Positions 1 to 64,000 of a stretch of DNA of 64,000 nt are shown one piece after another. The translations under genes were made by a program, and so were the position numbers. Below the pieces are notes generated by a model that was given only the letters and a program-made list of their open reading frames with translations, did no database searches and was not told the DNA's origin. Each line of letters opens with the position of its first letter. The first letter of the stretch is position 1. This stretch comes from Sporomusa acidovorans (GTDB lineage Bacteria > Bacillota > Negativicutes > Sporomusales > Sporomusaceae): the NCBI RefSeq assembly GCF_900101845.1, contig NZ_FNAM01000002.1, positions 124,001 through 188,000 of the forward strand, written 5' to 3'.

Positions 1-582
1 TGTATTAGCGGTATCCATATAGCCGGGAGCAATCGCATTAACGTTAATATTGTATTTGGCCCATTCGTTTGCCATTAACCGGGTCACGCCCATCACGCCA
101 CTTTTGCTGGCTGTATAGGAAGGCACCCGTATGCCGCCCTGGAAGGAAAGCATGGAGGCAACACTGATAATCTTACCGCCACGCCCCTGTTTGATAAACT
201 GCTTAGCAACCGCCTGGGAGAAAAAGAACACGGTTTTGATGTTGATATTCATAACATCATCCCAGTCCTTCTCAGTAAAGTCGACAGCATCGGCCCGGCG
301 GATAATTCCGGCGTTATTCACTAAAATATCCACACCGCCAAATTCAGCTATCACCTTTTCCATAACCCCCGGAATAACATCAATACTCATTAAATTTGCA
401 TCAATGGCTAAAAAACGCCGGCCTAAGGCCCGTACTTTTTCGCCTGTTTCACTATGGTCGCCAATCCCGACACTTACAATATTAGCCCCGGCCTGCGCCA
501 GTCCGAGTGCCATGCCTTGGCCGAGGCCGGTAACCGCCCCGGTAACGATAGCAACTTTTCCTTGTAAATTAAATAAGTCCAA
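1..582 (-). CDS. kduD: 2-deoxy-D-gluconate 3-dehydrogenase KduD (3' end outside window)
   Basis: Short-chain dehydrogenase that would reduce 2,5-diketo-3-deoxygluconate to 2-keto-3-deoxygluconate in pectin/hexuronate breakdown. The translation starts at a TTG codon (582) preceded by AAGGGGGAAG, and reads MDLFNLQGKVAIVTG. It shows the Rossmann motif TGAVTGLGQG, the NNAG motif, and the catalytic Ser and YxxxK pair in SYTASKSG. About 194 residues are present; the C-terminal quarter lies beyond position 1. It follows kduI by 15 bases, so the two are one operon. Because the start is TTG an ATG-only gene caller would miss it. The pairing with kduI makes the KduD assignment firm; sequence alone would only give 'SDR'. 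Confidence 0.88.
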   Translation of the reverse strand, partial: MDLFNLQGKVAIVTGAVTGLGQGMALGLAQAGANIVSVGIGDHSETGEKVRALGRRFLAIDANLMSIDVIPGVMEKVIAEFGGVDILVNNAGIIRRADAVDFTEKDWDDVMNINIKTVFFFSQAVAKQFIKQGRGGKIISVASMLSFQGGIRVPSYTASKSGVMGVTRLMANEWAKYNINVNAIAPGYMDTANT

Positions 583-597
583 TTTTCTTCCCCCTTA

Positions 598-1428
598 TTA
601 TCGAATATCTTTCATGGCCACTGCATCCATATCATCAAAGACCTGGTTTTCACCAGCCATACCCCAAATAAATGTGTAATTATGAGTCCCTACGCCGGAG
701 TGAATCGACCAGCTTGGCGAAATTACAGCCTCTTCGTTGCGCATAACGATATGGCGGGTTTCCTGCGGCTGGCCCATTAAATGGAATACAACGTCTTCTT
801 CAGGTAAATCGAAATAGAAATACACTTCCATACGTCTTTCGTGAGTGTGGCTCGGCATACTATTCCACATGTTGCCGTTTTCCAGCGCAGTCATTCCCAT
901 CACCAACTGACAGCTCTGAACACCTTGCGGATGAATATATTTGTAAATGGTGCGATCGTTCGAGTGAGTAATAGCGCCTAAATGGTTGCCGGCAATCGAA
1001 CTCCGCTCAATCTTAGTTGTCGGATAGGTGGCATGGGCCGGTGCGCTATTGAAATAAAACTTAGCCGGTTTATGGCTGTCTTGGCTGTAAAACACGACGT
1101 CTTTTACACCTTTGCCGATATAAAGGCCGTCTGTACGGTTAAGTGTATACCGCTGGCCATTAACATCAATATAGCCTGTTCCGCCTACATTGATAATTCC
1201 GATCTCCCGGCGCTCCAGAAAATAATCCACTCCCATACCGGCCTCAACTTGTAAAGGCTGCGGCTCTACCGGACAAACACCCCCGGCAATCATACGGTCA
1301 ACATGGCTGTAAACCATTTTTATTTTGTTAGGTTGGAATAAGTCCTGAATTAAAAAGTTTTCCCGCAGCTCATCTGTTGTATAACGCTTTACATCGGTCG
1401 GATGCACATTGTGCCTGATTTCCATCAT
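598..1428 (-). CDS. kduI: 5-dehydro-4-deoxy-D-glucuronate isomerase KduI
   Basis: Cytosolic zinc cupin isomerase converting 4-deoxy-L-threo-5-hexosulose uronate to 3-deoxy-D-glycero-2,5-hexodiulosonate, the substrate of KduD. The 276 residues match the usual KduI length (about 278). The N-terminus (EIRHNVHPTDVKRYTTDELR) and the metal-binding HTHERRMEVYFYF region near residues 195-207 are typical, with a further conserved IHSGVGTHNYTFIWGM near the C-terminus. First gene of the kduI-kduD operon; the upstream region holds LacI-type operator repeats and the gene for the likely regulator. High confidence. Confidence 0.95.
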   Translation of the reverse strand: MMEIRHNVHPTDVKRYTTDELRENFLIQDLFQPNKIKMVYSHVDRMIAGGVCPVEPQPLQVEAGMGVDYFLERREIGIINVGGTGYIDVNGQRYTLNRTDGLYIGKGVKDVVFYSQDSHKPAKFYFNSAPAHATYPTTKIERSSIAGNHLGAITHSNDRTIYKYIHPQGVQSCQLVMGMTALENGNMWNSMPSHTHERRMEVYFYFDLPEEDVVFHLMGQPQETRHIVMRNEEAVISPSWSIHSGVGTHNYTFIWGMAGENQVFDDMDAVAMKDIR

Positions 1429-1487
1429 CCATCATTCCTTTCTGTTTCAGACCTGTCAGGTCTCTAACTTACTTAAAAATCAAGTTT

Positions 1488-1513
1488 CGTTTATCGATTT
1501 CGTTTACCGGTTT
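1488..1513. promoter_or_regulatory. tandem LacI-family operator-like repeats upstream of kduI
   Basis: Two adjacent 13-base units, CGTTTATCGATTT and CGTTTACCGGTTT, differ at only two positions. The second contains an ACCGGT core like the AACCGGTT at 2775-2782 upstream of the LacI-family gene. They lie about 60-85 bases upstream of kduI. Inferred binding site for the adjacent regulator. Confidence 0.55.
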
Positions 1514-1533
1514 CTATAGCAAAAAAATTTTTT

Positions 1534-1625
1534 TAGTTACCGCCTCCTTATATAACTTAGTACCCATTAAGCAAAAATAGCCGAATTTTCACTCATCGGG
1601 TTCTATAGGTAGTTACCGCCTCCTT
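1534..1625. repeat. 16-base direct repeat in the kdu regulatory region
   Basis: The sequence TAGTTACCGCCTCCTT occurs exactly at 1534-1549 and again at 1610-1625, each preceded by a TTCTATAG-type element. On the minus strand each copy reads AAGGAGGCGGTAACTA, that is, a strong ribosome-binding-site look-alike with no long ORF behind it. It may be a small local duplication of a leader. Function unknown. Confidence 0.6.
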
Positions 1626-1671
1626 CTACTTCTTTTTTATCCACATGAACCATAACAGCAAATTTATGTCT

Positions 1672-1698
1672 ATCGGTTTCTATATGTTAACGAAACCG
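1672..1698. promoter_or_regulatory. operator-like inverted repeat 3' of the LacI-family gene
   Basis: ATCGGTTTCTATA followed by TGTTAACGAAACCG forms the inverted repeat CGGTTTC-N11-GAAACCG. The same ATCGGTTTCTATA string occurs, inverted, at the start of the LacI-family gene (2756-2768), and a one-base variant at 1596-1608. Probable additional regulator site; could help looping. Confidence 0.45.
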
Positions 1699-1708
1699 TG
1701 TAAACTGA

Positions 1709-2734
1709 TTATTCGGTAGATCCTCTGATATTTAATTTGGTCGGCAGCTTAATCGTCACCGGTTTTATTTTGGTGGTTGCTTCCAAACGCAGCATGATAC
1801 GGTTCACACATTCAACCCCGATTTCATAGGAAGGCAACGATATTGCCGTAATACCGGATGAACCAACAAACTCCATCCATGGCCAATTTTCAAAACCACA
1901 GATCGCTACGTCTTCCGGCATGCGCAGGCCAAGTGCATGAATTGCTTCCAGCATAGTTAACATTGTCAGGCCATTCGCGGTAAATATAACCTTCTTATAG
2001 CCTTCATTTCTGCTTACAAATTCCCGGGCAAACCTTTGAGCCTTTTCCTTTTCCTTAACGCCCACTTCATATTCCTGCGGTTCGATCCGTAAAATTTCCT
2101 TACAGGCCTGCCGATATGTCTGCTGGCGAATAATCCTTGTTCCCACATTAAGGATTGGTTCTGAAAAAAAACCGACCCGGGAAAATCCTTTCGCGGCAAG
2201 ATAATGAATGATATCCATTGTCGCTTGTTGATCATCGGATTTGACTGTGTCGAACGTGTCGGAAAAAACCGGTCTGTCAGCCAATACGATCGGTACATAA
2301 TTATCCTCAATTTCACGCAAAAATTCCGTATTAAATCCTGTCGTGTTTACGATGAAACCTTCAACCCTTTGATCAATCATCGACAAAATATATTCTTGTT
2401 CTTTTGCGGTCGCATTATTCGTATTGGCTACCAAAACATGATATCCGTGCTGATTGCAGGTATCGCTAATTCCTTGTACTAATATCGAGAAAAATGGGTT
2501 GCTAATATCAGAAATAAGGACACCTATAAGTCTGCTTTTACTGGACTTTAAACTTCTGGCCAATTTGTTGGGGCGAAAGTTCAGTTCCTCAATGACCTCC
2601 TGAATCCTGCTTTTTGATTCATCGGACATAAATTCAAATTTCCCGTTGAGATAACGAGATATTGTCGTTTTGGAAACCCCAGCTTTTTTTGCCACATCGG
2701 CGATAGTAATATTGGCTTTGTTTTTGACCACCAT
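1709..2734 (-). CDS. kdgR: LacI-family transcriptional regulator, KdgR-like
   Basis: DNA-binding regulator: helix-turn-helix ITIADVAKKAGVSKTTISRY at the N-terminus, hinge LRRPNKLAR-like segment (NFRPNKLARSLKS), then a periplasmic-binding-protein-type effector domain (IGVLISDISNPFFS) to the C-terminus. About 341 residues from the chosen ATG at 2734, which has GGGAG five bases upstream; an ATG at 2755 is also possible but would overlap the operator. Located just upstream of kduI-kduD on the same strand, so it most likely controls hexuronate catabolism, as Bacillus KdgR does. The exact effector is inferred, not visible. A GAAACCG/CGGTTTC palindrome over its own start suggests autoregulation. Confidence 0.82.
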   Translation of the reverse strand: MVVKNKANITIADVAKKAGVSKTTISRYLNGKFEFMSDESKSRIQEVIEELNFRPNKLARSLKSSKSRLIGVLISDISNPFFSILVQGISDTCNQHGYHVLVANTNNATAKEQEYILSMIDQRVEGFIVNTTGFNTEFLREIEDNYVPIVLADRPVFSDTFDTVKSDDQQATMDIIHYLAAKGFSRVGFFSEPILNVGTRIIRQQTYRQACKEILRIEPQEYEVGVKEKEKAQRFAREFVSRNEGYKKVIFTANGLTMLTMLEAIHALGLRMPEDVAICGFENWPWMEFVGSSGITAISLPSYEIGVECVNRIMLRLEATTKIKPVTIKLPTKLNIRGSTE

Positions 2735-2755
2735 GAACGCTCCCATACAACTCAT

Positions 2756-2785
2756 TATAGAAACCGATTTCTGAAACCGGTTAAC
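2756..2785. promoter_or_regulatory. operator-like palindromes at the regulator start
   Basis: TATAGAAACCGATTTC is followed directly by TGAAACCGGTTAAC, which contains the perfect palindrome AACCGGTT (2775-2782). The half-sites match those at 1488-1513 and 1672-1698, supporting a common binding protein and autoregulation. Confidence 0.55.
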
Positions 2786-2906
2786 AACCTCATCTTTAAG
2801 ATACTTAAAAATCAGCTGTTTGTCAATACCTTTTTTATAAACAATTCGCTCAATTTAGATGATTACGAATTAGACCGATATAACCCAGATCCAGACATAT
2901 AAAAAA

Positions 2907-3101
2907 CTAATCAAGAAAATCCGTATTGTCTTTCGTAATCTTGCATAAGCATTTGGGGCAATTGACAGTGTCCTCAGTAAATAGGCTGGTGTAATATTCA
3001 AACTTATGCCCGCATTTTTCACATTGATGCCATACACGCTCCCGCAAAATATTGCCGTCAGATACTCTTGTTATAATATGGCCGCGAACCATTATCTCCA
3101 C
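2907..3101 (-). CDS. small zinc-ribbon-like protein
   Basis: 64-residue protein of unknown function with two CxxC knuckles (CEKCGHKF near residue 28 and CPKCLC near residue 53), suggesting one bound zinc. It may act in nucleic-acid or protein binding, but nothing in the sequence specifies a partner. GGAGTGGAGATA upstream provides a ribosome binding site. It stands alone between the regulator and an unrelated small gene. Confidence 0.6.
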   Translation of the reverse strand: MEIMVRGHIITRVSDGNILRERVWHQCEKCGHKFEYYTSLFTEDTVNCPKCLCKITKDNTDFLD

Positions 3102-3220
3102 TCCTTCATTTCAACAATGTAGCTATCTCTTACTCCAATTGGCAAAAACCGCGCAACTTCCGCTTGCTTGCAACCTCTAAAATATCCATACTCCGGAAAG
3201 CTATTCTGCCGGCAGAACAA

Positions 3221-3253
3221 CAAAAGCTTCTGATCAACTGTCAGAAGCTTTTG
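3221..3253 (-). terminator. rho-independent terminator
   Basis: Perfect 13-bp stem CAAAAGCTTCTGA / TCAGAAGCTTTTG with a 7-base loop; on the minus strand it is followed by TTGTT. It lies just past the 3' end of the 107-residue ORF and probably ends its transcript. Confidence 0.75.
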
Positions 3254-3293
3254 CTGTTTTGCCCAACACCTAACAAAATGAACCTGCCGGTAA

Positions 3294-3617
3294 CTAAAAG
3301 TCCTTATTGACTACCCACTTCCCGCCAACATATTCTTTGTCATAGATACTGAGAATAATCCGCACGGCCCTTTTTAATATTCCTGTCGGCGTTTCGTCAA
3401 TAATTTTCCGCGGAATACCGGGCTTATCTTCTGCAGGTCCCTGAAAATAATGACTCACCGAATAACTGTAGTACTTTGTCCTATAATCATACGTGACTTT
3501 AATTTTAACCGTTTGATCTGTTAATAGCAATTCCCAAATGCCGACTACCTTTACAAACCCTTTCAATTGAGGACATCCCAACAAACCTTCAAAGACATTA
3601 TTAATATCGGTATCCAT
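3294..3617 (-). CDS. hypothetical protein, 107 residues
   Basis: Not recognised. A basic, beta-rich looking soluble protein (segments such as IWELLLTDQTVKIKVTYDY and YYSYSVSHYFQGP) with a helical, basic C-terminal segment. It has no signal peptide or membrane segment. The start has a good GGAGGGAGG site about eight bases upstream, and a strong terminator follows, so it is very probably a real monocistronic gene. Confidence 0.6.
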   Translation of the reverse strand: MDTDINNVFEGLLGCPQLKGFVKVVGIWELLLTDQTVKIKVTYDYRTKYYSYSVSHYFQGPAEDKPGIPRKIIDETPTGILKRAVRIILSIYDKEYVGGKWVVNKDF

Positions 3618-3746
3618 GCGGTTCGCCTCCCTCCACCCATTTATTTACAGCTATTCGCCGGGAAGAGAATATTTCCTGCTATAAATGGATATATCTTTCA
3701 TTATCGCTCTCTTTTGTGTTAGAATAGTCAAAAGGAGTTGAATCAT

Positions 3747-3962
3747 ATGAATTTCAAGCTAAACAAAGAAATTGTTTCTCAAGTTATCAGTGAGTTTGAT
3801 TATGCATTCACTCATTCCAAAAAAAATCGCGATGAACTTTTTCGAGAATTAATATCACAAAATCCTGAAATCACCTATTCATCGGAAGACTGGGCAACCC
3901 TTAGCCAGGAAACCAAAGACAACATTATCGCCCGCATTAAAAACTCACTTAACACTATGTGA
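3747..3962 (+). CDS. hypothetical protein, 71 residues
   Basis: Not recognised. A charged, mostly helical small protein (MNFKLNKEIVSQVISEFDY...). The ATG at 3747 is chosen because AAAAGGAG lies ten bases upstream; the in-frame TTG at 3738 would be only one or two bases from the same site. A probable terminator follows immediately. Its plus orientation is opposite to most of its neighbours. Confidence 0.6.
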   Translation: MNFKLNKEIVSQVISEFDYAFTHSKKNRDELFRELISQNPEITYSSEDWATLSQETKDNIIARIKNSLNTM

Positions 3963-3968
3963 TGTTAG

Positions 3969-3999
3969 CCTTAGTATTTATTACTAGGGTTATTTTTTT
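3969..3999 (+). terminator. rho-independent terminator
   Basis: Stem CCTTAGTA / TACTAGGG (one G-T pair) followed by TTATTTTTTT, directly after the 71-residue ORF. Confidence 0.55.
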
Positions 4000-4140
4000 G
4001 CATATTCACTCTCTGTCAATGATAAATCAACATTTTCCCCGTATACGGCAGAAAATGCCAAGGGCTCTGCACGTTTTCGTGCTATCGCCATATACTGTAA
4101 CATAGGGTACTTTCCCTAACTTTAGCATAAGGGATGATAC

Positions 4141-4734
4141 ATGGCGATGACACCCGAAAACATTACGCTGTCGGATAAGCAAACCCGTGACCGCTGCCGC
4201 TTTATTTCAGTGCCGCTGTGCAGACAGGAAACAGAATATACTTGCGGCGTAGCCTGCGTGCAATCAATCTTAGGAGCCTACGGCATGGACTACCGCCAGG
4301 ACGAGTTAGCTCAAATACTGGATTCGAAGCCGATATTGGGAACAAACTACCAGAAAATCATCCTCTTTATGGAGATGCTTGGCTTTCAAGCTGTTTATAT
4401 AAAGAACATGGGCATTGACAATCTAAAATCTTTTATCAATGACGGGGTAACCCCGCTGCTTCAAATACAAGCCTGGGCGGAAAATGGCGTTGACTATGCT
4501 TCGGACTGGAAAGACTCACACTATGTAATTGCTTGCGGCTATGACGAAAACCGAATATTTTTTATGGACCCTTGGACTCTCGGAAATTATACCTATCTCT
4601 CCGGCGAAGAGTTGCTTGAACGCTGGCACGTTCCTGACCTACACTTTGGCCAGTGTTACGGCGGTGGTCTGATCATAACCAAAGAGCATTGTGCGCCTCT
4701 ATACGACCCCAGTGTAGTAAAATACCTGGGATAA
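4141..4734 (+). CDS. C39-like cysteine peptidase family protein
   Basis: 197-residue cytosolic protein with the papain-like C39 layout: Gln29 (possible oxyanion residue), Cys35 in EYTCGVACVQSILGAYG, His127 in DSHYVIACGYD and Asp143 in FFMDPW. All members of the expected triad are present, so activity is plausible. Unlike bacteriocin transporters it has no ABC or membrane part, and no signal peptide or double-glycine precursor lies nearby. Stand-alone C39-like proteins may process peptides or be catalytic-fold relatives; the substrate cannot be told. AAGGGATG precedes the start. Confidence 0.75.
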   Translation: MAMTPENITLSDKQTRDRCRFISVPLCRQETEYTCGVACVQSILGAYGMDYRQDELAQILDSKPILGTNYQKIILFMEMLGFQAVYIKNMGIDNLKSFINDGVTPLLQIQAWAENGVDYASDWKDSHYVIACGYDENRIFFMDPWTLGNYTYLSGEELLERWHVPDLHFGQCYGGGLIITKEHCAPLYDPSVVKYLG

Positions 4735-4827
4735 TCGCTGCAGCTACTAAAAAAAGCCCGGTTGCGCCAACTCCCTGAAATGCCGGCAGCCTAACGTTTA
4801 TACCAAAATTGGAATTCTTCTTAGAAG

Positions 4828-4868
4828 AAAAACAAGCTAGCGCCCTAAGAGGGCGCTAGCTTGTTTTT
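4828..4868. terminator. bidirectional terminator
   Basis: Perfect 18-bp stem (4828-4845 and 4851-4868) around the core GCTAGCGCCC / GGGCGCTAGC, with A-rich left and T-rich right flanks. It can end both the plus-strand peptidase gene and the minus-strand gene whose stop codon lies in its loop. Confidence 0.85.
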
Positions 4869-5039
4869 TGCATATGATATATAACCATGTAAATGATCAA
4901 CCAATTCGGCGCAATCCTGCTCATTTAGCTGTTCTATGGGTATGTCGCCCATTACATGTCGTATCCATTTATCGATTTCTCCGGCAGAGTAACCCAAATG
5001 CAACATCTGTTCAATTAATGAGTAAATTTCGTCAATCAT
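4845..5039 (-). CDS. hypothetical helical protein, 64 residues
   Basis: Not recognised. Acidic, amphipathic, probably all-helical (MIDEIYSLIEQMLHLGYSAG...). AAGGTGAT lies four bases before the ATG, a strong site. The TAG stop is embedded in the bidirectional terminator. No cofactor or membrane motif. Convergent with the C39-like peptidase gene. Confidence 0.6.
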   Translation of the reverse strand: MIDEIYSLIEQMLHLGYSAGEIDKWIRHVMGDIPIEQLNEQDCAELVDHLHGYISYAKNKLAPS

Positions 5040-5163
5040 CCGATCACCTTATAATAGTATTTGGAATTTATTTCGTCATGGATTCCTATACATCCTTAAG
5101 AATAAAGTACTAATTTTATAGGTAATTTGTCTCGAATAGTTATTTTTTAGCATCTCCACCATG

Positions 5164-6156
5164 TTACACTCCCCTGTCCACTTTATAGTCGGCTTGTTTA
5201 AACCAGGTGAACGCCGTTTCCAAATCAAAATTATTCCACTCCTTTTTACTGTTACCGGTATCCCGCGGTATCGCCCCAACCTCTACCACTACTACATTGG
5301 CCCCCCATTCCAGGGCTAACAGGGATGCGGGGTGAATACAAATATCCGGTGCGTTACAACCGGCTGCCAACCTTGTAACAGCGGCAATTTGGGCTAACCT
5401 GCGCTCCGAAACAACCGGAATATGTCCAAGTGGTGTCCCCGGAACGGGAATCCGGGCCATTACCCCAGTCAGGCTTGCATCATAGTTCATTGCCGTCAAA
5501 AAAGCATCAGCAAGTTCCGCGGAAGTATGCTCACTTCCTACAGGCTCGACTAAAAAGGCTAAATCCAGAGGTGATGCTTGGACAGCAGCAAGCGTCTCCA
5601 AGCGGCTTTTGATTGACAGTCCCGTATCAATCCCCTCTCTGAGACGAAGGCTATGATAAATAACGGAAACGCCACTGCTCATCAGCAGTCTGGCTGTTTG
5701 GTCTGTTAGCTCGCCGGTATTCGCCACAATACCGTAATTACCCGGAATTGTTTGCCTTATCTGTTTCGCAAGCGCAGTCAACTCGGCAAGGCTATAATAC
5801 TCCGTAGTGCGCAGAGTAATCCATTTGGCGCCACCATATAAAAATTTTTTAGCCAAATCAACAATTTCCGCAGTACTCCATCTGTATTCTTCCCGAACCA
5901 CTCCCCATTGTTCACCAAAAGAACAAAAATGACAGCTAACGGGGCACGGAGCATAATCGACGCCTATCGATGCCCACACCCGTCCGGAATTTTCCGTTAT
6001 CTCGGCGGCAACTTTTCTGGCCGCTTCTCCCAGCTTCCCGGCCGCCACAGATTCCGCTCGAATTTCCAGTAACGCAATAACAGTCTCCCGGTCCAATGCG
6101 TTCCCACGCAAAGCATTCTTATAAGCATATTCAATTATGTCAGAATCCGACACCAT
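5164..6156 (-). CDS. BioB-like radical SAM protein downstream of eutH
   Basis: Radical SAM enzyme of 330 residues. The CX3CX2C cluster motif is CPVSCHFC near residue 73, followed by SFGEQWG; a GGA-type strand motif (FLYGGAKWITLRT) and later TIM-barrel strands (AFLVEPVGSEHTS, GVMARIPVPGTPLG) resemble the BioB/HydE/PylB branch. No extra C-terminal cysteine cluster is seen. GGGGGGTGAT precedes the ATG. It is 117 bases downstream of eutH on the same strand, so it may be the last gene of the eut transcript, but the gap leaves this open. Substrate unknown; true biotin synthase is unlikely because no biotin genes are near. Confidence 0.75.
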   Translation of the reverse strand: MVSDSDIIEYAYKNALRGNALDRETVIALLEIRAESVAAGKLGEAARKVAAEITENSGRVWASIGVDYAPCPVSCHFCSFGEQWGVVREEYRWSTAEIVDLAKKFLYGGAKWITLRTTEYYSLAELTALAKQIRQTIPGNYGIVANTGELTDQTARLLMSSGVSVIYHSLRLREGIDTGLSIKSRLETLAAVQASPLDLAFLVEPVGSEHTSAELADAFLTAMNYDASLTGVMARIPVPGTPLGHIPVVSERRLAQIAAVTRLAAGCNAPDICIHPASLLALEWGANVVVVEVGAIPRDTGNSKKEWNNFDLETAFTWFKQADYKVDRGV

Positions 6157-6273
6157 CTAAATCACCCCCCCAAACTTGTTCAATATTCTCTATCCCGGTC
6201 AAATCAACCGGCAGCTTCCTTTCTAAAAAAATGGTCAATCTAAAAATCTGCTCAATTAAAAATAAAAAGATAA

Positions 6274-7518
6274 TTAGGCCTCCGTAACAAGAACCCCTTT
6301 CTTGGGATTTTCTTGAGTCAGCGCTTGCTTTTCAAGCTTAACCGCTGTCGGAACTGATAACCAAATCGCTAAAGCAACCGCGCTAAGCCCGGCAGTTAGT
6401 TTTCCAGCCATAACCGGCACAATCATAGTCGGCTGAAAATTTGCGGTAAATGCAAGATGATCCCCAAAAAGGAACGCCGAGCACACTGCAAAGGCAATGC
6501 ATTTTACTTTATCGGCAGCCTGCATATCTTTGATAATCCGAAATAAGGCAAGGATATTAGCTGCGGCTGCAAGAATTCCCGCACTACCGGTTGAACTAAA
6601 GCCGAATTGTCTCCCGATTGCCTCCAAAGGCTTCGCCAGGTATTTTTTTATCATGTAAACCATCGGGAAAGCACCGGACAGCATTACCCCGATATAACCT
6701 GATATCTCCAAGGCCCGAAATTGATCTTCCGTATCGGCAATAATGGGATTAAAGCCCCATGCGCCGAACAGGTCGCTGAAAATATGGGTGAAGTACTCAA
6801 CAATGCTGAATACAAGCACTATTTTAATACCGGTGTCCATAATCTTACCAAATAACATAAAGCCTCTTATCATTGTGTCAGGAATAAAGCGTAGGCCAAT
6901 TGCAATTGCGGCACAAATAATAACTAAAGGAATTAGATTGGTCATTATTCCCCCAAAACTTAAGGCAAGCTGGTAGCCTGCCTCGGCGTCTGTTGAAACA
7001 GCCTCTCTTACCTTGGTGTTACTAATTAAAAGAAGAACACTGGTAATAAAGACCCCTATAGGAACTGTCAGGATACCTGACATGACGCCGAGCGACATGT
7101 ATTTGTGGTCTTCCTTTTCAAGCATCGCCAATCCTACGGGAATGCTGAAAACAATTGTTGCGCCGGCCATATAGCCGGTAACCATTGCCATTATCCAGCT
7201 TTCTCTTGTCTGAGCGAGAATATCGGCCAACTGATAACCGCCCATATCAACAGCGATAAATGTCGTTGCGGCAATCGCCGGATCTGCCCCGATAGCGCCG
7301 AACGCCGGACCGAAAACCGTTTTTACAAGAGCAGCCAAATAAGGTGTTGCCGCCATTATCCCTGCTACAGGTACAAAGATCGGCCCAATCGAATACAGTC
7401 CTTCTAAAAATTCCTTACCCAATTCTGAATCCTCTTTAAATATTGACGCAAATGCCCCAATAACCGCACATGCCATAATAATATACAGCACTACTTTTCC
7501 TACCATTTCCACAATCAA
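6274..7518 (-). CDS. eutH: ethanolamine transporter EutH
   Basis: Polytopic inner-membrane permease for ethanolamine uptake, 414 residues, about ten to eleven hydrophobic segments. Recognisable EutH stretches include LEGLYSIGPIFVPVAGIMAA, DPAIAATTFIAVDMGGYQLA and AFLFGDHLAFTANFQP. Starts are ambiguous: a TTG at 7518 sits three bases after AAGGAG, while the GTG two codons later has the better nine-base spacing. It lies 41 bases downstream of eutA and shares the operon with eutBCA. Confidence 0.92.
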   Translation of the reverse strand: MIVEMVGKVVLYIIMACAVIGAFASIFKEDSELGKEFLEGLYSIGPIFVPVAGIMAATPYLAALVKTVFGPAFGAIGADPAIAATTFIAVDMGGYQLADILAQTRESWIMAMVTGYMAGATIVFSIPVGLAMLEKEDHKYMSLGVMSGILTVPIGVFITSVLLLISNTKVREAVSTDAEAGYQLALSFGGIMTNLIPLVIICAAIAIGLRFIPDTMIRGFMLFGKIMDTGIKIVLVFSIVEYFTHIFSDLFGAWGFNPIIADTEDQFRALEISGYIGVMLSGAFPMVYMIKKYLAKPLEAIGRQFGFSSTGSAGILAAAANILALFRIIKDMQAADKVKCIAFAVCSAFLFGDHLAFTANFQPTMIVPVMAGKLTAGLSAVALAIWLSVPTAVKLEKQALTQENPKKGVLVTEA

Positions 7519-7559
7519 TCACTCCTTCACCGCTATCCGCCAAATGAATTTAATGAAAA

Positions 7560-9110
7560 CTACCTCTGATCGGTTTCAAAAACAAGTGTTTTTATCACTA
7601 CAGGCACCACGGTTCCTCCTGCAATCGCCTTGCCGATATCAATATAATCCCCATCACAAACACATAACTGATCAATACAAATAATTTCGGTCTTCGGACA
7701 GAGTAAGTGCAATGTTTGCCCCAATACTTTTCCGTAATCTTGTTCAATGGCTACAATGATTGGCTGCCGGTATTCCGTTAATTCATTCCATACCCTGACG
7801 ATTGCCTTAGCAATTTCCTTAATTCTTCTAAACGAAAGATACTGTTGACTTGTCAGGCCAATTGCAAAACATTCATTTATCCCTTGCTCCAGATAATTGC
7901 CTACTGCATTTTTGATAGCCGTTCCTATCGAATCAGCAGTATCCGGAATCGTATCTATAAAAGGAATAATTACAGGAACATTTTTTAGCGGAAGTATATC
8001 GTTATCAACGTAAATAGTACTGCCGCTTACATCGACAGTTTGCGCACCTGCTCCTATAACTGTCGCCCGAATCGTTTCCTTAGGTTTAAGCAGTGTAAAA
8101 CTGCTGTTATGAAAAATCCGACGCAGCTTTTCCCCTAATAACGGACCCATATCGCCAAATTCAATCACATCGTCTAACGTATCTGCTCTTATATCATGAT
8201 AAATATAATCGGCAACTCCACCGGACGCCATGATGAAAGCAAGAGGGTAGTCAAGCCGCAAAGATTTTGTCATCAATAATTCTTGCGAAAGCAATGTTTT
8301 CTTTCCGACAAGATGATCCCTGATTACCTCTGCCATTCTCTCTGCCAGCGTGTGCAACGCAGACAGTTCGATCATGGTTCCCGGACACAAAGACAGACCC
8401 AAATGCCGGCAAATTTTTTCCATTGGCTTTGAAACATACGCAATCGTTTGTGTGGTTTTATCAAATTCAAGAAGTCTGCCGCCAATATTAATACAGCAAC
8501 TATCAATGACTTGGCCATTGCCAAATATTCCAATATTCGCCGTCCCGCCCCCGATATCAATATTGGCAACGACACAATGATTAAGGCGTGAATATTCAGC
8601 GGCACCGGAACCCTTGCCCGCTATCACCGATTCCAGGTTTCCACCGGCGGCAGCTACGACAAAATTTCCTACAAGATTAGCTATTTTCTGTGAGATACGT
8701 CTCGCGTTTTCTTTTTTTGCTGTTTCGCCTGTAATAATAACGGCACCGGTATCTACGTCCGAAGGAGCAATGCCTGCATTTTGATATTCTGAACTTATAA
8801 TTTTTGCTATTGCCTCTTCATCGACCAAGCAATCACCTTTTAGGGGGGTAAAATAAATATTGCTCTTATATCTCACTGCTTTATCCGTAATCTTTAGCCG
8901 GGGGACAAGTGAGCCCGGTGAAATATTTCGCACTGTCAAATCACTAACAATCATCTGCGTTGTTGTTGTTCCAATGTCTATGCCGACACTTTTGATCTTA
9001 TAGCTGCTATCGTCGTTCATTGCCATACTCCAAAACACAAGAGGCAAGCTATTTTCGACAAATGTGTTTCGAGATATGGAGGCAGCAGCCATAACCGGTT
9101 TTTCATTCAA
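7560..9110 (-). CDS. eutA: ethanolamine ammonia-lyase reactivating factor EutA
   Basis: Actin/Hsp70-fold ATPase that exchanges damaged cobalamin on EutBC. Phosphate motifs GIDIGTTTTQ and VANIDIGGGTANIGIF are clear, followed by a typical EutA C-terminal region. The first ATG (9110) overlaps the eutC stop and has AGGGGAAGG four bases upstream, but it adds about 30 residues before the family's usual start; the ATG at 9020 (MNDDSSYKIKSVGIDIG) aligns with known EutA and also has GGAG upstream. The protein is therefore 516 or 486 residues. Translationally coupled to eutC. Confidence 0.92.
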   Translation of the reverse strand: MNEKPVMAAASISRNTFVENSLPLVFWSMAMNDDSSYKIKSVGIDIGTTTTQMIVSDLTVRNISPGSLVPRLKITDKAVRYKSNIYFTPLKGDCLVDEEAIAKIISSEYQNAGIAPSDVDTGAVIITGETAKKENARRISQKIANLVGNFVVAAAGGNLESVIAGKGSGAAEYSRLNHCVVANIDIGGGTANIGIFGNGQVIDSCCINIGGRLLEFDKTTQTIAYVSKPMEKICRHLGLSLCPGTMIELSALHTLAERMAEVIRDHLVGKKTLLSQELLMTKSLRLDYPLAFIMASGGVADYIYHDIRADTLDDVIEFGDMGPLLGEKLRRIFHNSSFTLLKPKETIRATVIGAGAQTVDVSGSTIYVDNDILPLKNVPVIIPFIDTIPDTADSIGTAIKNAVGNYLEQGINECFAIGLTSQQYLSFRRIKEIAKAIVRVWNELTEYRQPIIVAIEQDYGKVLGQTLHLLCPKTEIICIDQLCVCDGDYIDIGKAIAGGTVVPVVIKTLVFETDQR

Positions 9111-9924
9111 CCTTCCCCTTATTCTTCAATATTTCTGCAAGCTTAGTACCACTCGCTTTACTATCAAGGATTGTTTTTACCAATGTCGCAAGATGTGCGC
9201 CTGCTTCTGCCGGCGGAGTACCGCCGCGGTGAATATTAGAAAGAATCGATCTGTCTGCTTCGACAGTATTCTCACTTGGACGGTAAATAAGATAAGCACT
9301 CATACTTTCTGCGGTAACAAGTCCCGGACGCTCACCGACAAATTCGACAATAACATCACAGTCAAGCAGCATGGCAATTTCATCTTGCACCGCAACTCTG
9401 CCATACTTTACAAAAAAAGGGGTTCCGACACTTAAACCCTCAACCTCGAGTCCTTGGATTAATGCCGCCATTGTATCTTCTGCATTTGCTTCAATTGCGG
9501 GAGCGCTTAACCCGTCAACAATAATGATTTGAACCTGTTTCCTTTTTTCGCAATTTTCCAAAACCAGTTTCTTTGACGCATCATCAAGTTTTCTGCCGAA
9601 AGCCGGTTTTTTTAGATACTCATCTTTATCCGATACCCTAGTCTTCGTTTTCATTAGGCAACAGCGGTTAATAAAATCGTCAGAAACCTCTAGCGCCACT
9701 GCATCTTGCGCCGCAGCATGACTCGCTAAAAAATCAAGAAGCGTAGCCGTTTTATAGCGTGTTCCGCACCGTCCAATGGCAATCCGGGCCGGTGTGGTTT
9801 TTTTCATTACTGCAAGCGCTTCCATACTACGGGGATTTTTAACAAATACCTTATTGGCGTTATTTAATTCAAAAACACAACCATTTACAGTCTTTTCGCC
9901 TTGGAAGTCTTCTAAATTGATCAA
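9103..9924 (-). CDS. eutC: ethanolamine ammonia-lyase small subunit EutC
   Basis: Small subunit of the adenosylcobalamin-dependent enzyme that splits ethanolamine into acetaldehyde and ammonia. 273 residues; typical segments are TPARIAIGRCGTRYKTATLL, FLASHAAAQDAV, IVDGLSAPAIEANAE and LVTAESMSAYLIYRPSE. The start is TTG with AGAGGGA seven bases upstream. It follows eutB by about 29 bases and overlaps eutA by eight. Confidence 0.95.
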   Translation of the reverse strand: MINLEDFQGEKTVNGCVFELNNANKVFVKNPRSMEALAVMKKTTPARIAIGRCGTRYKTATLLDFLASHAAAQDAVALEVSDDFINRCCLMKTKTRVSDKDEYLKKPAFGRKLDDASKKLVLENCEKRKQVQIIIVDGLSAPAIEANAEDTMAALIQGLEVEGLSVGTPFFVKYGRVAVQDEIAMLLDCDVIVEFVGERPGLVTAESMSAYLIYRPSENTVEADRSILSNIHRGGTPPAEAGAHLATLVKTILDSKASGTKLAEILKNKGKVE

Positions 9925-9953
9925 CTATAGTTCCCTCTTTTCTTCAGAATTAA

Positions 9954-11315
9954 TCAAGTAAAGATGGACGCGTCACCGGCACTAGTAGTCAGAAAGCCAT
10001 TTTGCATAATACCATAGCTCTCCAGCCACCGCTCAAACTCAGACAATGGCCGCAGGCCAAGAATCTCTCGAATTGTCGCATCATCATGATAGCTGGTATC
10101 TTGGTAACTCAACATGCAGTCATCGCCGCCGGGTACCCCCATAAAATAATTGGACCCCGCCATAGCGCAAAGCATTGTCCCAATTTCTTGATCATTTTGG
10201 TCAGCCTTCATGTGGTTAGTGTAGCAAGGAGCTATTCCCATCGGGAGGCCATGCATTTTCCCCATGAATAAATCCTCAAGATCTGCTCTGATAACCTCAC
10301 GTCCGCTATAAATAGTTTCCGGCCCAATAAAACCGGAAACATTATTAAGCATAAATGGATGATACCGTCTTGCCAGTCCGTAGCAGCGTGCTTCGAGCGT
10401 CATTTCATCAACATCATGATGTTCATCTAATGAAATTTCAGATCCTTGCCCTGTTTCAAAATACAGGAAGTTCGGACCTTTAGATACACAGAGTCGTTGC
10501 GCCATTGCATAAGCTTCGTCAAGCATCGGAACCGTAATACCAAATGTACTATTTGCTGACTCTGTTCCGGCCAAACTCTGAAATACCAAATCGACCGGCA
10601 CACCTTTTTCCAATGCCTGCATTTGCGTAGTAACGTGGGCCAAGACACAGGTTTGTGTAGGAATTTTATATTTATTTACGAGTTCATGAAGAGCGTTTGT
10701 GATTTTGGTAAAATTCTCAATGTTATCCTCGACGGGGTTAACACCGATTACCGCGTCACCGGAGCCAAAGGACAACCCCTCTTTCGTAGAGGCTAGAATG
10801 CCTTCAATGCTGTCCGTAGGATGGTTTGGCTGATTGCGAAAGGCCAGCGTACCCGGACTTCCGATTGTAGTATTGCAGCTTGCCTCAACTCTAATTTTTT
10901 TAGCAGCATAAACAAGATCCATATTGGACATAAGCTTTCCAACAGCGGCAATCATTTCGCTCGTTAAACCACCACTTAAGGTGAGCAATTCACGTTGCTG
11001 CGTACCTGATTGCAAAATGTATTCGCGCAATTCACCAACAGTCATCAAGCTAATGCTTTTATATACACTGCTGTCAAGTCCGTCATAGATTGCGCGCGTA
11101 ACTTCATCTTTCTCATAAGGAATTACCGGATTCTCGTAAATATCCCGTAATGTTAGATTTGCAAGACAAAGTTTTGCAGCCACCCGCTCGGTAGCCGTTG
11201 TTGCGGCAATTCCGCCAAGAAAATCGCCTGATTTTTCTTCATTGGCCTTGGCGAGTATATCTCGTACAGATTTGAAATGAAATGTTGTTTTATTTACTGT
11301 ACATTTTAGGTTCAA
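9954..11315 (-). CDS. eutB: ethanolamine ammonia-lyase large subunit EutB
   Basis: Catalytic TIM-barrel subunit, 453 residues, exactly the length usual for the family. Typical blocks include LTSEMIAAVGKLMSNMDLV, NTTIGSPGTLAFRNQPNHP, GDAVIGVNPVEDN, FETGQGSE and MGKMHGLPMGIAPCYTNH. The start is TTG with GGGAGGG about seven bases upstream. First gene of eutBCAH; the leader (11418-11472) carries an apparent antitermination switch. No shell-protein genes are in the cluster, so acetaldehyde is probably handled in the cytosol. Confidence 0.97.
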   Translation of the reverse strand: MNLKCTVNKTTFHFKSVRDILAKANEEKSGDFLGGIAATTATERVAAKLCLANLTLRDIYENPVIPYEKDEVTRAIYDGLDSSVYKSISLMTVGELREYILQSGTQQRELLTLSGGLTSEMIAAVGKLMSNMDLVYAAKKIRVEASCNTTIGSPGTLAFRNQPNHPTDSIEGILASTKEGLSFGSGDAVIGVNPVEDNIENFTKITNALHELVNKYKIPTQTCVLAHVTTQMQALEKGVPVDLVFQSLAGTESANSTFGITVPMLDEAYAMAQRLCVSKGPNFLYFETGQGSEISLDEHHDVDEMTLEARCYGLARRYHPFMLNNVSGFIGPETIYSGREVIRADLEDLFMGKMHGLPMGIAPCYTNHMKADQNDQEIGTMLCAMAGSNYFMGVPGGDDCMLSYQDTSYHDDATIREILGLRPLSEFERWLESYGIMQNGFLTTSAGDASIFT

Positions 11316-11417
11316 ACAGTTTCCCTCCCGCTTAATCCAAATTACAAAGAAAGATAGAATACGCCTATTGCAAATAATCCGACTTTAATTACCATCACAC
11401 ACCTTTCCAAACTTACT

Positions 11418-11472
11418 ATAAAAAATAAAAGTGCTTACTCGAAGTTAATCTTCAAATAAGCACCATTGCTTT
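11418..11472 (-). promoter_or_regulatory. eutB leader: terminator overlapped by ANTAR-type antiterminator hairpin
   Basis: On the minus strand a terminator (GTGCTTA ... TAAGCAC with an inner GAAG/CTTC stem, 11431-11463) is followed by TTTTATTTTTTAT. Its 5' arm overlaps a second hairpin, AAGC-AATGGT-GCTT (11458-11471), whose six-base loop has A at position 1 and G at position 4, as in targets of ANTAR regulators such as EutV (reported motif AGCAANGRRGCUY; one position differs). The two structures exclude each other. About 115 bases separate it from eutB. A clear first (P1) hairpin was not found. Confidence 0.6.
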
Positions 11473-11906
11473 AAACACGCAAATTGTATAATTCAAAAAC
11501 TAATAAACCAAAAGCATTGTAATTTTAATTAAAATCCTTCTTTTAAGAACAGAGGTTACATTCGATAATCGGACTTATTTACTTGATTTATCCAGATTAT
11601 ATCATGTCGTGCGCTCGCATTCAATACATTATTTCCCAGATCATTTTCATCATGGCGATTTGTATTACTGTATACATCCCCGAAAAATGCATAATGTATG
11701 TATAAGTCGTACTAAGTTTTTAAATTTTGTTATTTATACCTTGTAAAATAAACATTATCAATATAATTAGGAGTAAAATTTATTTATTTTATTCAAATAA
11801 ATAAATACCGTTATATATTTATTATATTATTATTGATTGTACTCGGTAGGCGTACAATCGCAGAAATAGAAAAGGACTTGACTCGTGCCGATTAGTATAG
11901 GGCATC
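11473..11906. other. AT-rich intergenic stretch between rocD and eutB
   Basis: No gene seen. It must contain the eut promoter and the rocD 3' end. The only ordered element is the inverted repeat GATTGTAC-N9-GTACAATC (11835-11859), without a T-run on either side, so an operator is as likely as a terminator. 11700-11830 is almost pure A+T. Confidence 0.5.
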
Positions 11907-13094
11907 TTAAAAACATTGCTTTACCCGCTCATAAGCCCAATCCAGTTCAGCTTGCGTAATCGTTAACGGCGGTGCAAAACGAATGATCATTTTGTGTGTC
12001 TCCTTGCAAAGCAAGCCATGATCCTTTAGTTTTTCGCAATAGGGGCGGGCGGGAACATTCAATTCCAAACCAATAAACAAACCTTTGCCGCGCACTTCTT
12101 CGATGACAGGACTTTGCAGTTGCTTTAGTCTGCCAAGAAAATACTGACCCATTTTTAATGATTTTTCCACAAGGTGCTCATCTTCCAATACCTCCAAACC
12201 GGCTACCGCTACCGCACAAGCCAGTGGATTACCGCCAAAAGTGGAACCGTGAGAGCCTGGATTAAATACACCTAAAATATCACGATTTGCCGCAACAATG
12301 GAAATCGGAAAAACGCCGCCACCTAGCGCTTTTCCCAAAAGATAGACATCGGGAACAACGTTTTCCCATGAACAAGCAAATAATTTTCCGGTTCGGCCAA
12401 AGCCGGTTTGAATTTCATCGGCGACAAACAATACATTGTTTTCCTTACAGACTTTATACGCCGCTTGGAGAAAGCCCGCCGGCGGTATGATAATGCCAGC
12501 CTCACCTTGAATCGGTTCCAGCAAAAAGGCAGCCGTATTGGGGGTAATTGCCCGTTGCAACGCTTCCATATCTCCGTAGGGAATTAGCGTAAATCCGGGT
12601 GTAAACGGTCCGAAACCGGATTTGTACTCTTCCTCGGAAGAAAAAGAGGTAATGGTTACTGTCCTGCCATGAAAATTACCCCTACAAATAATAATTTCCG
12701 CCTGGTTGGCCGGTATTTTCTTACAGTGATAAGCCCAGCGCCGCACTGCTTTGATTGCGGTTTCAACGGCTTCCGCCCCGGTATTCATTGGTAAAAACAT
12801 ATTTTTTCCCGTCAGTTTCTCTAATTTTTCATAAAGACGGCACAATTGATCATTATGGAAGGCCCGCGATGTTAAAGTAACTTTATCTGCTTGGTCTTTT
12901 AGTGCCTGAATTATTTTGGGGTGTCTATGTCCATGATTCAAAGCGGAATAAGAACTTAACATATCCATATAACGCTTTCCTTCCGGATCCTCTACCCATA
13001 CACCCTCGGCTTTGGCAATTACGATGGGCAGCGGTTGGTAGTTATGCGCCCCCATTAACTCAGTTTGTTTAATAATTTGATCCGATAATGCCAT
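11907..13094 (-). CDS. rocD: ornithine aminotransferase RocD
   Basis: Class III PLP aminotransferase of 395 residues converting ornithine and 2-oxoglutarate to glutamate semialdehyde and glutamate. Visible are the N-terminal [20 protein letters not shown] typical of ornithine aminotransferases, the cofactor-binding [16 protein letters not shown] and the Schiff-base Lys in [16 protein letters not shown] consensus sigma-54 promoter lies 57 bases upstream and a RocR-like activator gene is the next one, the same logic as Bacillus rocDEF. High confidence. Confidence 0.95.
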
Positions 13095-13150
13095 ACTGAT
13101 CTCTCCTTATCATCTTCATTAAATAACAGCTAAAATCCAATATCTTCTAT

Positions 13151-13166
13151 TGCAAGATTTGTGCCA
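13151..13166 (-). promoter_or_regulatory. sigma-54 (-24/-12) promoter of rocD
   Basis: TGGCACAAATCTTGCA matches the consensus TGGCAC-N5-TTGCA at every position. Its -12 element is 57 bases before the rocD start and it faces rocD. Confidence 0.9.
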
Positions 13167-13293
13167 GCGCGCTAAAAACAAAATAATCCGCTTACGTGAC
13201 TGCAATTGTCCATTTTAATCGGGAATTTTATAAATTAGCAATCACTTTTTCTCGAATAAAGGCTTTTTCTCGGGCAAAAAAAAACAAAGCTAC

Positions 13294-13309
13294 TGCAAAT
13301 TTATTTGCA
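13294..13309. promoter_or_regulatory. putative activator binding site upstream of rocD
   Basis: Palindrome TGCAAAT-TT-ATTTGCA, followed at 13309-13317 by a further half copy (ATGCAAATA). It is about 130 bases upstream of the -24/-12 promoter, a usual distance for an enhancer site. The related CTGCAAA-N4-TTTGCAG lies at 13389-13406. Confidence 0.5.
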
Positions 13310-13370
13310 ATGCAAATAATTCATACAGTTTGATATCGGATATCTTGCGCAAGAATTATGACGGATAAAT

Positions 13371-13413
13371 AAAAAACCCAGGCATCATCTGCAAATCTTT
13401 TTGCAGGGTTTTT
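13371..13413 (-). terminator. terminator of the RocR-like gene
   Basis: AAAAACCC pairs with GGGTTTTT around the inner inverted repeat CTGCAAA-TCTT-TTTGCAG; the minus-strand product ends in GGGTTTTTTATTT. The inner repeat resembles the site at 13294-13309, so it could double as a binding site. Confidence 0.6.
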
Positions 13414-13431
13414 GCCGGAGTTTGTTTGTTA

Positions 13432-14505
13432 TTACTTGAGTTTATGCTTTTTAATTTTGTGTTGCAGCGCTTGACGGGTAAGTTTTAATATTCTGGCTGA
13501 CTCACTAATATTCCCCTTTGTTTGTTGTAACACGGCGATAATCATATTTCGTTCCAGGTTGTTGAGATTATTGTTCAAATTCCAGTTTCTTGTATCTAAG
13601 TTCACATTTTCAATAGGCATATTAGCTGCCATTCGGGGTAATTTATCGCGAAACAACATCGGCAATTGCTCAAAACTAATCACAGTGCGATCAGTCATTA
13701 GGTTCATAGCTCCCTCAATGGCATGCTGCAATTCCCGGACATTTCCCGGCCAGCTATAGGCATGAAACGCTCTTCGCACCTCGACGTCGACACCACCCAC
13801 ATTGAGTTCCATCTCGCTGTTATATCTATTAATAAATGCTGCTATATATAAATCAATGTCCTCCTTATGATCGCGCAATGGTGGTATATGAATCGTAACA
13901 ACGCTCAGTCGGTAAAACAAATCTTCTCGCAGTTTTTTCTGAGCAATGGCGGTTGCGGGAGTAGTATTCATAGTAGCAATGATTCGTACATCAATTTTAA
14001 TTTCATTACTCGCTCCCAAACGCCTTACCGAATTTTCCTGGATAACCCGCAATAGTTTCGCCTGTAAATCAAGTTCCATAGAGTTTATTTCATCCAGTAA
14101 AACCGTCCCGCCATTTGCTTGTTCAAATAAACCAGGGCGATCAATAGCCCCGGTAAAACCACCCTTTGCTGTACCAAAAAGCAATCCCTCCAGTAATTGT
14201 CCAGGTAACGCCGCACAGTTAATTGCAACAAAAGGCTTGTCTTTGCGGGGACTTAAGTTATGAATGCTTTGAGCAAATAATTCTTTACCCGTGCCCGTCT
14301 CTCCATAAAGCAGCACGTTCGATGCCGTGTGCGCCGCCTGCCTGGCATAACGCACCGCATTTTGCAACATTTCTCCTTGCCCTAAAATATTTTGGATCGT
14401 GTAGCGGGTATTTAGATGATGCGAAGTATCGGTCTTTTTCCTTCGGCCATGAAGATTTCCCTGCAAATCAACAACCTGTTCCGCTAATGACATGAATGCC
14501 GACAT
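13432..14505 (-). CDS. RocR-like sigma-54-dependent activator lacking its sensor domain
   Basis: AAA+ activator: Walker A GETGTGKE, sigma-54 contact loop GGFTGA (normally GAFTGA), Walker B GGTVLLDE, arginine finger region LREDLFYRL, and a Fis-type helix-turn-helix at the C-terminus (ISESARILKLTRQALQHKIK). The first about 35 residues (SLAEQVVDLQG...RYTIQNILG) are the linker that normally follows a PAS domain. The PAS start is found upstream in another frame (14468-14638), so about 80 residues of PAS and the frame are lost. The ATG at 14505 has no ribosome binding site; expression would need coupling to the upstream fragment. Either a constitutive short activator or a pseudogene. Position next to rocD and its sigma-54 promoter supports a RocR role. 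Confidence 0.8.
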   Translation of the reverse strand: MSAFMSLAEQVVDLQGNLHGRRKKTDTSHHLNTRYTIQNILGQGEMLQNAVRYARQAAHTASNVLLYGETGTGKELFAQSIHNLSPRKDKPFVAINCAALPGQLLEGLLFGTAKGGFTGAIDRPGLFEQANGGTVLLDEINSMELDLQAKLLRVIQENSVRRLGASNEIKIDVRIIATMNTTPATAIAQKKLREDLFYRLSVVTIHIPPLRDHKEDIDLYIAAFINRYNSEMELNVGGVDVEVRRAFHAYSWPGNVRELQHAIEGAMNLMTDRTVISFEQLPMLFRDKLPRMAANMPIENVNLDTRNWNLNNNLNNLERNMIIAVLQQTKGNISESARILKLTRQALQHKIKKHKLK

Positions 14506-14638
14506 CTAATAAATTCAAAACATGTTGATATAATAATATTTGCTTTTCCGCATCTGTCAGTTTGACAGCCAAATCTTTTTTATCGGCACCCGACTCAGCA
14601 GCTACACGTTTACCGGAGTCTTTTGTCATCGCCCGCAC
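14468..14638 (-). pseudogene. N-terminal PAS fragment of the RocR-like activator
   Basis: A 56-residue frame starting at GTG 14638 (GAGAGGG nine bases upstream) ends in LLYQHVLNLLDVGIHVISG, the classic beginning of a PAS domain in RocR-type proteins, then meets a stop inside the next ORF. The two frames join where a full PAS core should be. This is best explained by a deletion of roughly 250 bases that also shifted the frame. Confidence 0.65.
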
Positions 14639-14764
14639 ATTTCTTACCCTCTCTCATTTCCGCCAGATTAATATCAATGCTAGATGTATTTATAAAAAAG
14701 CGTATAAACAAATTGATAATATGTCAAGCCTTTCAATGACTACTCCAAAGGCGATGTATATTTA

Positions 14765-14793
14765 TGGATATTTTTACAGTTTTATGATATAAT
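14765..14793 (+). promoter_or_regulatory. extended -10 promoter
   Basis: TGATATAAT (14785-14793) is a textbook extended -10; a weak TGGATA lies 17 bases upstream. The transcript would begin near 14800, immediately before the hairpin at 14806 and 100 bases before a micro-ORF. Confidence 0.55.
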
Positions 14794-14805
14794 TAAATAT
14801 AGATG

Positions 14806-14844
14806 AGGTACGGCTAAGACCGCATACCTGTCTTTTATTTTTTT
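14806..14844 (+). terminator. hairpin with T-run right behind a promoter (attenuator or tiny RNA)
   Basis: AGGTACGG / CCGCATACCT with loop CTAAGA, then TCTTTTATTTTTTT. Beginning only about six bases from the predicted start site, it would release an RNA of about 45 bases unless read through into the 55-residue ORF. No known riboswitch class was recognised. Confidence 0.55.
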
Positions 14845-14899
14845 CAAAGGAGGGATACACGTATTTTTTAGTTAAAGAACAGCAAAAAGGAGAATTACC

Positions 14900-15067
14900 A
14901 TGATTGTCAGAGAAATTTTTTTTAAAACTGTAAGGTGTGCCAAAAACAACCATCTGCAGACGGTGCAGGATATCGTCCAGAAACTATCTCCCGAGCAGAT
15001 CACCCATGAATACAGCTGTCCCAATTTTATATCAGGCACTAAATGTGCCAATTGTCAATACCATTAA
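14900..15067 (+). CDS. 55-residue protein with Cys-rich tail
   Basis: Not recognised. A good AAAAAGGAG site lies eight bases before the ATG. The helical, basic first half is followed by a tail with three cysteines and a His (CPNF...KCANCQYH), possibly metal-binding. It has its own promoter-attenuator upstream (14765-14844) and a strong terminator downstream (15128-15173), so it reads as an independent transcription unit. Too short for most gene callers. Confidence 0.6.
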   Translation: MIVREIFFKTVRCAKNNHLQTVQDIVQKLSPEQITHEYSCPNFISGTKCANCQYH

Positions 15068-15127
15068 TAAAAGCCATTAGCCTAGCAGCCCCTTGTAGAA
15101 AGGTTGACTAAAAAAATGAAACCTGAG

Positions 15128-15173
15128 TTATAACAGCCGGAGCAGACCAAAATCTGTCCCGGTTATAATTTTT
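15128..15173 (+). terminator. rho-independent terminator
   Basis: Long interrupted stem TTATAAC..CCGG..CAGA / TCTG..CCGG.TTATAA followed by TTTTTG, 60 bases behind the 55-residue ORF. Confidence 0.75.
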
Positions 15174-15279
15174 GTCTTCAAGAATGCAAGAAAAACTAAA
15201 ATCTCCCCTCCATTACCCCGCATAAATAGTTTGGATCAGCACACAATAACGCAGGAAAAATCGGTCAAGGAGACAAACC

Positions 15280-15366
15280 ATGACAATTATTGCTATCGTT
15301 ATCGCAATTACTATAGTAGGCTTGGTTATCGCCTATTTTGACAGACTTAAATCTCCGTGGCGGTAA
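15280..15366 (+). CDS. 28-residue single-pass membrane microprotein
   Basis: Not recognised. CAAGGAGA lies six bases before the ATG. Residues 2-19 (TIIAIVIAITIVGLVIAY) form one hydrophobic helix, followed by a short basic tail ending in Trp-Arg. Length, composition and ribosome binding site are those of small regulatory membrane peptides that bind larger transporters or sensors, but no partner can be named. No clear terminator follows. Confidence 0.5.
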   Translation: MTIIAIVIAITIVGLVIAYFDRLKSPWR

Positions 15367-15867
15367 ATTGCATTATCTTATTCTTTGGTTTTATTTTCCT
15401 TGTACTTAGCCATATTACCGTAAAATTTTAAAGGTCGATACCTGGCAACTATTTTGCCAATCTTTAAACGGGAAAATTCCCTCCTACAAAACAAAAAAGC
15501 ACTTACATATTCGTTTGTGGAAGTGCCCTTAGTCTAGGGTCTAAAGACAAAACATCCGACTTTTAGTCCTCTAGACAACAATATCAAATTAATCCTAAAA
15601 GAACAAAGAATGATGTTCTACCTTCTAGGTAAAATTTACTTAGAACCTCTATACCAAATTTAGGGTTCCGGTTAAAAATTGGCGATCTCTATAAACCTAT
15701 AGTTAAAAGATATAAAACTCACAGTGCCACGATTAATTTCCACCCATAAAAATTTAGTCATTGCCCATCGTTTAATCTCATCAATAATTTTTTCGACAAA
15801 TCTTCTTATCAATACCATTAATATTTATCTGTCTTGAGTAATTTCAGCAGCAGTACATTGTTTGAAA
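15367..15867. other. intergenic stretch with two large inverted repeats
   Basis: No convincing gene. 15499-15526 (GCACTT ... AAGTGC, minus-strand T-run TTTTTTGTTTTG) looks like a terminator for the long operon ending at 15868. Next to it 15532-15576 is an imperfect inverted repeat (GTCTAGGGTCTAAAG against CTTTTAGTCCTCTAGAC) without a T-run. The rest is AT-rich. Confidence 0.5.
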
Positions 15868-17367
15868 CTACTGCAGAAAATCTTTCAGTACCTTTCCCGC
15901 AGCATTGCGTGGCAGTGCTGAAACAAATTCGAGGATTTTAGGCACTTTAAAGCGGGCCAGTTTACCCTCGCAAAAAGTTTTTATTCTGTTAATACTTAAT
16001 TCCTGGCTTGAATCTTTCAGAACAATGACCGCTTTTACAATTTCCCCCCATTTTTCATTGGGTACTCCAACTACAGCCGCTTCTGCGATATTAGGATGAC
16101 GATCTAAAACTTGTTCGACTTCAACAGGATAAACATTTTCTCCGCCAGTAATAATTACGTCTTTTTTCCTTCCCGCTACATATAGGTAGCCTTCTTCATC
16201 TCTCCATACACAATCACCAGTAAAAAACCAACCGTTTTGTAAAACTTCCCGGGTTGCCTGCGGTTTTTTCCAATATCCGCTCATTACATTGGGAGCATGA
16301 ACGACTAACTCTCCAACTTCTTTAACCAAAGCCTCACGGCCATTTTTATTTATGATCCTTATATCAACATAAAAGGCCCCTTTTCCGACAGAACCAATTT
16401 TTCGCATGCAGTCTTGAATACCTAAAATGGCTACCGGTGCCACCTCAGACAAGCCAAATGCCTGGATTAATGGCACACGTCTTCTTTTCAGTATTTTAAT
16501 TATTGTTAAAGGACAGGGGGATCCTGCGGAAATCCCGAAACGTAATGACCTTAGATTATAATGGTAAAAATCCGGTACTTGCGTTACTGCCAGCCACATG
16601 GAAGGCACCATAAACATACATGTTATTTTTTCTTGCTGAATAGTTTGCAGTACTTGAACCGGATCAAACCTATCCTTTATGATTACCGTACCGCCTCTGT
16701 ATAATAATGTTAACGTTAAAATGGTCAATGCCCCGCTGTGAAACAGGGGCGCAACGGTGAGCGTTATATCTTCTTCCAAAATGGGTTGGGCTAGTAAGAT
16801 CTGAGTAATATTCCAAAATGTGTTGGCATGGGTAAGCATTGCCCCTTTTGGCCGGCCAGTGGTTCCTGAGGTGTACAAAATCATATGCACGTCCTCTCCC
16901 GGTACATCAAATTCGGGTTCCTGGTCAGCATACTTTAGCAAAAAATCTTCATATCGGATATCATCCTCCAACACCGGGCTGCCAACACTGATCCAACATG
17001 AGATAGGTACTCTTTTACGAATTTCAGAAGCTAATAGCACAAATTCACTTTGATAAAAAAATACCGTAGCGCCGGAATCATTCAGAATATATTCCACTTC
17101 CTCCAAACTTAAACGAAAATTAATGGGAACAAAGATAGCTCCGATCTTAGCGCAGGCAAACATAGCCTCTAAAATCTCATTTCCATTCATTAGAAACACC
17201 GCTATTCGGTCGCCTTTTTGAACCCCGGTCTGCACTAACCCATTTGCCAGGCGATTGATCCTACTATTAAATTGATCATATGTCAATTTATGCTGGTTAA
17301 ATACTAAAGCTACTTTGCCATGACTCAATTGAGCTCTCTTTACCACCCACTGCCCAATTCCCCTCAC
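15868..17367 (-). CDS. AMP-forming acyl-CoA ligase
   Basis: Cytosolic 499-residue ligase activating a carboxylic acid with ATP and CoA. Motifs: P-loop-like YTSGTTGRPKGAML near residue 168, the A5 region IQAFGLSEVAP, hinge region YLYVAGRKKDVIITGGENVYP, and the catalytic C-terminal Lys in RNAAGKVLK. Start is GTG with GAGGAT upstream. Last gene of the CoA-transferase/FixABCX operon; together with the CoA-transferase it gives two routes to the acyl-CoA substrate. Chain length is not predictable; fatty, crotonobetaine-like or aryl acids are possible. Confidence 0.88.
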   Translation of the reverse strand: MRGIGQWVVKRAQLSHGKVALVFNQHKLTYDQFNSRINRLANGLVQTGVQKGDRIAVFLMNGNEILEAMFACAKIGAIFVPINFRLSLEEVEYILNDSGATVFFYQSEFVLLASEIRKRVPISCWISVGSPVLEDDIRYEDFLLKYADQEPEFDVPGEDVHMILYTSGTTGRPKGAMLTHANTFWNITQILLAQPILEEDITLTVAPLFHSGALTILTLTLLYRGGTVIIKDRFDPVQVLQTIQQEKITCMFMVPSMWLAVTQVPDFYHYNLRSLRFGISAGSPCPLTIIKILKRRRVPLIQAFGLSEVAPVAILGIQDCMRKIGSVGKGAFYVDIRIINKNGREALVKEVGELVVHAPNVMSGYWKKPQATREVLQNGWFFTGDCVWRDEEGYLYVAGRKKDVIITGGENVYPVEVEQVLDRHPNIAEAAVVGVPNEKWGEIVKAVIVLKDSSQELSINRIKTFCEGKLARFKVPKILEFVSALPRNAAGKVLKDFLQ

Positions 17368-17443
17368 GTTTATCCTCTCTTCTTTCGTCGCCTAAAGATA
17401 GCTAAAAATTTGCACGATATTGAAGTACTCTTATGCAAAACAG

Positions 17444-18262
17444 TTAAAATGTTTTGGAAATTTTTTCAATATCTGCTGCTGATGACGTTAACTGTTGCAT
17501 AGCTGCCGCTATTTCTTCCGTAGACGCTGCCTGTTTTTCCCCTAAGTCTGCCGTGTTTATTATCGTATCAACCACAAATTTAGTTTCTTTCTGAGCGTTT
17601 TGTAAGATACCGCTTATTTCCTTCACTGACTGAGCACTGTTTACAGCCATTTTACGAATTTCTTCAGCAACTACCGAGAAACCACGCCCCTGTTCCCCTG
17701 CCCGGGCAGCCTCAATGGCAGCATTGAGCCCTAACAAGTTGGAATTGGCCGCCACATTGCTGATAAACCTTAAAATATCGCTGGTTTTATCAATCCAGGC
17801 CAGAACATTCTCTCCGCCTTTTCTTATCTTGATCAAAAATTCAGCCAATTGGTTCGCTGAATTTGCCAATTTTTCTAAGGTGGCGCTTATTTCCTGAGAT
17901 GACGCCGCTATAATTTGAGCAGCGTCTTGCAGTGCCGCTTGTGTTTTATAGCTGGTAGCCATACCAACGATTCCCGCAAATTGCCCATCATCCTCGAAAA
18001 TTGGATAAATCGTTGAGCAAAGTTTTATTCCATAAACGTGTTCAGGAATCATACTGCTGACGATTTTCTTTGTGGCTATACATTGCTTAATCGGCCCTGC
18101 TGAGGCAATATCTCCAATCTTAACATTTGTAGTAGAAAAAGTTCGTGGTTGTACGTGATGAAGAAATCGCGCCTCTGCATCGCATACTACGATATCGCAA
18201 TCAAGTGCACTTATATTTTTAAAAACCTCAGCGGAAGCAATAATTGCTTCCAATTTCTTCAT
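17444..18262 (-). CDS. soluble chemoreceptor-like signalling protein
   Basis: 272 residues without signal peptide or membrane helix. Residues 1-115 form a PAS/GAF-like sensor ([17 protein letters not shown] ... [10 protein letters not shown]); residues about 120-272 hold a short MCP signalling coiled coil with the hairpin tip [20 protein letters not shown]. It sits inside the acyl-CoA operon, 30 bases behind fixX, so it may report the presence of the substrate or the redox state to the chemotaxis system. A truncated paralog lies at 38508-39162. No cheA or cheW gene is in the window. Confidence 0.8.
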
Positions 18263-18291
18263 ATATCATCATCCTTATTACTTATTTGGGT

Positions 18292-18582
18292 TCAACCGCA
18301 GCGAAAGGCCACTCCGAATGTCCCCCGCGGATAAGTCCACTTGATAATTCCCTTGTCTTTGCAAACCACCCGGCATGTACCGCATTCCAGGCAGCCGGCG
18401 TAATCAAAGTTGACTTCACCGCCCTTTAGGGTATATAACACAGCGGGACAAACGACCAGACACGGCTTTTCCTTGCAGGTAGCACAAATAGCTTTATCAA
18501 GCACAATATGAGCTTCGTCTTCGTCAACGGCGAACTTATTGATCCCGAGAAGTTCTTCCGGTGAAAGTTTTTTGATTGTCAT
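18292..18582 (-). CDS. fixX: FixX-type ferredoxin-like protein
   Basis: 96 residues. Two cysteine groups, CATCKEKPCLVVCP and CLECGTCRVVCKDKG, fit one or two 4Fe-4S clusters as in FixX. The ATG at 18582 overlaps the fixC stop (ATGA) and is eleven bases from GGAGGGGG; a longer start at 18603 lies inside fixC. It would pass electrons between EtfAB and FixC. Confidence 0.92.
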   Translation of the reverse strand: MTIKKLSPEELLGINKFAVDEDEAHIVLDKAICATCKEKPCLVVCPAVLYTLKGGEVNFDYAGCLECGTCRVVCKDKGIIKWTYPRGTFGVAFRCG

Positions 18583-19862
18583 ATGGCTTTGAACCCCCTC
18601 CAACCATCGGCAAGCAACTGCCCGAAAGTAACATGCTTTTTCAGAACTTTTAACATAGCCTTATCCATCCGTTCAGGCAGTTTGCCATCCACGGCGAATA
18701 GAACTTTCATCATCTCATTCGCCATTGCAGGATACACGGAAACCATGCGCCTGTTGCTCATGAGTTCATGGAAATTGGCGTACAATTTCATGGTTGGCAG
18801 CAAATCCAGGTCTTGCAATTCTTTAACGTAAGCGGGACCCACGTTGCTTACATTCTCATTTTTCATAATGGCGCGGGCGGCTGCCACACCGCTCACTATA
18901 GCAAGATCGATACCCCGGATGATCGTACCTGTGTTAACCACCATACCGGCGGCGTCACCGACCAGTATTAGCCCGTCCTTGAACAGTGTCTTGGGCATAG
19001 CATGGTAACCGACCTCAGGAACAAGATGTGCGCCATATTCTATGGTTGTACCATCTTTGACCAGCGGATAGATTGCCGGGTGCATTTTTAACTCTTGTAC
19101 AATCTCATGGATGGATTTCCCATGAGAGGCAAGGTCTGCGGGATTTAATACGACACCCAGTGAAACACTGCTCTTGTTCGTATATAAAAAACCGCCGCCA
19201 AGCACTCCGTCCCCACAGCCTATCAATACCCGGGCTGCTCCTTCATTGCCGTTTAAGTTAAAGCGATCTTCAATAACTTTTTCCGGCAATTCAATAACTT
19301 CTTTTGCTCCCACGCCAACGTTTTGGGCAGCAATATCGTCCCGCAAGCCGGCTTTTTGCGCAATAAAGGAATTTACACCGTCAGCAGCAATGACCACTGT
19401 TGCATAAATCTCGTCGTCCCCTGCCTTAACGCCAACGACTTTTCCGTCAGTTTCAATGAGTTCGTCAACCAGGATGCCAGGTGCCAGCATAGCACCCTGA
19501 GCTTCTGCCTGACCTGCAAACCATTCGTCAAAAGGTGCCCGCAGCACGGAATACGACTGGGGAACTTTTTCCCCAAAATCGTAATCAACATACTCCATTG
19601 TCATGGCCCCATTGGCCCCAAGCATCATAATCTGCTCTTTGACCACTTTTCTTTCAAACGGCGCCTCTTGATACAGACCGGGTTCGACCAGTTCCAAGGC
19701 ATACGTATACAGCCGGCCGCCAGTAACATTTTTACTGCCTGCACTTGTACCTCGCTCTACCAACAGAACGCTTTTGCCATTCTTGGCCAGTACATAGGCG
19801 CAGGCGGTGCCGGCCGGGCCGGCACCGATAATTATCGCATCAAATTTTTCATCAGACGACAT
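18579..19862 (-). CDS. fixC: FixC-type electron-transfer flavoprotein dehydrogenase
   Basis: 427-residue flavoprotein related to ETF:quinone oxidoreductase. FAD motif DAIIIGAGPAGTACAYVLAK at the N-terminus and a second dinucleotide-type signature (GLILVGDAAGMVVNTG) near residue 300. With FixX, FixA and FixB it forms a complex that links acyl-CoA dehydrogenases to the quinone/ferredoxin pools. Gene order fixA-fixB-fixC-fixX is the standard one. Confidence 0.94.
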   Translation of the reverse strand: MSSDEKFDAIIIGAGPAGTACAYVLAKNGKSVLLVERGTSAGSKNVTGGRLYTYALELVEPGLYQEAPFERKVVKEQIMMLGANGAMTMEYVDYDFGEKVPQSYSVLRAPFDEWFAGQAEAQGAMLAPGILVDELIETDGKVVGVKAGDDEIYATVVIAADGVNSFIAQKAGLRDDIAAQNVGVGAKEVIELPEKVIEDRFNLNGNEGAARVLIGCGDGVLGGGFLYTNKSSVSLGVVLNPADLASHGKSIHEIVQELKMHPAIYPLVKDGTTIEYGAHLVPEVGYHAMPKTLFKDGLILVGDAAGMVVNTGTIIRGIDLAIVSGVAAARAIMKNENVSNVGPAYVKELQDLDLLPTMKLYANFHELMSNRRMVSVYPAMANEMMKVLFAVDGKLPERMDKAMLKVLKKHVTFGQLLADGWRGFKAI

Positions 19863-19894
19863 AATGTTCCCCCATTTTTATGAGTCTTGCCAAT

Positions 19895-20824
19895 TTATTT
19901 TTTTTGCAGGGCAGCAGTCAGCAAGGGTACCACTTTATACAAATCCCCTACAATCCCGTAATCGGCTGCTTCAAATATCGGGGCTTTTTCATTGCTGTCA
20001 ATAGCAACAATGATTTTGGAATCCCTAATGCCGACCACATGCTGTACCTGACCGGAAATTCCCATACCAATATACAGCTCAGGTTTGACTTTCTGCCCGG
20101 AAATACCGATATAGCGTTCATTAGGCAACCAATGATAATCTTCAGCGATACCGCGAGTGCAGCCAATTTCAGCGCCAACTGCGCTTGCCAGTTGCTCCGC
20201 TCTATACAGATCTTCTTGCTTAGCTAAACCGCGTCCAACGCAGACTATCCTATTAGCAGTTACAATGTCAGCCCCTTCGTGGACAATTGGGCAAACATTG
20301 CTAATCGTAACCCGGGAATCTTCATTCGCAACTTCGACAGTAGTAATTTCACATCGGGCGGCGTCAGCAGCTTCGGCAAAAGTCCGGGGCGGTATCGTAA
20401 CTAGGGCCGGCAGGGCGGTTGCCTCAGTACGCACAGCTAAACCGCCGTACATCAGCCGCATAGTTTCAATTGCCTCATTCGCGTATTGAATGCTTAACGC
20501 ATCGGTAACAAGACCGGCTTTTAGAATTGCCGCTACTTTGGCAGCAAGATCTTTGCCGCGCAATGTAGCGCCTACTAACATGACACTGGCTTGTTCTTTG
20601 TCTAACATATCAGCAATAGCGGCAGCATAACTTTCAGGCCAAGGATTAGCTCCTTTTAACAGGAAAACTTTATCGGCCCCGGCACTGGCCAAGCATTGTA
20701 CAGCTTCGTCATTGAGTGTGATTATATTAACAGGTTGCTGCATGGTTTTTTTAAGTTCCTGACCGGCAGTCAGCAGTTGTCTGGCAACAACGCTATCTTC
20801 TGAGTAAATCCAAATTCCTGGCAT
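19895..20824 (-). CDS. fixB: electron transfer flavoprotein alpha subunit FixB/EtfA
   Basis: 309 residues. The C-terminal FAD domain has the typical blocks VGRGLAKQEDL, VGAEIGCTRGIAEDYHWLP, YIGISGQKVKPELYIGMGIS and VGIRDSKIIVAIDSNEKAPI. Heterodimer partner of FixA, encoded 26 bases upstream. High confidence. Confidence 0.95.
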   Translation of the reverse strand: MPGIWIYSEDSVVARQLLTAGQELKKTMQQPVNIITLNDEAVQCLASAGADKVFLLKGANPWPESYAAAIADMLDKEQASVMLVGATLRGKDLAAKVAAILKAGLVTDALSIQYANEAIETMRLMYGGLAVRTEATALPALVTIPPRTFAEAADAARCEITTVEVANEDSRVTISNVCPIVHEGADIVTANRIVCVGRGLAKQEDLYRAEQLASAVGAEIGCTRGIAEDYHWLPNERYIGISGQKVKPELYIGMGISGQVQHVVGIRDSKIIVAIDSNEKAPIFEAADYGIVGDLYKVVPLLTAALQKK

Positions 20825-20850
20825 ATTTATTACCCCTTTCCTCTATCCCT

Positions 20851-21627
20851 CTAGCACAGGCCCTCTTTGGCAAGACTGGCAACTAGTTTAGCGACATTGT
20901 AGGCTTGATCGTCATCTTTAAAGATGACTTTTTTCCGATCCATGACATAACCTTTGATGGCCAGGCAGCGTACTTTAGGGAATAATTCCTCGGCCGCCAT
21001 ACCAAGATCGGTTACCTTTACTTCCGCTGACGGCTTTTTAGCTGCAGCCATAACCTGTTTTAACCCAGGTATGCGCGGTTTGTTGATTTCCGGTAAGACA
21101 CTAATAACCGCAGGCCCTGTGACAGTTACTTCTTCGGTGCAATCACCTAGTTTGCGGGTAGCAACCACTTGACCGCCGTCAATCGTAAGCTTTTGCACAA
21201 AGGTAACAGCCGGAATCCCCAGCAAAGCAGCCAATCTGGGGGCTGTCTGCTGACTATAGGAATCAGAACTGCCTTCGCCGCACAGAATTAAATCATACTG
21301 TCCGATCTTTTTTATGGCGGCGGCTAATACATTGGCTGTTACAAATGCATCGGCCTGTTCGGCTGCTGCGTCACCAATCCAATATACCTTATCAAGACCC
21401 CTGGACAGAGCATCTTTTAACGATTGTTTAACGGCAGCAGTGCCAAAAGTAACTGCTTCCACGCAGGCACCCTGCTGCTCCGCTAAAAGCGCTCCCGCTT
21501 CTATCGCATTTTTGTCATAATCGCTGATTTTATATTTAGCTCTGCCGGTATCGAGAGAAAGATCTCCCGCTATTTTAATGTCTTGTTCATCCAATACCCA
21601 TTTGTAGCAAACAAGAAGCTTTTCCAT
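20851..21627 (-). CDS. fixA: electron transfer flavoprotein beta subunit FixA/EtfB
   Basis: 258 residues; N-terminal CYKWVLDEQDIKI and the segment DLILCGEGSSDSYSQQTAPR match the Fix/Cai branch of EtfB rather than the housekeeping one. The conserved C-terminal adenine-binding region (PRIPGLKQVMAAAKKP) is present. Whether the complex bifurcates electrons cannot be decided by eye; the EtfB motif that holds the second FAD should be compared with known bifurcating members. Confidence 0.94.
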   Translation of the reverse strand: MEKLLVCYKWVLDEQDIKIAGDLSLDTGRAKYKISDYDKNAIEAGALLAEQQGACVEAVTFGTAAVKQSLKDALSRGLDKVYWIGDAAAEQADAFVTANVLAAAIKKIGQYDLILCGEGSSDSYSQQTAPRLAALLGIPAVTFVQKLTIDGGQVVATRKLGDCTEEVTVTGPAVISVLPEINKPRIPGLKQVMAAAKKPSAEVKVTDLGMAAEELFPKVRCLAIKGYVMDRKKVIFKDDDQAYNVAKLVASLAKEGLC

Positions 21628-21706
21628 GGTTTACCCCTTTCATTATGTGTGGGAGAAAGAGCATTCTCTCCCACACTGTCATTAATTCAACATAATACGG
21701 CTTTGT

Positions 21707-22846
21707 TTATGCTAACAGATTTTTAGCAATACTTTTCTCAGGAAAATCAAAAGAACTGTTATTGACAATAACTCCTTTAATATCACGATAGAAGCGAGAA
21801 GCTACCATCTCCTGGCTGTAGCCGTAACCACCTTCGATCTGAATCACATCAATCAAAGCACTTTGCCCGATACGGGCAGCAAATAACTTGATCATAGCCG
21901 CTTCAACAGAAAACGGCTCGCCATTTTCCAAAAGGACAGCAGTATCATATACAGTTAAGCGTAGCATATGAATATGGGCAGCCATTTCGGCCAGCATGGT
22001 TTGAATGGCCGGAAAACTAGCGATGGGGCGGCCGAATTGAATTCTTTGTTTACCGTATTTCACGGCATCTTCCATAGCTGCTTGCGCAATACCTAAAACC
22101 ATGGCACCTTCCGCAATATTGGCAGCAGCCTGTGCTTTAGCTGCAATGGCCAAGCCTTTGCCTTCTGTACCTAGCAAGTTTGCAGCCGGTACTTTTACTT
22201 GATCGAATATTAATTCCGCCGATTGGCAGCCGCGAAGTCCCATATTATCAATCGTCCGCGCAACTGACAAGCCTTGTGCGGTGCCGTCCACAATAAAAGC
22301 GCTCATTCCCTCAGCACCTGCTTCTGCATTGGTCTGAGCGATCACAATATATACGCCGGCAACCCCACCATTAGCCACATAACATTTACGTCCTGTTAAT
22401 ATGTAATGATCGCCGTCTTTGACGGCTACTAATTTGTGCTCACCAACACCAAGAGCATTTTCCGGTTCGTTAAGAGCAAAGGCCCCCAGTTTCTCACCCT
22501 GACATAATGCTTTCAAATAGGTTTGTTTTTGCTCCTCAGATCCCCAAGAATTGATACTGTAAGCAGCCAGTGAAGCATGGTTAAGCAAAATAGCCGCCAC
22601 CGCACCACTAACTCGGGAAATCTCTTCAATAATTAAGGCATAGCTAAGATAACCGGCCTCAGCGCCACCAAATTTACCTGGTAAAAAAATGCCTAGAAAA
22701 TCTTGTTCAACCATTTTCTTTACAATATCTGCCGGATATGCTCCTGTATTGTCGATTTCTGCAGCCACCGGCGCTACACATTCCTCGGCAAATTCCCGGG
22801 CATTTTGCTGAATTAGTTGTTGTTCTTCTGTCAATACGTAGCTCAT
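21707..22846 (-). CDS. acyl-CoA dehydrogenase family protein without the usual catalytic Glu
   Basis: 379-residue acyl-CoA dehydrogenase fold: N-terminal helical domain, middle strand domain (GEKLGAFALNEPENALG, ILTGRKCYVANGGVAG), C-terminal FAD helices (QRIQFGRPIASFPAIQ, IQIEGGYGYSQEMVASR). Where the paralog next door and most family members have the base Glu in IYEGT, this protein reads VNNSS (about residue 357). The base could sit elsewhere, as in isovaleryl-CoA dehydrogenase, or the protein may be a non-catalytic partner. It lies between the other dehydrogenase and fixA. Confidence 0.9.
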   Translation of the reverse strand: MSYVLTEEQQLIQQNAREFAEECVAPVAAEIDNTGAYPADIVKKMVEQDFLGIFLPGKFGGAEAGYLSYALIIEEISRVSGAVAAILLNHASLAAYSINSWGSEEQKQTYLKALCQGEKLGAFALNEPENALGVGEHKLVAVKDGDHYILTGRKCYVANGGVAGVYIVIAQTNAEAGAEGMSAFIVDGTAQGLSVARTIDNMGLRGCQSAELIFDQVKVPAANLLGTEGKGLAIAAKAQAAANIAEGAMVLGIAQAAMEDAVKYGKQRIQFGRPIASFPAIQTMLAEMAAHIHMLRLTVYDTAVLLENGEPFSVEAAMIKLFAARIGQSALIDVIQIEGGYGYSQEMVASRFYRDIKGVIVNNSSFDFPEKSIAKNLLA

Positions 22847-22878
22847 GCGTTCCCCTCCTATTCTTTATCACCTGTTTT

Positions 22879-24021
22879 TTAAGACCGCAGCAGATGTCCT
22901 GAAATGACAATTCGTTGAACCTGATTTGTGCCTTCATAAATTTGCGTCACCTTAGCATCCCGCATGAGTTTTTCAACAATAGAATCCTGAGAATAGCCAA
23001 AAGATCCCATCAACCCAACGGCAGTGGCGGCTACCTGCATGGCCGTATCAGTCGCAAAGGTTTTCGCGATAGCCGCTTCCTTGGTATAAGGCAATCCGGC
23101 TTCTTTCAGGCGGAACACATTACGCACAAGCTGTCTGGCCGCCTCAACCTGAATTTGCATATCGGCTATTTTAAAAGCAACAGCCTGGTGGGCTGCCAAC
23201 GGCTTACCGTTAATGTCCAAACGTTCTTTAACATAGCTAATCGCTTCATCCAAAGCTCGTTGAGCTATTCCTACCCCGATGCTTGCAACCATCGGACGTC
23301 CCAAATCCAGCGTTTTCATGGCAATTTTCATGCCTTCGCCTTCTTTGCCCAGCAGATGGCCTTTAGGTATCCTTACATTTTTCAGCAACAATTCCACCGT
23401 ATTGGAACTGCGGATGCCCATTTTGTGTTCTACCGCGCCAACAGTCAGCCCCTCACGCTCTTTTTCCACAACAAATGCGCTAAGGCCCTTAGCCTTTTTA
23501 CCGGGATCGGTTGATGCAATGATCACCATGATATCGGCATAACCGCAAGTAGTCGCAAAACACTTCGTTCCGTTAAGGACCCATTCATCTCCATCTAATT
23601 TTGCAATAGTGGAAACAGCACCGGCATCAGACCCTGCTCCCGGCTCTGTAAGGGCGAAACCTCCCAATCCTCCACTGACAAGGCGACCAAAAAATAGTTT
23701 CTTTTGTTCAGCATTGCCAGCAATTATGACAGGATAGGCGCTTAGGCCATTACCGTTAAGTGTTGTCGCAAATGCAGCGCAACCATAACCCCACTCTTCC
23801 ACAACCACCGACTGGGCAACAGAATCATAACCGGGTCCACCGTATTCCGCCGGCACAGCCATACAATTCAGTCCAACCTTTTTGGCCTCTTCGAAAATAA
23901 ACATCGGAAACTCGCCAGTCTTGTCATATTCACCCGCTGCCGGAATGATGTGCTGTTTTGTAAAGTCACGGGCTAACTGCTGTAATCTTTGTTGCTCAAC
24001 AGTAAGAGATTTATCAACCAT
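22879..24021 (-). CDS. acyl-CoA dehydrogenase
   Basis: 380 residues with all family marks: GGFALTEPGAGSDAGAVST, WVLNGTKCFATTCGYAD, GFSYSQ-type GSFGYSQDSIVEKLMRD and the catalytic Glu in IYEGTNQVQR (about residue 366). Would oxidise, or with FixABCX reduce, the 2,3-bond of an acyl-CoA. It overlaps no neighbour but is 33 bases upstream of its paralog and 8 bases behind the CoA-transferase gene. Confidence 0.93.
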   Translation of the reverse strand: MVDKSLTVEQQRLQQLARDFTKQHIIPAAGEYDKTGEFPMFIFEEAKKVGLNCMAVPAEYGGPGYDSVAQSVVVEEWGYGCAAFATTLNGNGLSAYPVIIAGNAEQKKLFFGRLVSGGLGGFALTEPGAGSDAGAVSTIAKLDGDEWVLNGTKCFATTCGYADIMVIIASTDPGKKAKGLSAFVVEKEREGLTVGAVEHKMGIRSSNTVELLLKNVRIPKGHLLGKEGEGMKIAMKTLDLGRPMVASIGVGIAQRALDEAISYVKERLDINGKPLAAHQAVAFKIADMQIQVEAARQLVRNVFRLKEAGLPYTKEAAIAKTFATDTAMQVAATAVGLMGSFGYSQDSIVEKLMRDAKVTQIYEGTNQVQRIVISGHLLRS

Positions 24022-24028
24022 TGTCTCA

Positions 24029-25603
24029 TCAACCTTTCGTCTTTGCTACGATAATTTGCTTGAGTTGTCCCCAGTGTGGCATGAAAATCCCGCTTGGCAT
24101 TTGTTGCAAATTCGGTGAAACTTTAGGTTTAAAGTCCATCAAAGCCAAAATATCTTTTTCCAAATCAATGCCGGGAGCAATCTCCACCAAGGTTACTTGC
24201 CCGTCTTCCAGGGTAAATACAGCGCGTTCGGTAATATAAACCACGGCCTTGTTATTCTCAGCAGCGTACTTTCCACTAAAAGTAATCTGCTCCACCTGCT
24301 TGATGAATTTTTTTTCTTTTCCCTCCTGGATAATGCTAAGTTTGCCATCTTCAATGGCAACTTTGAGCCCCTTTGCAGTAAAGGTACCGCAATAGACTAC
24401 TTTTTTCGCTCCTTGGCTAACATTGATAAAACCGCCGGGACCCATGGCCCGCCCTTTAAATTTGCTAACATTAACATTTCCTGCTTCATCTGCCTGCGCC
24501 AATCCCAAAAATGCCACATCAAGACCGCCGCCATCATAAAAATCAAACTGATTGGCATGGCCGATTACGGCTTCCCCGTTATACGACTGGCCAAAATGCG
24601 GCAGACTGGCCGGTACTCCGCCAATTCCGCCTGCCTCTGTAGTAAAAGTCATCATGTCTGAAACTTTTTCCTCAGCTCCTACAGCGGCGATGTCACTGGG
24701 GATTCCCACACCAAGGTTAACAATAGCGTTCGGTACTAACTCCATGGCAGCGCGCCGGGCAATAATCTTACGTTCTGTCAGGGGAAGTTCCGGAATACTG
24801 TCCAAAGGCACCTTAATGTCGCCGCAAAATACAGGATTAAAATACAGTCCTTCGGTTTGCCAACAACATCTTTGATCTGTAGCCACAACAATGTGATCCA
24901 CTAAGATGCCGGGAACCTTAACATCTCTCGGATGCAGCGAACCGGCTTTGGCCAGATATTCCACCTGCGCAATCACTATGCCGCCATTATTCTTAACAGC
25001 TTGTGCCAACTCCAGCATTTCGAGCATAACCGACTCTTTCTCGGTAGTAAGATTACCGTTTTCATCAGCAGTAGTTGCACGGACAATGGCGACATCAATA
25101 GGAAATGTCTTATAATACAGCCATTGTTCACCATCAAATTCCACTAATTGAACGATATCTTCTTTTGTCGCAGAATTCATCTTACCGCCGTCCAGACGCG
25201 GATCAACAAAAGTTCCCATTCCCACCTTGGTTAGCACACCCGGTCTTTTTGCTGCGATTTCACGATAAAGCTGGACAATAACCCCCTGCGGCAAACAGTA
25301 GCCTTCAATTTTATTTTCTGATACCAGCTTTGACATGGTCGCCGATGAGCCGATATGAGCACCAATCCATCTTTTAATTAAACCTTCATAACCGATTCGA
25401 ACCGTCCCGCGGTCATGCCAATCTCCTGTAGCCGATGAATGTACCAGGGTTAGGTTTTGGGGCTGGCCTGATTCGGTAAATCTTTTTTCAAGAGCCTCCG
25501 CAACCTCTTCCGCCCAGCCTGCAAGACCAAAACCGGTAGTTGCTACAGTCATATTGTCTTTTAATAAGGCCGCTGCCTGATCTGCGGTTATCAATTTAGA
25601 CAT
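24029..25603 (-). CDS. acyl-CoA:acetate/propionate CoA-transferase, YdiF-like
   Basis: Family I CoA-transferase with alpha and beta halves fused (524 residues). Alpha half begins MTVATTGFGLAGWAEEVAEAL; beta half begins near residue 300 (NAIVNLGVGIPSDIA) and carries the catalytic Glu in FTTEAGGIGGVP. It would move CoA from acetyl- or another acyl-CoA to the substrate acid without ATP cost. First gene of the operon, behind a sigma-54 promoter. Confidence 0.93.
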   Translation of the reverse strand: MSKLITADQAAALLKDNMTVATTGFGLAGWAEEVAEALEKRFTESGQPQNLTLVHSSATGDWHDRGTVRIGYEGLIKRWIGAHIGSSATMSKLVSENKIEGYCLPQGVIVQLYREIAAKRPGVLTKVGMGTFVDPRLDGGKMNSATKEDIVQLVEFDGEQWLYYKTFPIDVAIVRATTADENGNLTTEKESVMLEMLELAQAVKNNGGIVIAQVEYLAKAGSLHPRDVKVPGILVDHIVVATDQRCCWQTEGLYFNPVFCGDIKVPLDSIPELPLTERKIIARRAAMELVPNAIVNLGVGIPSDIAAVGAEEKVSDMMTFTTEAGGIGGVPASLPHFGQSYNGEAVIGHANQFDFYDGGGLDVAFLGLAQADEAGNVNVSKFKGRAMGPGGFINVSQGAKKVVYCGTFTAKGLKVAIEDGKLSIIQEGKEKKFIKQVEQITFSGKYAAENNKAVVYITERAVFTLEDGQVTLVEIAPGIDLEKDILALMDFKPKVSPNLQQMPSGIFMPHWGQLKQIIVAKTKG

Positions 25604-25653
25604 TTTATTTGCACTCCTTTACAGTTGTTTTATTAATACCAATAAACATATAT

Positions 25654-25669
25654 AGCATATCTTGTGCCA
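25654..25669 (-). promoter_or_regulatory. sigma-54 promoter of the CoA-transferase/FixABCX operon
   Basis: TGGCACAAGATATGCT: perfect -24 (TGGCAC), N5, -12 ATGCT with the invariant GC. It lies 50 bases upstream of the CoA-transferase start and the sigma-54 activator gene is the next one upstream. Confidence 0.85.
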
Positions 25670-25787
25670 ATCAGTTTTTAATTCGAAAAAGTGAGCAAAA
25701 CCAATACATAAAAGCATGTTTACCCACATACTGCCTTGTATTTTTGAACCTTTTTTTACTTTATCTAAATAAAAAAAAGCGGCTATA

Positions 25788-25938
25788 TACCTTTTTTGGT
25801 ACATTTGCCGTAGTTCAGCATACAAATGGAAAAAATCTTTTTCCATTTTAAATTAAATAGAACGAAAGACTTCTTTTTCGTTCAGCACTTTTCCCGAAAC
25901 TTTTATTACCCACCCGTATAACAGGTATTAATAGTACC
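25788..25938. promoter_or_regulatory. putative enhancer sites for the sigma-54 activator
   Basis: Two palindromes share GGTA/TACC arms: TACC-TTTTTT-GGTA (25788-25801) and GGTATTAATAGTACC (25924-25938), 120 and 255 bases upstream of the sigma-54 promoter. Other inverted repeats between them are AAATGGAAAA/TTTTCCATTT (about 25824-25849) and GAACGAAA/TTTCGTTC (25860-25883). Binding is inferred only. Confidence 0.4.
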
Positions 25939-25966
25939 ATCACTTCAATTAACTAAATCTATAAGG

Positions 25967-26006
25967 AAAATCCGTATGTACCAGAAAAAGTACATACGGA
26001 TTTTTT
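25967..26006. terminator. terminator of the sigma-54 activator gene
   Basis: Perfect 13-bp stem AATCCGTATGTAC / GTACATACGGATT with loop CAGAAAAA, flanked by A-run and T-run. A near-identical stem is found at 39300-39333. Confidence 0.8.
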
Positions 26007-26021
26007 CTTCATGCAGCAGTA

Positions 26022-27446
26022 TCATCTTTCATCAGCTTTTTCTTGTTCATAAGCTTTTAACTTCCGGTAAAGAACGGTACGGTAAATTCCAAGCTTTTCC
26101 GCAGCCTCCCCCATTTTTCCACCACATTCATTGAGAACTTGATAAATATACTGTTTTTCCACGAACTTCGTTACTTCTTTTAACGTTCCATGCATACCGT
26201 GTGTCAACACGTAATTACATTGCGGCACAGATCCTGGTAAATGCCGTTCAATCTCCAGCTGCTCTAAGGTACAGCCTTGCATATTATTAATGATTAACCG
26301 TTCAATAGCATTTCTAAGTTCCCGCACATTCCCCGGCCAATTATGTTTTTGCAAAAATTCAATAGTGTCAGGCGTCATCCTCATTTCCAATCCGTACTTT
26401 CTTTTGAAATCCTCAAAAAATTTAAACGCTAACGCCACAATGTCCTCCGGGCGCTCCCGCAATGGTGGTATCTGAATAGGAATGACATTAAGCCGATAAA
26501 ATAAATCTGCGCGGAAAGTTCCCTCTTGCGTCATCTTCTGCAAATCTTTGTGTGTCGCACAAATCAACCTAAAATCCAGTTTTCGGTCCACACAGCTGCC
26601 AAGTCTTCTGATTTCATAAGTTTCCAGTACCCGCAAGAGCTTGGCTTGGAGTGGCAAGGGCATTTCCGCAATCTCATCCAGAAATAACGTACCCCGGTGA
26701 GCCGCTTCAAACAAACCAACTTTTCCTTCCGCATTCGCTCCCGTAAATGCGCCTTTCTCATATCCAAATAATTCTGACTCAGCAAGATGCTCAGGCAGCG
26801 TGGCGCAATTAACGGCAATGAAAGCCTCGCCGGAACGCTTACTATGGCGATGCAGGTATTTTGCTAAAATTTCTTTACCTGTCCCCGATTCACCATACAA
26901 CACTACAGTTCCGTCCGTTTGAGCAACAACATGCGCTTGCAGCAGCAACTGTTTCATAGCCTTGCTTTCAGCCACAATCGTATCCTTATCTAAAACATAA
27001 CTCCGCAGATATTCTATTTCTCTTTTGCGGCGTTTAGCATTTTCTTTTTCCTCGGCATTAATAGCTTTGTCCGTATACTCCGCCATTTTGCCTGTTGTTA
27101 AAACCAAAATTACATTTCCCTCATCATCCATAATGGGTGTACTGGTAGATATCTGCCTCACACCAAGTTTAGTAATCAATTCGCCTTGCACCACACACTT
27201 TTTTTCGGCAGCTTCTACCGCATAGGATTTCGAATAATAATTCTTAGCAACCAGATCGTGAATATTTGATTTTAATAGCTGATCCAAAGACATATCCAAA
27301 GTTAATGCCGTCGTTGAATTAGAAAGCAAGACATTTCCGTAACAGTCTGTTACAAATATAGGATCCGGCAAATTATCAAATATTAGGTCTAAATTTTGTT
27401 TTGCCAGTTGAAAACTGCGCCTTTTTCTTTTGGAAGCACGTGGCAC
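26022..27446 (-). CDS. PAS-domain sigma-54-dependent activator of the acyl-CoA operon
   Basis: About 474 residues from GTG 27446, chosen because GAGGGTGAT lies four bases upstream and because a 15-bp inverted repeat covers the alternative ATG at 27530. PAS domain (LDLIFDNLPDPIFVTDCYGNV), AAA+ domain with Walker A GESGTGKE, GAFTGA loop, GTLFLDEIAEM Walker B, and a Fis-type C-terminal helix-turn-helix (MGEAAEKLGIYRTVLYRKLK). Genes of this kind act on the neighbouring -24/-12 promoter in response to a ligand of the PAS domain, here presumably the acid or its CoA ester. Confidence 0.88.
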   Translation of the reverse strand: MPRASKRKRRSFQLAKQNLDLIFDNLPDPIFVTDCYGNVLLSNSTTALTLDMSLDQLLKSNIHDLVAKNYYSKSYAVEAAEKKCVVQGELITKLGVRQISTSTPIMDDEGNVILVLTTGKMAEYTDKAINAEEKENAKRRKREIEYLRSYVLDKDTIVAESKAMKQLLLQAHVVAQTDGTVVLYGESGTGKEILAKYLHRHSKRSGEAFIAVNCATLPEHLAESELFGYEKGAFTGANAEGKVGLFEAAHRGTLFLDEIAEMPLPLQAKLLRVLETYEIRRLGSCVDRKLDFRLICATHKDLQKMTQEGTFRADLFYRLNVIPIQIPPLRERPEDIVALAFKFFEDFKRKYGLEMRMTPDTIEFLQKHNWPGNVRELRNAIERLIINNMQGCTLEQLEIERHLPGSVPQCNYVLTHGMHGTLKEVTKFVEKQYIYQVLNECGGKMGEAAEKLGIYRTVLYRKLKAYEQEKADER

Positions 27447-27511
27447 CGGAATCACCCTCTCGTTATTATGTGTATGATAACAGTCAAAATTGCTTGATCC
27501 TATTGGACATG

Positions 27512-27551
27512 CCAAAGCGCAAGCATGCACACTGCAATGCTTACGCTTTGG
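27512..27551. repeat. inverted repeat upstream of the activator gene
   Basis: CCAAAGCGCAAGCAT and ATGCTTACGCTTTGG are 15-base arms with one mismatch and a 10-base spacer. No T-run follows, so an operator or a leader hairpin is more likely than a terminator. It favours the downstream GTG start of the activator. Confidence 0.6.
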
Positions 27552-27728
27552 AAAGAATTTGTTTATTTACAATTTGAAAACTTCAAAGTATCACCGGCTA
27601 ATTGTAATATTTTGAAACATTCAAAAAGGAACTCTAACAAATATCGTTATATTTTGCTGAAGTTTCACACATCATGTCCTGAATGAATAACTATAAACCA
27701 CACAGAAGATATATTATACTAAAAAATT

Positions 27729-28180
27729 CTAGAAACTCCAGGTAACAGCCGATTCAAGCTCCTTGTCGCGTCCACCATAACCTTTAGCTTGCAAGTCCAT
27801 GTATACGACCGGAAAAGACAGATTCTTACTAAAGGTTTTATTATAAGAATAAGTCATCCCTGAATAACTATCAGCTGTCCCCCTCCCCATCCAGGGATAC
27901 ACCATTATGCCTAGGCCGCCGTTATATTTATCTACTGCATTTTGCTCCACATTATTATACTGTACAGAGAAGGTACTATCTTTATTAAGATTATAGGTCC
28001 CGCTAACAAAATACCCTTGGTTCAGCTTGCTGGCTATTCTCCGCTCATGCTAAAATTCCCGTCCCTCAAGTAGATAATCGCCACTAATATCAACTACATT
28101 GCCAATAGAAGCAGCCACGACAGTACCTGTAGACAATATACTTGATGCTAATATATTGTCTACAGTTTTCTTGTATTCAC
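27729..28180 (-). pseudogene. decayed outer-membrane porin
   Basis: The last 73 residues (YNNVEQNAVD ... DKELESAVTWSF) match the C-terminal strands of the intact porin at 31860-32873. Upstream, the same frame continues to ISGDYLLEGREF and a TAG stop, then jumps from the porin's early mature part directly to its last quarter: an internal deletion of about 190 residues. The signal-peptide frame is also shifted after GTG 28180, which still has GGGAGGTTATT upstream. At least three lesions, so not functional. The stop is TAG, hence not a selenocysteine codon. Confidence 0.85.
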
Positions 28181-28228
28181 AATAACCTCCCATGCAAATA
28201 TTGAGCCGTCCTCGGCCGTTATTAATAC

Positions 28229-29872
28229 TTATTCATAAATATCGTATAGAGGATCTAACACTAACCGCTCTTGTCTACCCGGATCACTGACCAATTCCCA
28301 TTTTTTATCATCAATAGCCATGGTAGCGCGATCACCATTGGGATCATACTTTTTCCAAACAGGTGCTTGGGGGATACTGGGATTACCCGTCGCTGCAAAA
28401 GCAATCCAGGCGTCCTGCATATTATCGGCCAAACCCTCCGGCAAAGGCTGACGTCCTAGCCAGTTATCATCTTGTACATTTAAATTGTGAAATACAAATG
28501 GTAATTCCATTGCATGACTGGAGCCCATTCCTCTAACTGGCGATTTCCATTTAAAATAGTACATATAGGCATCGTTGTATTGTGCTTGAAACTCGGCCAT
28601 CTTGATTGCAGGCATTCTAAAGCCAAGATCATTAACCAGGTTTACATCAGGATGCTTCTCTTTTGGATTTAGGGAGTTCTTTAATTTGTAATATCTGTCA
28701 ATCTCAATTTTATGCTTGTCTAGGTCTAGCCCAGCCGCTTTATAAGTAGCTTTACCAAAACCGTCTACAGCTCCCTTATAAAAAGAATCGCCCATGTAGA
28801 TTTTCCAGTAATTTATTTCATCCTGATTCGAGCCAATCAACAGTTTTACTCCCGAATCAAGGCCGTTTTTTATGCTAATAAACGGATCTACCGGTATATT
28901 TCTTCCATCAACCAAAGGAAAACAATACTGTTCACTAGACACATTCATTTCAGCAAATTTCGTTTGATACTCTCTAATCTGATCAGGGCTAAGAGCCAAT
29001 AAATCATCCATAGTTTTGGCGCCAGTAAGCTTTATAAAGTCTCTGGCTACTTGTTTACTATGTTCCGGATCCCTATTTATCAGACCAGCTGAACCACTTT
29101 CGGCGATTACTTTCTGGAATAAGCCTTGCGCTGACGGCATACCCATTAATACCGAAACACTGCCGGCACCGCAGGATTCGCCAAAGATCGTAACATTATT
29201 AGGATTACCGCCAAAACCTGCAATATTTTCACGAACCCACTTTAATGCCTGAACCTGATCTAACATACCTAAATTGGCACTGTCAGCATACTCACTGCCG
29301 CCAAACTCCTCCAAGTTCAGGAAGCCCAACGTATTAACACGATAATTGATGGAAACCATAACCACATCTGCTCTTCTGGCAAATTGTTCCAAATCATAGT
29401 ATGGATCACCAGATCCCCCTCCCAAGTAACTCCCGCCATGAATGAACACCATAACCGGCTTGTTTTGAGCTTGTATGTCGCGGGTCCATATATTTAGTGT
29501 TAAGCATTCCTCTCCCTGAGGAAGTGTGGATGCTGCCATATAAGGAGAAGTATCAACTGGTTGTATAGATGTTTTTCCAAATTCAAACGCCTTGATCGGT
29601 TCAGAATGATACTCCGGACTTTGTGGTGCTTTCCACCGCAAATTGCCAACCGGCTGCTTGGCAAACGGAATACCTTTAAAAATAGCAATTCCATACCGGT
29701 CCCTTTTACCAATTACGTCCCCATACTGAGTTTTTGCTGTTACCTCCGTGTCTGGCTGCAATACACTTGCCCTAACATTATTCAGTTGCCCGCTTCCCAA
29801 GGTAATGGTGATAACTGCCAAAATTAGCATAATTTTTTTAACAGTATTTGTCCAAAAGGATTGTACCTTCAT
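28229..29872 (-). CDS. secreted type-B carboxylesterase
   Basis: 547-residue alpha/beta hydrolase. A signal peptide (residues 1-36, hydrophobic IMLILAVITITLGSG) precedes the mature protein starting near TEVTAKTQYGDVIGK. Oxyanion motif VFIHGGSYLGGG, nucleophile elbow GESCGAGS (family consensus GESAGA; Ser about 230), and the late His in SSHAMELPFVF are seen. It would hydrolyse esters in the periplasm. A sigma-54 promoter lies about 100 bases upstream. Neighbouring porin and Ntn-hydrolase genes suggest a joint envelope pathway for an ester or amide substrate. Confidence 0.92.
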   Translation of the reverse strand: MKVQSFWTNTVKKIMLILAVITITLGSGQLNNVRASVLQPDTEVTAKTQYGDVIGKRDRYGIAIFKGIPFAKQPVGNLRWKAPQSPEYHSEPIKAFEFGKTSIQPVDTSPYMAASTLPQGEECLTLNIWTRDIQAQNKPVMVFIHGGSYLGGGSGDPYYDLEQFARRADVVMVSINYRVNTLGFLNLEEFGGSEYADSANLGMLDQVQALKWVRENIAGFGGNPNNVTIFGESCGAGSVSVLMGMPSAQGLFQKVIAESGSAGLINRDPEHSKQVARDFIKLTGAKTMDDLLALSPDQIREYQTKFAEMNVSSEQYCFPLVDGRNIPVDPFISIKNGLDSGVKLLIGSNQDEINYWKIYMGDSFYKGAVDGFGKATYKAAGLDLDKHKIEIDRYYKLKNSLNPKEKHPDVNLVNDLGFRMPAIKMAEFQAQYNDAYMYYFKWKSPVRGMGSSHAMELPFVFHNLNVQDDNWLGRQPLPEGLADNMQDAWIAFAATGNPSIPQAPVWKKYDPNGDRATMAIDDKKWELVSDPGRQERLVLDPLYDIYE

Positions 29873-29974
29873 TACTAATTACTCCTCCCTTTATTCCGTA
29901 GAATCATCCAAACAGCAAACGAAGCATCCCTCCCCTTTGTGATTTATTCTTATTTATGTTCTTATTTAGAACTT

Positions 29975-29990
29975 CGCAAAATTTATGCCA
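29975..29990 (-). promoter_or_regulatory. sigma-54 promoter of the carboxylesterase
   Basis: TGGCATAAATTTTGCG: TGGCAT-N5-TTGC, one base from consensus in the -24 box. About 100 bases upstream of the esterase start. Virtually the same sequence precedes the porin. Confidence 0.8.
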
Positions 29991-30153
29991 ATTTGCAAAT
30001 GGTCAGAAATAAAAGTGCTGACAAGATGACCTACCAGCACTCAAACTTCTTTAAAATTCGTATACTCTTAGCTTTCATAATTAATACTTAATAATAATTT
30101 AGATAGTTAAGATCCGAATATCTCAATTTCTAGAAATCCCATTCAATGTAAAA

Positions 30154-30201
30154 AAAAGACTGAATTATTTACAGAGTAGACTGTAAATAATTCAGTCTTT
30201 T
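30154..30201 (-). terminator. terminator in leader copy A
   Basis: 18-bp stem AGACTGAATTATTTACAG / CTGTAAATAATTCAGTCT, loop AGTAGA, flanked by A-run and TTTT. It contains the stop codon of the decayed gene upstream and separates it from the sigma-54 promoter. Confidence 0.75.
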
Positions 30202-30573
30202 GAAATTTCTTTAACGTATTCTACTATCCTATCATTTAACTTCACTGCTAGTTGATTACTGTCCATATCGCCATAGGCGGGCCTAAAAATCAGTTTTTGC
30301 TTTATATAAATGTCCCCATTGGCCTCAACATGAGCAGCACTCAAGGTTTTATCATTGCGACAGCACCGCCCCCCGGGTTATAACCAGCGGCTGCTGCAAA
30401 ATCTAAACCGTCAATATCAGCCTGCCACTCTTCCTTCAACGTAATTTCTTGATTGGCATAGTGTAAGCCTGCACTATTTTATCGGTGATCCGGCCTGCAA
30501 CAACATCTTTGATCACACTTTCCGCTTCCGTATCAGAAAACATCGTCCTCTTTAAGCCGTAAGGGATGTCCAT
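30192..30573 (-). pseudogene. frameshifted remnant, possibly an M48-type metallopeptidase C-terminus
   Basis: Three frames carry protein-like pieces in order: MDIPYGLKRTMFSDTEAES..., then EEWQADIDGLDFAAAAGYNPGGGAV (resembling the 'ADxxGxxxAAxAGYNP' block after the M48 zinc site), then DKTLSAAHVEANGDIYIKQ...EYVKEISKD to a stop inside the terminator. Frameshifts between them make it a pseudogene. Only the last about 20 codons recur in leader copy B at 33412-33466. The family call is tentative. Confidence 0.5.
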
Positions 30574-30623
30574 ACGATAATGCGGCTGCTGAAGCCACTT
30601 TCAAATTCCAAAAGCCCATAACA

Positions 30624-30660
30624 AATCCCCGCAAATATTTTATCAATACCCGCGGGGATT
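30624..30660 (-). terminator. terminator behind the Ntn-hydrolase gene
   Basis: 9-bp stem AATCCCCGC / GCGGGGATT with a 19-base loop, 18 bases past the stop codon; the T-run (TTTGTTATGG) is weak. Confidence 0.5.
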
Positions 30661-30677
30661 CTTTGGCATAAACCAGC

Positions 30678-31775
30678 TTATTGTCCTGAATACTTCAGTG
30701 GGGCAGCTACTTTAAAGTTATCTTTGACACTATCCGAAATTGGATTGTTTACCAAAAGGTCTGACATCAGTGTTGGACCTCCCTGAGAAAAGTCAAAATC
30801 ATTGATATTCAATTTAAATACATTTAAGGAATTAGCTGCATCAAAATACATTATTAAATTTTTCTGATCATAAACAGTCCGCCAAAGGGTTGGACCAAGA
30901 TTTGGAAGATTTGGTGAAACATCAGACAATGGTCCCGATACGCTACGCATAGTGGACAGAACGCTCAACACTGCCTGCGTATCATGTTTTCCTCCAGGAA
31001 TACGAGATTTAACATTCTTAGAAAGATTTTTGGGCAATGAATTCAATAAAAAGCTTAATCTTGAAAATCTATCTGCTGAATCCGGTGTGCCTGGCATAAA
31101 ATTCAGGCCGCCTTTTCGCTGCCAATAATCATTAATCGCCAGTTGCGCATCAAAATCCGGCTCATTGGTCATAACTTTATATTCTTTACTATGATGGATT
31201 TTCAACTGGCCCTGAATATATTCAATAATCGCACTATCACCGCTTGGATCAGAAATACTTACATGAAGAGTAGTCGGTGCAAGGGTATTTTTCGAGGGGA
31301 CCAGTCGGAATGGCTCTTCCTGAAGATGAGTTACAGCATCATTAACATCTTTATAGTTATCAAGGATATATTGTACCCAGCCGTTGATATTCAAGCCAGC
31401 TTTTCCGTCCGTTGTGCCAACGTCAGCCCCTGCTAGGTAAAGTTTGTTTACAACTAAGCCTTTTTCATTGATGCCATCGACAATATCTGAATCAAATGTT
31501 GAAACATATACACTGCCATACTGTGAAGTCCATTGGATAGAATTATTTCCTGCATCACCATCTCGCTCCATCCCACGGGGAGACACCCATATTTTAGTCA
31601 ATACATCATCTTGGTCCCAATCCATAGTACGGCCTGTAACAACTACCTGGTCATCGCCCGTATAGAGTGCACGCGAGCAGGCATTTGTCACGGTCATTGG
31701 TGCAGTTATAGAAAGCCCTATGCATGCTGCTAAACAAAGGGATGCTACTTTTTTCTTATGATTACTTATTTTCAC
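30678..31775 (-). CDS. secreted Ntn-hydrolase of the choloylglycine hydrolase/penicillin V acylase family
   Basis: 365 residues. A signal peptide (SLCLAACIGLSITAPMTV) ends in TNA, directly before Cys33 of CSRALYTGDDQVVVTGRTMDW. Removal of the signal peptide would thus expose the N-terminal nucleophile Cys, as this family requires. Other marks: GINEKGLVVNKLYL, TTLHVSISDPSGDSAIIEY and a conserved Arg in the C-terminal region. It hydrolyses linear amides (bile-salt, penicillin V or N-acyl-homoserine lactone type); which one cannot be told. It lies 84 bases behind the porin gene, probably co-transcribed with it. Confidence 0.9.
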   Translation of the reverse strand: MKISNHKKKVASLCLAACIGLSITAPMTVTNACSRALYTGDDQVVVTGRTMDWDQDDVLTKIWVSPRGMERDGDAGNNSIQWTSQYGSVYVSTFDSDIVDGINEKGLVVNKLYLAGADVGTTDGKAGLNINGWVQYILDNYKDVNDAVTHLQEEPFRLVPSKNTLAPTTLHVSISDPSGDSAIIEYIQGQLKIHHSKEYKVMTNEPDFDAQLAINDYWQRKGGLNFMPGTPDSADRFSRLSFLLNSLPKNLSKNVKSRIPGGKHDTQAVLSVLSTMRSVSGPLSDVSPNLPNLGPTLWRTVYDQKNLIMYFDAANSLNVFKLNINDFDFSQGGPTLMSDLLVNNPISDSVKDNFKVAAPLKYSGQ

Positions 31776-31859
31776 TTTTTATCTCTCCTCTTTTTCGTAC
31801 GAATGAATATCAGCTTAACGACAATCCCCGCTTCTGTTTACCAACTTTCAAACTTTTCC

Positions 31860-32873
31860 TTAAAACGACCAAGTTAGCCCCGTGGCGAATTCTCTGTCAC
31901 GACCACTGAACCCTTTACTTTTTAAATCCAAATATACTGCATGAAAAGACAAGTTCTTATTTAAGGCTTTTCCATAGGCATAAGTCAATCCACTGTAACT
32001 ATCCCCGCTAATCAAGCCATTCCCATAAAACGGGTACCCCCATGCACTAATACCACTGACAATCGTATCGGCTGAATTCCTTTCTACATGATTATATTGC
32101 ACAGTAAAATTAGTATCTTGATTTAAAGCATACGTGCCTGCAACAAAATATCCTTGATTTAACGTATCTGCACTCGACCTTACAAATTCACCGCTTAAGT
32201 TAAACCTTGGCGATAGCTTCACATTAGCGTTTAAAGCATAGTAACGCCGCTGATCCGTTGTACAGTTAGCAAATGCCACTCCTCCTTGAATCGTATCACT
32301 AAACTGGTTGGTAACATCAAAGCCATACCACTCTTTACTCGGATAATTGTAGTTTGTAGCTGGTCCTGTTGTTTTGCCCCCTATCACCTGAATATTTGCA
32401 GTGCCAATAGGTCGAGACAATATGGCCCCGTCAAACATAAGCTGGATTCCATTAGCTGAGTAACCAGTATTAATAATAGCTCCTTTTCCTAACGTAACAG
32501 CTTGTCTCCCCAGACTATATTTCCAATTATTAAATTTACCTTTTACCCCATACCAATCAAATTCACTGGTTCCATCCTCGTATGAACGAGCGTTGCTACC
32601 AGTGTTCTTATCATTGCTAAAACGAGTAAAAAACGTAGTATCATCATCGATTTTTGCCGTTATATTTACACGAACAGTTTGGTGAAAAAAAGAACTGTTG
32701 TATTTAGGCTGAGTAGGATCATTCGTATTGATACGATCATGAATGACACGCCCTTCTACTTGATAATCACCTGAAATACTAACTGTATCGCCAATAGGAG
32801 CCGCTGACGCAAGACCTGTGGTAGTCATCAAATATGTTCCAATCATTGCTTTGACAAATATTTTCTTATTCAT
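31860..32873 (-). CDS. outer-membrane beta-barrel porin
   Basis: 337 residues with a cleavable signal peptide (MNKKIFVKAMIGTYLMTTTG, cut after ASA). The mature part is a run of amphipathic strands (DTVSISGDYQVEGRVIHDR, RVNITAKIDDDTTFFTRF, WYGVKGKFNNWKYSLGRQ) and ends in GLTWSF with a terminal Phe, the usual sorting signal of outer-membrane barrels. It shows the host is a diderm. The broken copy at 27729-28180 is its paralog. The sigma-54 promoter at 33189 gives an unusually long leader of about 300 bases. Confidence 0.88.
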   Translation of the reverse strand: MNKKIFVKAMIGTYLMTTTGLASAAPIGDTVSISGDYQVEGRVIHDRINTNDPTQPKYNSSFFHQTVRVNITAKIDDDTTFFTRFSNDKNTGSNARSYEDGTSEFDWYGVKGKFNNWKYSLGRQAVTLGKGAIINTGYSANGIQLMFDGAILSRPIGTANIQVIGGKTTGPATNYNYPSKEWYGFDVTNQFSDTIQGGVAFANCTTDQRRYYALNANVKLSPRFNLSGEFVRSSADTLNQGYFVAGTYALNQDTNFTVQYNHVERNSADTIVSGISAWGYPFYGNGLISGDSYSGLTYAYGKALNKNLSFHAVYLDLKSKGFSGRDREFATGLTWSF

Positions 32874-33180
32874 AATTCATCCCCTCTACTCGTTGTACTC
32901 TATTAGAAACCCGAGAATCTCGTTCAAGGCTTTGCATCTTAGACTTTTTGTTTCTGTTCTCTCGTCCGTGCTCCCTGTTGATTTTTGCCCTTTACTGTTT
33001 ATGTAGTGCTCCGGACTCCAGACACGGGTGCCAGCCTCTGTTTTACTTGTAACCGCACAAGCTTGCTTTTTCTAACCATAAACCTAAGCCTCCCCAAAAA
33101 ATGTTTATCAACATGACCAATAGACTAATATACAGCTCCTTTCTTTAAGGGTTCCTCTATTCTGAGTACGCATCCAGTTT
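32874..33180. other. long porin leader
   Basis: Between the sigma-54 promoter and the porin start; no ORF with a ribosome binding site and no strong hairpin seen. The matching leader of the carboxylesterase is only about 100 bases. Confidence 0.4.
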
Positions 33181-33470
33181 TAGAACTTTGCAAAATTTAT
33201 GCCAACTTGTGGGTAGTTAAAAATGAAATACTGGCAAGACAACCTACCAGCCCGCAAACTTCTTAAAAATTATATACTTTTAGCTTTATTATTTACTACT
33301 TAATAATAATTTAGATTGGCAATAACCGAATATCTTAATTTTTAGAAATTCCATCCAATGTAAAAAAAACTGAATTATTTACAAAATAGTTCTGTAAATA
33401 ATTCAGTCTTCCGAAATTTTTTGAGATATTTAGCTAGTCTGGCATTTTATTTCACCGCTAGTTTAATCAA
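33181..33470. repeat. duplicated leader segment, copy B
   Basis: Homologous to 29968-30258 (see there). In this copy the decayed upstream gene is reduced to about 20 codons that run straight into the 3' end of the NtrC-type regulator gene; a TGAATTATTTACA / TGTAAATAATTCA terminator hairpin (33363-33410) is retained. Confidence 0.85.
33189..33204 (-). promoter_or_regulatory. sigma-54 promoter of the porin gene
   Basis: TGGCATAAATTTTGCA, TGGCAT-N5-TTGCA, identical over 15 of 16 bases to the carboxylesterase promoter. Confidence 0.82.
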
Positions 33471-34804
33471 CTAAGTTGATATCTGTGAAGTTTATTATAC
33501 AAGGTCTTTTCCGATATCTCCAATAAAGCGGCAGCCCTGCTTTTATTGCCGCCGGTCTGTTCCAGCACCTTAATGATGTGAAGTTTTTCAACCTCATCTA
33601 AAGACATAGTAAAATCATTAGAGTCTATATTATCTCTATTCCTTTTGACAGCAGAAATAATATGCTCGGGAATGTTTCTTACTGTAATTTTTTCATCCGT
33701 GCATAGCGAAACCATCGAATAAACGGTACTTTTTAACTCCCGAATATTCCCTGGCCAATCATAGCATTGCAATACATCCATTGCCTCATCTGAAATTATT
33801 TCGGCCATTACGATATATTCCTGATTATATTTATGTAAAAAATGCCGAACAAGCTCGGGAATATCTTCACGCCGGTCTCTAAGAGCCGGAAGTGTAATCG
33901 TGACAGAGTTAATGCGATAATATAAATCCTCTCTGAACCTTTTAGTGTTGACCTCATCTTCTAAAATTCGATTGGTGGCACAAATTAAACGAAAATCTGA
34001 TTGCAGAGTCTTGTTTCCCCCCAATCTTTCAAAAGATTTGCTTTCCAGGACACGCAATAGCTTTTTTTGCATAGCCATATCCATTTCACCAATTTCATCA
34101 AGAAACAATGTGCCTTTGTGAGCCTGTTCAACCTTCCCGATTATTCTCTCATTAGCGCCGGTAAAAGCTCCTTTTTCATGGCCGAACAGTTCATTCTCCG
34201 CCAAACCTTCCGGAATAGAACTGCAGTTGATCTTAACTATATTGTTATATTTGCGGATACTGTTGTAATGGATAAAATCAGCAAACATTTCTTTCCCCGT
34301 GCCATTCTCCCCTAAAATTAGAACAGGCAAATTGGCATTGGAAACTTTCAGGCATTTATCCATACACTCTTTGATTACTTTACTATGTCCGACAATATTC
34401 AATCGTTTATCCAGGAAATATTCGGCTGAAAAAGAATTTGTCTGTTCAGAACTAAGACTTTGTTTAATGACGTTAATTATATTTACCGGTAAAAAAGGTT
34501 TAGCGATAAAATCCACAACCCCTTTTTCCAAAAAGTACCGGCTATTAGTATTATCTGCAAAAGCAGTCATAATCACAATCTTGCTATCAGGAAATCTTTC
34601 CGCAATAACATCCATAGCTTGAATACCGTTCATACCTGGCATTTCCACGTCCATAATAATTAGATCAGGCTTACATTTTGCCATTTGCTTAATTGCGCTG
34701 ACGGCACTCACAAATACTTCAACCGCATACCCTTCTTGGGTAATAATTCGTTGCAGCAGATCCAACGTAGGTTGTGAATCATCAATAATGAAAATTGTAT
34801 TCAT
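33467..34804 (-). CDS. NtrC-type response regulator (REC-AAA+-Fis)
   Basis: 445 residues from ATG 34804 (AGAAGGGGTG upstream; the TTG at 34831 has no site). Receiver domain MNTIFIIDDSQPTLDLL with phosphoacceptor Asp in LIIMDVEMPGMNG and Lys in FIAKPF; AAA+ domain with GENGTGKE, GAFTGA and GTLFLDEIGEM; C-terminal Fis-type helix-turn-helix (KSRAAALLEISEKTLYNKL). It must work with sigma-54. The hybrid kinase gene lies just upstream, and three matching sigma-54 promoters lie at 29975, 33189 and 39186, so these are its probable targets. Confidence 0.93.
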   Translation of the reverse strand: MNTIFIIDDSQPTLDLLQRIITQEGYAVEVFVSAVSAIKQMAKCKPDLIIMDVEMPGMNGIQAMDVIAERFPDSKIVIMTAFADNTNSRYFLEKGVVDFIAKPFLPVNIINVIKQSLSSEQTNSFSAEYFLDKRLNIVGHSKVIKECMDKCLKVSNANLPVLILGENGTGKEMFADFIHYNSIRKYNNIVKINCSSIPEGLAENELFGHEKGAFTGANERIIGKVEQAHKGTLFLDEIGEMDMAMQKKLLRVLESKSFERLGGNKTLQSDFRLICATNRILEDEVNTKRFREDLYYRINSVTITLPALRDRREDIPELVRHFLHKYNQEYIVMAEIISDEAMDVLQCYDWPGNIRELKSTVYSMVSLCTDEKITVRNIPEHIISAVKRNRDNIDSNDFTMSLDEVEKLHIIKVLEQTGGNKSRAAALLEISEKTLYNKLHRYQLS

Positions 34805-35175
34805 GCAAACACCCCTTCTAAGAACCTTCAACTCATCAAAACCTTTGTCTGGATTGTCAATATTTGTTCAGTCAACATATTCTCAGAGTCATCAATGGTT
34901 TTTCCATTCTTTGTGCGAGTTTTTAATTATACGCATCCGCTGAATAAGCAGTAAAAGTTTCTGTATTAATCCGGTAATTATTACAGGAACTTTATACTAA
35001 GCTTCTTATAGGCCTTTTTTTTCGAACAAAAAAAGCCCTTTAATTTTATGCCTGAAGTAAATGAATAGAAGGTTTTTCAGAAATCATTAATTTTTCTATT
35101 CCATTAATCTTGTTCTGGCATAAAATTTGCATATATATCAACATGAAATCCTTATATTAGGAAACTCTGCTGAAT
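34805..35175. other. intergenic region between kinase and regulator genes
   Basis: No gene. A weak stem GGC.TTTTTTT / AAAAAAAGCC (about 35011-35037) could end the kinase transcript. A plus-strand sigma-54-like sequence sits at 35116-35131. Confidence 0.5.
35116..35131 (+). promoter_or_regulatory. sigma-54-like promoter pointing antisense into the kinase gene
   Basis: TGGCATAAAATTTGCA fits TGGCAT-N5-TTGCA as well as the porin and esterase promoters, but faces the opposite way: transcription would run antisense into the 3' end of the hybrid kinase gene (stop at 35176). No plus-strand ORF follows. Confidence 0.55.
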
Positions 35176-38100
35176 CTAGCTGCGTGTAGCCGATCCAACC
35201 TGTATTTCTGCAAAAGCTAGCCTAAATTCTCCAAGCAGTTTCTCAATTTCTTCAAGCTTGCTCAATAAATCTTTTTTTGAATAATTTTTATAGTTTTGGA
35301 GCATATTCTCCACTTCGTTGATTCCAAAGGAAATATGCAAATTTAACATCGTCCCCTTTAATGAATGTAGATTATTATGAACCCCTGTTAAATTGCCGTC
35401 TGCTGCATATTTTTTGGCGGTTGCGATAGTTTCAGGATATAAATCAAGAAAAGCTTCAAGTAATTTAATAGAAAAAGCTCTGTCATTTTGTACCATGGAT
35501 TCAAGAATTTTAATGGTTTCCTTAACATGAAAAATATTACTTTCTGCTTGTGGTTTATCGTTATTTTCTGTCAAATCCTTGTCAAACCTAATTTTTAATA
35601 ATTTATCCTGTAATAGGGCAGGTTCAATAGGTTTAACTATATAATCATTCATACCCAAGTCAAAACATTTTTTCACACTAGTGCTGTCACCATAGGCGGT
35701 CATGGCAATAATTGGGGTTGTAGCTTTAGTCTTCTCCTGCAAATTCCTAATCTTCCGGGTTGCCTCGAAGCCATCCATTTCCGGCATTTGCAAATCCATC
35801 AATATTACATCCACTTCATGTAACTGCACCATTTCAAAGGCCTCTAACCCATTATAGGCAAAGTATAATTCAAATTCATCAGCTTCCAAAAATGAGCTGA
35901 GAAGCTGGCGATTTACTTCCATATCTTCGACAATAAGAATTTCTAACTTCACCCTATTGGATTTTTGCGGAATTTTCCCACTACCTGATCCTGCATCTAG
36001 ATCAGATGATGAGGAGACAATAAAACTGCCATCTTCCAAAACCATTTCTTTACGTAATATTTTTTCTATCGACTCTAACGTTACCGGTTTATTAATGAAT
36101 CCAGCAATAGGCGGAACTGCTTGCCACCTGTCCAAATCAATACTGTCTTTTGCCGCAGCCATTAAAACAACATCGGCCTTAACCCCGCTCGAAATCAACT
36201 CACAAAATTCTTTTACTACTCTAGATTGTTGGTTTGCTAATAGAGTTGCGTCTAATAAAATTAAATCATATGGCTTCCCGTCTTCACCCCTATATCGAAT
36301 AGTATAAACTGCCTCCACAAAGTGACTACACGTTTCCACGCTTGCACCATAGTATTCCAACTGCTTGCGGATAGTCGAGAGCACTGAAATACTATCATCT
36401 ACAACCAAAGCACGGGTTGAAGACGCATTAACCTGATATTTATTTGCGTAACCACAAATTTTTAGGGGAATTGAAAAATAGAACTCGCTCCCCCAGCCAA
36501 ATTCGCTCCGATAGCCAATTTTTCCACCCATTTCTTCTACAAGACTTTTGGAAATCGCAAGACCCAACCCGGTACCGCCGTACTTTCTGGTTATAGAATT
36601 ATCTGTTTGGGAAAATGCCTTAAATAACCGTTCAAATTTATCTTCCGGTATTCCCGGACCAGTATCTTTAACATGGAAAAGTATCAATGCCGTATCTAGG
36701 TTAAAGTTCTCAACCGTAATGGTGATACTCACTTCTCCTTTTTCGGTAAACTTCACGGCATTATTCAATAGATTATTAAGAACCTGATTAATGCGTACAG
36801 GATCCCCTATTACTTTTGCCGGTAGTGCGAAATCGATATCAAGTATTAACTCCAGATTTTTTTCACTGGCCTTAATAGAATACACCCGTGCTGTATTTTC
36901 TATAACTTTCCGTAAATCGAACGCCACTTCTTCTATTTCTAATTTTCCAGCTTCAATTTTGGCAAAATCCAATATATCATTTAAAATTGACAAGAGTGAT
37001 TCGGCACAGGAGCTTAAGAGATTAACATAATACTTTTGCCTGCTTGTTAACTCAGTTTTACACAAAAGTTTTACCATACCACTAATGCCATTCATAGGTG
37101 TCCTAATTTCATGACTAACGTTGGCTACAAATACATCTTTTACTTTGCAAGCAGCTTCTGCATTTTCTTTAGCTTGCACTAATTCATGCTGGATTCCTTT
37201 TAATTCTTCCGTCTGGGTTGATATCGCTTTGAGCATACGATTAATAGCACTTCCTAAAACCGCAATCTCATCCGTTCCTTGCTCTTCAATTTTTATCTTG
37301 AGATTTCCGTCTAATGCAATATCGCTTACTGTTTGTGTTAGTTTTGCAATTCTACTTAAAAGAAACTTGTGGAGTAACAAAAAACTGATCCAACCTAAAA
37401 TAAAAACACTTAAACTACTAAACCACAGAAAAAAACTGATGATCAGCTTTCCCTGACGGGAAAAGTCTCTTGGAATGACCATCTTAACGGCAGCAGCAGG
37501 CTGACCGTATACATCTGAGATAACACCATAGCCAACAAAATCATCTTCATCAACAGTCTCAAGAAATACTCCATTTTTCTTAGAGCTCTGTATCTCATCG
37601 GTTAACTGAAAGCTAACCGGCAATTGATCAGCCGGTATTATCTCAAAAGGCAGTTTTGTTATTTGGATCATTTTTTGAATTTCTTCATTGTCAACATACC
37701 TTCCAGTCAACAAAATACCCTTGGGTTCGTCATCTCCTCTTTCCGAGGCAATCACGTGTGCACCAAACAGAAACGGCCCCTGCGGCAGAGATAAGACACC
37801 TCTCGATAGCTCTCCTTGCAAAAGTCCTTGAAGATGCCGACGCTCCAATTGCTTTAGTTTATCAGGAATTGGTCTTTTTTCCCGCAGCATAAGATCATAG
37901 TTTTCTCCATAAATCAATTCCCCCTGCATATTATATACCAGCATCATATTGCAATCAGCAGGTTCAAAAAAATCTACTCCAAAATAATTATTCTTGAAAT
38001 CAAGGTGGTTCCTACTATCCATAAACAATTTAAAGTCGCTAGCATTAGCCAAATTAATACATAAATTTTCATTTTCAAAAGCATAGTATTCAATGACATC

Positions 38101-38247
38101 CAGAGCACGTGATACATTTAGTGAACTAAATTCTTTTTCAAGCGATAGAAATCTATATGACAGAACCTGATGGGATACAAAAAAAAACAGGATATTCACG
38201 CATAAGATGGCTAAAGTAATTAAAGCTGTTTTTTTAAAAATACTCAT
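35176..38247 (-). CDS. membrane hybrid histidine kinase with CHASE4, two receivers and Hpt
   Basis: 1023 residues. TM1 about 7-29, extracytoplasmic CHASE4-like domain 40-265 ([14 protein letters not shown] ... [17 protein letters not shown]), TM2 about 268-292, HAMP to 345, HisKA with His379 in [12 protein letters not shown], HATPase_c about 490-610 ([20 protein letters not shown]), a first receiver about 630-745, a second about 770-890 ([16 protein letters not shown]-type core), and a C-terminal Hpt with His in LHSLKGT. A complete phosphorelay kinase. It lies upstream of the NtrC-type regulator, its likely partner. The extracellular signal is unknown. Confidence 0.93.
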
Positions 38248-38399
38248 TTGGTCCCCTCGTTTTTACGATTTATATTATCTATAATTAAAAATTCGCCAGA
38301 TAATGTTCTGGCAAAATTGTGAGAGCCATTATGTAGCACGAAGTTGCTAATACTACCATACCAGAGAAATCTTAAAACAGTACAATAAGAATATAAAAA

Positions 38400-38471
38400 T
38401 TCGCATGAGTACTAGCTTAGGGTACAATTAGGAACACAAGCAAAATTATACCAAAAAGTACTTCATGCGAA
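38400..38471. repeat. long-armed inverted repeat upstream of the kinase gene
   Basis: TTCGCATGAGTAC (38400-38412) and GTACTTCATGCGAA (38458-38471) are inverted with one extra base and enclose 45 bases. It lies about 150-225 bases upstream of the kinase start and resembles the GCATGTAC stems at 25967 and 39300. Confidence 0.5.
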
Positions 38472-38507
38472 AAAAGCATTTGATTTTATAATTTATATTA
38501 TTATATA

Positions 38508-39162
38508 TTACACTGAGTCTGCAACTTTTTGTATATTAGCCGCAATTTCGGCTAATTGGTGTATTGACGCCGAAATCCTACCAGTAGAACTGGCTTGAGT
38601 ATTACCTAACTCGGTAGTTTTTACTAAAACACTTACTACCTTTGATGTTTCATGTTGTATGGTTTTTAGAATAGTCGCTATATTTTCAACAGACTTACCA
38701 CTATTTACTGCCATTTTCCGGATTTCTTCCGCTACGACAGCAAAACCACGACCATGCTCTCCTGCTCTCGCTGCCTCAATGGCAGCGTTTAAACCAAGTA
38801 AATTTGAATTGGCAGCAATGTCGCTTACAAAACGCAAAATATCTGTCGTTTTTTTTATATCTTCCAGAACTTTCTCGCCGTTTTGGCAAACCTGCGCTAA
38901 ATCACTGGAAAGTTGGTTTGCTAATGTGCTTAGATCGTCAGCCGTCACACTCAAATCCTTAGATGTTATTGCTATCGTCTGCGCCGCATTTTGCAAAATT
39001 TCATGTGTTTGCATATTAACAGCAGCACCAACAACACCAATTAACTGTCGACTTTCATCAAATACCGGCTTAACAATTGCCCTGCACGAAATTCCATATA
39101 TTTCCTTGGGTATGGCAGCAATTACCTTCTTTTTGGTTCTGATGCATTCTAATATACTTCAT
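38508..39162 (-). pseudogene. 5'-truncated soluble chemoreceptor gene
   Basis: The frame from about 39150 ([20 protein letters not shown]...) through [19 protein letters not shown] to the MCP signalling tip [20 protein letters not shown] matches the second two thirds of the soluble chemoreceptor at 17444-18262. The first about 60 residues are missing, and the only start with a ribosome binding site (ATG 39162, AAAGGA) is in another frame. An internal ATG (39014) opens a 168-residue signalling-only ORF. Its sigma-54 promoter is intact 24 bases upstream of the ATG at 39162. Confidence 0.7.
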
Positions 39163-39185
39163 TTCCTTTATTAACTATATTTAAT

Positions 39186-39201
39186 AGCAAATTTTATGCC
39201 A
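39186..39201 (-). promoter_or_regulatory. sigma-54 promoter of the truncated chemoreceptor gene
   Basis: TGGCATAAAATTTGCT, the same TGGCAT-N5-TTGC form as at 29975 and 33189. Confidence 0.75.
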
Positions 39202-39291
39202 ACACTACCGATGCACCGATTTGCAGCATTTTTGTCGTTATAATGCAAGTTAATATTCCCTATATTGTACCTAATTTGATACTTTTCAATC

Positions 39292-39333
39292 ATAATAAAA
39301 ATCCGCATGTACCAATTAAGGTACATGCGGATT
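39292..39333 (-). terminator. perfect-stem hairpin with minus-strand T-run
   Basis: 14-bp stem AATCCGCATGTACC / GGTACATGCGGATT with loop AATTAA; on the minus strand TTTTTATTATG follows. No gene that it would terminate is obvious between it and the tRNA. Related to the stem at 25967-26006. Confidence 0.6.
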
Positions 39334-39569
39334 CCTGTTCAAATTGCTCAATCTTATTAAAGGCGAAACTGATTTTGCTTGCAAAAAATTAATTTTGGCT
39401 ATACCTTTTATATACTACTTACTTCCTTGACGATTACACCTAATAACATACCTGTTAATGGGTTAATATATTGGCCAAGACTTGCTTCCATTATCACAAT
39501 GACTAAACAGATATATTTCAACTCATACTTTCGGTAAGCATGGCAAAATACTAGAGTTATAACAAAAAT

Positions 39570-39613
39570 AATCAAAGGCTTCACGTTCCAAAAAAGCCGT
39601 GAAGCCTTTGATT
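39570..39613 (-). terminator. terminator behind tRNA-Sec
   Basis: 16-bp stem AATCAAAGGCTTCACG / CGTGAAGCCTTTGATT, minus-strand T-rich end TATTTTTGTT, seven bases past the tRNA CCA. Confidence 0.85.
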
Positions 39614-39619
39614 TCTCTC

Positions 39620-39716
39620 TGGCGGGAGCGTGTAGGAATCGAACCCACCCAGGACAGGTTAATGCCCCGCAAACGGTTTTGAAGACCGCAGAAGCCACCA
39701 GGCCTCATCCGCTCCC
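39620..39716 (-). tRNA. selC: tRNA-Sec (anticodon TCA)
   Basis: 97-base cloverleaf including an encoded CCA. The acceptor arms GGGAGCG and CGCTCCC pair, the anticodon loop is CTTCAAA, the TPsiC loop reads GGGTTCGATTCC and the variable arm is long, all as in selenocysteine tRNAs. It implies a selenoprotein machinery (SelA, SelB, SelD), but none of those genes and no selenoprotein gene is in the window. Confidence 0.95.
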
Positions 39717-39828
39717 ATATATATTTACGTATATACTATATCATGACAAGCCTCTTTATACAAGTTTCACTCATGGCATACCTCGCTCTCATTAGTCCAC
39801 ATTTCTGACACAAACCGAAAATTTCTAC

Positions 39829-39858
39829 TTGACAGTGCTCTGTACTATTTGCTATAGT
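39829..39858 (+). promoter_or_regulatory. sigma-70-type promoter of amtB-glnK
   Basis: TTGACA, 18-base spacer, TATAGT. The start site would be near 39865, giving a leader of about 200 bases. Confidence 0.7.
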
Positions 39859-39881
39859 AACAACATCAAGTTAATCCATTT

Positions 39882-39975
39882 AGGCAATGAAGCCTTCGCA
39901 ATAATATGCGAAGGCTTTTTCTGTCTGTTTCCGGACAAAGGCGTCCTGAAGGTTTACTCCTTTTGGACGCCTTTT
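39882..39975 (+). promoter_or_regulatory. amtB leader: two ANTAR-type hexaloop hairpins, each overlapping a terminator
   Basis: Hairpin 1 AGGC-AATGAA-GCCT (39882-39895) overlaps terminator 1 (AGCCTTCGC / GCGAAGGCT then TTTTT, 39891-39921). Hairpin 2 GGAC-AAAGGC-GTCC (39933-39946) overlaps terminator 2 (AAAGGCGTCC / GGACGCCTTT, 39937-39974). Both six-base loops have A1 and G4, the residues known to be recognised by ANTAR antiterminators. Formation of each small hairpin would block the matching terminator. No ANTAR gene is in the window. Confidence 0.7.
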
Positions 39976-40067
39976 GGCGTTTCCCGGAATTTGCTAGGGG
40001 GGGATGTTCTTATTCAACAGTTAGGTTTTATTTTTAAAATATTAGTAAATAAAGGAAGGGATGTAAA

Positions 40068-41483
40068 ATGAAAAAGCTCTGGACTATTTTTACGGTTTGC
40101 TTATTGTTAATGCTTATCTTTGCACCAGCAGCCTTCGCTGATGGCGACACTCCGGCCGAAGCGGCCAAAATTGACACCGGCGATACCGCATTTGTTCTAA
40201 TCAGTGCTGCACTTGTTATGATTATGACCCCTGGTTTGGCCTTATTCTATGGCGGTATGGTACGAACTAAAAATGCATTAAGTACCATCATGCAAAGTTT
40301 TTTTGTTATTGGTCTAATTTCTGTCCAATGGGTTCTTTTCGGTTATTCCCTCGCTTTTGGCCCTGACATCAGCAGTTTCATCGGCGGCCTTGACTGGGTT
40401 GGCCTCGCCGGTGTTGGTCAGGAAGCCAATGCTGATTATGCCGCTACGATTCCCCATCTGGCCTTTATGATCTTCCAGGCAATGTTTGCCGTAATTACGG
40501 TAGGTCTAATCACCGGTGCTTTTGCCGAACGAATGAAATTTGGCGCTTTTGTTGTATTCGCCTTACTTTGGAGTACTTTTGTTTATGATCCTGTTGCCCA
40601 CTGGGTATGGGGTGTAGGCGGTTGGATACGTGAACTGGGCGTACTGGACTTCGCCGGCGGTACTGTTGTTCATATTATATCCGGTGTATCCGGTCTCACA
40701 ATTGCGCTTATGATTGGCAAACGCAAAGGTTATGGTTCTGAAGTCATGATGCCTCATCACTTGCCAATGACTGTTATCGGTGCTTCCCTCCTCTGGTTTG
40801 GCTGGTTCGGCTTTAATGCCGGCAGTGCGTTATCCGCCAACGGTCTTGCCGCCAACGCTTTCGTTGTAACCCATGCGGCCGCTGCTGCCGCCACTGTTTC
40901 CTGGGTGCTCACTGAATGGATTAATCATGGTAAACCGACCATTCTTGGTGCCGCCTCCGGTTGTGTAGCCGGTCTTGTAGCCATCACACCGGCAGCAGGC
41001 TTTGTCAGCCTTATTCCGGCAGTCATCATCGGTTTAGTCGCCGGCATTATCTGCTTCCTGGCCGTAGCTGTACTGAAAACCAGGCTCGGTTATGATGATT
41101 CCCTTGACGCATTTGGCGTACATGGAGTAGGCGGTACCTGGGGCGCTCTTGCCACTGGATTATTTGCCTCCAAGGCCGTTAATCCTGCTGGTGCCGATGG
41201 TCTGTTCTACGGCAATGCCAGTCAATTGACCACTCAGGCAATCGGCGTTGCTGCCAGTTGGGCAGTCGCTGCCATTATGACCTTCCTGATCATTAAACTA
41301 ATTGGTACTTTTATGGAAGTTCGTGCTACTAGCGAACAAGAAGTTCAAGGCCTTGATATTACCGAACACGGTGAGCGCGGTTATGCCTATCAGGATTTTT
41401 TGACAGGCTCGCCGATCGGCTTTGCCTCTTCTACAGGCATTTCTGCTCAGGAAACAGTTGCGAAAAAGACAACTCTCGCGTAA
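40068..41483 (+). CDS. amtB: ammonium transporter AmtB
   Basis: 471 residues with an N-terminal signal-like segment (cleaved near AAFADG) and eleven transmembrane helices. The twin pore histidines are in GGTVVHIISG and DAFGVHGVGGTWG; the Amt signature DPVAHWVWG and the FGWFGFNAGSAL block are present. AAGGAAGGGATG is upstream. Conducts ammonium into the cell and is gated by GlnK, encoded 150 bases downstream in the same operon. Expression appears controlled by the antitermination leader. Confidence 0.96.
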   Translation: MKKLWTIFTVCLLLMLIFAPAAFADGDTPAEAAKIDTGDTAFVLISAALVMIMTPGLALFYGGMVRTKNALSTIMQSFFVIGLISVQWVLFGYSLAFGPDISSFIGGLDWVGLAGVGQEANADYAATIPHLAFMIFQAMFAVITVGLITGAFAERMKFGAFVVFALLWSTFVYDPVAHWVWGVGGWIRELGVLDFAGGTVVHIISGVSGLTIALMIGKRKGYGSEVMMPHHLPMTVIGASLLWFGWFGFNAGSALSANGLAANAFVVTHAAAAAATVSWVLTEWINHGKPTILGAASGCVAGLVAITPAAGFVSLIPAVIIGLVAGIICFLAVAVLKTRLGYDDSLDAFGVHGVGGTWGALATGLFASKAVNPAGADGLFYGNASQLTTQAIGVAASWAVAAIMTFLIIKLIGTFMEVRATSEQEVQGLDITEHGERGYAYQDFLTGSPIGFASSTGISAQETVAKKTTLA

Positions 41484-41632
41484 ACTGTACCTATCATAGG
41501 AAATCCAATAATGATTTACTTCTGAAGGGTGTTATGTTCCACCACTAGCGTCGACTCCCGTTTTACCTGACACCTTGCCTGTAAATCTCGATTGGGATAC
41601 TATCCAGATTTTCTAGAAAGGGAGGACATATC

Positions 41633-42004
41633 ATGAGACCCATTACTAAAATTGATATTATTACCCGCCCGGAAAAACTTGAGGAACTAAAAGAAGCCAT
41701 GAATAAAATTGGTGTTACCGGTATGACGGTAACGCAAGTGTATGGTTGCGGCCTGACAAAAGGGCATACCGAGGTATACCGCGGCCAGGAATACAGCATC
41801 AACTTGGTTCCCAAGGTTAAAATTGAAATTGTCGTCTGCGAAGTACCTGTCGAAAGGGTACTGGAAACCGCTAAAGCAGCATGCAGAACCGGCAAAATTG
41901 GTGACGGCAAAATTTTTGTCTACTCTGTCGCGAACGCAGTGCGCATCCGTACCGGCGAAGAAGGCGATATCGCGATTGCCGATCCGGCAGATATACCGAA
42001 ATAA
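41633..42004 (+). CDS. glnK: P-II nitrogen regulator GlnK/GlnB
   Basis: 123-residue P-II protein. The T-loop runs KGHTEVYRGQEYSINLVPK with the uridylylation-site Tyr at position 54; the B-loop TGKIGDGKIFV and the start ITKIDIITRPEKLEELKEAM are typical. Adjacent to amtB, so the GlnK role of blocking the transporter in ammonium-rich cells is the likely one. GGGAGG lies ten bases before the ATG. Confidence 0.95.
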   Translation: MRPITKIDIITRPEKLEELKEAMNKIGVTGMTVTQVYGCGLTKGHTEVYRGQEYSINLVPKVKIEIVVCEVPVERVLETAKAACRTGKIGDGKIFVYSVANAVRIRTGEEGDIAIADPADIPK

Positions 42005-42012
42005 GAAATACA

Positions 42013-42054
42013 GACCCCGAAGTTCCATGGGTGGAACTCCGGGGTTCTTTTTAT
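42013..42054 (+). terminator. terminator of amtB-glnK
   Basis: GACCCCG.AAGTTCC / GGAACT.CCGGGGTTC followed by TTTTTAT, nine bases past glnK and directly facing the convergent Cys-rich gene. Confidence 0.85.
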
Positions 42055-42056
42055 GT

Positions 42057-42197
42057 CTAGCCTGAACACTTATTTTTTTCTTTACATTTGCTGCAATTCC
42101 CATTGCATTGGGTTAACAGCAGCTTGTAACAGCGGGGACAGCGTATCGTTCCCGGCTCACAGGCCAGCTTGCACTGAGGGCAAATTTGCTGTTGCAT
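42057..42197 (-). CDS. 46-residue Cys-rich protein behind feoB
   Basis: Not assigned to a family. It has nine cysteines in 46 residues: CPQCKLAC, CPRC and a CNGNCSKC...KC tail, so two small metal sites are likely. GAGGTGAT lies five bases before the ATG. It starts 22 bases behind the feoB stop and is probably the third gene of the feo operon; small Cys-rich proteins are often coded next to feoB, though most of those carry a membrane helix and this one does not. Missed by gene callers with a 60-residue cutoff. Confidence 0.65.
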   Translation of the reverse strand: MQQQICPQCKLACEPGTIRCPRCYKLLLTQCNGNCSKCKEKNKCSG

Positions 42198-42219
42198 AGC
42201 AATCACCTCATCTTACCTA

Positions 42220-44067
42220 TCAAATCACAAAAGCGGCGACAATAGCACCGATGAGAAAAGCAAATACCCAGGAACTAATCCAGATTAATCCGCCTTCTTT
42301 CGCGCCGCGCTCCTTGAACATAACCATAACAGTGGCAACACACGGAACAAAGAGGGTAATGGTTACCAGCGCCACGAGCGTCTGCGCCGGCGTGAGAGCC
42401 ATATCACTCAATCCGGCTGCCCCGAAGTCACGGCGGATCAGTCCCATAATAAAGGCAGTAGCGGTCTCTTTGGGAAGCTTCAGCAAACCTTCTGTCACCG
42501 GTGCCAGGGCTAGCTGAATTCCTTCCAGCAGTCCGCTAAGCTGCAGCACTGAAATAATAAGAGCTCCCAGCATGAACAGCGGCGTGGCTTCCAAAAGAAA
42601 TGCGTAGGATTTGGTTACCGTCTTTTTCAGCACATTTTCACCGCGTGGCAGACGGATTGACGGTAAATCAATCAAAAGATCGGAAGACTCGCCTGGCAGC
42701 ACCTTATGGAGAATCTTGCCGGTTATCCCTAAAACCAATAAAATAACCACAATGTAGATCGCAATAAATTTTGTCCCGATGCCGGCAAGCATGCCGGCAA
42801 TCACGCCTAGCTGGGCTGAACACGGGATAGCCAGTCCCAATACAGCGGTAGCAATGGTCCGTTCGCGTTTCGTCCCTAAAATCCGGGTTGTAATGGTTGC
42901 CATGGTTACACAGCCAAAACCTAGAATCAAAGGAATAATGGCACGCCCGTTTAAGCCGATACTGGTCATCACCCGGTCAACAAGCGTTGCCAGTCTTGGC
43001 AAATAACCCGAATCCTCCATAATTGACAGTGCCAGGTAAAAGCCGACGACCAAAGGAAGCAACAGACCCAAGACGTAGGTTACCGTCATGGTCAATAAGC
43101 CGAATTCACCGATTAAAATGGTACCAATAACCGATTGTTCACTAATAAATCGGCCCACAATCCCCCGGACAAACGGTTCATACATTCCCTGCATAAGCGT
43201 CTCTTCTGTAAAGCCAACAATATCCTGCGCCACGATAACCCCAATTAAATAATACATGGCATACAATACAACAACAAAAATAGGGATTCCTGTCCAGGGC
43301 CGCAGCATATACCGTCCCAGTTTGGTAGTAAAGGTCGCACCTTCCTGCGTCTCTGTTACCACATGCTTAATAATATCATTAACCCTATGGCGGCGGGCCT
43401 GATAAATCTCCTCCCGCTGCGTGCCGGCCGGTACACCGTGGCGCTCAGCCACATGCGGATCGCCCTCCAGAACCAGCAAGGCTTCTCCCCGGGAACCAAT
43501 CCGATTCAGCATCGCCTGCAGCAGATTGCTCAATTCAGGTGGAATAATCCCGGTGCGAGCCTCATAGAGCCTTTTTTTAACTTCGTCAACCCCTTTGCCT
43601 TTTACGGCAACTGTTTCGATGACCGGTACGCCCAACAGATGTTCAAGCAATTCACTGTTCACCTTAAGGCCCTGTTCGGCAGCCTCATCCATCATATTAA
43701 TGGCGACAATAGTGGGTATGCCGGTATCGATCACCTGCAGCGTCAAAAATAAATCGCGTTCCAGGTGCACGGCATCCACAACATTCAAGATTAAATCCGC
43801 TGATAAAATAACATCTCTGGCCACTGTTTCTTCATCATTAAAAGAAGAAATACCATATACACCAGGCGTATCAATCACTACATCCTTGCCATAGCGGCCA
43901 TGCGATATGTCAACAGTGGTACCGGGAAAATTGGATACATCCACATACATGCCTGTTAATGCATTAAAAAATACTGATTTTCCCACATTGGGATTGCCAA
44001 CCAGAACAATCTTTTTAGCGCCTTCTGGAACATCAATGTGACCAAGATTATTATGACAGTGACTCAT
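42220..44067 (-). CDS. feoB: ferrous iron transporter FeoB
   Basis: 615 residues. N-terminal G domain: GNPNVGKS (G1), NFPGTTVDIS (G2), DTPGVYGI (G3) and NMMDEA (G4); then two Gate-type membrane cores (LGFGCVTMATITTR, VPCVATVMVMF). It imports Fe2+ across the inner membrane. Shorter than the 770-residue E. coli protein, as is common in this phylum. feoA lies 68 bases upstream. Confidence 0.95.
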   Translation of the reverse strand: MSHCHNNLGHIDVPEGAKKIVLVGNPNVGKSVFFNALTGMYVDVSNFPGTTVDISHGRYGKDVVIDTPGVYGISSFNDEETVARDVILSADLILNVVDAVHLERDLFLTLQVIDTGIPTIVAINMMDEAAEQGLKVNSELLEHLLGVPVIETVAVKGKGVDEVKKRLYEARTGIIPPELSNLLQAMLNRIGSRGEALLVLEGDPHVAERHGVPAGTQREEIYQARRHRVNDIIKHVVTETQEGATFTTKLGRYMLRPWTGIPIFVVVLYAMYYLIGVIVAQDIVGFTEETLMQGMYEPFVRGIVGRFISEQSVIGTILIGEFGLLTMTVTYVLGLLLPLVVGFYLALSIMEDSGYLPRLATLVDRVMTSIGLNGRAIIPLILGFGCVTMATITTRILGTKRERTIATAVLGLAIPCSAQLGVIAGMLAGIGTKFIAIYIVVILLVLGITGKILHKVLPGESSDLLIDLPSIRLPRGENVLKKTVTKSYAFLLEATPLFMLGALIISVLQLSGLLEGIQLALAPVTEGLLKLPKETATAFIMGLIRRDFGAAGLSDMALTPAQTLVALVTITLFVPCVATVMVMFKERGAKEGGLIWISSWVFAFLIGAIVAAFVI

Positions 44068-44135
44068 TTTTCTCCTCCGTCGGCTGACTAACCCCTTATT
44101 GTGTTCTGTACAGCCTTTCTAGATCATTTCCTTCA

Positions 44136-44357
44136 TCATCCGGCTAGCTGCACTTCAATGTTTTCGGCTAAACGGCGCCCGATCGCAATTTCCTGCTTAC
44201 CTCTGCCGACTACCACCGGACCGGCAGGCAGTTTTTCAAAACATTCTACCTCTGCGCCTTCAGCAATACCGAAGCGAATGGCCTGAGCCCTGATAGTTGG
44301 ATTCGGAATGGCGGCAATTAACAGACGTTGACCGCGCTTAGCTTGTGCGAGTGTCAT
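44136..44357 (-). CDS. feoA: FeoA ferrous iron transport accessory protein
   Basis: 73-residue SH3-like protein (RLLIAAIPNPTIRAQAIRFG, EVECFEKLPAGPVVVGRGKQEIAIGRRLA) required for FeoB activity. GAGGAGGAAT is upstream of the ATG; a Fur box lies 22 bases upstream of the start. Confidence 0.93.
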   Translation of the reverse strand: MTLAQAKRGQRLLIAAIPNPTIRAQAIRFGIAEGAEVECFEKLPAGPVVVGRGKQEIAIGRRLAENIEVQLAG

Positions 44358-44378
44358 GATAAATTCCTCCTCTAATAG

Positions 44379-44393
44379 TGATAATCGTTATCA
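44379..44393. promoter_or_regulatory. Fur box of feoAB
   Basis: TGATAA-TCG-TTATCA, a palindrome matching the classic Fur core (GATAATNATTATC-like), between the feoA start and its probable promoter. Confidence 0.75.
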
Positions 44394-44462
44394 ACGCTTA
44401 GGCAAAAAATTCGCGTCATTTTATGACGTATAATTGACATCTATTATCATTTACATTGTAAT

Positions 44463-44500
44463 AAAGTCAATCCCCACTTGTCAAGTAGGGATTGACTTTT
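44463..44500. terminator. terminator of the B12 uptake operon
   Basis: AAAGTCAATCCC / GGGATTGACTTT with inner ACTT/AAGT pairs, T-runs on both strands; 12 bases past the substrate-binding protein gene. Confidence 0.8.
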
Positions 44501-44511
44501 CGTCTATTTTT

Positions 44512-45462
44512 TTATTGGCTGACAAATACTTCGGGATAGATGAGTCTGGCCAATTGCTCAACCCCTTCAGCCAGGCGGAAGGTCGGACTTGACACAAGGT
44601 TTTCATCAATAATATAAACCTTGCCTTCACGGACTGCCTTAATTTTGTCAAAGCCAGGCCGTTGTTTAATACTGTCCGGCGTTATGCCGGGATTCATCGG
44701 ACCGCGCTGTGCCAGAAAGACATCGATCGTTTCCGCCTTCATGAGCAAACGTTCACTGCCATAGGCGGCAATGCTGCTTGCGGCCTTTAACGGCTGGGCG
44801 TCGGCAGCCACGTTTAAGCCGCCGGCCAGTGTAAGTACTGTCCCCGGCATACTATCCGGGGTAATCGTGCGATATTCGGTAGCTGTTGCTTCAAAATACA
44901 CCTGTTTTTTCTGCTGCGCTTTAGCTGTACGTTCCGCCACTTGCTGCAGTTTGGCATGAAAAGCAGCCAGTTTGTCAGCAGCTTGCTGCTCTTTGCCTGT
45001 CAGGATTGCCAACTTTTTTATATAGCTGTCAAAGTCGTCAAACTTTTCCGGATACAGGCAAACCACTTTAATATTAGCCTGCTCAAGCGTTTTGACAAAG
45101 TCAGGATGGCTTTGCTTGATAAACGGCCTGATAATAACCAGGTCAGGCTGGGCGGCCAATATCTTTTCCGGGTCGGCCCGGTAATCAAATACCGGCTTAC
45201 GCTTGGCCGCCGGATCAGATTCGGCCGGGCTGACACCGATTATTTCCGCTTCAAGCCCCAGCGCCAGCAAGTTCTCGGTATGCGCGGAATACAAGGAGAT
45301 AATTCGTTGGGCAGGCTGCTTAAGAACAATCGTCTGGTTAAGGTCGTCGGTAATCTTTATTTCACCTTCGCTCACAGTCGCAGCCGGCTTGGAAACGCCG
45401 CAGCCGGCTAATGCCATTATCAGTAAAACAACAGCAATTAGATAGACAGCTTTGCTTTTCAT
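44512..45462 (-). CDS. btuF: corrinoid ABC transporter substrate-binding lipoprotein (BtuF-like)
   Basis: Class III periplasmic binding protein of about 316 residues from ATG 45462, with a lipoprotein signal (LIAVVLLIMALAGCG, lipid on the Cys). Typical BtuF/FepB segments: RIISLYSAHTENLLALGLEAEIIGV, LAAQPDLVIIRP and a C-terminal GFDKIKAVREGKVYIID. Upstream in-frame codons to 45675 overlap the ATPase gene and are discarded; ATG 45468 is an alternative. The cobalamin riboswitch and cbiL in the operon make a corrinoid substrate more likely than a siderophore. Confidence 0.85.
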   Translation of the reverse strand: MKSKAVYLIAVVLLIMALAGCGVSKPAATVSEGEIKITDDLNQTIVLKQPAQRIISLYSAHTENLLALGLEAEIIGVSPAESDPAAKRKPVFDYRADPEKILAAQPDLVIIRPFIKQSHPDFVKTLEQANIKVVCLYPEKFDDFDSYIKKLAILTGKEQQAADKLAAFHAKLQQVAERTAKAQQKKQVYFEATATEYRTITPDSMPGTVLTLAGGLNVAADAQPLKAASSIAAYGSERLLMKAETIDVFLAQRGPMNPGITPDSIKQRPGFDKIKAVREGKVYIIDENLVSSPTFRLAEGVEQLARLIYPEVFVSQ

Positions 45463-45511
45463 ACACATATATCCCCCAACAATGTTTAGAATGAACGGCC
45501 CTATCCTATTT

Positions 45512-46273
45512 CTACAGATTGGAAAGAACGGCAAGACCTGTCTCGCCGGCCCGCACCACTTTGATGCGGAATACTTTCTCAATAAGATCAGGGGCAAGCA
45601 CAACGGGTGCCGGCCCGTGCTGGACCAGACGGCCGGCCTGCAGAACAACGGCCTCGGAACAAAACGTACTGACAAGATTCAGATCATGAATAATAGACAC
45701 CACCGTCAGTCCCTGTAGCCCGCACAATTCTTTAAGCAAATTCAGGCACTTAATGCTATAGTAAATATCCATATTGGAAAAGGATTCGTCCAAAAAAAGA
45801 ATTTCCGGCTGTTGCGCCAGCGCCTTGGCAAACAGCACCCGCTGCCGCTCGCCGCCGCTTAATTCGGTTACCAGACGTCCGGCAAAATCCAGCGTATCCG
45901 TAAGCTGCATTGCATTTTCGACAACCGCCACATCCTGGTCAGTAAGGCCCTGCAGCCTGGATTTATAGGGAGTACGGCCCATGCCGACAATCTCCAGACA
46001 AGTATAGGGAAATTTAATATCCATATTTTGCGGCACAACAGCAATATGGCGGGCCAGTTCTTCAATCCGGTAAGAACCGATATCCCGCCCCTTGATGCTG
46101 ATACTGCCGGAAACAGCCTTAAGCTGGCCGGTAATCAAGTTTAACAGTGTTGTTTTACCCGAACCGTTGGGTCCGACAATACCGCAGAAACTGCCTTGTC
46201 TGATGCTTAAGGTGATGCCCTGCAGCACCGGTTTAGACGCATAACCAAAATGTATATTGTCTACATGTATCAT
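45512..46273 (-). CDS. btuD: corrinoid ABC transporter ATP-binding protein (BtuD-like)
   Basis: 253 residues: Walker A GPNGSGKTT, Q-loop VVPQNMD, signature LSGGERQR, Walker B ILFLDESFSN (the usual acidic pair present) and H-loop SIIHDLN. FecE/BtuD family. Lies 10 bases behind the permease gene. Confidence 0.92.
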   Translation of the reverse strand: MIHVDNIHFGYASKPVLQGITLSIRQGSFCGIVGPNGSGKTTLLNLITGQLKAVSGSISIKGRDIGSYRIEELARHIAVVPQNMDIKFPYTCLEIVGMGRTPYKSRLQGLTDQDVAVVENAMQLTDTLDFAGRLVTELSGGERQRVLFAKALAQQPEILFLDESFSNMDIYYSIKCLNLLKELCGLQGLTVVSIIHDLNLVSTFCSEAVVLQAGRLVQHGPAPVVLAPDLIEKVFRIKVVRAGETGLAVLSNL

Positions 46274-46283
46274 AGTAACGCCC

Positions 46284-47342
46284 CTACCCCAGCGTCTTGT
46301 TGCGCATTCTAAAAATATAAATAAAGAAAGGACCGCCTAAGAGTGTTGTCAATACCCCGACAGGTATCTCCACATTACCGACCGTCCGGCCAAAAGTATC
46401 GGCGGTCAATAACAAGATCCCGCCTGTCAAGCCGCACAACGGAATCAGCGCCTTATTATCCGAGCCTGTCAGCATGCGCACCATATGGGGTACAATCAGG
46501 CCGACAAAACCAATAATCCCACCTATCGCCACACAAACGGCGGTTATCAGTGCTCCGGCCGCCAACAGCACGATGCGAAGACGGGATGCATTGATTCCCA
46601 GACTGCGGGCTTCCCTGTCGCCCAAAGAAATGATGTTTAAGTCTTCGGCATAGTAATAGCATAGAAAACAGGCAGCCAGCACCAGCGGCCAGCCATAGAC
46701 TACATGCTCCCAGTTTTTTGCCGCCAGACTGCCGATCAGCCAGGCTACAATCGCCGAAACCTGTTCGCCGGCCAGACTTTTGACCATACTAATAGCTGCC
46801 GACAAAATACTGCTGACAATAATCCCGGCAATCACCAAATTAGCGGATGTCACATAACCGCCTACCCGGGCCATAGACATAACGACAAGCAAAGTGGCCA
46901 CAGCCCCGCCGAAGGCAAATAGCGTTACCGGCAGACCGCCCTGCGCAAAAATGTTAAGATAAATGGCCACACTGGCGCCAAAAGCCGCGCCTGTCGATAC
47001 GCCCATAGTGTACGAATCTGCCAGAGGATTCATCAATAATGCCTGAAAAACAACTCCGGCAACCGCCAGACCGCCGCCAACGGCAATAGCCGCCAAAATG
47101 CGCGGCAGGCGAATATCCCAGATAATGGCGAGTTTGGCCGCATTAATATGGCTATAGGCGTCCGCATTGCCTGACAGCTTGCCGTAAATAACGGCAGCGG
47201 CATCGGCCATGCTGATGTCCGCCCGGCCAAAGCCAATAGCCGCTAAAGTAAACAAAATCATAGCCGCTAAGAGTATAAAACTCGCCATGCGGATTTTGGC
47301 CTGTTTGCGCTGGAGCAGCGCTGTTAAGGAACTACTGGTCAT
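46284..47342 (-). CDS. btuC: corrinoid ABC transporter permease (BtuC-like)
   Basis: 352-residue FecCD-family permease with about nine to ten helices; RLPRILAAIAVGGGLAVAGVVFQ, NPLADSYTMGVSTGAAFGAS and GFVGLIVPHMVRML are the family blocks. The ATG overlaps the cbiL stop by four bases. Confidence 0.92.
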   Translation of the reverse strand: MTSSSLTALLQRKQAKIRMASFILLAAMILFTLAAIGFGRADISMADAAAVIYGKLSGNADAYSHINAAKLAIIWDIRLPRILAAIAVGGGLAVAGVVFQALLMNPLADSYTMGVSTGAAFGASVAIYLNIFAQGGLPVTLFAFGGAVATLLVVMSMARVGGYVTSANLVIAGIIVSSILSAAISMVKSLAGEQVSAIVAWLIGSLAAKNWEHVVYGWPLVLAACFLCYYYAEDLNIISLGDREARSLGINASRLRIVLLAAGALITAVCVAIGGIIGFVGLIVPHMVRMLTGSDNKALIPLCGLTGGILLLTADTFGRTVGNVEIPVGVLTTLLGGPFFIYIFRMRNKTLG

Positions 47343-48061
47343 GCCAATGCGTGTTTACTCACTTTGGAGCGTTTGGTGAGAATAGTGGACAAATAGTTAA
47401 CTTTTTTGCTGCCGGAAGCAGCCAGGTCATGAATAATCTCTTCGCCTTCCAAACCGCATTTGGAAACCATTACGGCATTTTCCACCATGCCGTGTTTATC
47501 CAGCTTTTCAATAATATCCGGGAAATTTTTATAAACTTTCATAAGCACCACATTGTCAGAGATGGCCAGCACTTTTTCCAGCCGCTCCTCGTTGATGGTT
47601 GCCGGCACGATGCTCAGAATGTCCCCGCCTTCGGCCAGCGGCATGCCCAGGCGGTTGCCAATAGCCGAAAATGAGTTGACCCCCGGAATATTGACAATCT
47701 CATGCCTGGAATCTTCGAGTAAACGGTAAACATACATATAGGTACTATACAGCATGGGGTCGCCCAGTGTCAGAAAAGCTACCTTTTTACCGGCATCCAG
47801 TAATTCCAGAATGGTCTTTTTATTGTTGACCCAGGCATCAGACAACGCTTGCGAGTTGTAGTTCATGGGAAATACCAGTTCCAAAACCTCGCAGCCTTCC
47901 TGGATATAAGGCCGGGCAATGGATAGTGCCGTACTTTCATCTTTTTTTTCGGTTCGGGGAGCAATCACAACATCTGCGGTCTTAATGGCATTAATCGCTT
48001 TCAAAGTTAATAATTCCGGGTCACCAGGCCCAACGCCGACACCATAAAAAGTTCCTGACAT
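47339..48061 (-). CDS. cbiL: precorrin-2/cobalt-factor-2 C20-methyltransferase CbiL
   Basis: 240-residue SAM-dependent tetrapyrrole methylase: YGVGVGPGDPELLTLKA at the N-terminus, the GDPMLYSTYMY active-site strand and NIPGVNSFSAIGNRLGMPLA. It adds the C20 methyl group in corrin ring synthesis. It is the first gene after the cobalamin riboswitch and is coupled to the transporter genes; the rest of the cobalamin pathway is not in the window. Confidence 0.92.
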   Translation of the reverse strand: MSGTFYGVGVGPGDPELLTLKAINAIKTADVVIAPRTEKKDESTALSIARPYIQEGCEVLELVFPMNYNSQALSDAWVNNKKTILELLDAGKKVAFLTLGDPMLYSTYMYVYRLLEDSRHEIVNIPGVNSFSAIGNRLGMPLAEGGDILSIVPATINEERLEKVLAISDNVVLMKVYKNFPDIIEKLDKHGMVENAVMVSKCGLEGEEIIHDLAASGSKKVNYLSTILTKRSKVSKHALA

Positions 48062-48086
48062 GTGAGTAACAACTCCTTAAATAATA

Positions 48087-48122
48087 AATTCTCTATCACC
48101 ACACGACGGATGATAGAGAATT
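48087..48122 (-). terminator. riboswitch-linked terminator
   Basis: 12-bp stem AATTCTCTATCA / TGATAGAGAATT, then TTATTATTT, between the aptamer and cbiL. Probably the expression platform of the cobalamin riboswitch. Confidence 0.7.
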
Positions 48123-48182
48123 GTTTGCCTCAAGACCGGCACGCAAATCCCCTCCCCATCGCTCGTAGGTTATAACGGTGAT

Positions 48183-48350
48183 TGTCAAACAGGCAGTTCT
48201 TCTGACTTAGGATCATAGCTAATCTGCGCCTTCCCAAAATAGCATGCTATTTCAGTGGCTTTCTGCAGGTTGCTCCCCCTTACAGCGGCGGGACCGTGCC
48301 GGCTTCGAACCGGCTTCCCTATTAAGCCCAATTGGGCACCTGTTCCTATT
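48183..48350 (-). ncRNA. cobalamin riboswitch
   Basis: Minus-strand order: GGTGCCCAATTGGGC, the CCGG.GCACGGTCCCGCC region, GGGGGAGCAACCTGCAGA, the B12-box part AGCCACTG (48253-48260), GGGAAGGC, and GAAGAACTGCCTG. These are the conserved pieces of the cobalamin aptamer. It faces cbiL and the transporter genes. Confidence 0.93.
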
Positions 48351-48427
48351 TAGTTACTTAAATTGTATGATTAACGGTGAGAAAAGTCAAGCATATTATG
48401 ACGCTATGTCGGAACCTGCTGCAATTT

Positions 48428-49837
48428 CTATTTCCTAGATTTCATCTTAATCTGATGAATCATATCTCCTAAAATACCGTGCGCACTTTCCATAACCGTT
48501 TCTGATAACGTGGGATGCGGATGAATGGTTTGGGCAATCGCCTCCGCCGTTAAGCCGTTTCTTATTGCCAAAGCGCCTTCCATAATCAGGTCACTGGCAT
48601 GCGGCCCCATAATATGCATGCCGATTATCTTACGGGTATCTTTTTCAGCAATAATCTTTACCAAACCGTCCGTTTCCCCCATTGTCACCGCTTTCCCGTT
48701 GGCGGCAAAGTTAAATTTGCCGGACACAATAGCAATCGCCTGCGCTTTGGCTTCTTCTTCGGTCAAACCAACCACGGCAATTTCCGGGGTAGTAAATATA
48801 CAAGCAGGTATCGCCCGATAGTCCATAACCGCATGTAGCCCCATTGCATTTTCCGCCGCCACGACGCCGGCGGCCGCTGCCGTATGCGCCAGCATGCTCT
48901 TGCCGGTAACGTCGCCAATGGCATATATGCCCGGTATAGTTGTTTCCAGATGTTCATTCACCTTAATGCCTGTACGGTCATATTCCACACCGGCCGTCTC
49001 TAAGCCCAGCCCTGTCGTCACAGGCCGGCGCCCGGCGGAAACAAGGACCTTTTCCACGGCAAATTCCCGCAAATCCTTGCCGGTATCGACTTTTACCACT
49101 ACACCGCCAGCAGCCTCTTCGATGCCGGTCACTTGGGCTGAAGCCAATATGTTAATGCCCTTTTTGCGTAAGCTAAGTCCCAGCCGTTTTACGATGTCAC
49201 TGTCAACCATTGGCAAAATGTTCGGCAGCATTTCCACCACGGTTATCTCACAGCCAAAAGCCCTCATAACAGCGCTAAATTCCATGCCGACCACACCGGC
49301 GCCAATAACCAGCAGGCTCTTAGGTACTTCCGTCAGTTCCAGCAGTTCATCGCTGGTAAGAACAGCAGGCAAAGCATGTCCGGGAACCGGAATACTGCCG
49401 GGTACGGAGCCGGTGGCGATAATGATTTTGTTTACCTCAAAATTTTCCTGTCCCCTAGAGGTGCTGATCTCCAGATGGCGGGGGCCGGTTAAGGCTGCGG
49501 CACCTTGCACAAAGGTAATATCATTGCTCTTAACAAGTTGTTCAATACCGCCCCGCAAGCCGGCAACCACTTTGTTTTTCCGCGCCGTCACAACACTAAA
49601 ATCAAAGCCAATATTGTCGGCCCGCAGGCCAAATTCAGCGCAATGCTTTAAGTCCTCCCACTTTTCCGCACTTTTCAGTAATGTCTTGGTAGGAATACAG
49701 CCTCGGTTCAGGCAAGCCCCGCCGATCTTCTCTTTCTCAATTAATAATACTCTGCCGCCAAGCTGCGCGGCCCGGATAGCAGCCACATAGCCTCCCGGAC
49801 CACCGCCAATTACGGCTATATCGTAATCCATACTCAA
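48428..49837 (-). CDS. lpd: dihydrolipoamide dehydrogenase (glycine cleavage L protein)
   Basis: 469-residue flavoprotein: FAD motif AVIGGGPGGYVAAIRAAQLG, redox pair CLNRGC, NAD motif VIGAGVVGMEFSAVM, and the C-terminal His-Glu dyad HPHPTLSE. It reoxidises dihydrolipoyl-GcvH with NAD. Last gene of the gcv operon, six bases behind lipM. Confidence 0.95.
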   Translation of the reverse strand: MSMDYDIAVIGGGPGGYVAAIRAAQLGGRVLLIEKEKIGGACLNRGCIPTKTLLKSAEKWEDLKHCAEFGLRADNIGFDFSVVTARKNKVVAGLRGGIEQLVKSNDITFVQGAAALTGPRHLEISTSRGQENFEVNKIIIATGSVPGSIPVPGHALPAVLTSDELLELTEVPKSLLVIGAGVVGMEFSAVMRAFGCEITVVEMLPNILPMVDSDIVKRLGLSLRKKGINILASAQVTGIEEAAGGVVVKVDTGKDLREFAVEKVLVSAGRRPVTTGLGLETAGVEYDRTGIKVNEHLETTIPGIYAIGDVTGKSMLAHTAAAAGVVAAENAMGLHAVMDYRAIPACIFTTPEIAVVGLTEEEAKAQAIAIVSGKFNFAANGKAVTMGETDGLVKIIAEKDTRKIIGMHIMGPHASDLIMEGALAIRNGLTAEAIAQTIHPHPTLSETVMESAHGILGDMIHQIKMKSRK

Positions 49838-49843
49838 CCCCCC

Positions 49844-50668
49844 CTAGCGTAATAGATTCCACGAATCTTGCATGTATTTAACCGCCGCTAGTTCCTTCGC
49901 AGCCGCCTGCTCCCCTCGCGTCAAACTGTCGGCCGTGAGTTCAATACCAAGAGCAGGACCAAAGGCTGCCTCCATTGCCCGGCGGGCCTCATCCCAACTG
50001 ATTTCCCGGCAGGCAGCCTCGTGAAGCGAGACTGCGCGTTTGGTGATCATAGCGACAAATGCTTCCTGCGCCTCAGGGGTTGGCAACCGCAGCAATGATG
50101 CAAGCCTTGGGGGATCAAATCTTAATAAAATGGACCCATGCTGCAAGATCACACCCTCTTTACGAACCTGGGCGCTGCCTACTAGTTTCCGGCCGTTGTA
50201 GGATACTTCATAGTGCGAAGGGGCATCAAAACAGGCGGCAGAAGCCGGCTGGCGCTTTACCTGACCGTAGGCGGCCTTGGGCATGCTCATTTGCGCCTCA
50301 ACGCCAAGTTCTTTAAGTCCGGCCAATAATCCCTGGCAGAAAAAACGGTAGGAGGCGGTAATCGTTGCCGGTACCAACGGCTGCTTCTCACTGACCACCA
50401 GACTGTAGGTGAGTTCGGCGTCATGCAGCACGGCACGACCGCCGGTCAGGCGCCGGACGACGTCAATTCCCTGGCGGCGGCATGCTTCCATATCGACTTC
50501 ACCCACCGCTTTTTGAAAATACCCTAAGCTGACAGCCGCCGGTTGCCAGCCGTAAAAACGAAGTGTTGGCGGTACTTTGCCGGCTGCATGAGCCTTTAAC
50601 ATGGCTTCGTCCACCGCCATATTATCAGCAGCCCGGCCTATACCGCTATTAATAACCCGCCACTTCAC
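49844..50668 (-). CDS. lipM: octanoyltransferase LipM
   Basis: About 274 residues from GTG 50668, six bases after AAGGGGGGG. It follows LipM rather than LplA: DEAMLKAHAAGKVPPTLRFY, GYFQKAVGEVDMEACRR, RRLTGGRAVLHDAELTYSL, and the catalytic Cys in CFDAPSHYEVSYNGRKLVG. LipM moves octanoate from acyl carrier protein to GcvH. Placed between two radical SAM genes and lpd in the gcv operon, it supplies the substrate for sulfur insertion. Confidence 0.88.
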   Translation of the reverse strand: MKWRVINSGIGRAADNMAVDEAMLKAHAAGKVPPTLRFYGWQPAAVSLGYFQKAVGEVDMEACRRQGIDVVRRLTGGRAVLHDAELTYSLVVSEKQPLVPATITASYRFFCQGLLAGLKELGVEAQMSMPKAAYGQVKRQPASAACFDAPSHYEVSYNGRKLVGSAQVRKEGVILQHGSILLRFDPPRLASLLRLPTPEAQEAFVAMITKRAVSLHEAACREISWDEARRAMEAAFGPALGIELTADSLTRGEQAAAKELAAVKYMQDSWNLLR

Positions 50669-50720
50669 GAGCAACCCCCCCTTTCTCTCCCCGACCACAC
50701 CAAGCAGCGTGATGCCCCGG

Positions 50721-51698
50721 TCAAAGCATCTTCACCGGCAAGCCGCTCTCCGCTATGGCCTGTCTGATTTCAAACATAGTAAGGGGCCGCGGGTAATTAT
50801 ACATTGTCCTGCCGGGGTGTTCATTATAATAAGGCCGGTTACAGCCGCTACAGCCACTGGTCTCAAACGCTTTGCCATCGGCTACCACATTGCTTGCTTC
50901 TGCCGGCGGCACATTTATGCCGGTCAGTTTGCCCTGCTGAAACTGAAATACTTCAAAGGCATAGCCTTTTTTCAGGAGGTAATACGCGATCTGAATACGC
51001 CGGTAATGGCATATGGCAGGCGGCTCTTTCTCCGCCCAGGCGGTACCCCTGACGGGGGTGAAGGCAAATAGCCCCACATTTATGCCGTTATCCCGGCAGG
51101 CTACCAGTGCCGTAATCATTTCCTCCTCGGTTTCACCAAGGCCGACAATCAGATGGGTGCCAACCTTGCCTGGCAGTTCGGCGGCACAGTTTTTCAAAAG
51201 TTCCCAGCGTTTCTCCCACCGGCCGCCCTTTACCTGTCGGTAAAGCTCCGGCGTAGCGGCATCCATCGCAAGGGAAATGCGGTCCGCGCCCTGGGCGAGA
51301 AGTTCTTTTGCCTGGGCTACCGTCTCGATATCGGCAGAAATGCAGACAGGCACACTGGATGTCCCCTTTAATGCTGTCAGCGCCTTCATGCTTGTTTGCC
51401 AACTTTGGCTGCTTTTAACAATTTGCAAACAAGCCCGTTGTAGCTTGCCTGCCCGAAAAGCGGTGCCAATCGCCTCTGCCGCCGCCTGTTCCGGGTATTC
51501 CGGCCAGGTTACCCGGGATAACCTATCCGCGCGGGCGGAGCTGTCCCGGGATTGGGCGCAAAACAGGCAATTGTTCCGGCATTTTTGCCCCAGCATAATA
51601 TAGGCGGTGGTTGGGAGTACATCCGTTTTCAGTGGTTTCTTGCCCACTACGCAGGCCGTACCTGCCGACAGTTTCCATACATTCACAGTACGCAGCAC
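50721..51698 (-). CDS. radical SAM protein, probable component of split lipoyl synthase (LipS1/LipS2 type)
   Basis: 325-residue BioB-like radical SAM protein. Cluster motif CRNNCLFC at about residue 37; TIM-barrel segments (CLQIVKSSQSW, TDRISLAMDAATPELY-like, GTHLIVGLGETEEEM, GLFAFTPVRGTAW). A C-terminal CSGCNRPYYNEHPGRTMYN could hold a second cluster. Starts GTG 51698 or 51686. It overlaps the next radical SAM gene. No lipA exists in the operon, while LipM and GcvH do; archaeal LipS1/LipS2, annotated as biotin synthases, jointly make lipoyl groups. Which of the two is LipS1 is not decided here. Confidence 0.72.
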   Translation of the reverse strand: MLRTVNVWKLSAGTACVVGKKPLKTDVLPTTAYIMLGQKCRNNCLFCAQSRDSSARADRLSRVTWPEYPEQAAAEAIGTAFRAGKLQRACLQIVKSSQSWQTSMKALTALKGTSSVPVCISADIETVAQAKELLAQGADRISLAMDAATPELYRQVKGGRWEKRWELLKNCAAELPGKVGTHLIVGLGETEEEMITALVACRDNGINVGLFAFTPVRGTAWAEKEPPAICHYRRIQIAYYLLKKGYAFEVFQFQQGKLTGINVPPAEASNVVADGKAFETSGCSGCNRPYYNEHPGRTMYNYPRPLTMFEIRQAIAESGLPVKML

Positions 51699-52516
51699 TC
51701 CTCTCCCCGTTCCAGAGTAAGTCCCAGCTTTTCGGCTAACGTAACCGCTGCCGGTGCCGGATTGACGATGGTATCAAAACCGATGCGGACAGCCCATTTG
51801 TCCAATTCTTCCCGGTAATGCCCGCCTGGCCGCATACAGCCGAGATGCAGGGGAATTGCGGGAAAGCTTAACCGTGCGTAACTCAACAGTTGTGCTGTCG
51901 CCGCCAGGTCAGGCGGCTGCCTGTTAGCATACCGGCTTCCGGGTGTGGGCATAAATACAATAAAAGTCACTGCCGCGGCGCCTAGGGTCTGTAAAAGTTC
52001 CAACGCATGATACTCACCGCTGATCGCACCGCCTTTAAGACCGATACAAATATGCGGCATCACCTTAACTTTGCGTTTCAGTGCCTGATAACAGGCTATA
52101 TAATCGTTTGCCGTGCGGTTGGTACCGAACACTTCCCGAATAGTGGCATTGTCAGCAACAAAATCAAAAGAAACACAATCGGCTATGGTTGCCAATTCTT
52201 CGATATCCTGATCACTTACCAGCCCGACATGCATATTATAGCGCCGGTTCTGTTTTAGCGCGCTTAGCCGGCTGATATGTTCTGCAACCGGTACAACGCC
52301 GTCGGCCCGGCAGCCGCCGCTCACCAGCCAGCTGGCGCTGGTGTCAGCGCCAGTTTCCGCGATAGTGGCAAGCGGTTTCATATTTTTTAGGTAATGCCCG
52401 CCGCAATGGGCACAGTTTAACTCGCATTTTTCACCTGTAACACTAACCGGCCTGGTCTTGCCAGGATAGACGAAGCGGATGGTCTCAGGCAGCGGCAGCC
52501 GTACTACTTTTGCCAT
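51683..52516 (-). CDS. radical SAM protein, second probable component of split lipoyl synthase
   Basis: 277 residues. CX3CX2C as CELNCAHC at about residue 33, then GGHYLKNM. Additional cysteines lie in [21 protein letters not shown] and the C-terminal ECCVL, candidates for an auxiliary cluster that could donate sulfur. It overlaps the gcvPB stop by 13 bases and the other radical SAM gene by 16, so all are tightly coupled. Family knowledge: LipS1 and LipS2 act together to insert two sulfurs into the octanoyl chain. The assignment rests on gene context and general resemblance. Confidence 0.72.
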
Positions 52517-53961
52517 CTGACAATCGGCTTGCGGGCCGCCGCCGTTTCATCAAGCCGGCCTACCACCGTCGTATGCGGCGCACTTGTAACCAGGGCCGCC
52601 TCTTCTTTGGCTTCCCGGGCGATATGGCGCATAGCGTCGATAAAGCCGTCAAGCGTCTCCTTACTTTCACTTTCCGTCGGTTCAATCATGATGGCTTCGT
52701 CCACGATTAACGGAAAATAAATTGTCGGCGGATGATAGCCATAATCAAGCAGGCGTTTGGCAATATCGAGCGTATGCACGCCAAAGGCTTTTTGTTCTTT
52801 GGAGGTAATAATACACTCATGCATGCAAAAACGGGTAAACGGCGCATAAAAATTCTGCTTGAGCTGACTTAGACAATAGTTGGCGTTAAGTACTGCATCC
52901 TGGCTGGATGCAGTGAGACCGGCGGCGCCCATTGCCCGGATATACGCATAGGCTCTGACAATAACGCCAAAGTTGCCGTAGAAGGATTGAATCTTGCCAA
53001 TTGACAGCGGCAAATCCTCTTGCAAACGGTATTGTCCCGCTTCCTCAACAACCAGCGGCACCGGCAGGAAAGGCATAAGTTCTTTCTTTACGCCGATCGG
53101 CCCTGAACCGGGACCACCGCCGCCGTGCGGCGTACTGAAGGTTTTATGAAGATTAAAATGCACGACATCAAAACCCATGTCGCCCGGCCGGGTCATACCC
53201 ATGATGGCATTGGCATTGGCGCCGTCATAGTACAAAAGGCCGCCGGCGTTATGGACAATTTGCGCAATTTCTCTAATGTTTTTTTCAAACAAGCCCAACG
53301 TACTGGGATTTGTCAGCATAAGGGCCGCCGTATCGTTGCCGACCGCAGCTTGTAATGCTTCTAAATCAACCGATCCATCGGCATGTGATTTGACTTCAAC
53401 AATTTCCAGCCCGCAGACAGCCGCCGAAGCCGGATTTGTGCCATGAGCCGAATCCGGCACAATGACTTTTGTACGATTCTCTCCCCGGTGGCGGTGATAG
53501 GCCCTAATCAGCTTAAGTCCGGTCAGTTCCCCATGAGCGCCGGCTGCCGGCTGCATGGTAACAGCGTCCATACCGGCAATCTCCGCCAAATATTGCTGCA
53601 TGTGATAAAGTACGGCAAGTGCTCCTTGTACGGTTTCGGTGTCCTGCAACGGATGAATAAAGGCAAAGCCAGGTAGACGGCAAGCATCTTCATTTATTTT
53701 GGGATTGTATTTCATGGTGCAGGAGCCCAGTGGATAAAAGCCTGAATCCACCCCAAAGTTCCGTGCGGATAATTCCGTGTAATGACGCATTAACTCAAGC
53801 TGGCTGACTTCTGGCAGCTCGGCTGCTTCTTTCCTTAAAAAGGTTTGTGGAATCATGGTTTCGATATCGGCTTCCGGCACATCGCAAGCCGGCAAGTCAA
53901 TTGCGCAGCGTCCCGGCTTGCTCTGCTCAAAAATCAATGATTTCCCGGTTTCTCCGCTCAT
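52504..53961 (-). CDS. gcvPB: glycine dehydrogenase (decarboxylating) subunit 2
   Basis: 485 residues, PLP-dependent half of the P protein. The cofactor Lys is in [18 protein letters not shown]; the N-terminal [20 protein letters not shown] and [15 protein letters not shown] are family hallmarks. Forms a heterotetramer with GcvPA. Its ATG overlaps the gcvPA stop (ATGA). Confidence 0.96.
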
Positions 53962-55304
53962 GCCAACGCCCCCAATCCGGCGGAAAATTTATCGATTTCC
54001 CCGCGCGTACGCTTTTCTGTTACGGCAATAAGCATACAGCCGGCAAGTTCGGGATAATAGGTACCGATATCAAAACCACCGATAATTTTATCCTGCAGCA
54101 GCCGCTTGTTGGCTTCAGCCACCGGTTTGTTCAGGCGCACGACAAATTCTTTGAAAAACGGCGCTGTAAACACCGGTTTGCAGCCGGCAGCCGTTGTCAA
54201 CTGTTTATAGGCATAGTGCGCTTTTTGGCAAGCTAATAACGCAACTTTTCTAAAGCCTTCTTTGCCAACGGTATTGAGGTATACGGCTGCCGCCAGTGCG
54301 CATAAAGCCTCGTTTGAGCAAATATTCGACGTGGCTCTTTCCCGACGGATATGCTGCTCACGCGCCTGCAATGTCAGGACAAACCCCCGCCGGCCTTCCT
54401 GGTCGGTTGTCTGCCCGACAATCCGCCCCGGCATTTTCCGCATAAGTTTCTCCGTGGTCGCCAAAAATCCCAGATACGGACCGCCAAACGACACCGGCAG
54501 GCCCAGACTTTGCCCTTCGCCAACGACAATATCGGCCCCGAGTTTGCCTGGGGCTTCCAAAAGCCCCAGGCAAATCGGGTCAACCGCGGTAATCACCAGC
54601 GTTCCCTGGGCGTGCGCCATATCGGCGATTGCCTGACAATCTTCCATACAGCCAAAAAAGTTCGGTGTCTGCAGCAGTACGGCCGCCGTTTCCTTGCTCA
54701 ATTTTTCCTTAAGTTCGGCCATGTCAATTTGCCCGTCCTGATAACCGATCTCGCCGACGGTATACCCCCGGTCAACGGCATAGGTAGCCAGAATAGTACG
54801 GTAATGGGGGTGCACGGTTTTCGCCACCAGCAACTCAGTACGTCTGGTAGCTCCGGCTGCCATCATGGCTGCTTCCGCCATACCGGTACCGCCGTCATAC
54901 AATGAGGCGTTGGCTACCGCCATACCGGTTATTTCACAAATCAGACTCTGATATTCCCACAGCGCCTGAAGGTACCCTTGCGATATCTCCGGCTGGTATT
55001 GGGTATAGGCTGTATAAAATTCCGAACGTCTGAGTACATGGTCAACAACACTGGGTATGTAATGGTCATAGGCGCCGGCGCCGAGGAAACAGGCATACTC
55101 TGTCAAGTTGGCATTATTATTGGCCAAGGCAGCCAGATGCGCAGTCAATTCCGGTTCCGACAGCGCTGCCGGCAAGTTAAGCGGCCGGTTCAGCCGTAAA
55201 TCGGCAGGAATATCGGCAAATAATTCTTCAACCCCGTCCACACCGATAGCTGCCAGCATGGCTTTACGGTCTTCCGGAGTATGCGGCAGATAACTCCAAG
55301 GCAT
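53958..55304 (-). CDS. gcvPA: glycine dehydrogenase (decarboxylating) subunit 1
   Basis: 448 residues from ATG 55304, one base after the gcvH stop, with GAGGGAGG upstream; the longer start at 55337 is inside gcvH. Typical blocks [57 protein letters not shown] and [18 protein letters not shown]. Partner of GcvPB. Confidence 0.96.
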
Positions 55305-55305
55305 A

Positions 55306-55695
55306 TTAATGACCTCCCTCGGCCACCAGTTTTTCATAGGCTTCGCAATCTAAAAGCTTTCCCAATTCCTCTCCCCCGGTAATTTCAATCTTAGCAATCC
55401 AGCCATCCCCATAGGGATCCTGGTTTACCTTCTCAGGCGCATCGGCTAAATCTTCATTACCGGCAACAACCTTGCCGGAAAGCGGTGCATAAATATCGGA
55501 TACGGCCTTAACGGATTCAACAACCGACAAGCCTGCCCCGGCAGCGACTTCCGTTCCGGCTGCTGGCAATTCGACAAATACAACATCGCCAAGCTGCGAC
55601 TGGGCAAAATCAGTAATCCCGATAATCGCAATATTACCCTCCACTTTTACCCATTCATGCTCCTCGGTATACTTAAGATTTTTAGGAATATTCAT
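55306..55695 (-). CDS. gcvH: glycine cleavage system H protein
   Basis: 129-residue lipoyl carrier. The lipoyl Lys is in VVESVKAVSDIYAPLSG; N-terminal KYTEEHEWVKVEG. It shuttles the aminomethyl group between P, T and L proteins and is also the acceptor for LipM. Overlaps gcvT by four bases. Confidence 0.97.
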   Translation of the reverse strand: MNIPKNLKYTEEHEWVKVEGNIAIIGITDFAQSQLGDVVFVELPAAGTEVAAGAGLSVVESVKAVSDIYAPLSGKVVAGNEDLADAPEKVNQDPYGDGWIAKIEITGGEELGKLLDCEAYEKLVAEGGH

Positions 55696-56795
55696 GACTG
55701 TTTCCCCTTTCTGTAAAATGGTTTTGGAATCACTTCAGCCGGAACTTGTTTGCCGCGTATTTCGATAGCAATTTTCTGGCCGATTTTGGCATACCCGGCC
55801 TCCATCAGAGCCAACCCGATATTTTTGTCAAGTGTCGGCGCATACGACCCGGTCGTTACGCTGCCAATCGTTTTCCCCTCACAGACAACCGGATACTCCG
55901 CCCGGGGAATACCACGGCCGGTAACAGCAAACCCGGCAATTTTCCGTTTCAACCCCGCTTGCTTTTGCTGTGCCAAAACGTTCCGTCCGTTAAATTCACC
56001 TTTGTCCAGGGAAATGAACTTGCACAGACCTGCTTCCATAGGCGTAATTGTCGCCGATAATTCATGCCCATAGAGTGGCAATGCGGCCTCAAAACGCAAC
56101 GTATCGCGGCAGCCAAGTCCGGCAGGCATTAGGCCATACGGCTTACCGGCCTCCATGACAGCTTCCCATAGATCAACGGCTTCTTGGGGATGGCAATAGA
56201 TTTCGAAACCGTCTTCCCCGGTGTAACCGGTCCGTGAAACCATGACTTTTTTGCCGGCAACTATCGTCTCAGGAATAAACCAGTAGTACGGTAAGCCGGC
56301 CAGCGGAGCGTCTGTCAGTTTGCTGAGGATCGTTTCCGCCATTGGCCCCTGCAATGCCAATTCGGCTGTTACCGCCGAGAGGTTGGTCAGTTCAACCTGA
56401 AAGCCGGCGCTGTTTTCCTGCAGCCATTGCCAATCCTTATCAATATTGGCGGCGTTAATCACCAAAAAGTACTCAGCCTGGCTGCGTCTATAAATAAGTA
56501 AGTCATCAACCGTCCCCCCATCAGGGTAACACATCGGTGTATACTGCACCTGGGTATCGGCAATCCTGGCGACATCGTTTGTCACCAGCTTTTGCAAAAA
56601 AGCAAGTGCGTCGGGCCCTTTAACAAGTACCTCCCCCATGTGAGACACATCAAACAAGCCCGCCTTCGCCCGTACGGTCTTGTGTTCGTCCAGTATCCCC
56701 GTATACTGAACAGGGAGCAGCCAGCCGCCGAACTCAACCATCTTACCGCCATATTTTTGATGCGTTTCGTACAGCGGCGTCTGCTTTGCTGTCAT
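55692..56795 (-). CDS. gcvT: aminomethyltransferase (glycine cleavage T protein)
   Basis: 367 residues from ATG 56795 with AAAAGGAGTGAT upstream; the earlier ATG at 56834 is discarded. Folate-dependent: GGWLLPVQYTGILDEHKTVR, GLFDVSHMGEV, VSRTGYTGEDGFEIY and LPLYGHELS are characteristic. First gene of the eight-gene gcv operon, behind the tandem glycine riboswitch. Confidence 0.97.
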   Translation of the reverse strand: MTAKQTPLYETHQKYGGKMVEFGGWLLPVQYTGILDEHKTVRAKAGLFDVSHMGEVLVKGPDALAFLQKLVTNDVARIADTQVQYTPMCYPDGGTVDDLLIYRRSQAEYFLVINAANIDKDWQWLQENSAGFQVELTNLSAVTAELALQGPMAETILSKLTDAPLAGLPYYWFIPETIVAGKKVMVSRTGYTGEDGFEIYCHPQEAVDLWEAVMEAGKPYGLMPAGLGCRDTLRFEAALPLYGHELSATITPMEAGLCKFISLDKGEFNGRNVLAQQKQAGLKRKIAGFAVTGRGIPRAEYPVVCEGKTIGSVTTGSYAPTLDKNIGLALMEAGYAKIGQKIAIEIRGKQVPAEVIPKPFYRKGKQS

Positions 56796-56903
56796 ACCAA
56801 TCACTCCTTTTCTCTTACTATGGCACTCTTGCACAAAACTATCCCCTTTGCCTGTTGCTCTGTCAAAAACTATTGAGAATTAAATTTAAAAAATAGGACA
56901 AAT

Positions 56904-56945
56904 AAAAAAACAGAGACAAAGGGAAACGATTCCCTTTGCCTCTGT
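56904..56945 (-). terminator. glycine riboswitch terminator
   Basis: CAGAGACAAAGGGAA / TTCCCTTTGCCTCTG with loop ACGA (one mismatch), then TTTTTTTATTTG on the minus strand. Expression platform between the aptamers and gcvT. Confidence 0.9.
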
Positions 56946-57115
56946 CCGTTATACCTGAGAGATTTGCCCCTGCAGGCGGGGCTCCCCATCGGTGACACCC
57001 GCCGCGGCAGGTGTGCTCTCCAGAGTATAGTCCGGTTATAGTCCTTTTGCCTGAGAGTTTGACAAAGAACTTACTCCTTCGGCGCCGCAATTTTCGCGGT
57101 CTCTCCTATAACCAT
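56946..57115 (-). ncRNA. tandem glycine riboswitch
   Basis: Two aptamers in series on the minus strand. The first runs GGAGAGACCGCG ... GCGCCGAAGGAGTAA ... AACTCTCAGGCAAAAGGAC; the second CTGGAGAGCAC ... GTCACCGATGGGGAG ... AATCTCTCAGGTATAACGGAC. GGAGAG, GCCGA/ACCGA and CTCTCAGG are the conserved blocks. It should turn on gcv expression when glycine is plentiful. Confidence 0.96.
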
Positions 57116-57183
57116 CATCCCGAAATTATTTGATTGTTATTTTCATTCTAACAAGGAACAGGATTTGCTGTCAATACAAATTT

Positions 57184-58458
<1,275 letters not shown>

Positions 58459-58477
58459 TTATCCTCCTTAACATAAA

Positions 58478-58695
58478 AAACTCCCGTCCCCGGTAATAGG
58501 GACGGGAGTCTGTTCTCCCGCGTTGCCACCCTGATTGACTAAAAGCGTCCACTCGGCACACATAACGGGTGTGAACCGTGCGACTCCTCGCCGCATGCTC
58601 GTAGGGTGGATGGCCGTAATGCCGTTACTGGCTCGCACCTGCCGCCAGCTCTCTGAAAACTCTCCATTATGCGCTCCCTGTCACTGCATCTAACG
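58478..58695 (-). ncRNA. T-box leader of serS
   Basis: Contains the T-box sequence AGGGTGGCAACGCGGG (58517-58532, minus strand) and a terminator ACTCCCGTCCC / GGGACGGGAGT (58480-58509) followed by a T-run. A long stem I precedes it. The specifier codon could not be fixed by eye but must be a Ser codon if the T-box serves serS. Confidence 0.93.
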
Positions 58696-58787
58696 ATATC
58701 AAGCTACAATATATATTATGTATTTTAAAATTATACATTATTCACCAAAGAATGTAAAGTACTGGCTGTACAGGTATTACATGCCGT

Positions 58788-59357
58788 CTATGGCAGAGCA
58801 CGCTCCTGAAATGACCTGATAAAATCAATAAAACATTCACAGATGGAAGGGTCAAGCTGCGTACCGGCGCAACTGGCGATTTCCGCCAGTGCCTGGGATA
58901 CAGTCAGCGGTGTCCGGCGATAGCAGCGGGCACTTGTCATGGCATCAAACGTATCGCACACAGATAGCATCCGGCTAAAAAAAGGTATGCTATGGCCTGC
59001 AAGGCCTTTGCCATAACCCCGCCCGTCAAAGCGTTCGTGGTGAAAGCGCACAATTTCAGCCACCTTTTCCAGGCCATCCACTTCCGCTAAGAGACTGGCC
59101 CCGATATCCGGATGCTGCTTTATGATGGCAAACTCCGCTTCTGTTAACCGCCCCGGTTTATTTAAAATATGGTTCGGCATGCTGACCTTACCCACATCAT
59201 GGACAATGCCCACGATATAGGCAAGGGTTATATCCTCTGCGGAAAATTCCGCGTACTCTGCAAAACCGGCCATAAGGCGGGCCACGTTTTTGCAATGTTC
59301 ACCTGTGTAGCTGTCCCGTTCACCAAGCGCCTGACAAAATGTTTGGATTATGCTCAT
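58788..59357 (-). CDS. HD-GYP domain protein
   Basis: 189 residues from ATG 59357 (AAAGGA nine bases upstream). Stand-alone HD-GYP domain: HCKNVARLM, the HD pair in GIVHDVGKVSMP, HHERFDGRGYGKG (GYP appears as GYG) and CDTFDAMTSARCYR. Such proteins hydrolyse cyclic di-GMP or related cyclic dinucleotides; the Pro-to-Gly change in GYP could alter substrate choice. No receiver or other sensor domain is attached. Confidence 0.88.
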   Translation of the reverse strand: MSIIQTFCQALGERDSYTGEHCKNVARLMAGFAEYAEFSAEDITLAYIVGIVHDVGKVSMPNHILNKPGRLTEAEFAIIKQHPDIGASLLAEVDGLEKVAEIVRFHHERFDGRGYGKGLAGHSIPFFSRMLSVCDTFDAMTSARCYRRTPLTVSQALAEIASCAGTQLDPSICECFIDFIRSFQERALP

Positions 59358-59587
59358 AGGGTCTATTCCTTTCTGAGGCATGGAGACAACTGATTCATGC
59401 TGTTCAACTAATTTCTATTCTAATTTGCGTTTTCCACAACGTCAAGACACAGTTATACAAATTACACAATTATTGTAAAGTAAAAACTGCCCGGCAACTA
59501 CTTTTACCCCGGCAGGCAAAGGGATTTCGCCAAACTGCGCGAACTAAAAGAAATGGAGTAATTCACAAAGCAAGGAGGGCTTCCTAA

Positions 59588-60262
59588 ATGTTCTCGTCCA
59601 TATCTGATCTTGAAACCGCCTTATTAGCCTGCGATCAATGCAAATTGTGCCAAGAAAATAATCATGGCCCAACATCATATAATGGTTTGGCTTCCAGCCC
59701 ACTGGCGATTATCGGCGAAGGCCCCGGCGGCGTCGAGGATGAATATGGCGTGCCTTTGGTCGGGCCATCCGGCCAATTGCTGGATAAGGCTTTATGGAGC
59801 GTAGGTGTCACCAGGGATAAGGTGTATACGTCAAATGTCATAAAATGCCGACCCAACAGAAATCGAACACCTACCGTAGAAGAAGGACAATTTTGCGCCG
59901 GACTGTGGCTGGATCAGGAACTCGCCATCGTCCAGCCAAAGGTTATTATTGCTTTAGGCAGTGTAGCGTTAAAATACCTGCTTGCGCCTACAGCCCGTAT
60001 TACCAAAGACCGGGGCCACTGGTTTACCACCAAACATAACATCCCGGCCATCGCCACATATCACCCGGCTTACCTCCTGCGACTGACAGGCAAAGATCTG
60101 GTTAGAGCTAAATGGGAGGTATATTACGACATGAAGGCGGCCGTGGAAAAATGCCTGGAACTGGCTCCCGGCAATCATTTGCAGTCCGAGAACATGCCGG
60201 ACTTGCTGGAGTTGTACGAGGAAAGAAAGGTGAACCGCTTGGGCCAAGCGCCTAACTCCTGA
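59588..60262 (+). CDS. family 4 uracil-DNA glycosylase
   Basis: 224 residues. GEGPGGVEDEYGVPLVGPSG (motif A), cysteines CDQCKLC near the start and CRPN ... C later form the 4Fe-4S site, and ATYHPAYLLR is motif B. It removes uracil from DNA. AAGGAGGGC lies eight bases before the ATG. One of few plus-strand genes here; convergent with the flavoprotein gene. Confidence 0.92.
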   Translation: MFSSISDLETALLACDQCKLCQENNHGPTSYNGLASSPLAIIGEGPGGVEDEYGVPLVGPSGQLLDKALWSVGVTRDKVYTSNVIKCRPNRNRTPTVEEGQFCAGLWLDQELAIVQPKVIIALGSVALKYLLAPTARITKDRGHWFTTKHNIPAIATYHPAYLLRLTGKDLVRAKWEVYYDMKAAVEKCLELAPGNHLQSENMPDLLELYEERKVNRLGQAPNS

Positions 60263-60308
60263 ACAAGAAAACAGCGGCAGTCAAAATGCCTCACAAGAGT
60301 ATCCATGG

Positions 60309-60343
60309 AAAATGGCAGACAGCTAACCACTGTCTGCCATTTT
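60309..60343. terminator. bidirectional terminator
   Basis: 14-bp stem AAAATGGCAGACAG / CTGTCTGCCATTTT with loop CTAACCA, between convergent genes. Confidence 0.88.
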
Positions 60344-60356
60344 GCTTTTCGACTGC

Positions 60357-61223
60357 CTACAATTTATCAATATAGGTGATAGCACTAAGCACGGCAACAA
60401 GTCCTTCACCGGTGGCCTTGGCGATTTGCCAGGGTTTGCCGGTACAGTCACCGGCGGCAAATACGCCGGGAATACTGGTCGACAGGTCGCGGTTGACCTT
60501 GATGACTTCCCCGTCCAGTTCCAGCCCGGGTAACAAATTCTCCACAGGATCGGACTGACGCATAATAAATACGCCATGCACTTTGAGTTCTTCCTGGTCA
60601 GTCACCAGCTTTTCCACCTGCCCATCGCCCACAATGGCCTTGGGCTTCGCGGCAAGCACCTTAACCGGCGCCCGCATCCGGCTAAAATCAGCTTTATACT
60701 GCGGCAGAAAATAAACACTGCGGCAAAGCTCGCCTAAGAACTCTATTTCGTTCTCCCCTTCCGCAGTATAGGAAATTACAGCTACATCCTTGCCTTCAAA
60801 CATCCGTCCGTCACAAGTAGCGCAGTAGCTAACCCCCCTGCCCAGCAAATCCCTTTCACCTTCAAACAAGAGCGTACTGACTACCCCGGTAGCGATAATA
60901 ATAGCCTTAGCCTCATAGGTTGCTTTTGGCGTAAGTAATGTAAACATATTTTCACCGGGAAACACGTTCATTACTTTTTCTTTCACAATCCTGGGTTTAT
61001 GAGCCAGCACATGACCGGAAAAATGCTGCATCAAACCTTTGCCCGATACTTCCGGCAATCCCAGGTAATTATCAACCAAATGCGCTTTTTGTAATTTTTC
61101 ACTAAAGTCCAGATGTTCAAACACAGCAATTTTTTTATTACGAATCCGGCCTGTCAGAGCCGCAGACAGCCCCGCAGGGCCGCCGCCGATAATAGCAATG
61201 TCAAACTTGTCGTCTTCGGCCAT
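60357..61223 (-). CDS. thioredoxin-reductase-like flavoprotein without NADPH motif
   Basis: 288 residues. FAD motifs IIGGGPAGLSAAL at the N-terminus and STSIPGVFAAGDCTG at the C-terminus, and the redox pair CATC in GVSYCATCDG, as in thioredoxin reductase. The domain after CATC, however, reads VAVISYTAEGENEIEFL in place of the usual VxVxGGGNSAxEEA, and the following HRR.xR motif is absent. This matches pyridine-nucleotide-independent types such as ferredoxin-linked FFTR, or an orphan reductase. No thioredoxin gene is adjacent. Confidence 0.85.
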   Translation of the reverse strand: MAEDDKFDIAIIGGGPAGLSAALTGRIRNKKIAVFEHLDFSEKLQKAHLVDNYLGLPEVSGKGLMQHFSGHVLAHKPRIVKEKVMNVFPGENMFTLLTPKATYEAKAIIIATGVVSTLLFEGERDLLGRGVSYCATCDGRMFEGKDVAVISYTAEGENEIEFLGELCRSVYFLPQYKADFSRMRAPVKVLAAKPKAIVGDGQVEKLVTDQEELKVHGVFIMRQSDPVENLLPGLELDGEVIKVNRDLSTSIPGVFAAGDCTGKPWQIAKATGEGLVAVLSAITYIDKL

Positions 61224-61241
61224 ATTCCTTCCTCCTTGTCT

Positions 61242-62249
61242 CTAGCCGAGATCTTTGGCCACCTGCTTCATCCGTTCGCGAATGGGCAGACTGTAAGGAC
61301 AACGGGCCTCACATTCCCCGCATTCGATACACGCCGAGGCTTTGACCTTAAAAGCTTGGTACCGCTTGGGAATCGCAGTCTTTAAACCATATCTTGTATA
61401 TTGTAAGTGGAAAATAAACATTTGGGGAATATCAATGCCGGCAGCGCAAGGCATACAGTAGCCGCAGCGGCGGCAAAAATTAGGCCCAAGTTCCTTGGCG
61501 AGGGCTTCCAGCTTAGCGGTCTCTTCCGGAGTAAGTGGCTTAAAGTTTTTGGCAGGAGCCAAATTTTGGGCAATATGCTCGACCCTGTCCATACCAGGTA
61601 TCGCTACAACATCTTTTTGCTGCAATACAAACCGCAAAGCTAAATCAACCTGGTCAATGAGGCCCCCTCCTAAGGGTTTCATCACGATAATGCCAACATC
61701 CAGCGACCTTGCCAGCGGGAACAAATCGCTCATGGCCCGCTGCTCCACACAGTTAAAGGGAACCTGCACCGTACTGAATTCGCCGGTTTTGACCGCCCTT
61801 ATCAGGATGTCCACATTATGGCCGGTTATGCCAATATGACGAATTTTTCCGGCCGCTTTGGCCTCTTTTAATGCGGCCAGTGCTCCGTCTGCCGCCATAA
61901 CGCCTTCCCAATCCTGTTCGGTTTTAACATTGTGCACCTGATAGATATCAATACAATCGGTTTTCATCGTAGCCAAACTTGTTTCAATGTCTTCGGCCAT
62001 AGCGGTTTTAGTTCTGGCCATGCTTTTTGTCGCCAGTATATATTCGTTGCGGCGCCCCGCTATATAGGCGCCGATTTTGGCCTCACTGTCCGTATAGGCT
62101 CTGGCCGTATCAAAAAAGTTAATTCCCGCAGCCAAAGCGGCAAGCAGCACTTCGCCCGCTTCTTCCATCGTACAGCGTTGCATCGGCAACGCGCCAAAGC
62201 TAATCGGTGTTACCATGAGTCCGGTACGACCCAATCTTCTTTTTTCCAT
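61242..62249 (-). CDS. aldo/keto reductase with C-terminal 4Fe-4S clusters
   Basis: 335 residues. Aldo/keto reductase barrel: RLGRTGLMVTPISFGALPM, FFDTARAYTDSEAKIG (catalytic Asp and Tyr), HIGITGHN. The C-terminal 75 residues carry two cluster motifs, CRRCGYCMPC and CIECGECEARCP, as in the ferredoxin-like aldo/keto reductases of anaerobes. Natural substrate unknown. Nineteen bases upstream of the flavoprotein gene, so the two may form a redox pair. Confidence 0.9.
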   Translation of the reverse strand: MEKRRLGRTGLMVTPISFGALPMQRCTMEEAGEVLLAALAAGINFFDTARAYTDSEAKIGAYIAGRRNEYILATKSMARTKTAMAEDIETSLATMKTDCIDIYQVHNVKTEQDWEGVMAADGALAALKEAKAAGKIRHIGITGHNVDILIRAVKTGEFSTVQVPFNCVEQRAMSDLFPLARSLDVGIIVMKPLGGGLIDQVDLALRFVLQQKDVVAIPGMDRVEHIAQNLAPAKNFKPLTPEETAKLEALAKELGPNFCRRCGYCMPCAAGIDIPQMFIFHLQYTRYGLKTAIPKRYQAFKVKASACIECGECEARCPYSLPIRERMKQVAKDLG

Positions 62250-62261
62250 CTGTTACTCCCC

Positions 62262-63335
62262 CTATTGCAAATTAGATCTGTCGGTTTTATTGTCTAATGC
62301 CTGCAAACGGTCACGCGCATGTTTGGCTTCCGCCGTGTCCGGCTTGGCAATTGCCAAAAATGCTTTATAAGCAACGATCGCTTCATCGGTGCGTTGTTCC
62401 AGTTCGCAGCATAGTGCTTTATTATAAAAGGCCAGGGCATTATCCGGATTAAGTTCAACCGCATGGCTGAAGTCGGCAATAGCCGCACCATAATCCTTTT
62501 TGGTCGCATAAGCGATTCCCCGGAAAAAATAGGGTCTGCCGTCAGTAGGATCGGCAGCAATCACGCGGGTAAAGTCGACAACCGCTTCATCCGGTTTTCC
62601 CTGTCCCATATAGATGGAAGCGCGGATAGCAACCGCCTGCATATTATCAGGCTCCAAAGCAATTACCTTATTGTAATCGGCCAGGGCTTCCTCGTTAAGA
62701 CCTATTTCAAAATAGGCCTGCCCTCTTTTCGCCAAGGCATTGGTTTCTTCCGGAAACCGTTCAATCACCTTATTATAATCGGCAATGGCCACTGAATATA
62801 AATTGCGGCCAACAAAAGCGTCCCCCCGATTAATGTAAGAACCCATATCCTCCGGCTCTAACTCAATCGCTTTTGTAAGATCATCAACCGCATGCTCAAA
62901 CATGCCATTATTCAGGTAGAGTACGCCACGGTTTGCATAATTCATCCAGTCGTTGGGGGCATACAGCATCGCCTGAGAATAATCCAGGATCGCCTTTTTT
63001 ATGTCATCAAGCATAGCATATGCACTGCCGCGATAAGAATAATAAGACCCTTTGCGGGAATTAAGTTCAATGGCCTTGTTATAATCGGTCAGGGCCAGTT
63101 CAAAATTACCGGCTACAGCAGCCGTTACACCCCGCCAAAAATAGGCATCACTATTGTCCGGCTCTTCAGCCAGTATTTTATTGCAGGCTGCCACTATATC
63201 CGCTGTTTGTCCGGCATCGTAAAGTGCCTGCATATTTTGACTAAATTGACTTTCCTCAACAGAGCCGCACCCGGAGCAACCACAGTCGCAGGACGGCCCG
63301 CAACCAGTCTCATTACAACCGTTATCTTGATGCAT
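62262..63335 (-). CDS. TPR-repeat protein with Cys-rich N-terminus
   Basis: 357 residues from ATG 63335 (AAAGGAG eight bases upstream; the ORF extends to 63443 without a site). The first 25 residues hold eight cysteines (NETGCGPSCDCGCSGCGS), a possible metal site. Then about eight to nine tetratricopeptide repeats (AYFWRGVTAAVAGNFELAL, DYNKAIELNSRKG and so on). A scaffold or interaction protein; no signal peptide. Just upstream of the aldo/keto reductase gene (12 bases), thus probably co-transcribed. Confidence 0.85.
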   Translation of the reverse strand: MHQDNGCNETGCGPSCDCGCSGCGSVEESQFSQNMQALYDAGQTADIVAACNKILAEEPDNSDAYFWRGVTAAVAGNFELALTDYNKAIELNSRKGSYYSYRGSAYAMLDDIKKAILDYSQAMLYAPNDWMNYANRGVLYLNNGMFEHAVDDLTKAIELEPEDMGSYINRGDAFVGRNLYSVAIADYNKVIERFPEETNALAKRGQAYFEIGLNEEALADYNKVIALEPDNMQAVAIRASIYMGQGKPDEAVVDFTRVIAADPTDGRPYFFRGIAYATKKDYGAAIADFSHAVELNPDNALAFYNKALCCELEQRTDEAIVAYKAFLAIAKPDTAEAKHARDRLQALDNKTDRSNLQ

Positions 63336-63547
63336 ATCCACAACTCCTTTATTGAGTTTATAATTATTATTAACTACTAGGTTATGTTCGCGATTTGTAT
63401 TACAATCCCTGCAATTCCTGCCAAAAATATCAGGGGAAACCACTATACCGTCTCCAATAAAGATTTACAGGCAGGACGCTAGTATAAATCAACAGTCAAG
63501 CGTTGCCCCCCTGTCCAATGCAAATCTTTATTAGCTGTCATAGATGC

Positions 63548-63592
63548 AAAAGGCGAAATTGCTTCACGCTAAAGTGGCAATCCCGCCTTTTT
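63548..63592 (-). terminator. terminator of the histidine phosphatase gene
   Basis: AAAAGGCG / CGCCTTTT with inner ATTGC..CAC / GTG.GCAAT pairs, directly past the stop codon at 63596. Confidence 0.7.
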
Positions 63593-63595
63593 CCC

Positions 63596-64000
63596 TTATA
63601 AGCCTTTTTGCTCAATACCGCTGTACAAAAAACCAAGGTGAGTCGTTGAATTCATAAGCACCAACCGCCATTTGCCGTCCTGGTATTCGAATACATTAAT
63701 ACAGGTATTATCTTGTTTGATCTGCCAGAAATGAGTGAGATCAATATCTAAAATATCACATAGCACCGCCTTGTTGACCGCATCATGGGCCACTACCAGT
63801 ACGGTCTGGCCTTGGTGCTTGGCGGCCAGCTCACGAAAAGCAGCCATCGCCCGGTCGCGAACAGCAGTAATATCTTCACCGCCCGGTCCGGGCATGGTAA
63901 CTCCCACTACGGTAGTTTTCCATTGGACAAGGAGTTCGGGATACGTTTTACCGACCTCGTCACTAAGAAGGCCTTCCCATTCGCCATGATTAATCTCCAG
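63596..64000 (-). CDS. histidine phosphatase family protein (5' end outside window)
   Basis: 134 residues are present, in frame to the window edge, starting LEINHGEWEGLLSDEVGK (the conserved Glu region of phosphoglycerate mutase-like phosphatases) and with the second active-site His in VLVVAHDAVNKAVL. The N-terminal RHG motif is beyond 64000. Family members include alpha-ribazole phosphatase and broad phosphatases; the substrate cannot be told. Confidence 0.85.
   Translation of the reverse strand: MEINHGEWEGLLSDEVGKTYPELLVQWKTTVVGVTMPGPGGEDITAVRDRAMAAFRELAAKHQGQTVLVVAHDAVNKAVLCDILDIDLTHFWQIKQDNTCINVFEYQDGKWRLVLMNSTTHLGFLYSGIEQKGL

Follow-up and report, generated by a model that had tools for sequence, protein, structure and literature searches.

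Two hexaloop hairpins, each overlapping a terminator, in the amtB-glnK leader of Sporomusa acidovorans: a putative two-stage ANTAR attenuator

The closest described counterparts of the leader analyzed here are those of eutP in Enterococcus faecalis (EutV), nasF in Klebsiella oxytoca (NasR) and amiE in Pseudomonas aeruginosa (AmiR). The prevailing view is that ANTAR antitermination requires two closely spaced hairpins per terminator; the structure of EutV with RNA pointed to the single hexaloop as the unit of binding. In eutP the two loops are 24 nt apart (PMC3369931), and the linker between the hairpins is 5-12 nt in E. faecalis (PMC3369931) and 2-25 nt in curated sets (PMC8164766). Antitermination is abolished or drastically reduced by a 14-nt linker or by an additional 20 nt (PMC3369931, PMC8934654). 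Induction of E. faecalis eutP is lost when P1 is deleted and depends on both hairpins lying close together (PMC3369931, PMC8934654). According to the main text of PMC3369931, ammonium transporters and P-II proteins are among the known ANTAR targets, and Desulfotomaculum acetoxidans has 13 tandem ANTAR attenuator systems over six transcription units (Fig. 9C of that paper). In outline, that work already covers both tandem attenuators and the control of ammonium transporters by ANTAR proteins. Here we describe a leader upstream of amtB-glnK, found in a 64,000-nucleotide stretch of S. acidovorans DNA that was analyzed as a whole (the window).

Layout of the leader and proposed mechanism

A sequence-only reading of the window had proposed two A1/G4 hexaloop hairpins in front of amtB-glnK, each on a strong terminator of its own, and sequence and folding confirm this layout. 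The span it gave (39865-39975) otherwise fits; the promoter at 39829-39858 was left out. The features of the locus are as follows.

39829-39858 (+): promoter TTGACA-18-TATAGT with TG before the -10 box, sigma-A type, read from the sequence
~39865 (+): predicted transcript start, from the promoter position
39882-39895 (+): hairpin P1, AGGC[AATGAA]GCCT, with an ANTAR-type hexaloop at 39886-39891, from the sequence
39889-39920 (+): terminator T1, GAAGCCTTCGCA/TGCGAAGGCTTT, stem 39889-39918 and then a T-tract, from sequence, folding and covariation
39933-39946 (+): hairpin P2, GGAC[AAAGGC]GTCC, with an ANTAR-type hexaloop at 39937-39942, from the sequence
39928-39931 with 39948-39951 (+): pairs of the P2 outer stem, of which the outer pair covaries
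39937-39975 (+): terminator T2, AAAGGCGTCC...GGACGCCTTT, stem 39937-39974 and then a T-tract, from folding and covariation
40068-41483 (+): amtB, ammonium transporter (Pfam PF00909, E = 5e-134)
41633-42004 (+): glnK, P-II protein (Pfam PF00543)

Rfam also places a selenocysteine tRNA gene on the opposite strand (39624-39716, -), immediately before the amtB promoter. Elsewhere in the window there are a cobalamin riboswitch (48175-48358, -) and a glycine riboswitch (57029-57118, -).

The 3′ arm of P1 is contained in the 5′ arm of T1, and the 5′ arm of T2 takes in both the P2 loop and the 3′ arm of that hairpin. By sequence, P1 and T1 are mutually exclusive, as are P2 and T2. A1 and G4 are present in both loops (AATGAA and AAAGGC). 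The leader has a folding energy of -50.6 kcal/mol (z = -7.2), and no shuffled sequence folds equally well. Predicted energies are -4.4 kcal/mol for P1 vs. -18.7 for T1, and -4.0 for P2 (-7.7 including the outer stem) vs. -23.1 for T2. Thus, the terminators should win unless something stabilizes the hairpins.

In the broad sense this has the sequence features of an ANTAR-responsive leader: A1/G4 hexaloops on stems of at least 3 bp, hairpins that exclude a terminator, and an ANTAR encoded in the genome. It departs from the canonical arrangement in its P1-P2 linker of 37 nt, in a first hairpin that overlaps T1 instead of standing free upstream, and in having two terminators for one hairpin pair. 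The last point, that each terminator has its own hairpin, bears out what had been noticed from the sequence, a difference from the published targets with two hairpins and a single terminator (PMC3369931).

We consider it probable, at about three chances in four, that the amtB leader is a two-stage attenuator whose two single-hexaloop stages are run by a PdtaR-like ANTAR. By default, RNA polymerase would halt at T1, or at T2 after leaking through. An active PdtaR-like ANTAR, partnered by a PdtaS-like kinase, would bind the P1 hexaloop once P1 leaves the polymerase. Bound P1 would keep the 5′ arm of T1 paired, separating T1 from its U-tract. The same ANTAR would repeat this action at P2/T2, and amtB-glnK would be transcribed. 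Two stages in series would multiply their stop probabilities, so that little would leak through and the response to a single signal, presumably nitrogen status, would be steeper. Protein binding, read-through, the acting ANTAR, the signal and the independence of the stages are what we infer from the mutually exclusive pairs, the conservation of the loops, covariation, the retained RNA-contact residues, the co-occurrence of amtB with ANTAR genes and the lack of space for an upstream hairpin.

Conservation across Negativicutes

BLASTN recovered the leader in 22 of 41 relatives, where P1 loops read AA[TC]G.. and almost all P2 loops AA.G... A survey of the class covered 120 Negativicutes genomes, in 92 of which AmtB was located by protein. 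The upstream regions of 100 amtB-type genes were scanned for hexaloop hairpins that share their 3′ arm with a terminator, whatever the loop sequence; the regions were chosen via the AmtB protein and the scan made loop-agnostic in order to avoid bias. It returned 155 terminator-exclusive hexaloop hairpins, a count that is not of independent cases, since the genomes are related to one another. The first loop base is A in 129 and G in 22 (151/155), A2 is present in 147 and G4 in 149, while positions 5 and 6 are variable. At a stem length of at least 4, 99 hairpins have a 6-nt loop vs. 19, 2, 2 and 7 with loops of 4, 5, 7 and 8 nt. The same scan of both strands of the whole window found 55 hexaloop/terminator overlaps, three with an [AG]A.G loop, and 100 shuffled leaders gave seven overlaps, none with such a loop.

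The automatic scan mis-assigned T2 of S. acidovorans itself and missed some second modules; this T2 and others were assigned by eye. Two [AG]A.G modules are present in 54 homologous leaders. Against the two-stage reading, some leaders display one module only. At the level of sequence, the P1/T1 plus P2/T2 layout is conserved across the class. A pattern scan of 84,980 genomes placed the double element in Sporomusa, Pelosinus, Anaerospora, Lucifera and related Negativicutes. Most of the remaining matches (Reyranella, Chromatiaceae and others) resemble coding sequence by eye, and one in Nitrospira (L179) resembles a canonical dual hairpin.

The two terminators could be a plain unregulated tandem with hexaloops that arose by chance. 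Incidental alternative hairpins are indeed common in terminators (52 of the 55 in the window have other loops), but those bases of the loops that belong to neither stem hardly vary across the class, a strong promoter directly precedes the terminators, and the shared arm is doubly constrained, as described below. We regard a chance origin as barely credible. The sequence-only reading had named homologous leaders that keep the terminators and lose the loops as evidence against itself; conservation of the loops equals or exceeds that of the terminators.

In 40 aligned first units, 95.7% of the T1 cells are paired with 31 two-sided changes; in 37 aligned second units, 93.3% of the T2 cells are paired with 111 two-sided changes. 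For each terminator, 0/500 shuffles scored as high. The columns that are shared with the hairpin (13-16) behave differently: T1 has 12 one-sided and no two-sided changes there, and T2 has 21 one-sided and five two-sided changes; all but one of the latter are at the outermost shared pair. Nearly all changes in shared columns are on the 3′ side of the terminator, where the arm drifts via G-U pairs. A 5′ arm fixed by the hairpin and a drifting 3′ arm are what is expected of mutually exclusive pairs. P2 covaries at its outer pair (GC 22, AU 9). The P1 stem is nearly invariant in the aligned first units and shows no covariation of its own.

Several further candidates were discarded. An ATAATA hexaloop within T1 was rejected as a third target, as it has A4 and is unconserved. 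A T1-P2 pairing (TGTC/GACA) is present in several leaders, not all, and a rule of order (GGC-type hairpin first, GAC-type second) is broken in other taxa.

Hairpins per terminator and their ANTAR readers

A clear promoter could be assigned in 76 leaders. In 73 of them P1 follows the -10 box by 13-29 nt, and the RNA ahead of P1 is only ~6-22 nt. With the -10 box so near, there is no room for a canonical recruiting hairpin before T1. An upstream candidate hairpin occurs in 4/90 first units vs. 11/23 matches of the same model in other Firmicutes. Loop-to-loop spacing is 45-149 nt in 53 of the 54 two-unit leaders, with one outlier at 193 nt.

Leaders with a single module also exist, one of them within the window.

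11421-11471 (-): single-module leader AAGC[AATGGT]GCTT overlapping one terminator, upstream of eutB-eutC-eutA (z = -4.9)
9954-11315 (-): eutB, of the ethanolamine ammonia-lyase operon
9103-9924 (-): eutC, of the same operon
7560-9110 (-): eutA, of the same operon

The sequence-only reading was right about the layout; it had overlooked such single modules and the missing partner space of the first hairpin. Other single-unit leaders lie at amtB paralogues (L116-L118) and, in the same genome, before a DcuC-family C4-dicarboxylate transporter (L196, C38:108723). The latter has three conserved homologues (L233-L235), and the dcuC loops read AACGGA, AATGAA and AACGTC. A single unit, GAGC[AATGAA]GCTC, before a sigma-54-dependent regulator (L194, C36:27454) has no homologue in 15 relatives and is unproven. 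A covariance-model search of the S. acidovorans genome returned the amtB leader, a degenerate copy and weak single modules. The degenerate copy (C69:2204, L190) is apparently a decayed double leader with a broken P1 stem, upstream of a sugar-transporter-like gene.

These observations bear on a second explanation, in which the leader is a canonical dual hairpin with a terminator inserted in its linker. P1 would recruit an ANTAR dimer that passes from P1 to P2, only T2 would be regulated, and T1 would be a weak or partly constitutive terminator, or one that is bypassed incidentally when P1 is bound. The A1 and G4 in both loops fit this explanation, as does the overlap of P2 with T2, which is like that of eutP and nasF. 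The canonical pair is plain in other Firmicutes beside the same hairpin type (e.g., L214, L218, L223, L227), and two hairpins are needed according to published work (PMC3369931). The two-hairpin requirement of E. faecalis also means that a single hexaloop may not suffice, which counts against reading the modules as autonomous. However, the linker and the class-wide spacing are far from the 5-12 nt of E. faecalis, T1 equals T2 in strength and conservation, and there are single-module leaders (amtB paralogues, dcuC, eutBCA). We therefore consider an inserted terminator unlikely. We favor single modules because there is no space for an upstream partner, the spacing is long and variable, and single-unit leaders exist. 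Each hairpin would govern its own terminator, as two single-hexaloop antiterminators in series.

ANTAR proteins were sought in the genome, their absence having been named in the sequence-only reading as evidence against it; two response regulators were found, and most relatives have at least one. The first is a PdtaR-like protein of 193 aa whose best PDB match is Rv1626/PdtaR (E = 1e-56), followed by EutV. The adjoining kinase gene carries GAF_PdtaS and HisKA_2 domains. The RNA-contact residues of EutV include Tyr164, which stacks on G4 (PMC8934654), and the PdtaR-like ANTAR retains EutV Arg142, Lys143, Tyr164 and Met172. The same four are retained in most relatives inspected, with Phe replacing Tyr in some. 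The second ANTAR is encoded in an ethanolamine locus (L004, contig C33, - strand, 6394 to 6013).

Across the class, an ANTAR is encoded in 104 of the 120 genomes, usually by a single gene, and amtB and ANTAR genes co-occur (Fisher p = 5.5e-9). Only two genomes (G018, G045) have amtB and no ANTAR match, and both bear the leader. They lend something to a third explanation, that the hexaloops are read by another RNA-binding protein or a small molecule, as does the fact that ANTAR binding at the leader is deduced from sequence. These genomes are only 88% and 87% complete, however, and the co-occurrence is otherwise strong. The hairpins agree with ANTAR RNAs in their loop rule (A1 and G4), the size of their loops and their target genes, and the leader matches no Rfam riboswitch. 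A reader other than an ANTAR is thus very improbable in our view.

Both amtB loops are G4-type and there is usually one ANTAR per genome, so the leader is best read as a low-leak series gate and not as a two-signal AND gate; most likely both gates read the same signal. The AND-type gating proposed from the sequence alone thus gives way to a series (multiplicative) attenuator.

The ethanolamine loci differ. The ANTAR encoded there has His at the EutV Tyr164 position in all 15 relatives with a second ANTAR of the eut-locus type (L257-L271) and in S. acidovorans, and A4-type loops (AATAGC, AATAGA, AATAAA, AATAAC, AACAAC, AACAGC) occur in 11/16 eut loci vs. at most 3/155 amtB-leader loops. In E. 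faecalis eutP, a change of G4 to A in either loop lowers induction (PMC3369931). A4/His164 vs. G4/Tyr164 is a possible protein-RNA specificity switch. In five leaders an A4 terminator unit is followed 120-139 nt on by a G4 unit.

L258, L259, L260 (-), L266 (-), L267 (+): A4+G4 leaders upstream of an ethanolamine permease gene

These permease leaders, which the sequence-only reading did not cover, are the best candidates for a possible true AND gate. We hold at even odds a joint reading in which Negativicutes have autonomous single-hexaloop modules, one to three in series, that fall into two specificities. The PdtaR-like ANTAR (Tyr164) would be the reader of G4 loops; for A4 loops it would be a EutV-type ANTAR that has His164 and, in those inspected, a changed Arg142. 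The A4+G4 permease leaders would be AND gates for ethanolamine and nitrogen need, and the G4+G4 amtB leader a tight single-input gate.

Comparison with known systems

Rfam has no match at the amtB leader at gathering level. A permissive search gave the Pseudomonas sRNA P11 (RF00625) at 34.0 bits vs. a gathering threshold of 70, and ar15 at 19 bits, also below threshold. P11 is identical to the second unit over GGACAAAGGCGUCCU...GGACGCC; it differs in belonging to another phylum and in an alignment that lacks the two-terminator layout. The P11 model holds the same GGACAAAGGCGUCC hairpin/terminator overlap as 39937-39971 of the window. P11 regulates a nitrogen assimilation operon with NirB, NirD and NasC (PMC12080996), and from the shared overlap we suggest that it may be a NasT-type ANTAR leader RNA of the nirBD operon in its terminated form.

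Our literature search, which was thin on subscription journals and supplementary tables, found no description of leaders with one hexaloop per terminator, of their class-wide conservation or of the A4/His164 variant. T1 is conserved across the class and would, by our reading, be governable by one hexaloop only, which makes the question of one or two hairpins directly testable. Searches with dual-hairpin models can miss targets such as the eutBCA and dcuC leaders. The split between A4/His164 and G4/Tyr164, if true, would amount to a legible code for protein-RNA specificity and supply RNA engineers with natural AND gates.

The ANTAR and its neighboring kinase resemble mycobacterial PdtaR (Rv1626) and PdtaS in PDB match and domains. 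In actinobacteria, most ANTAR RNAs are found at ribosome-binding sites or at other places that have no terminator, and few are on terminators (PMC8164766). The nitrogen transcription units of D. acetoxidans likewise carry multiple attenuators; as described in the main text of PMC3369931, each of these systems was found by the dual-hairpin model and has a terminator that overlaps P2. The Sporomusa leader is like those of eutP, nasF and amiE in its short stems, A1/G4 hexaloops, the arm shared by hairpin and terminator, its nitrogen genes and a genome-encoded ANTAR response regulator. It is unlike them in that both hairpins are on terminators and the first has no upstream partner, in its long linker of variable length, and in occurring also as a single module.
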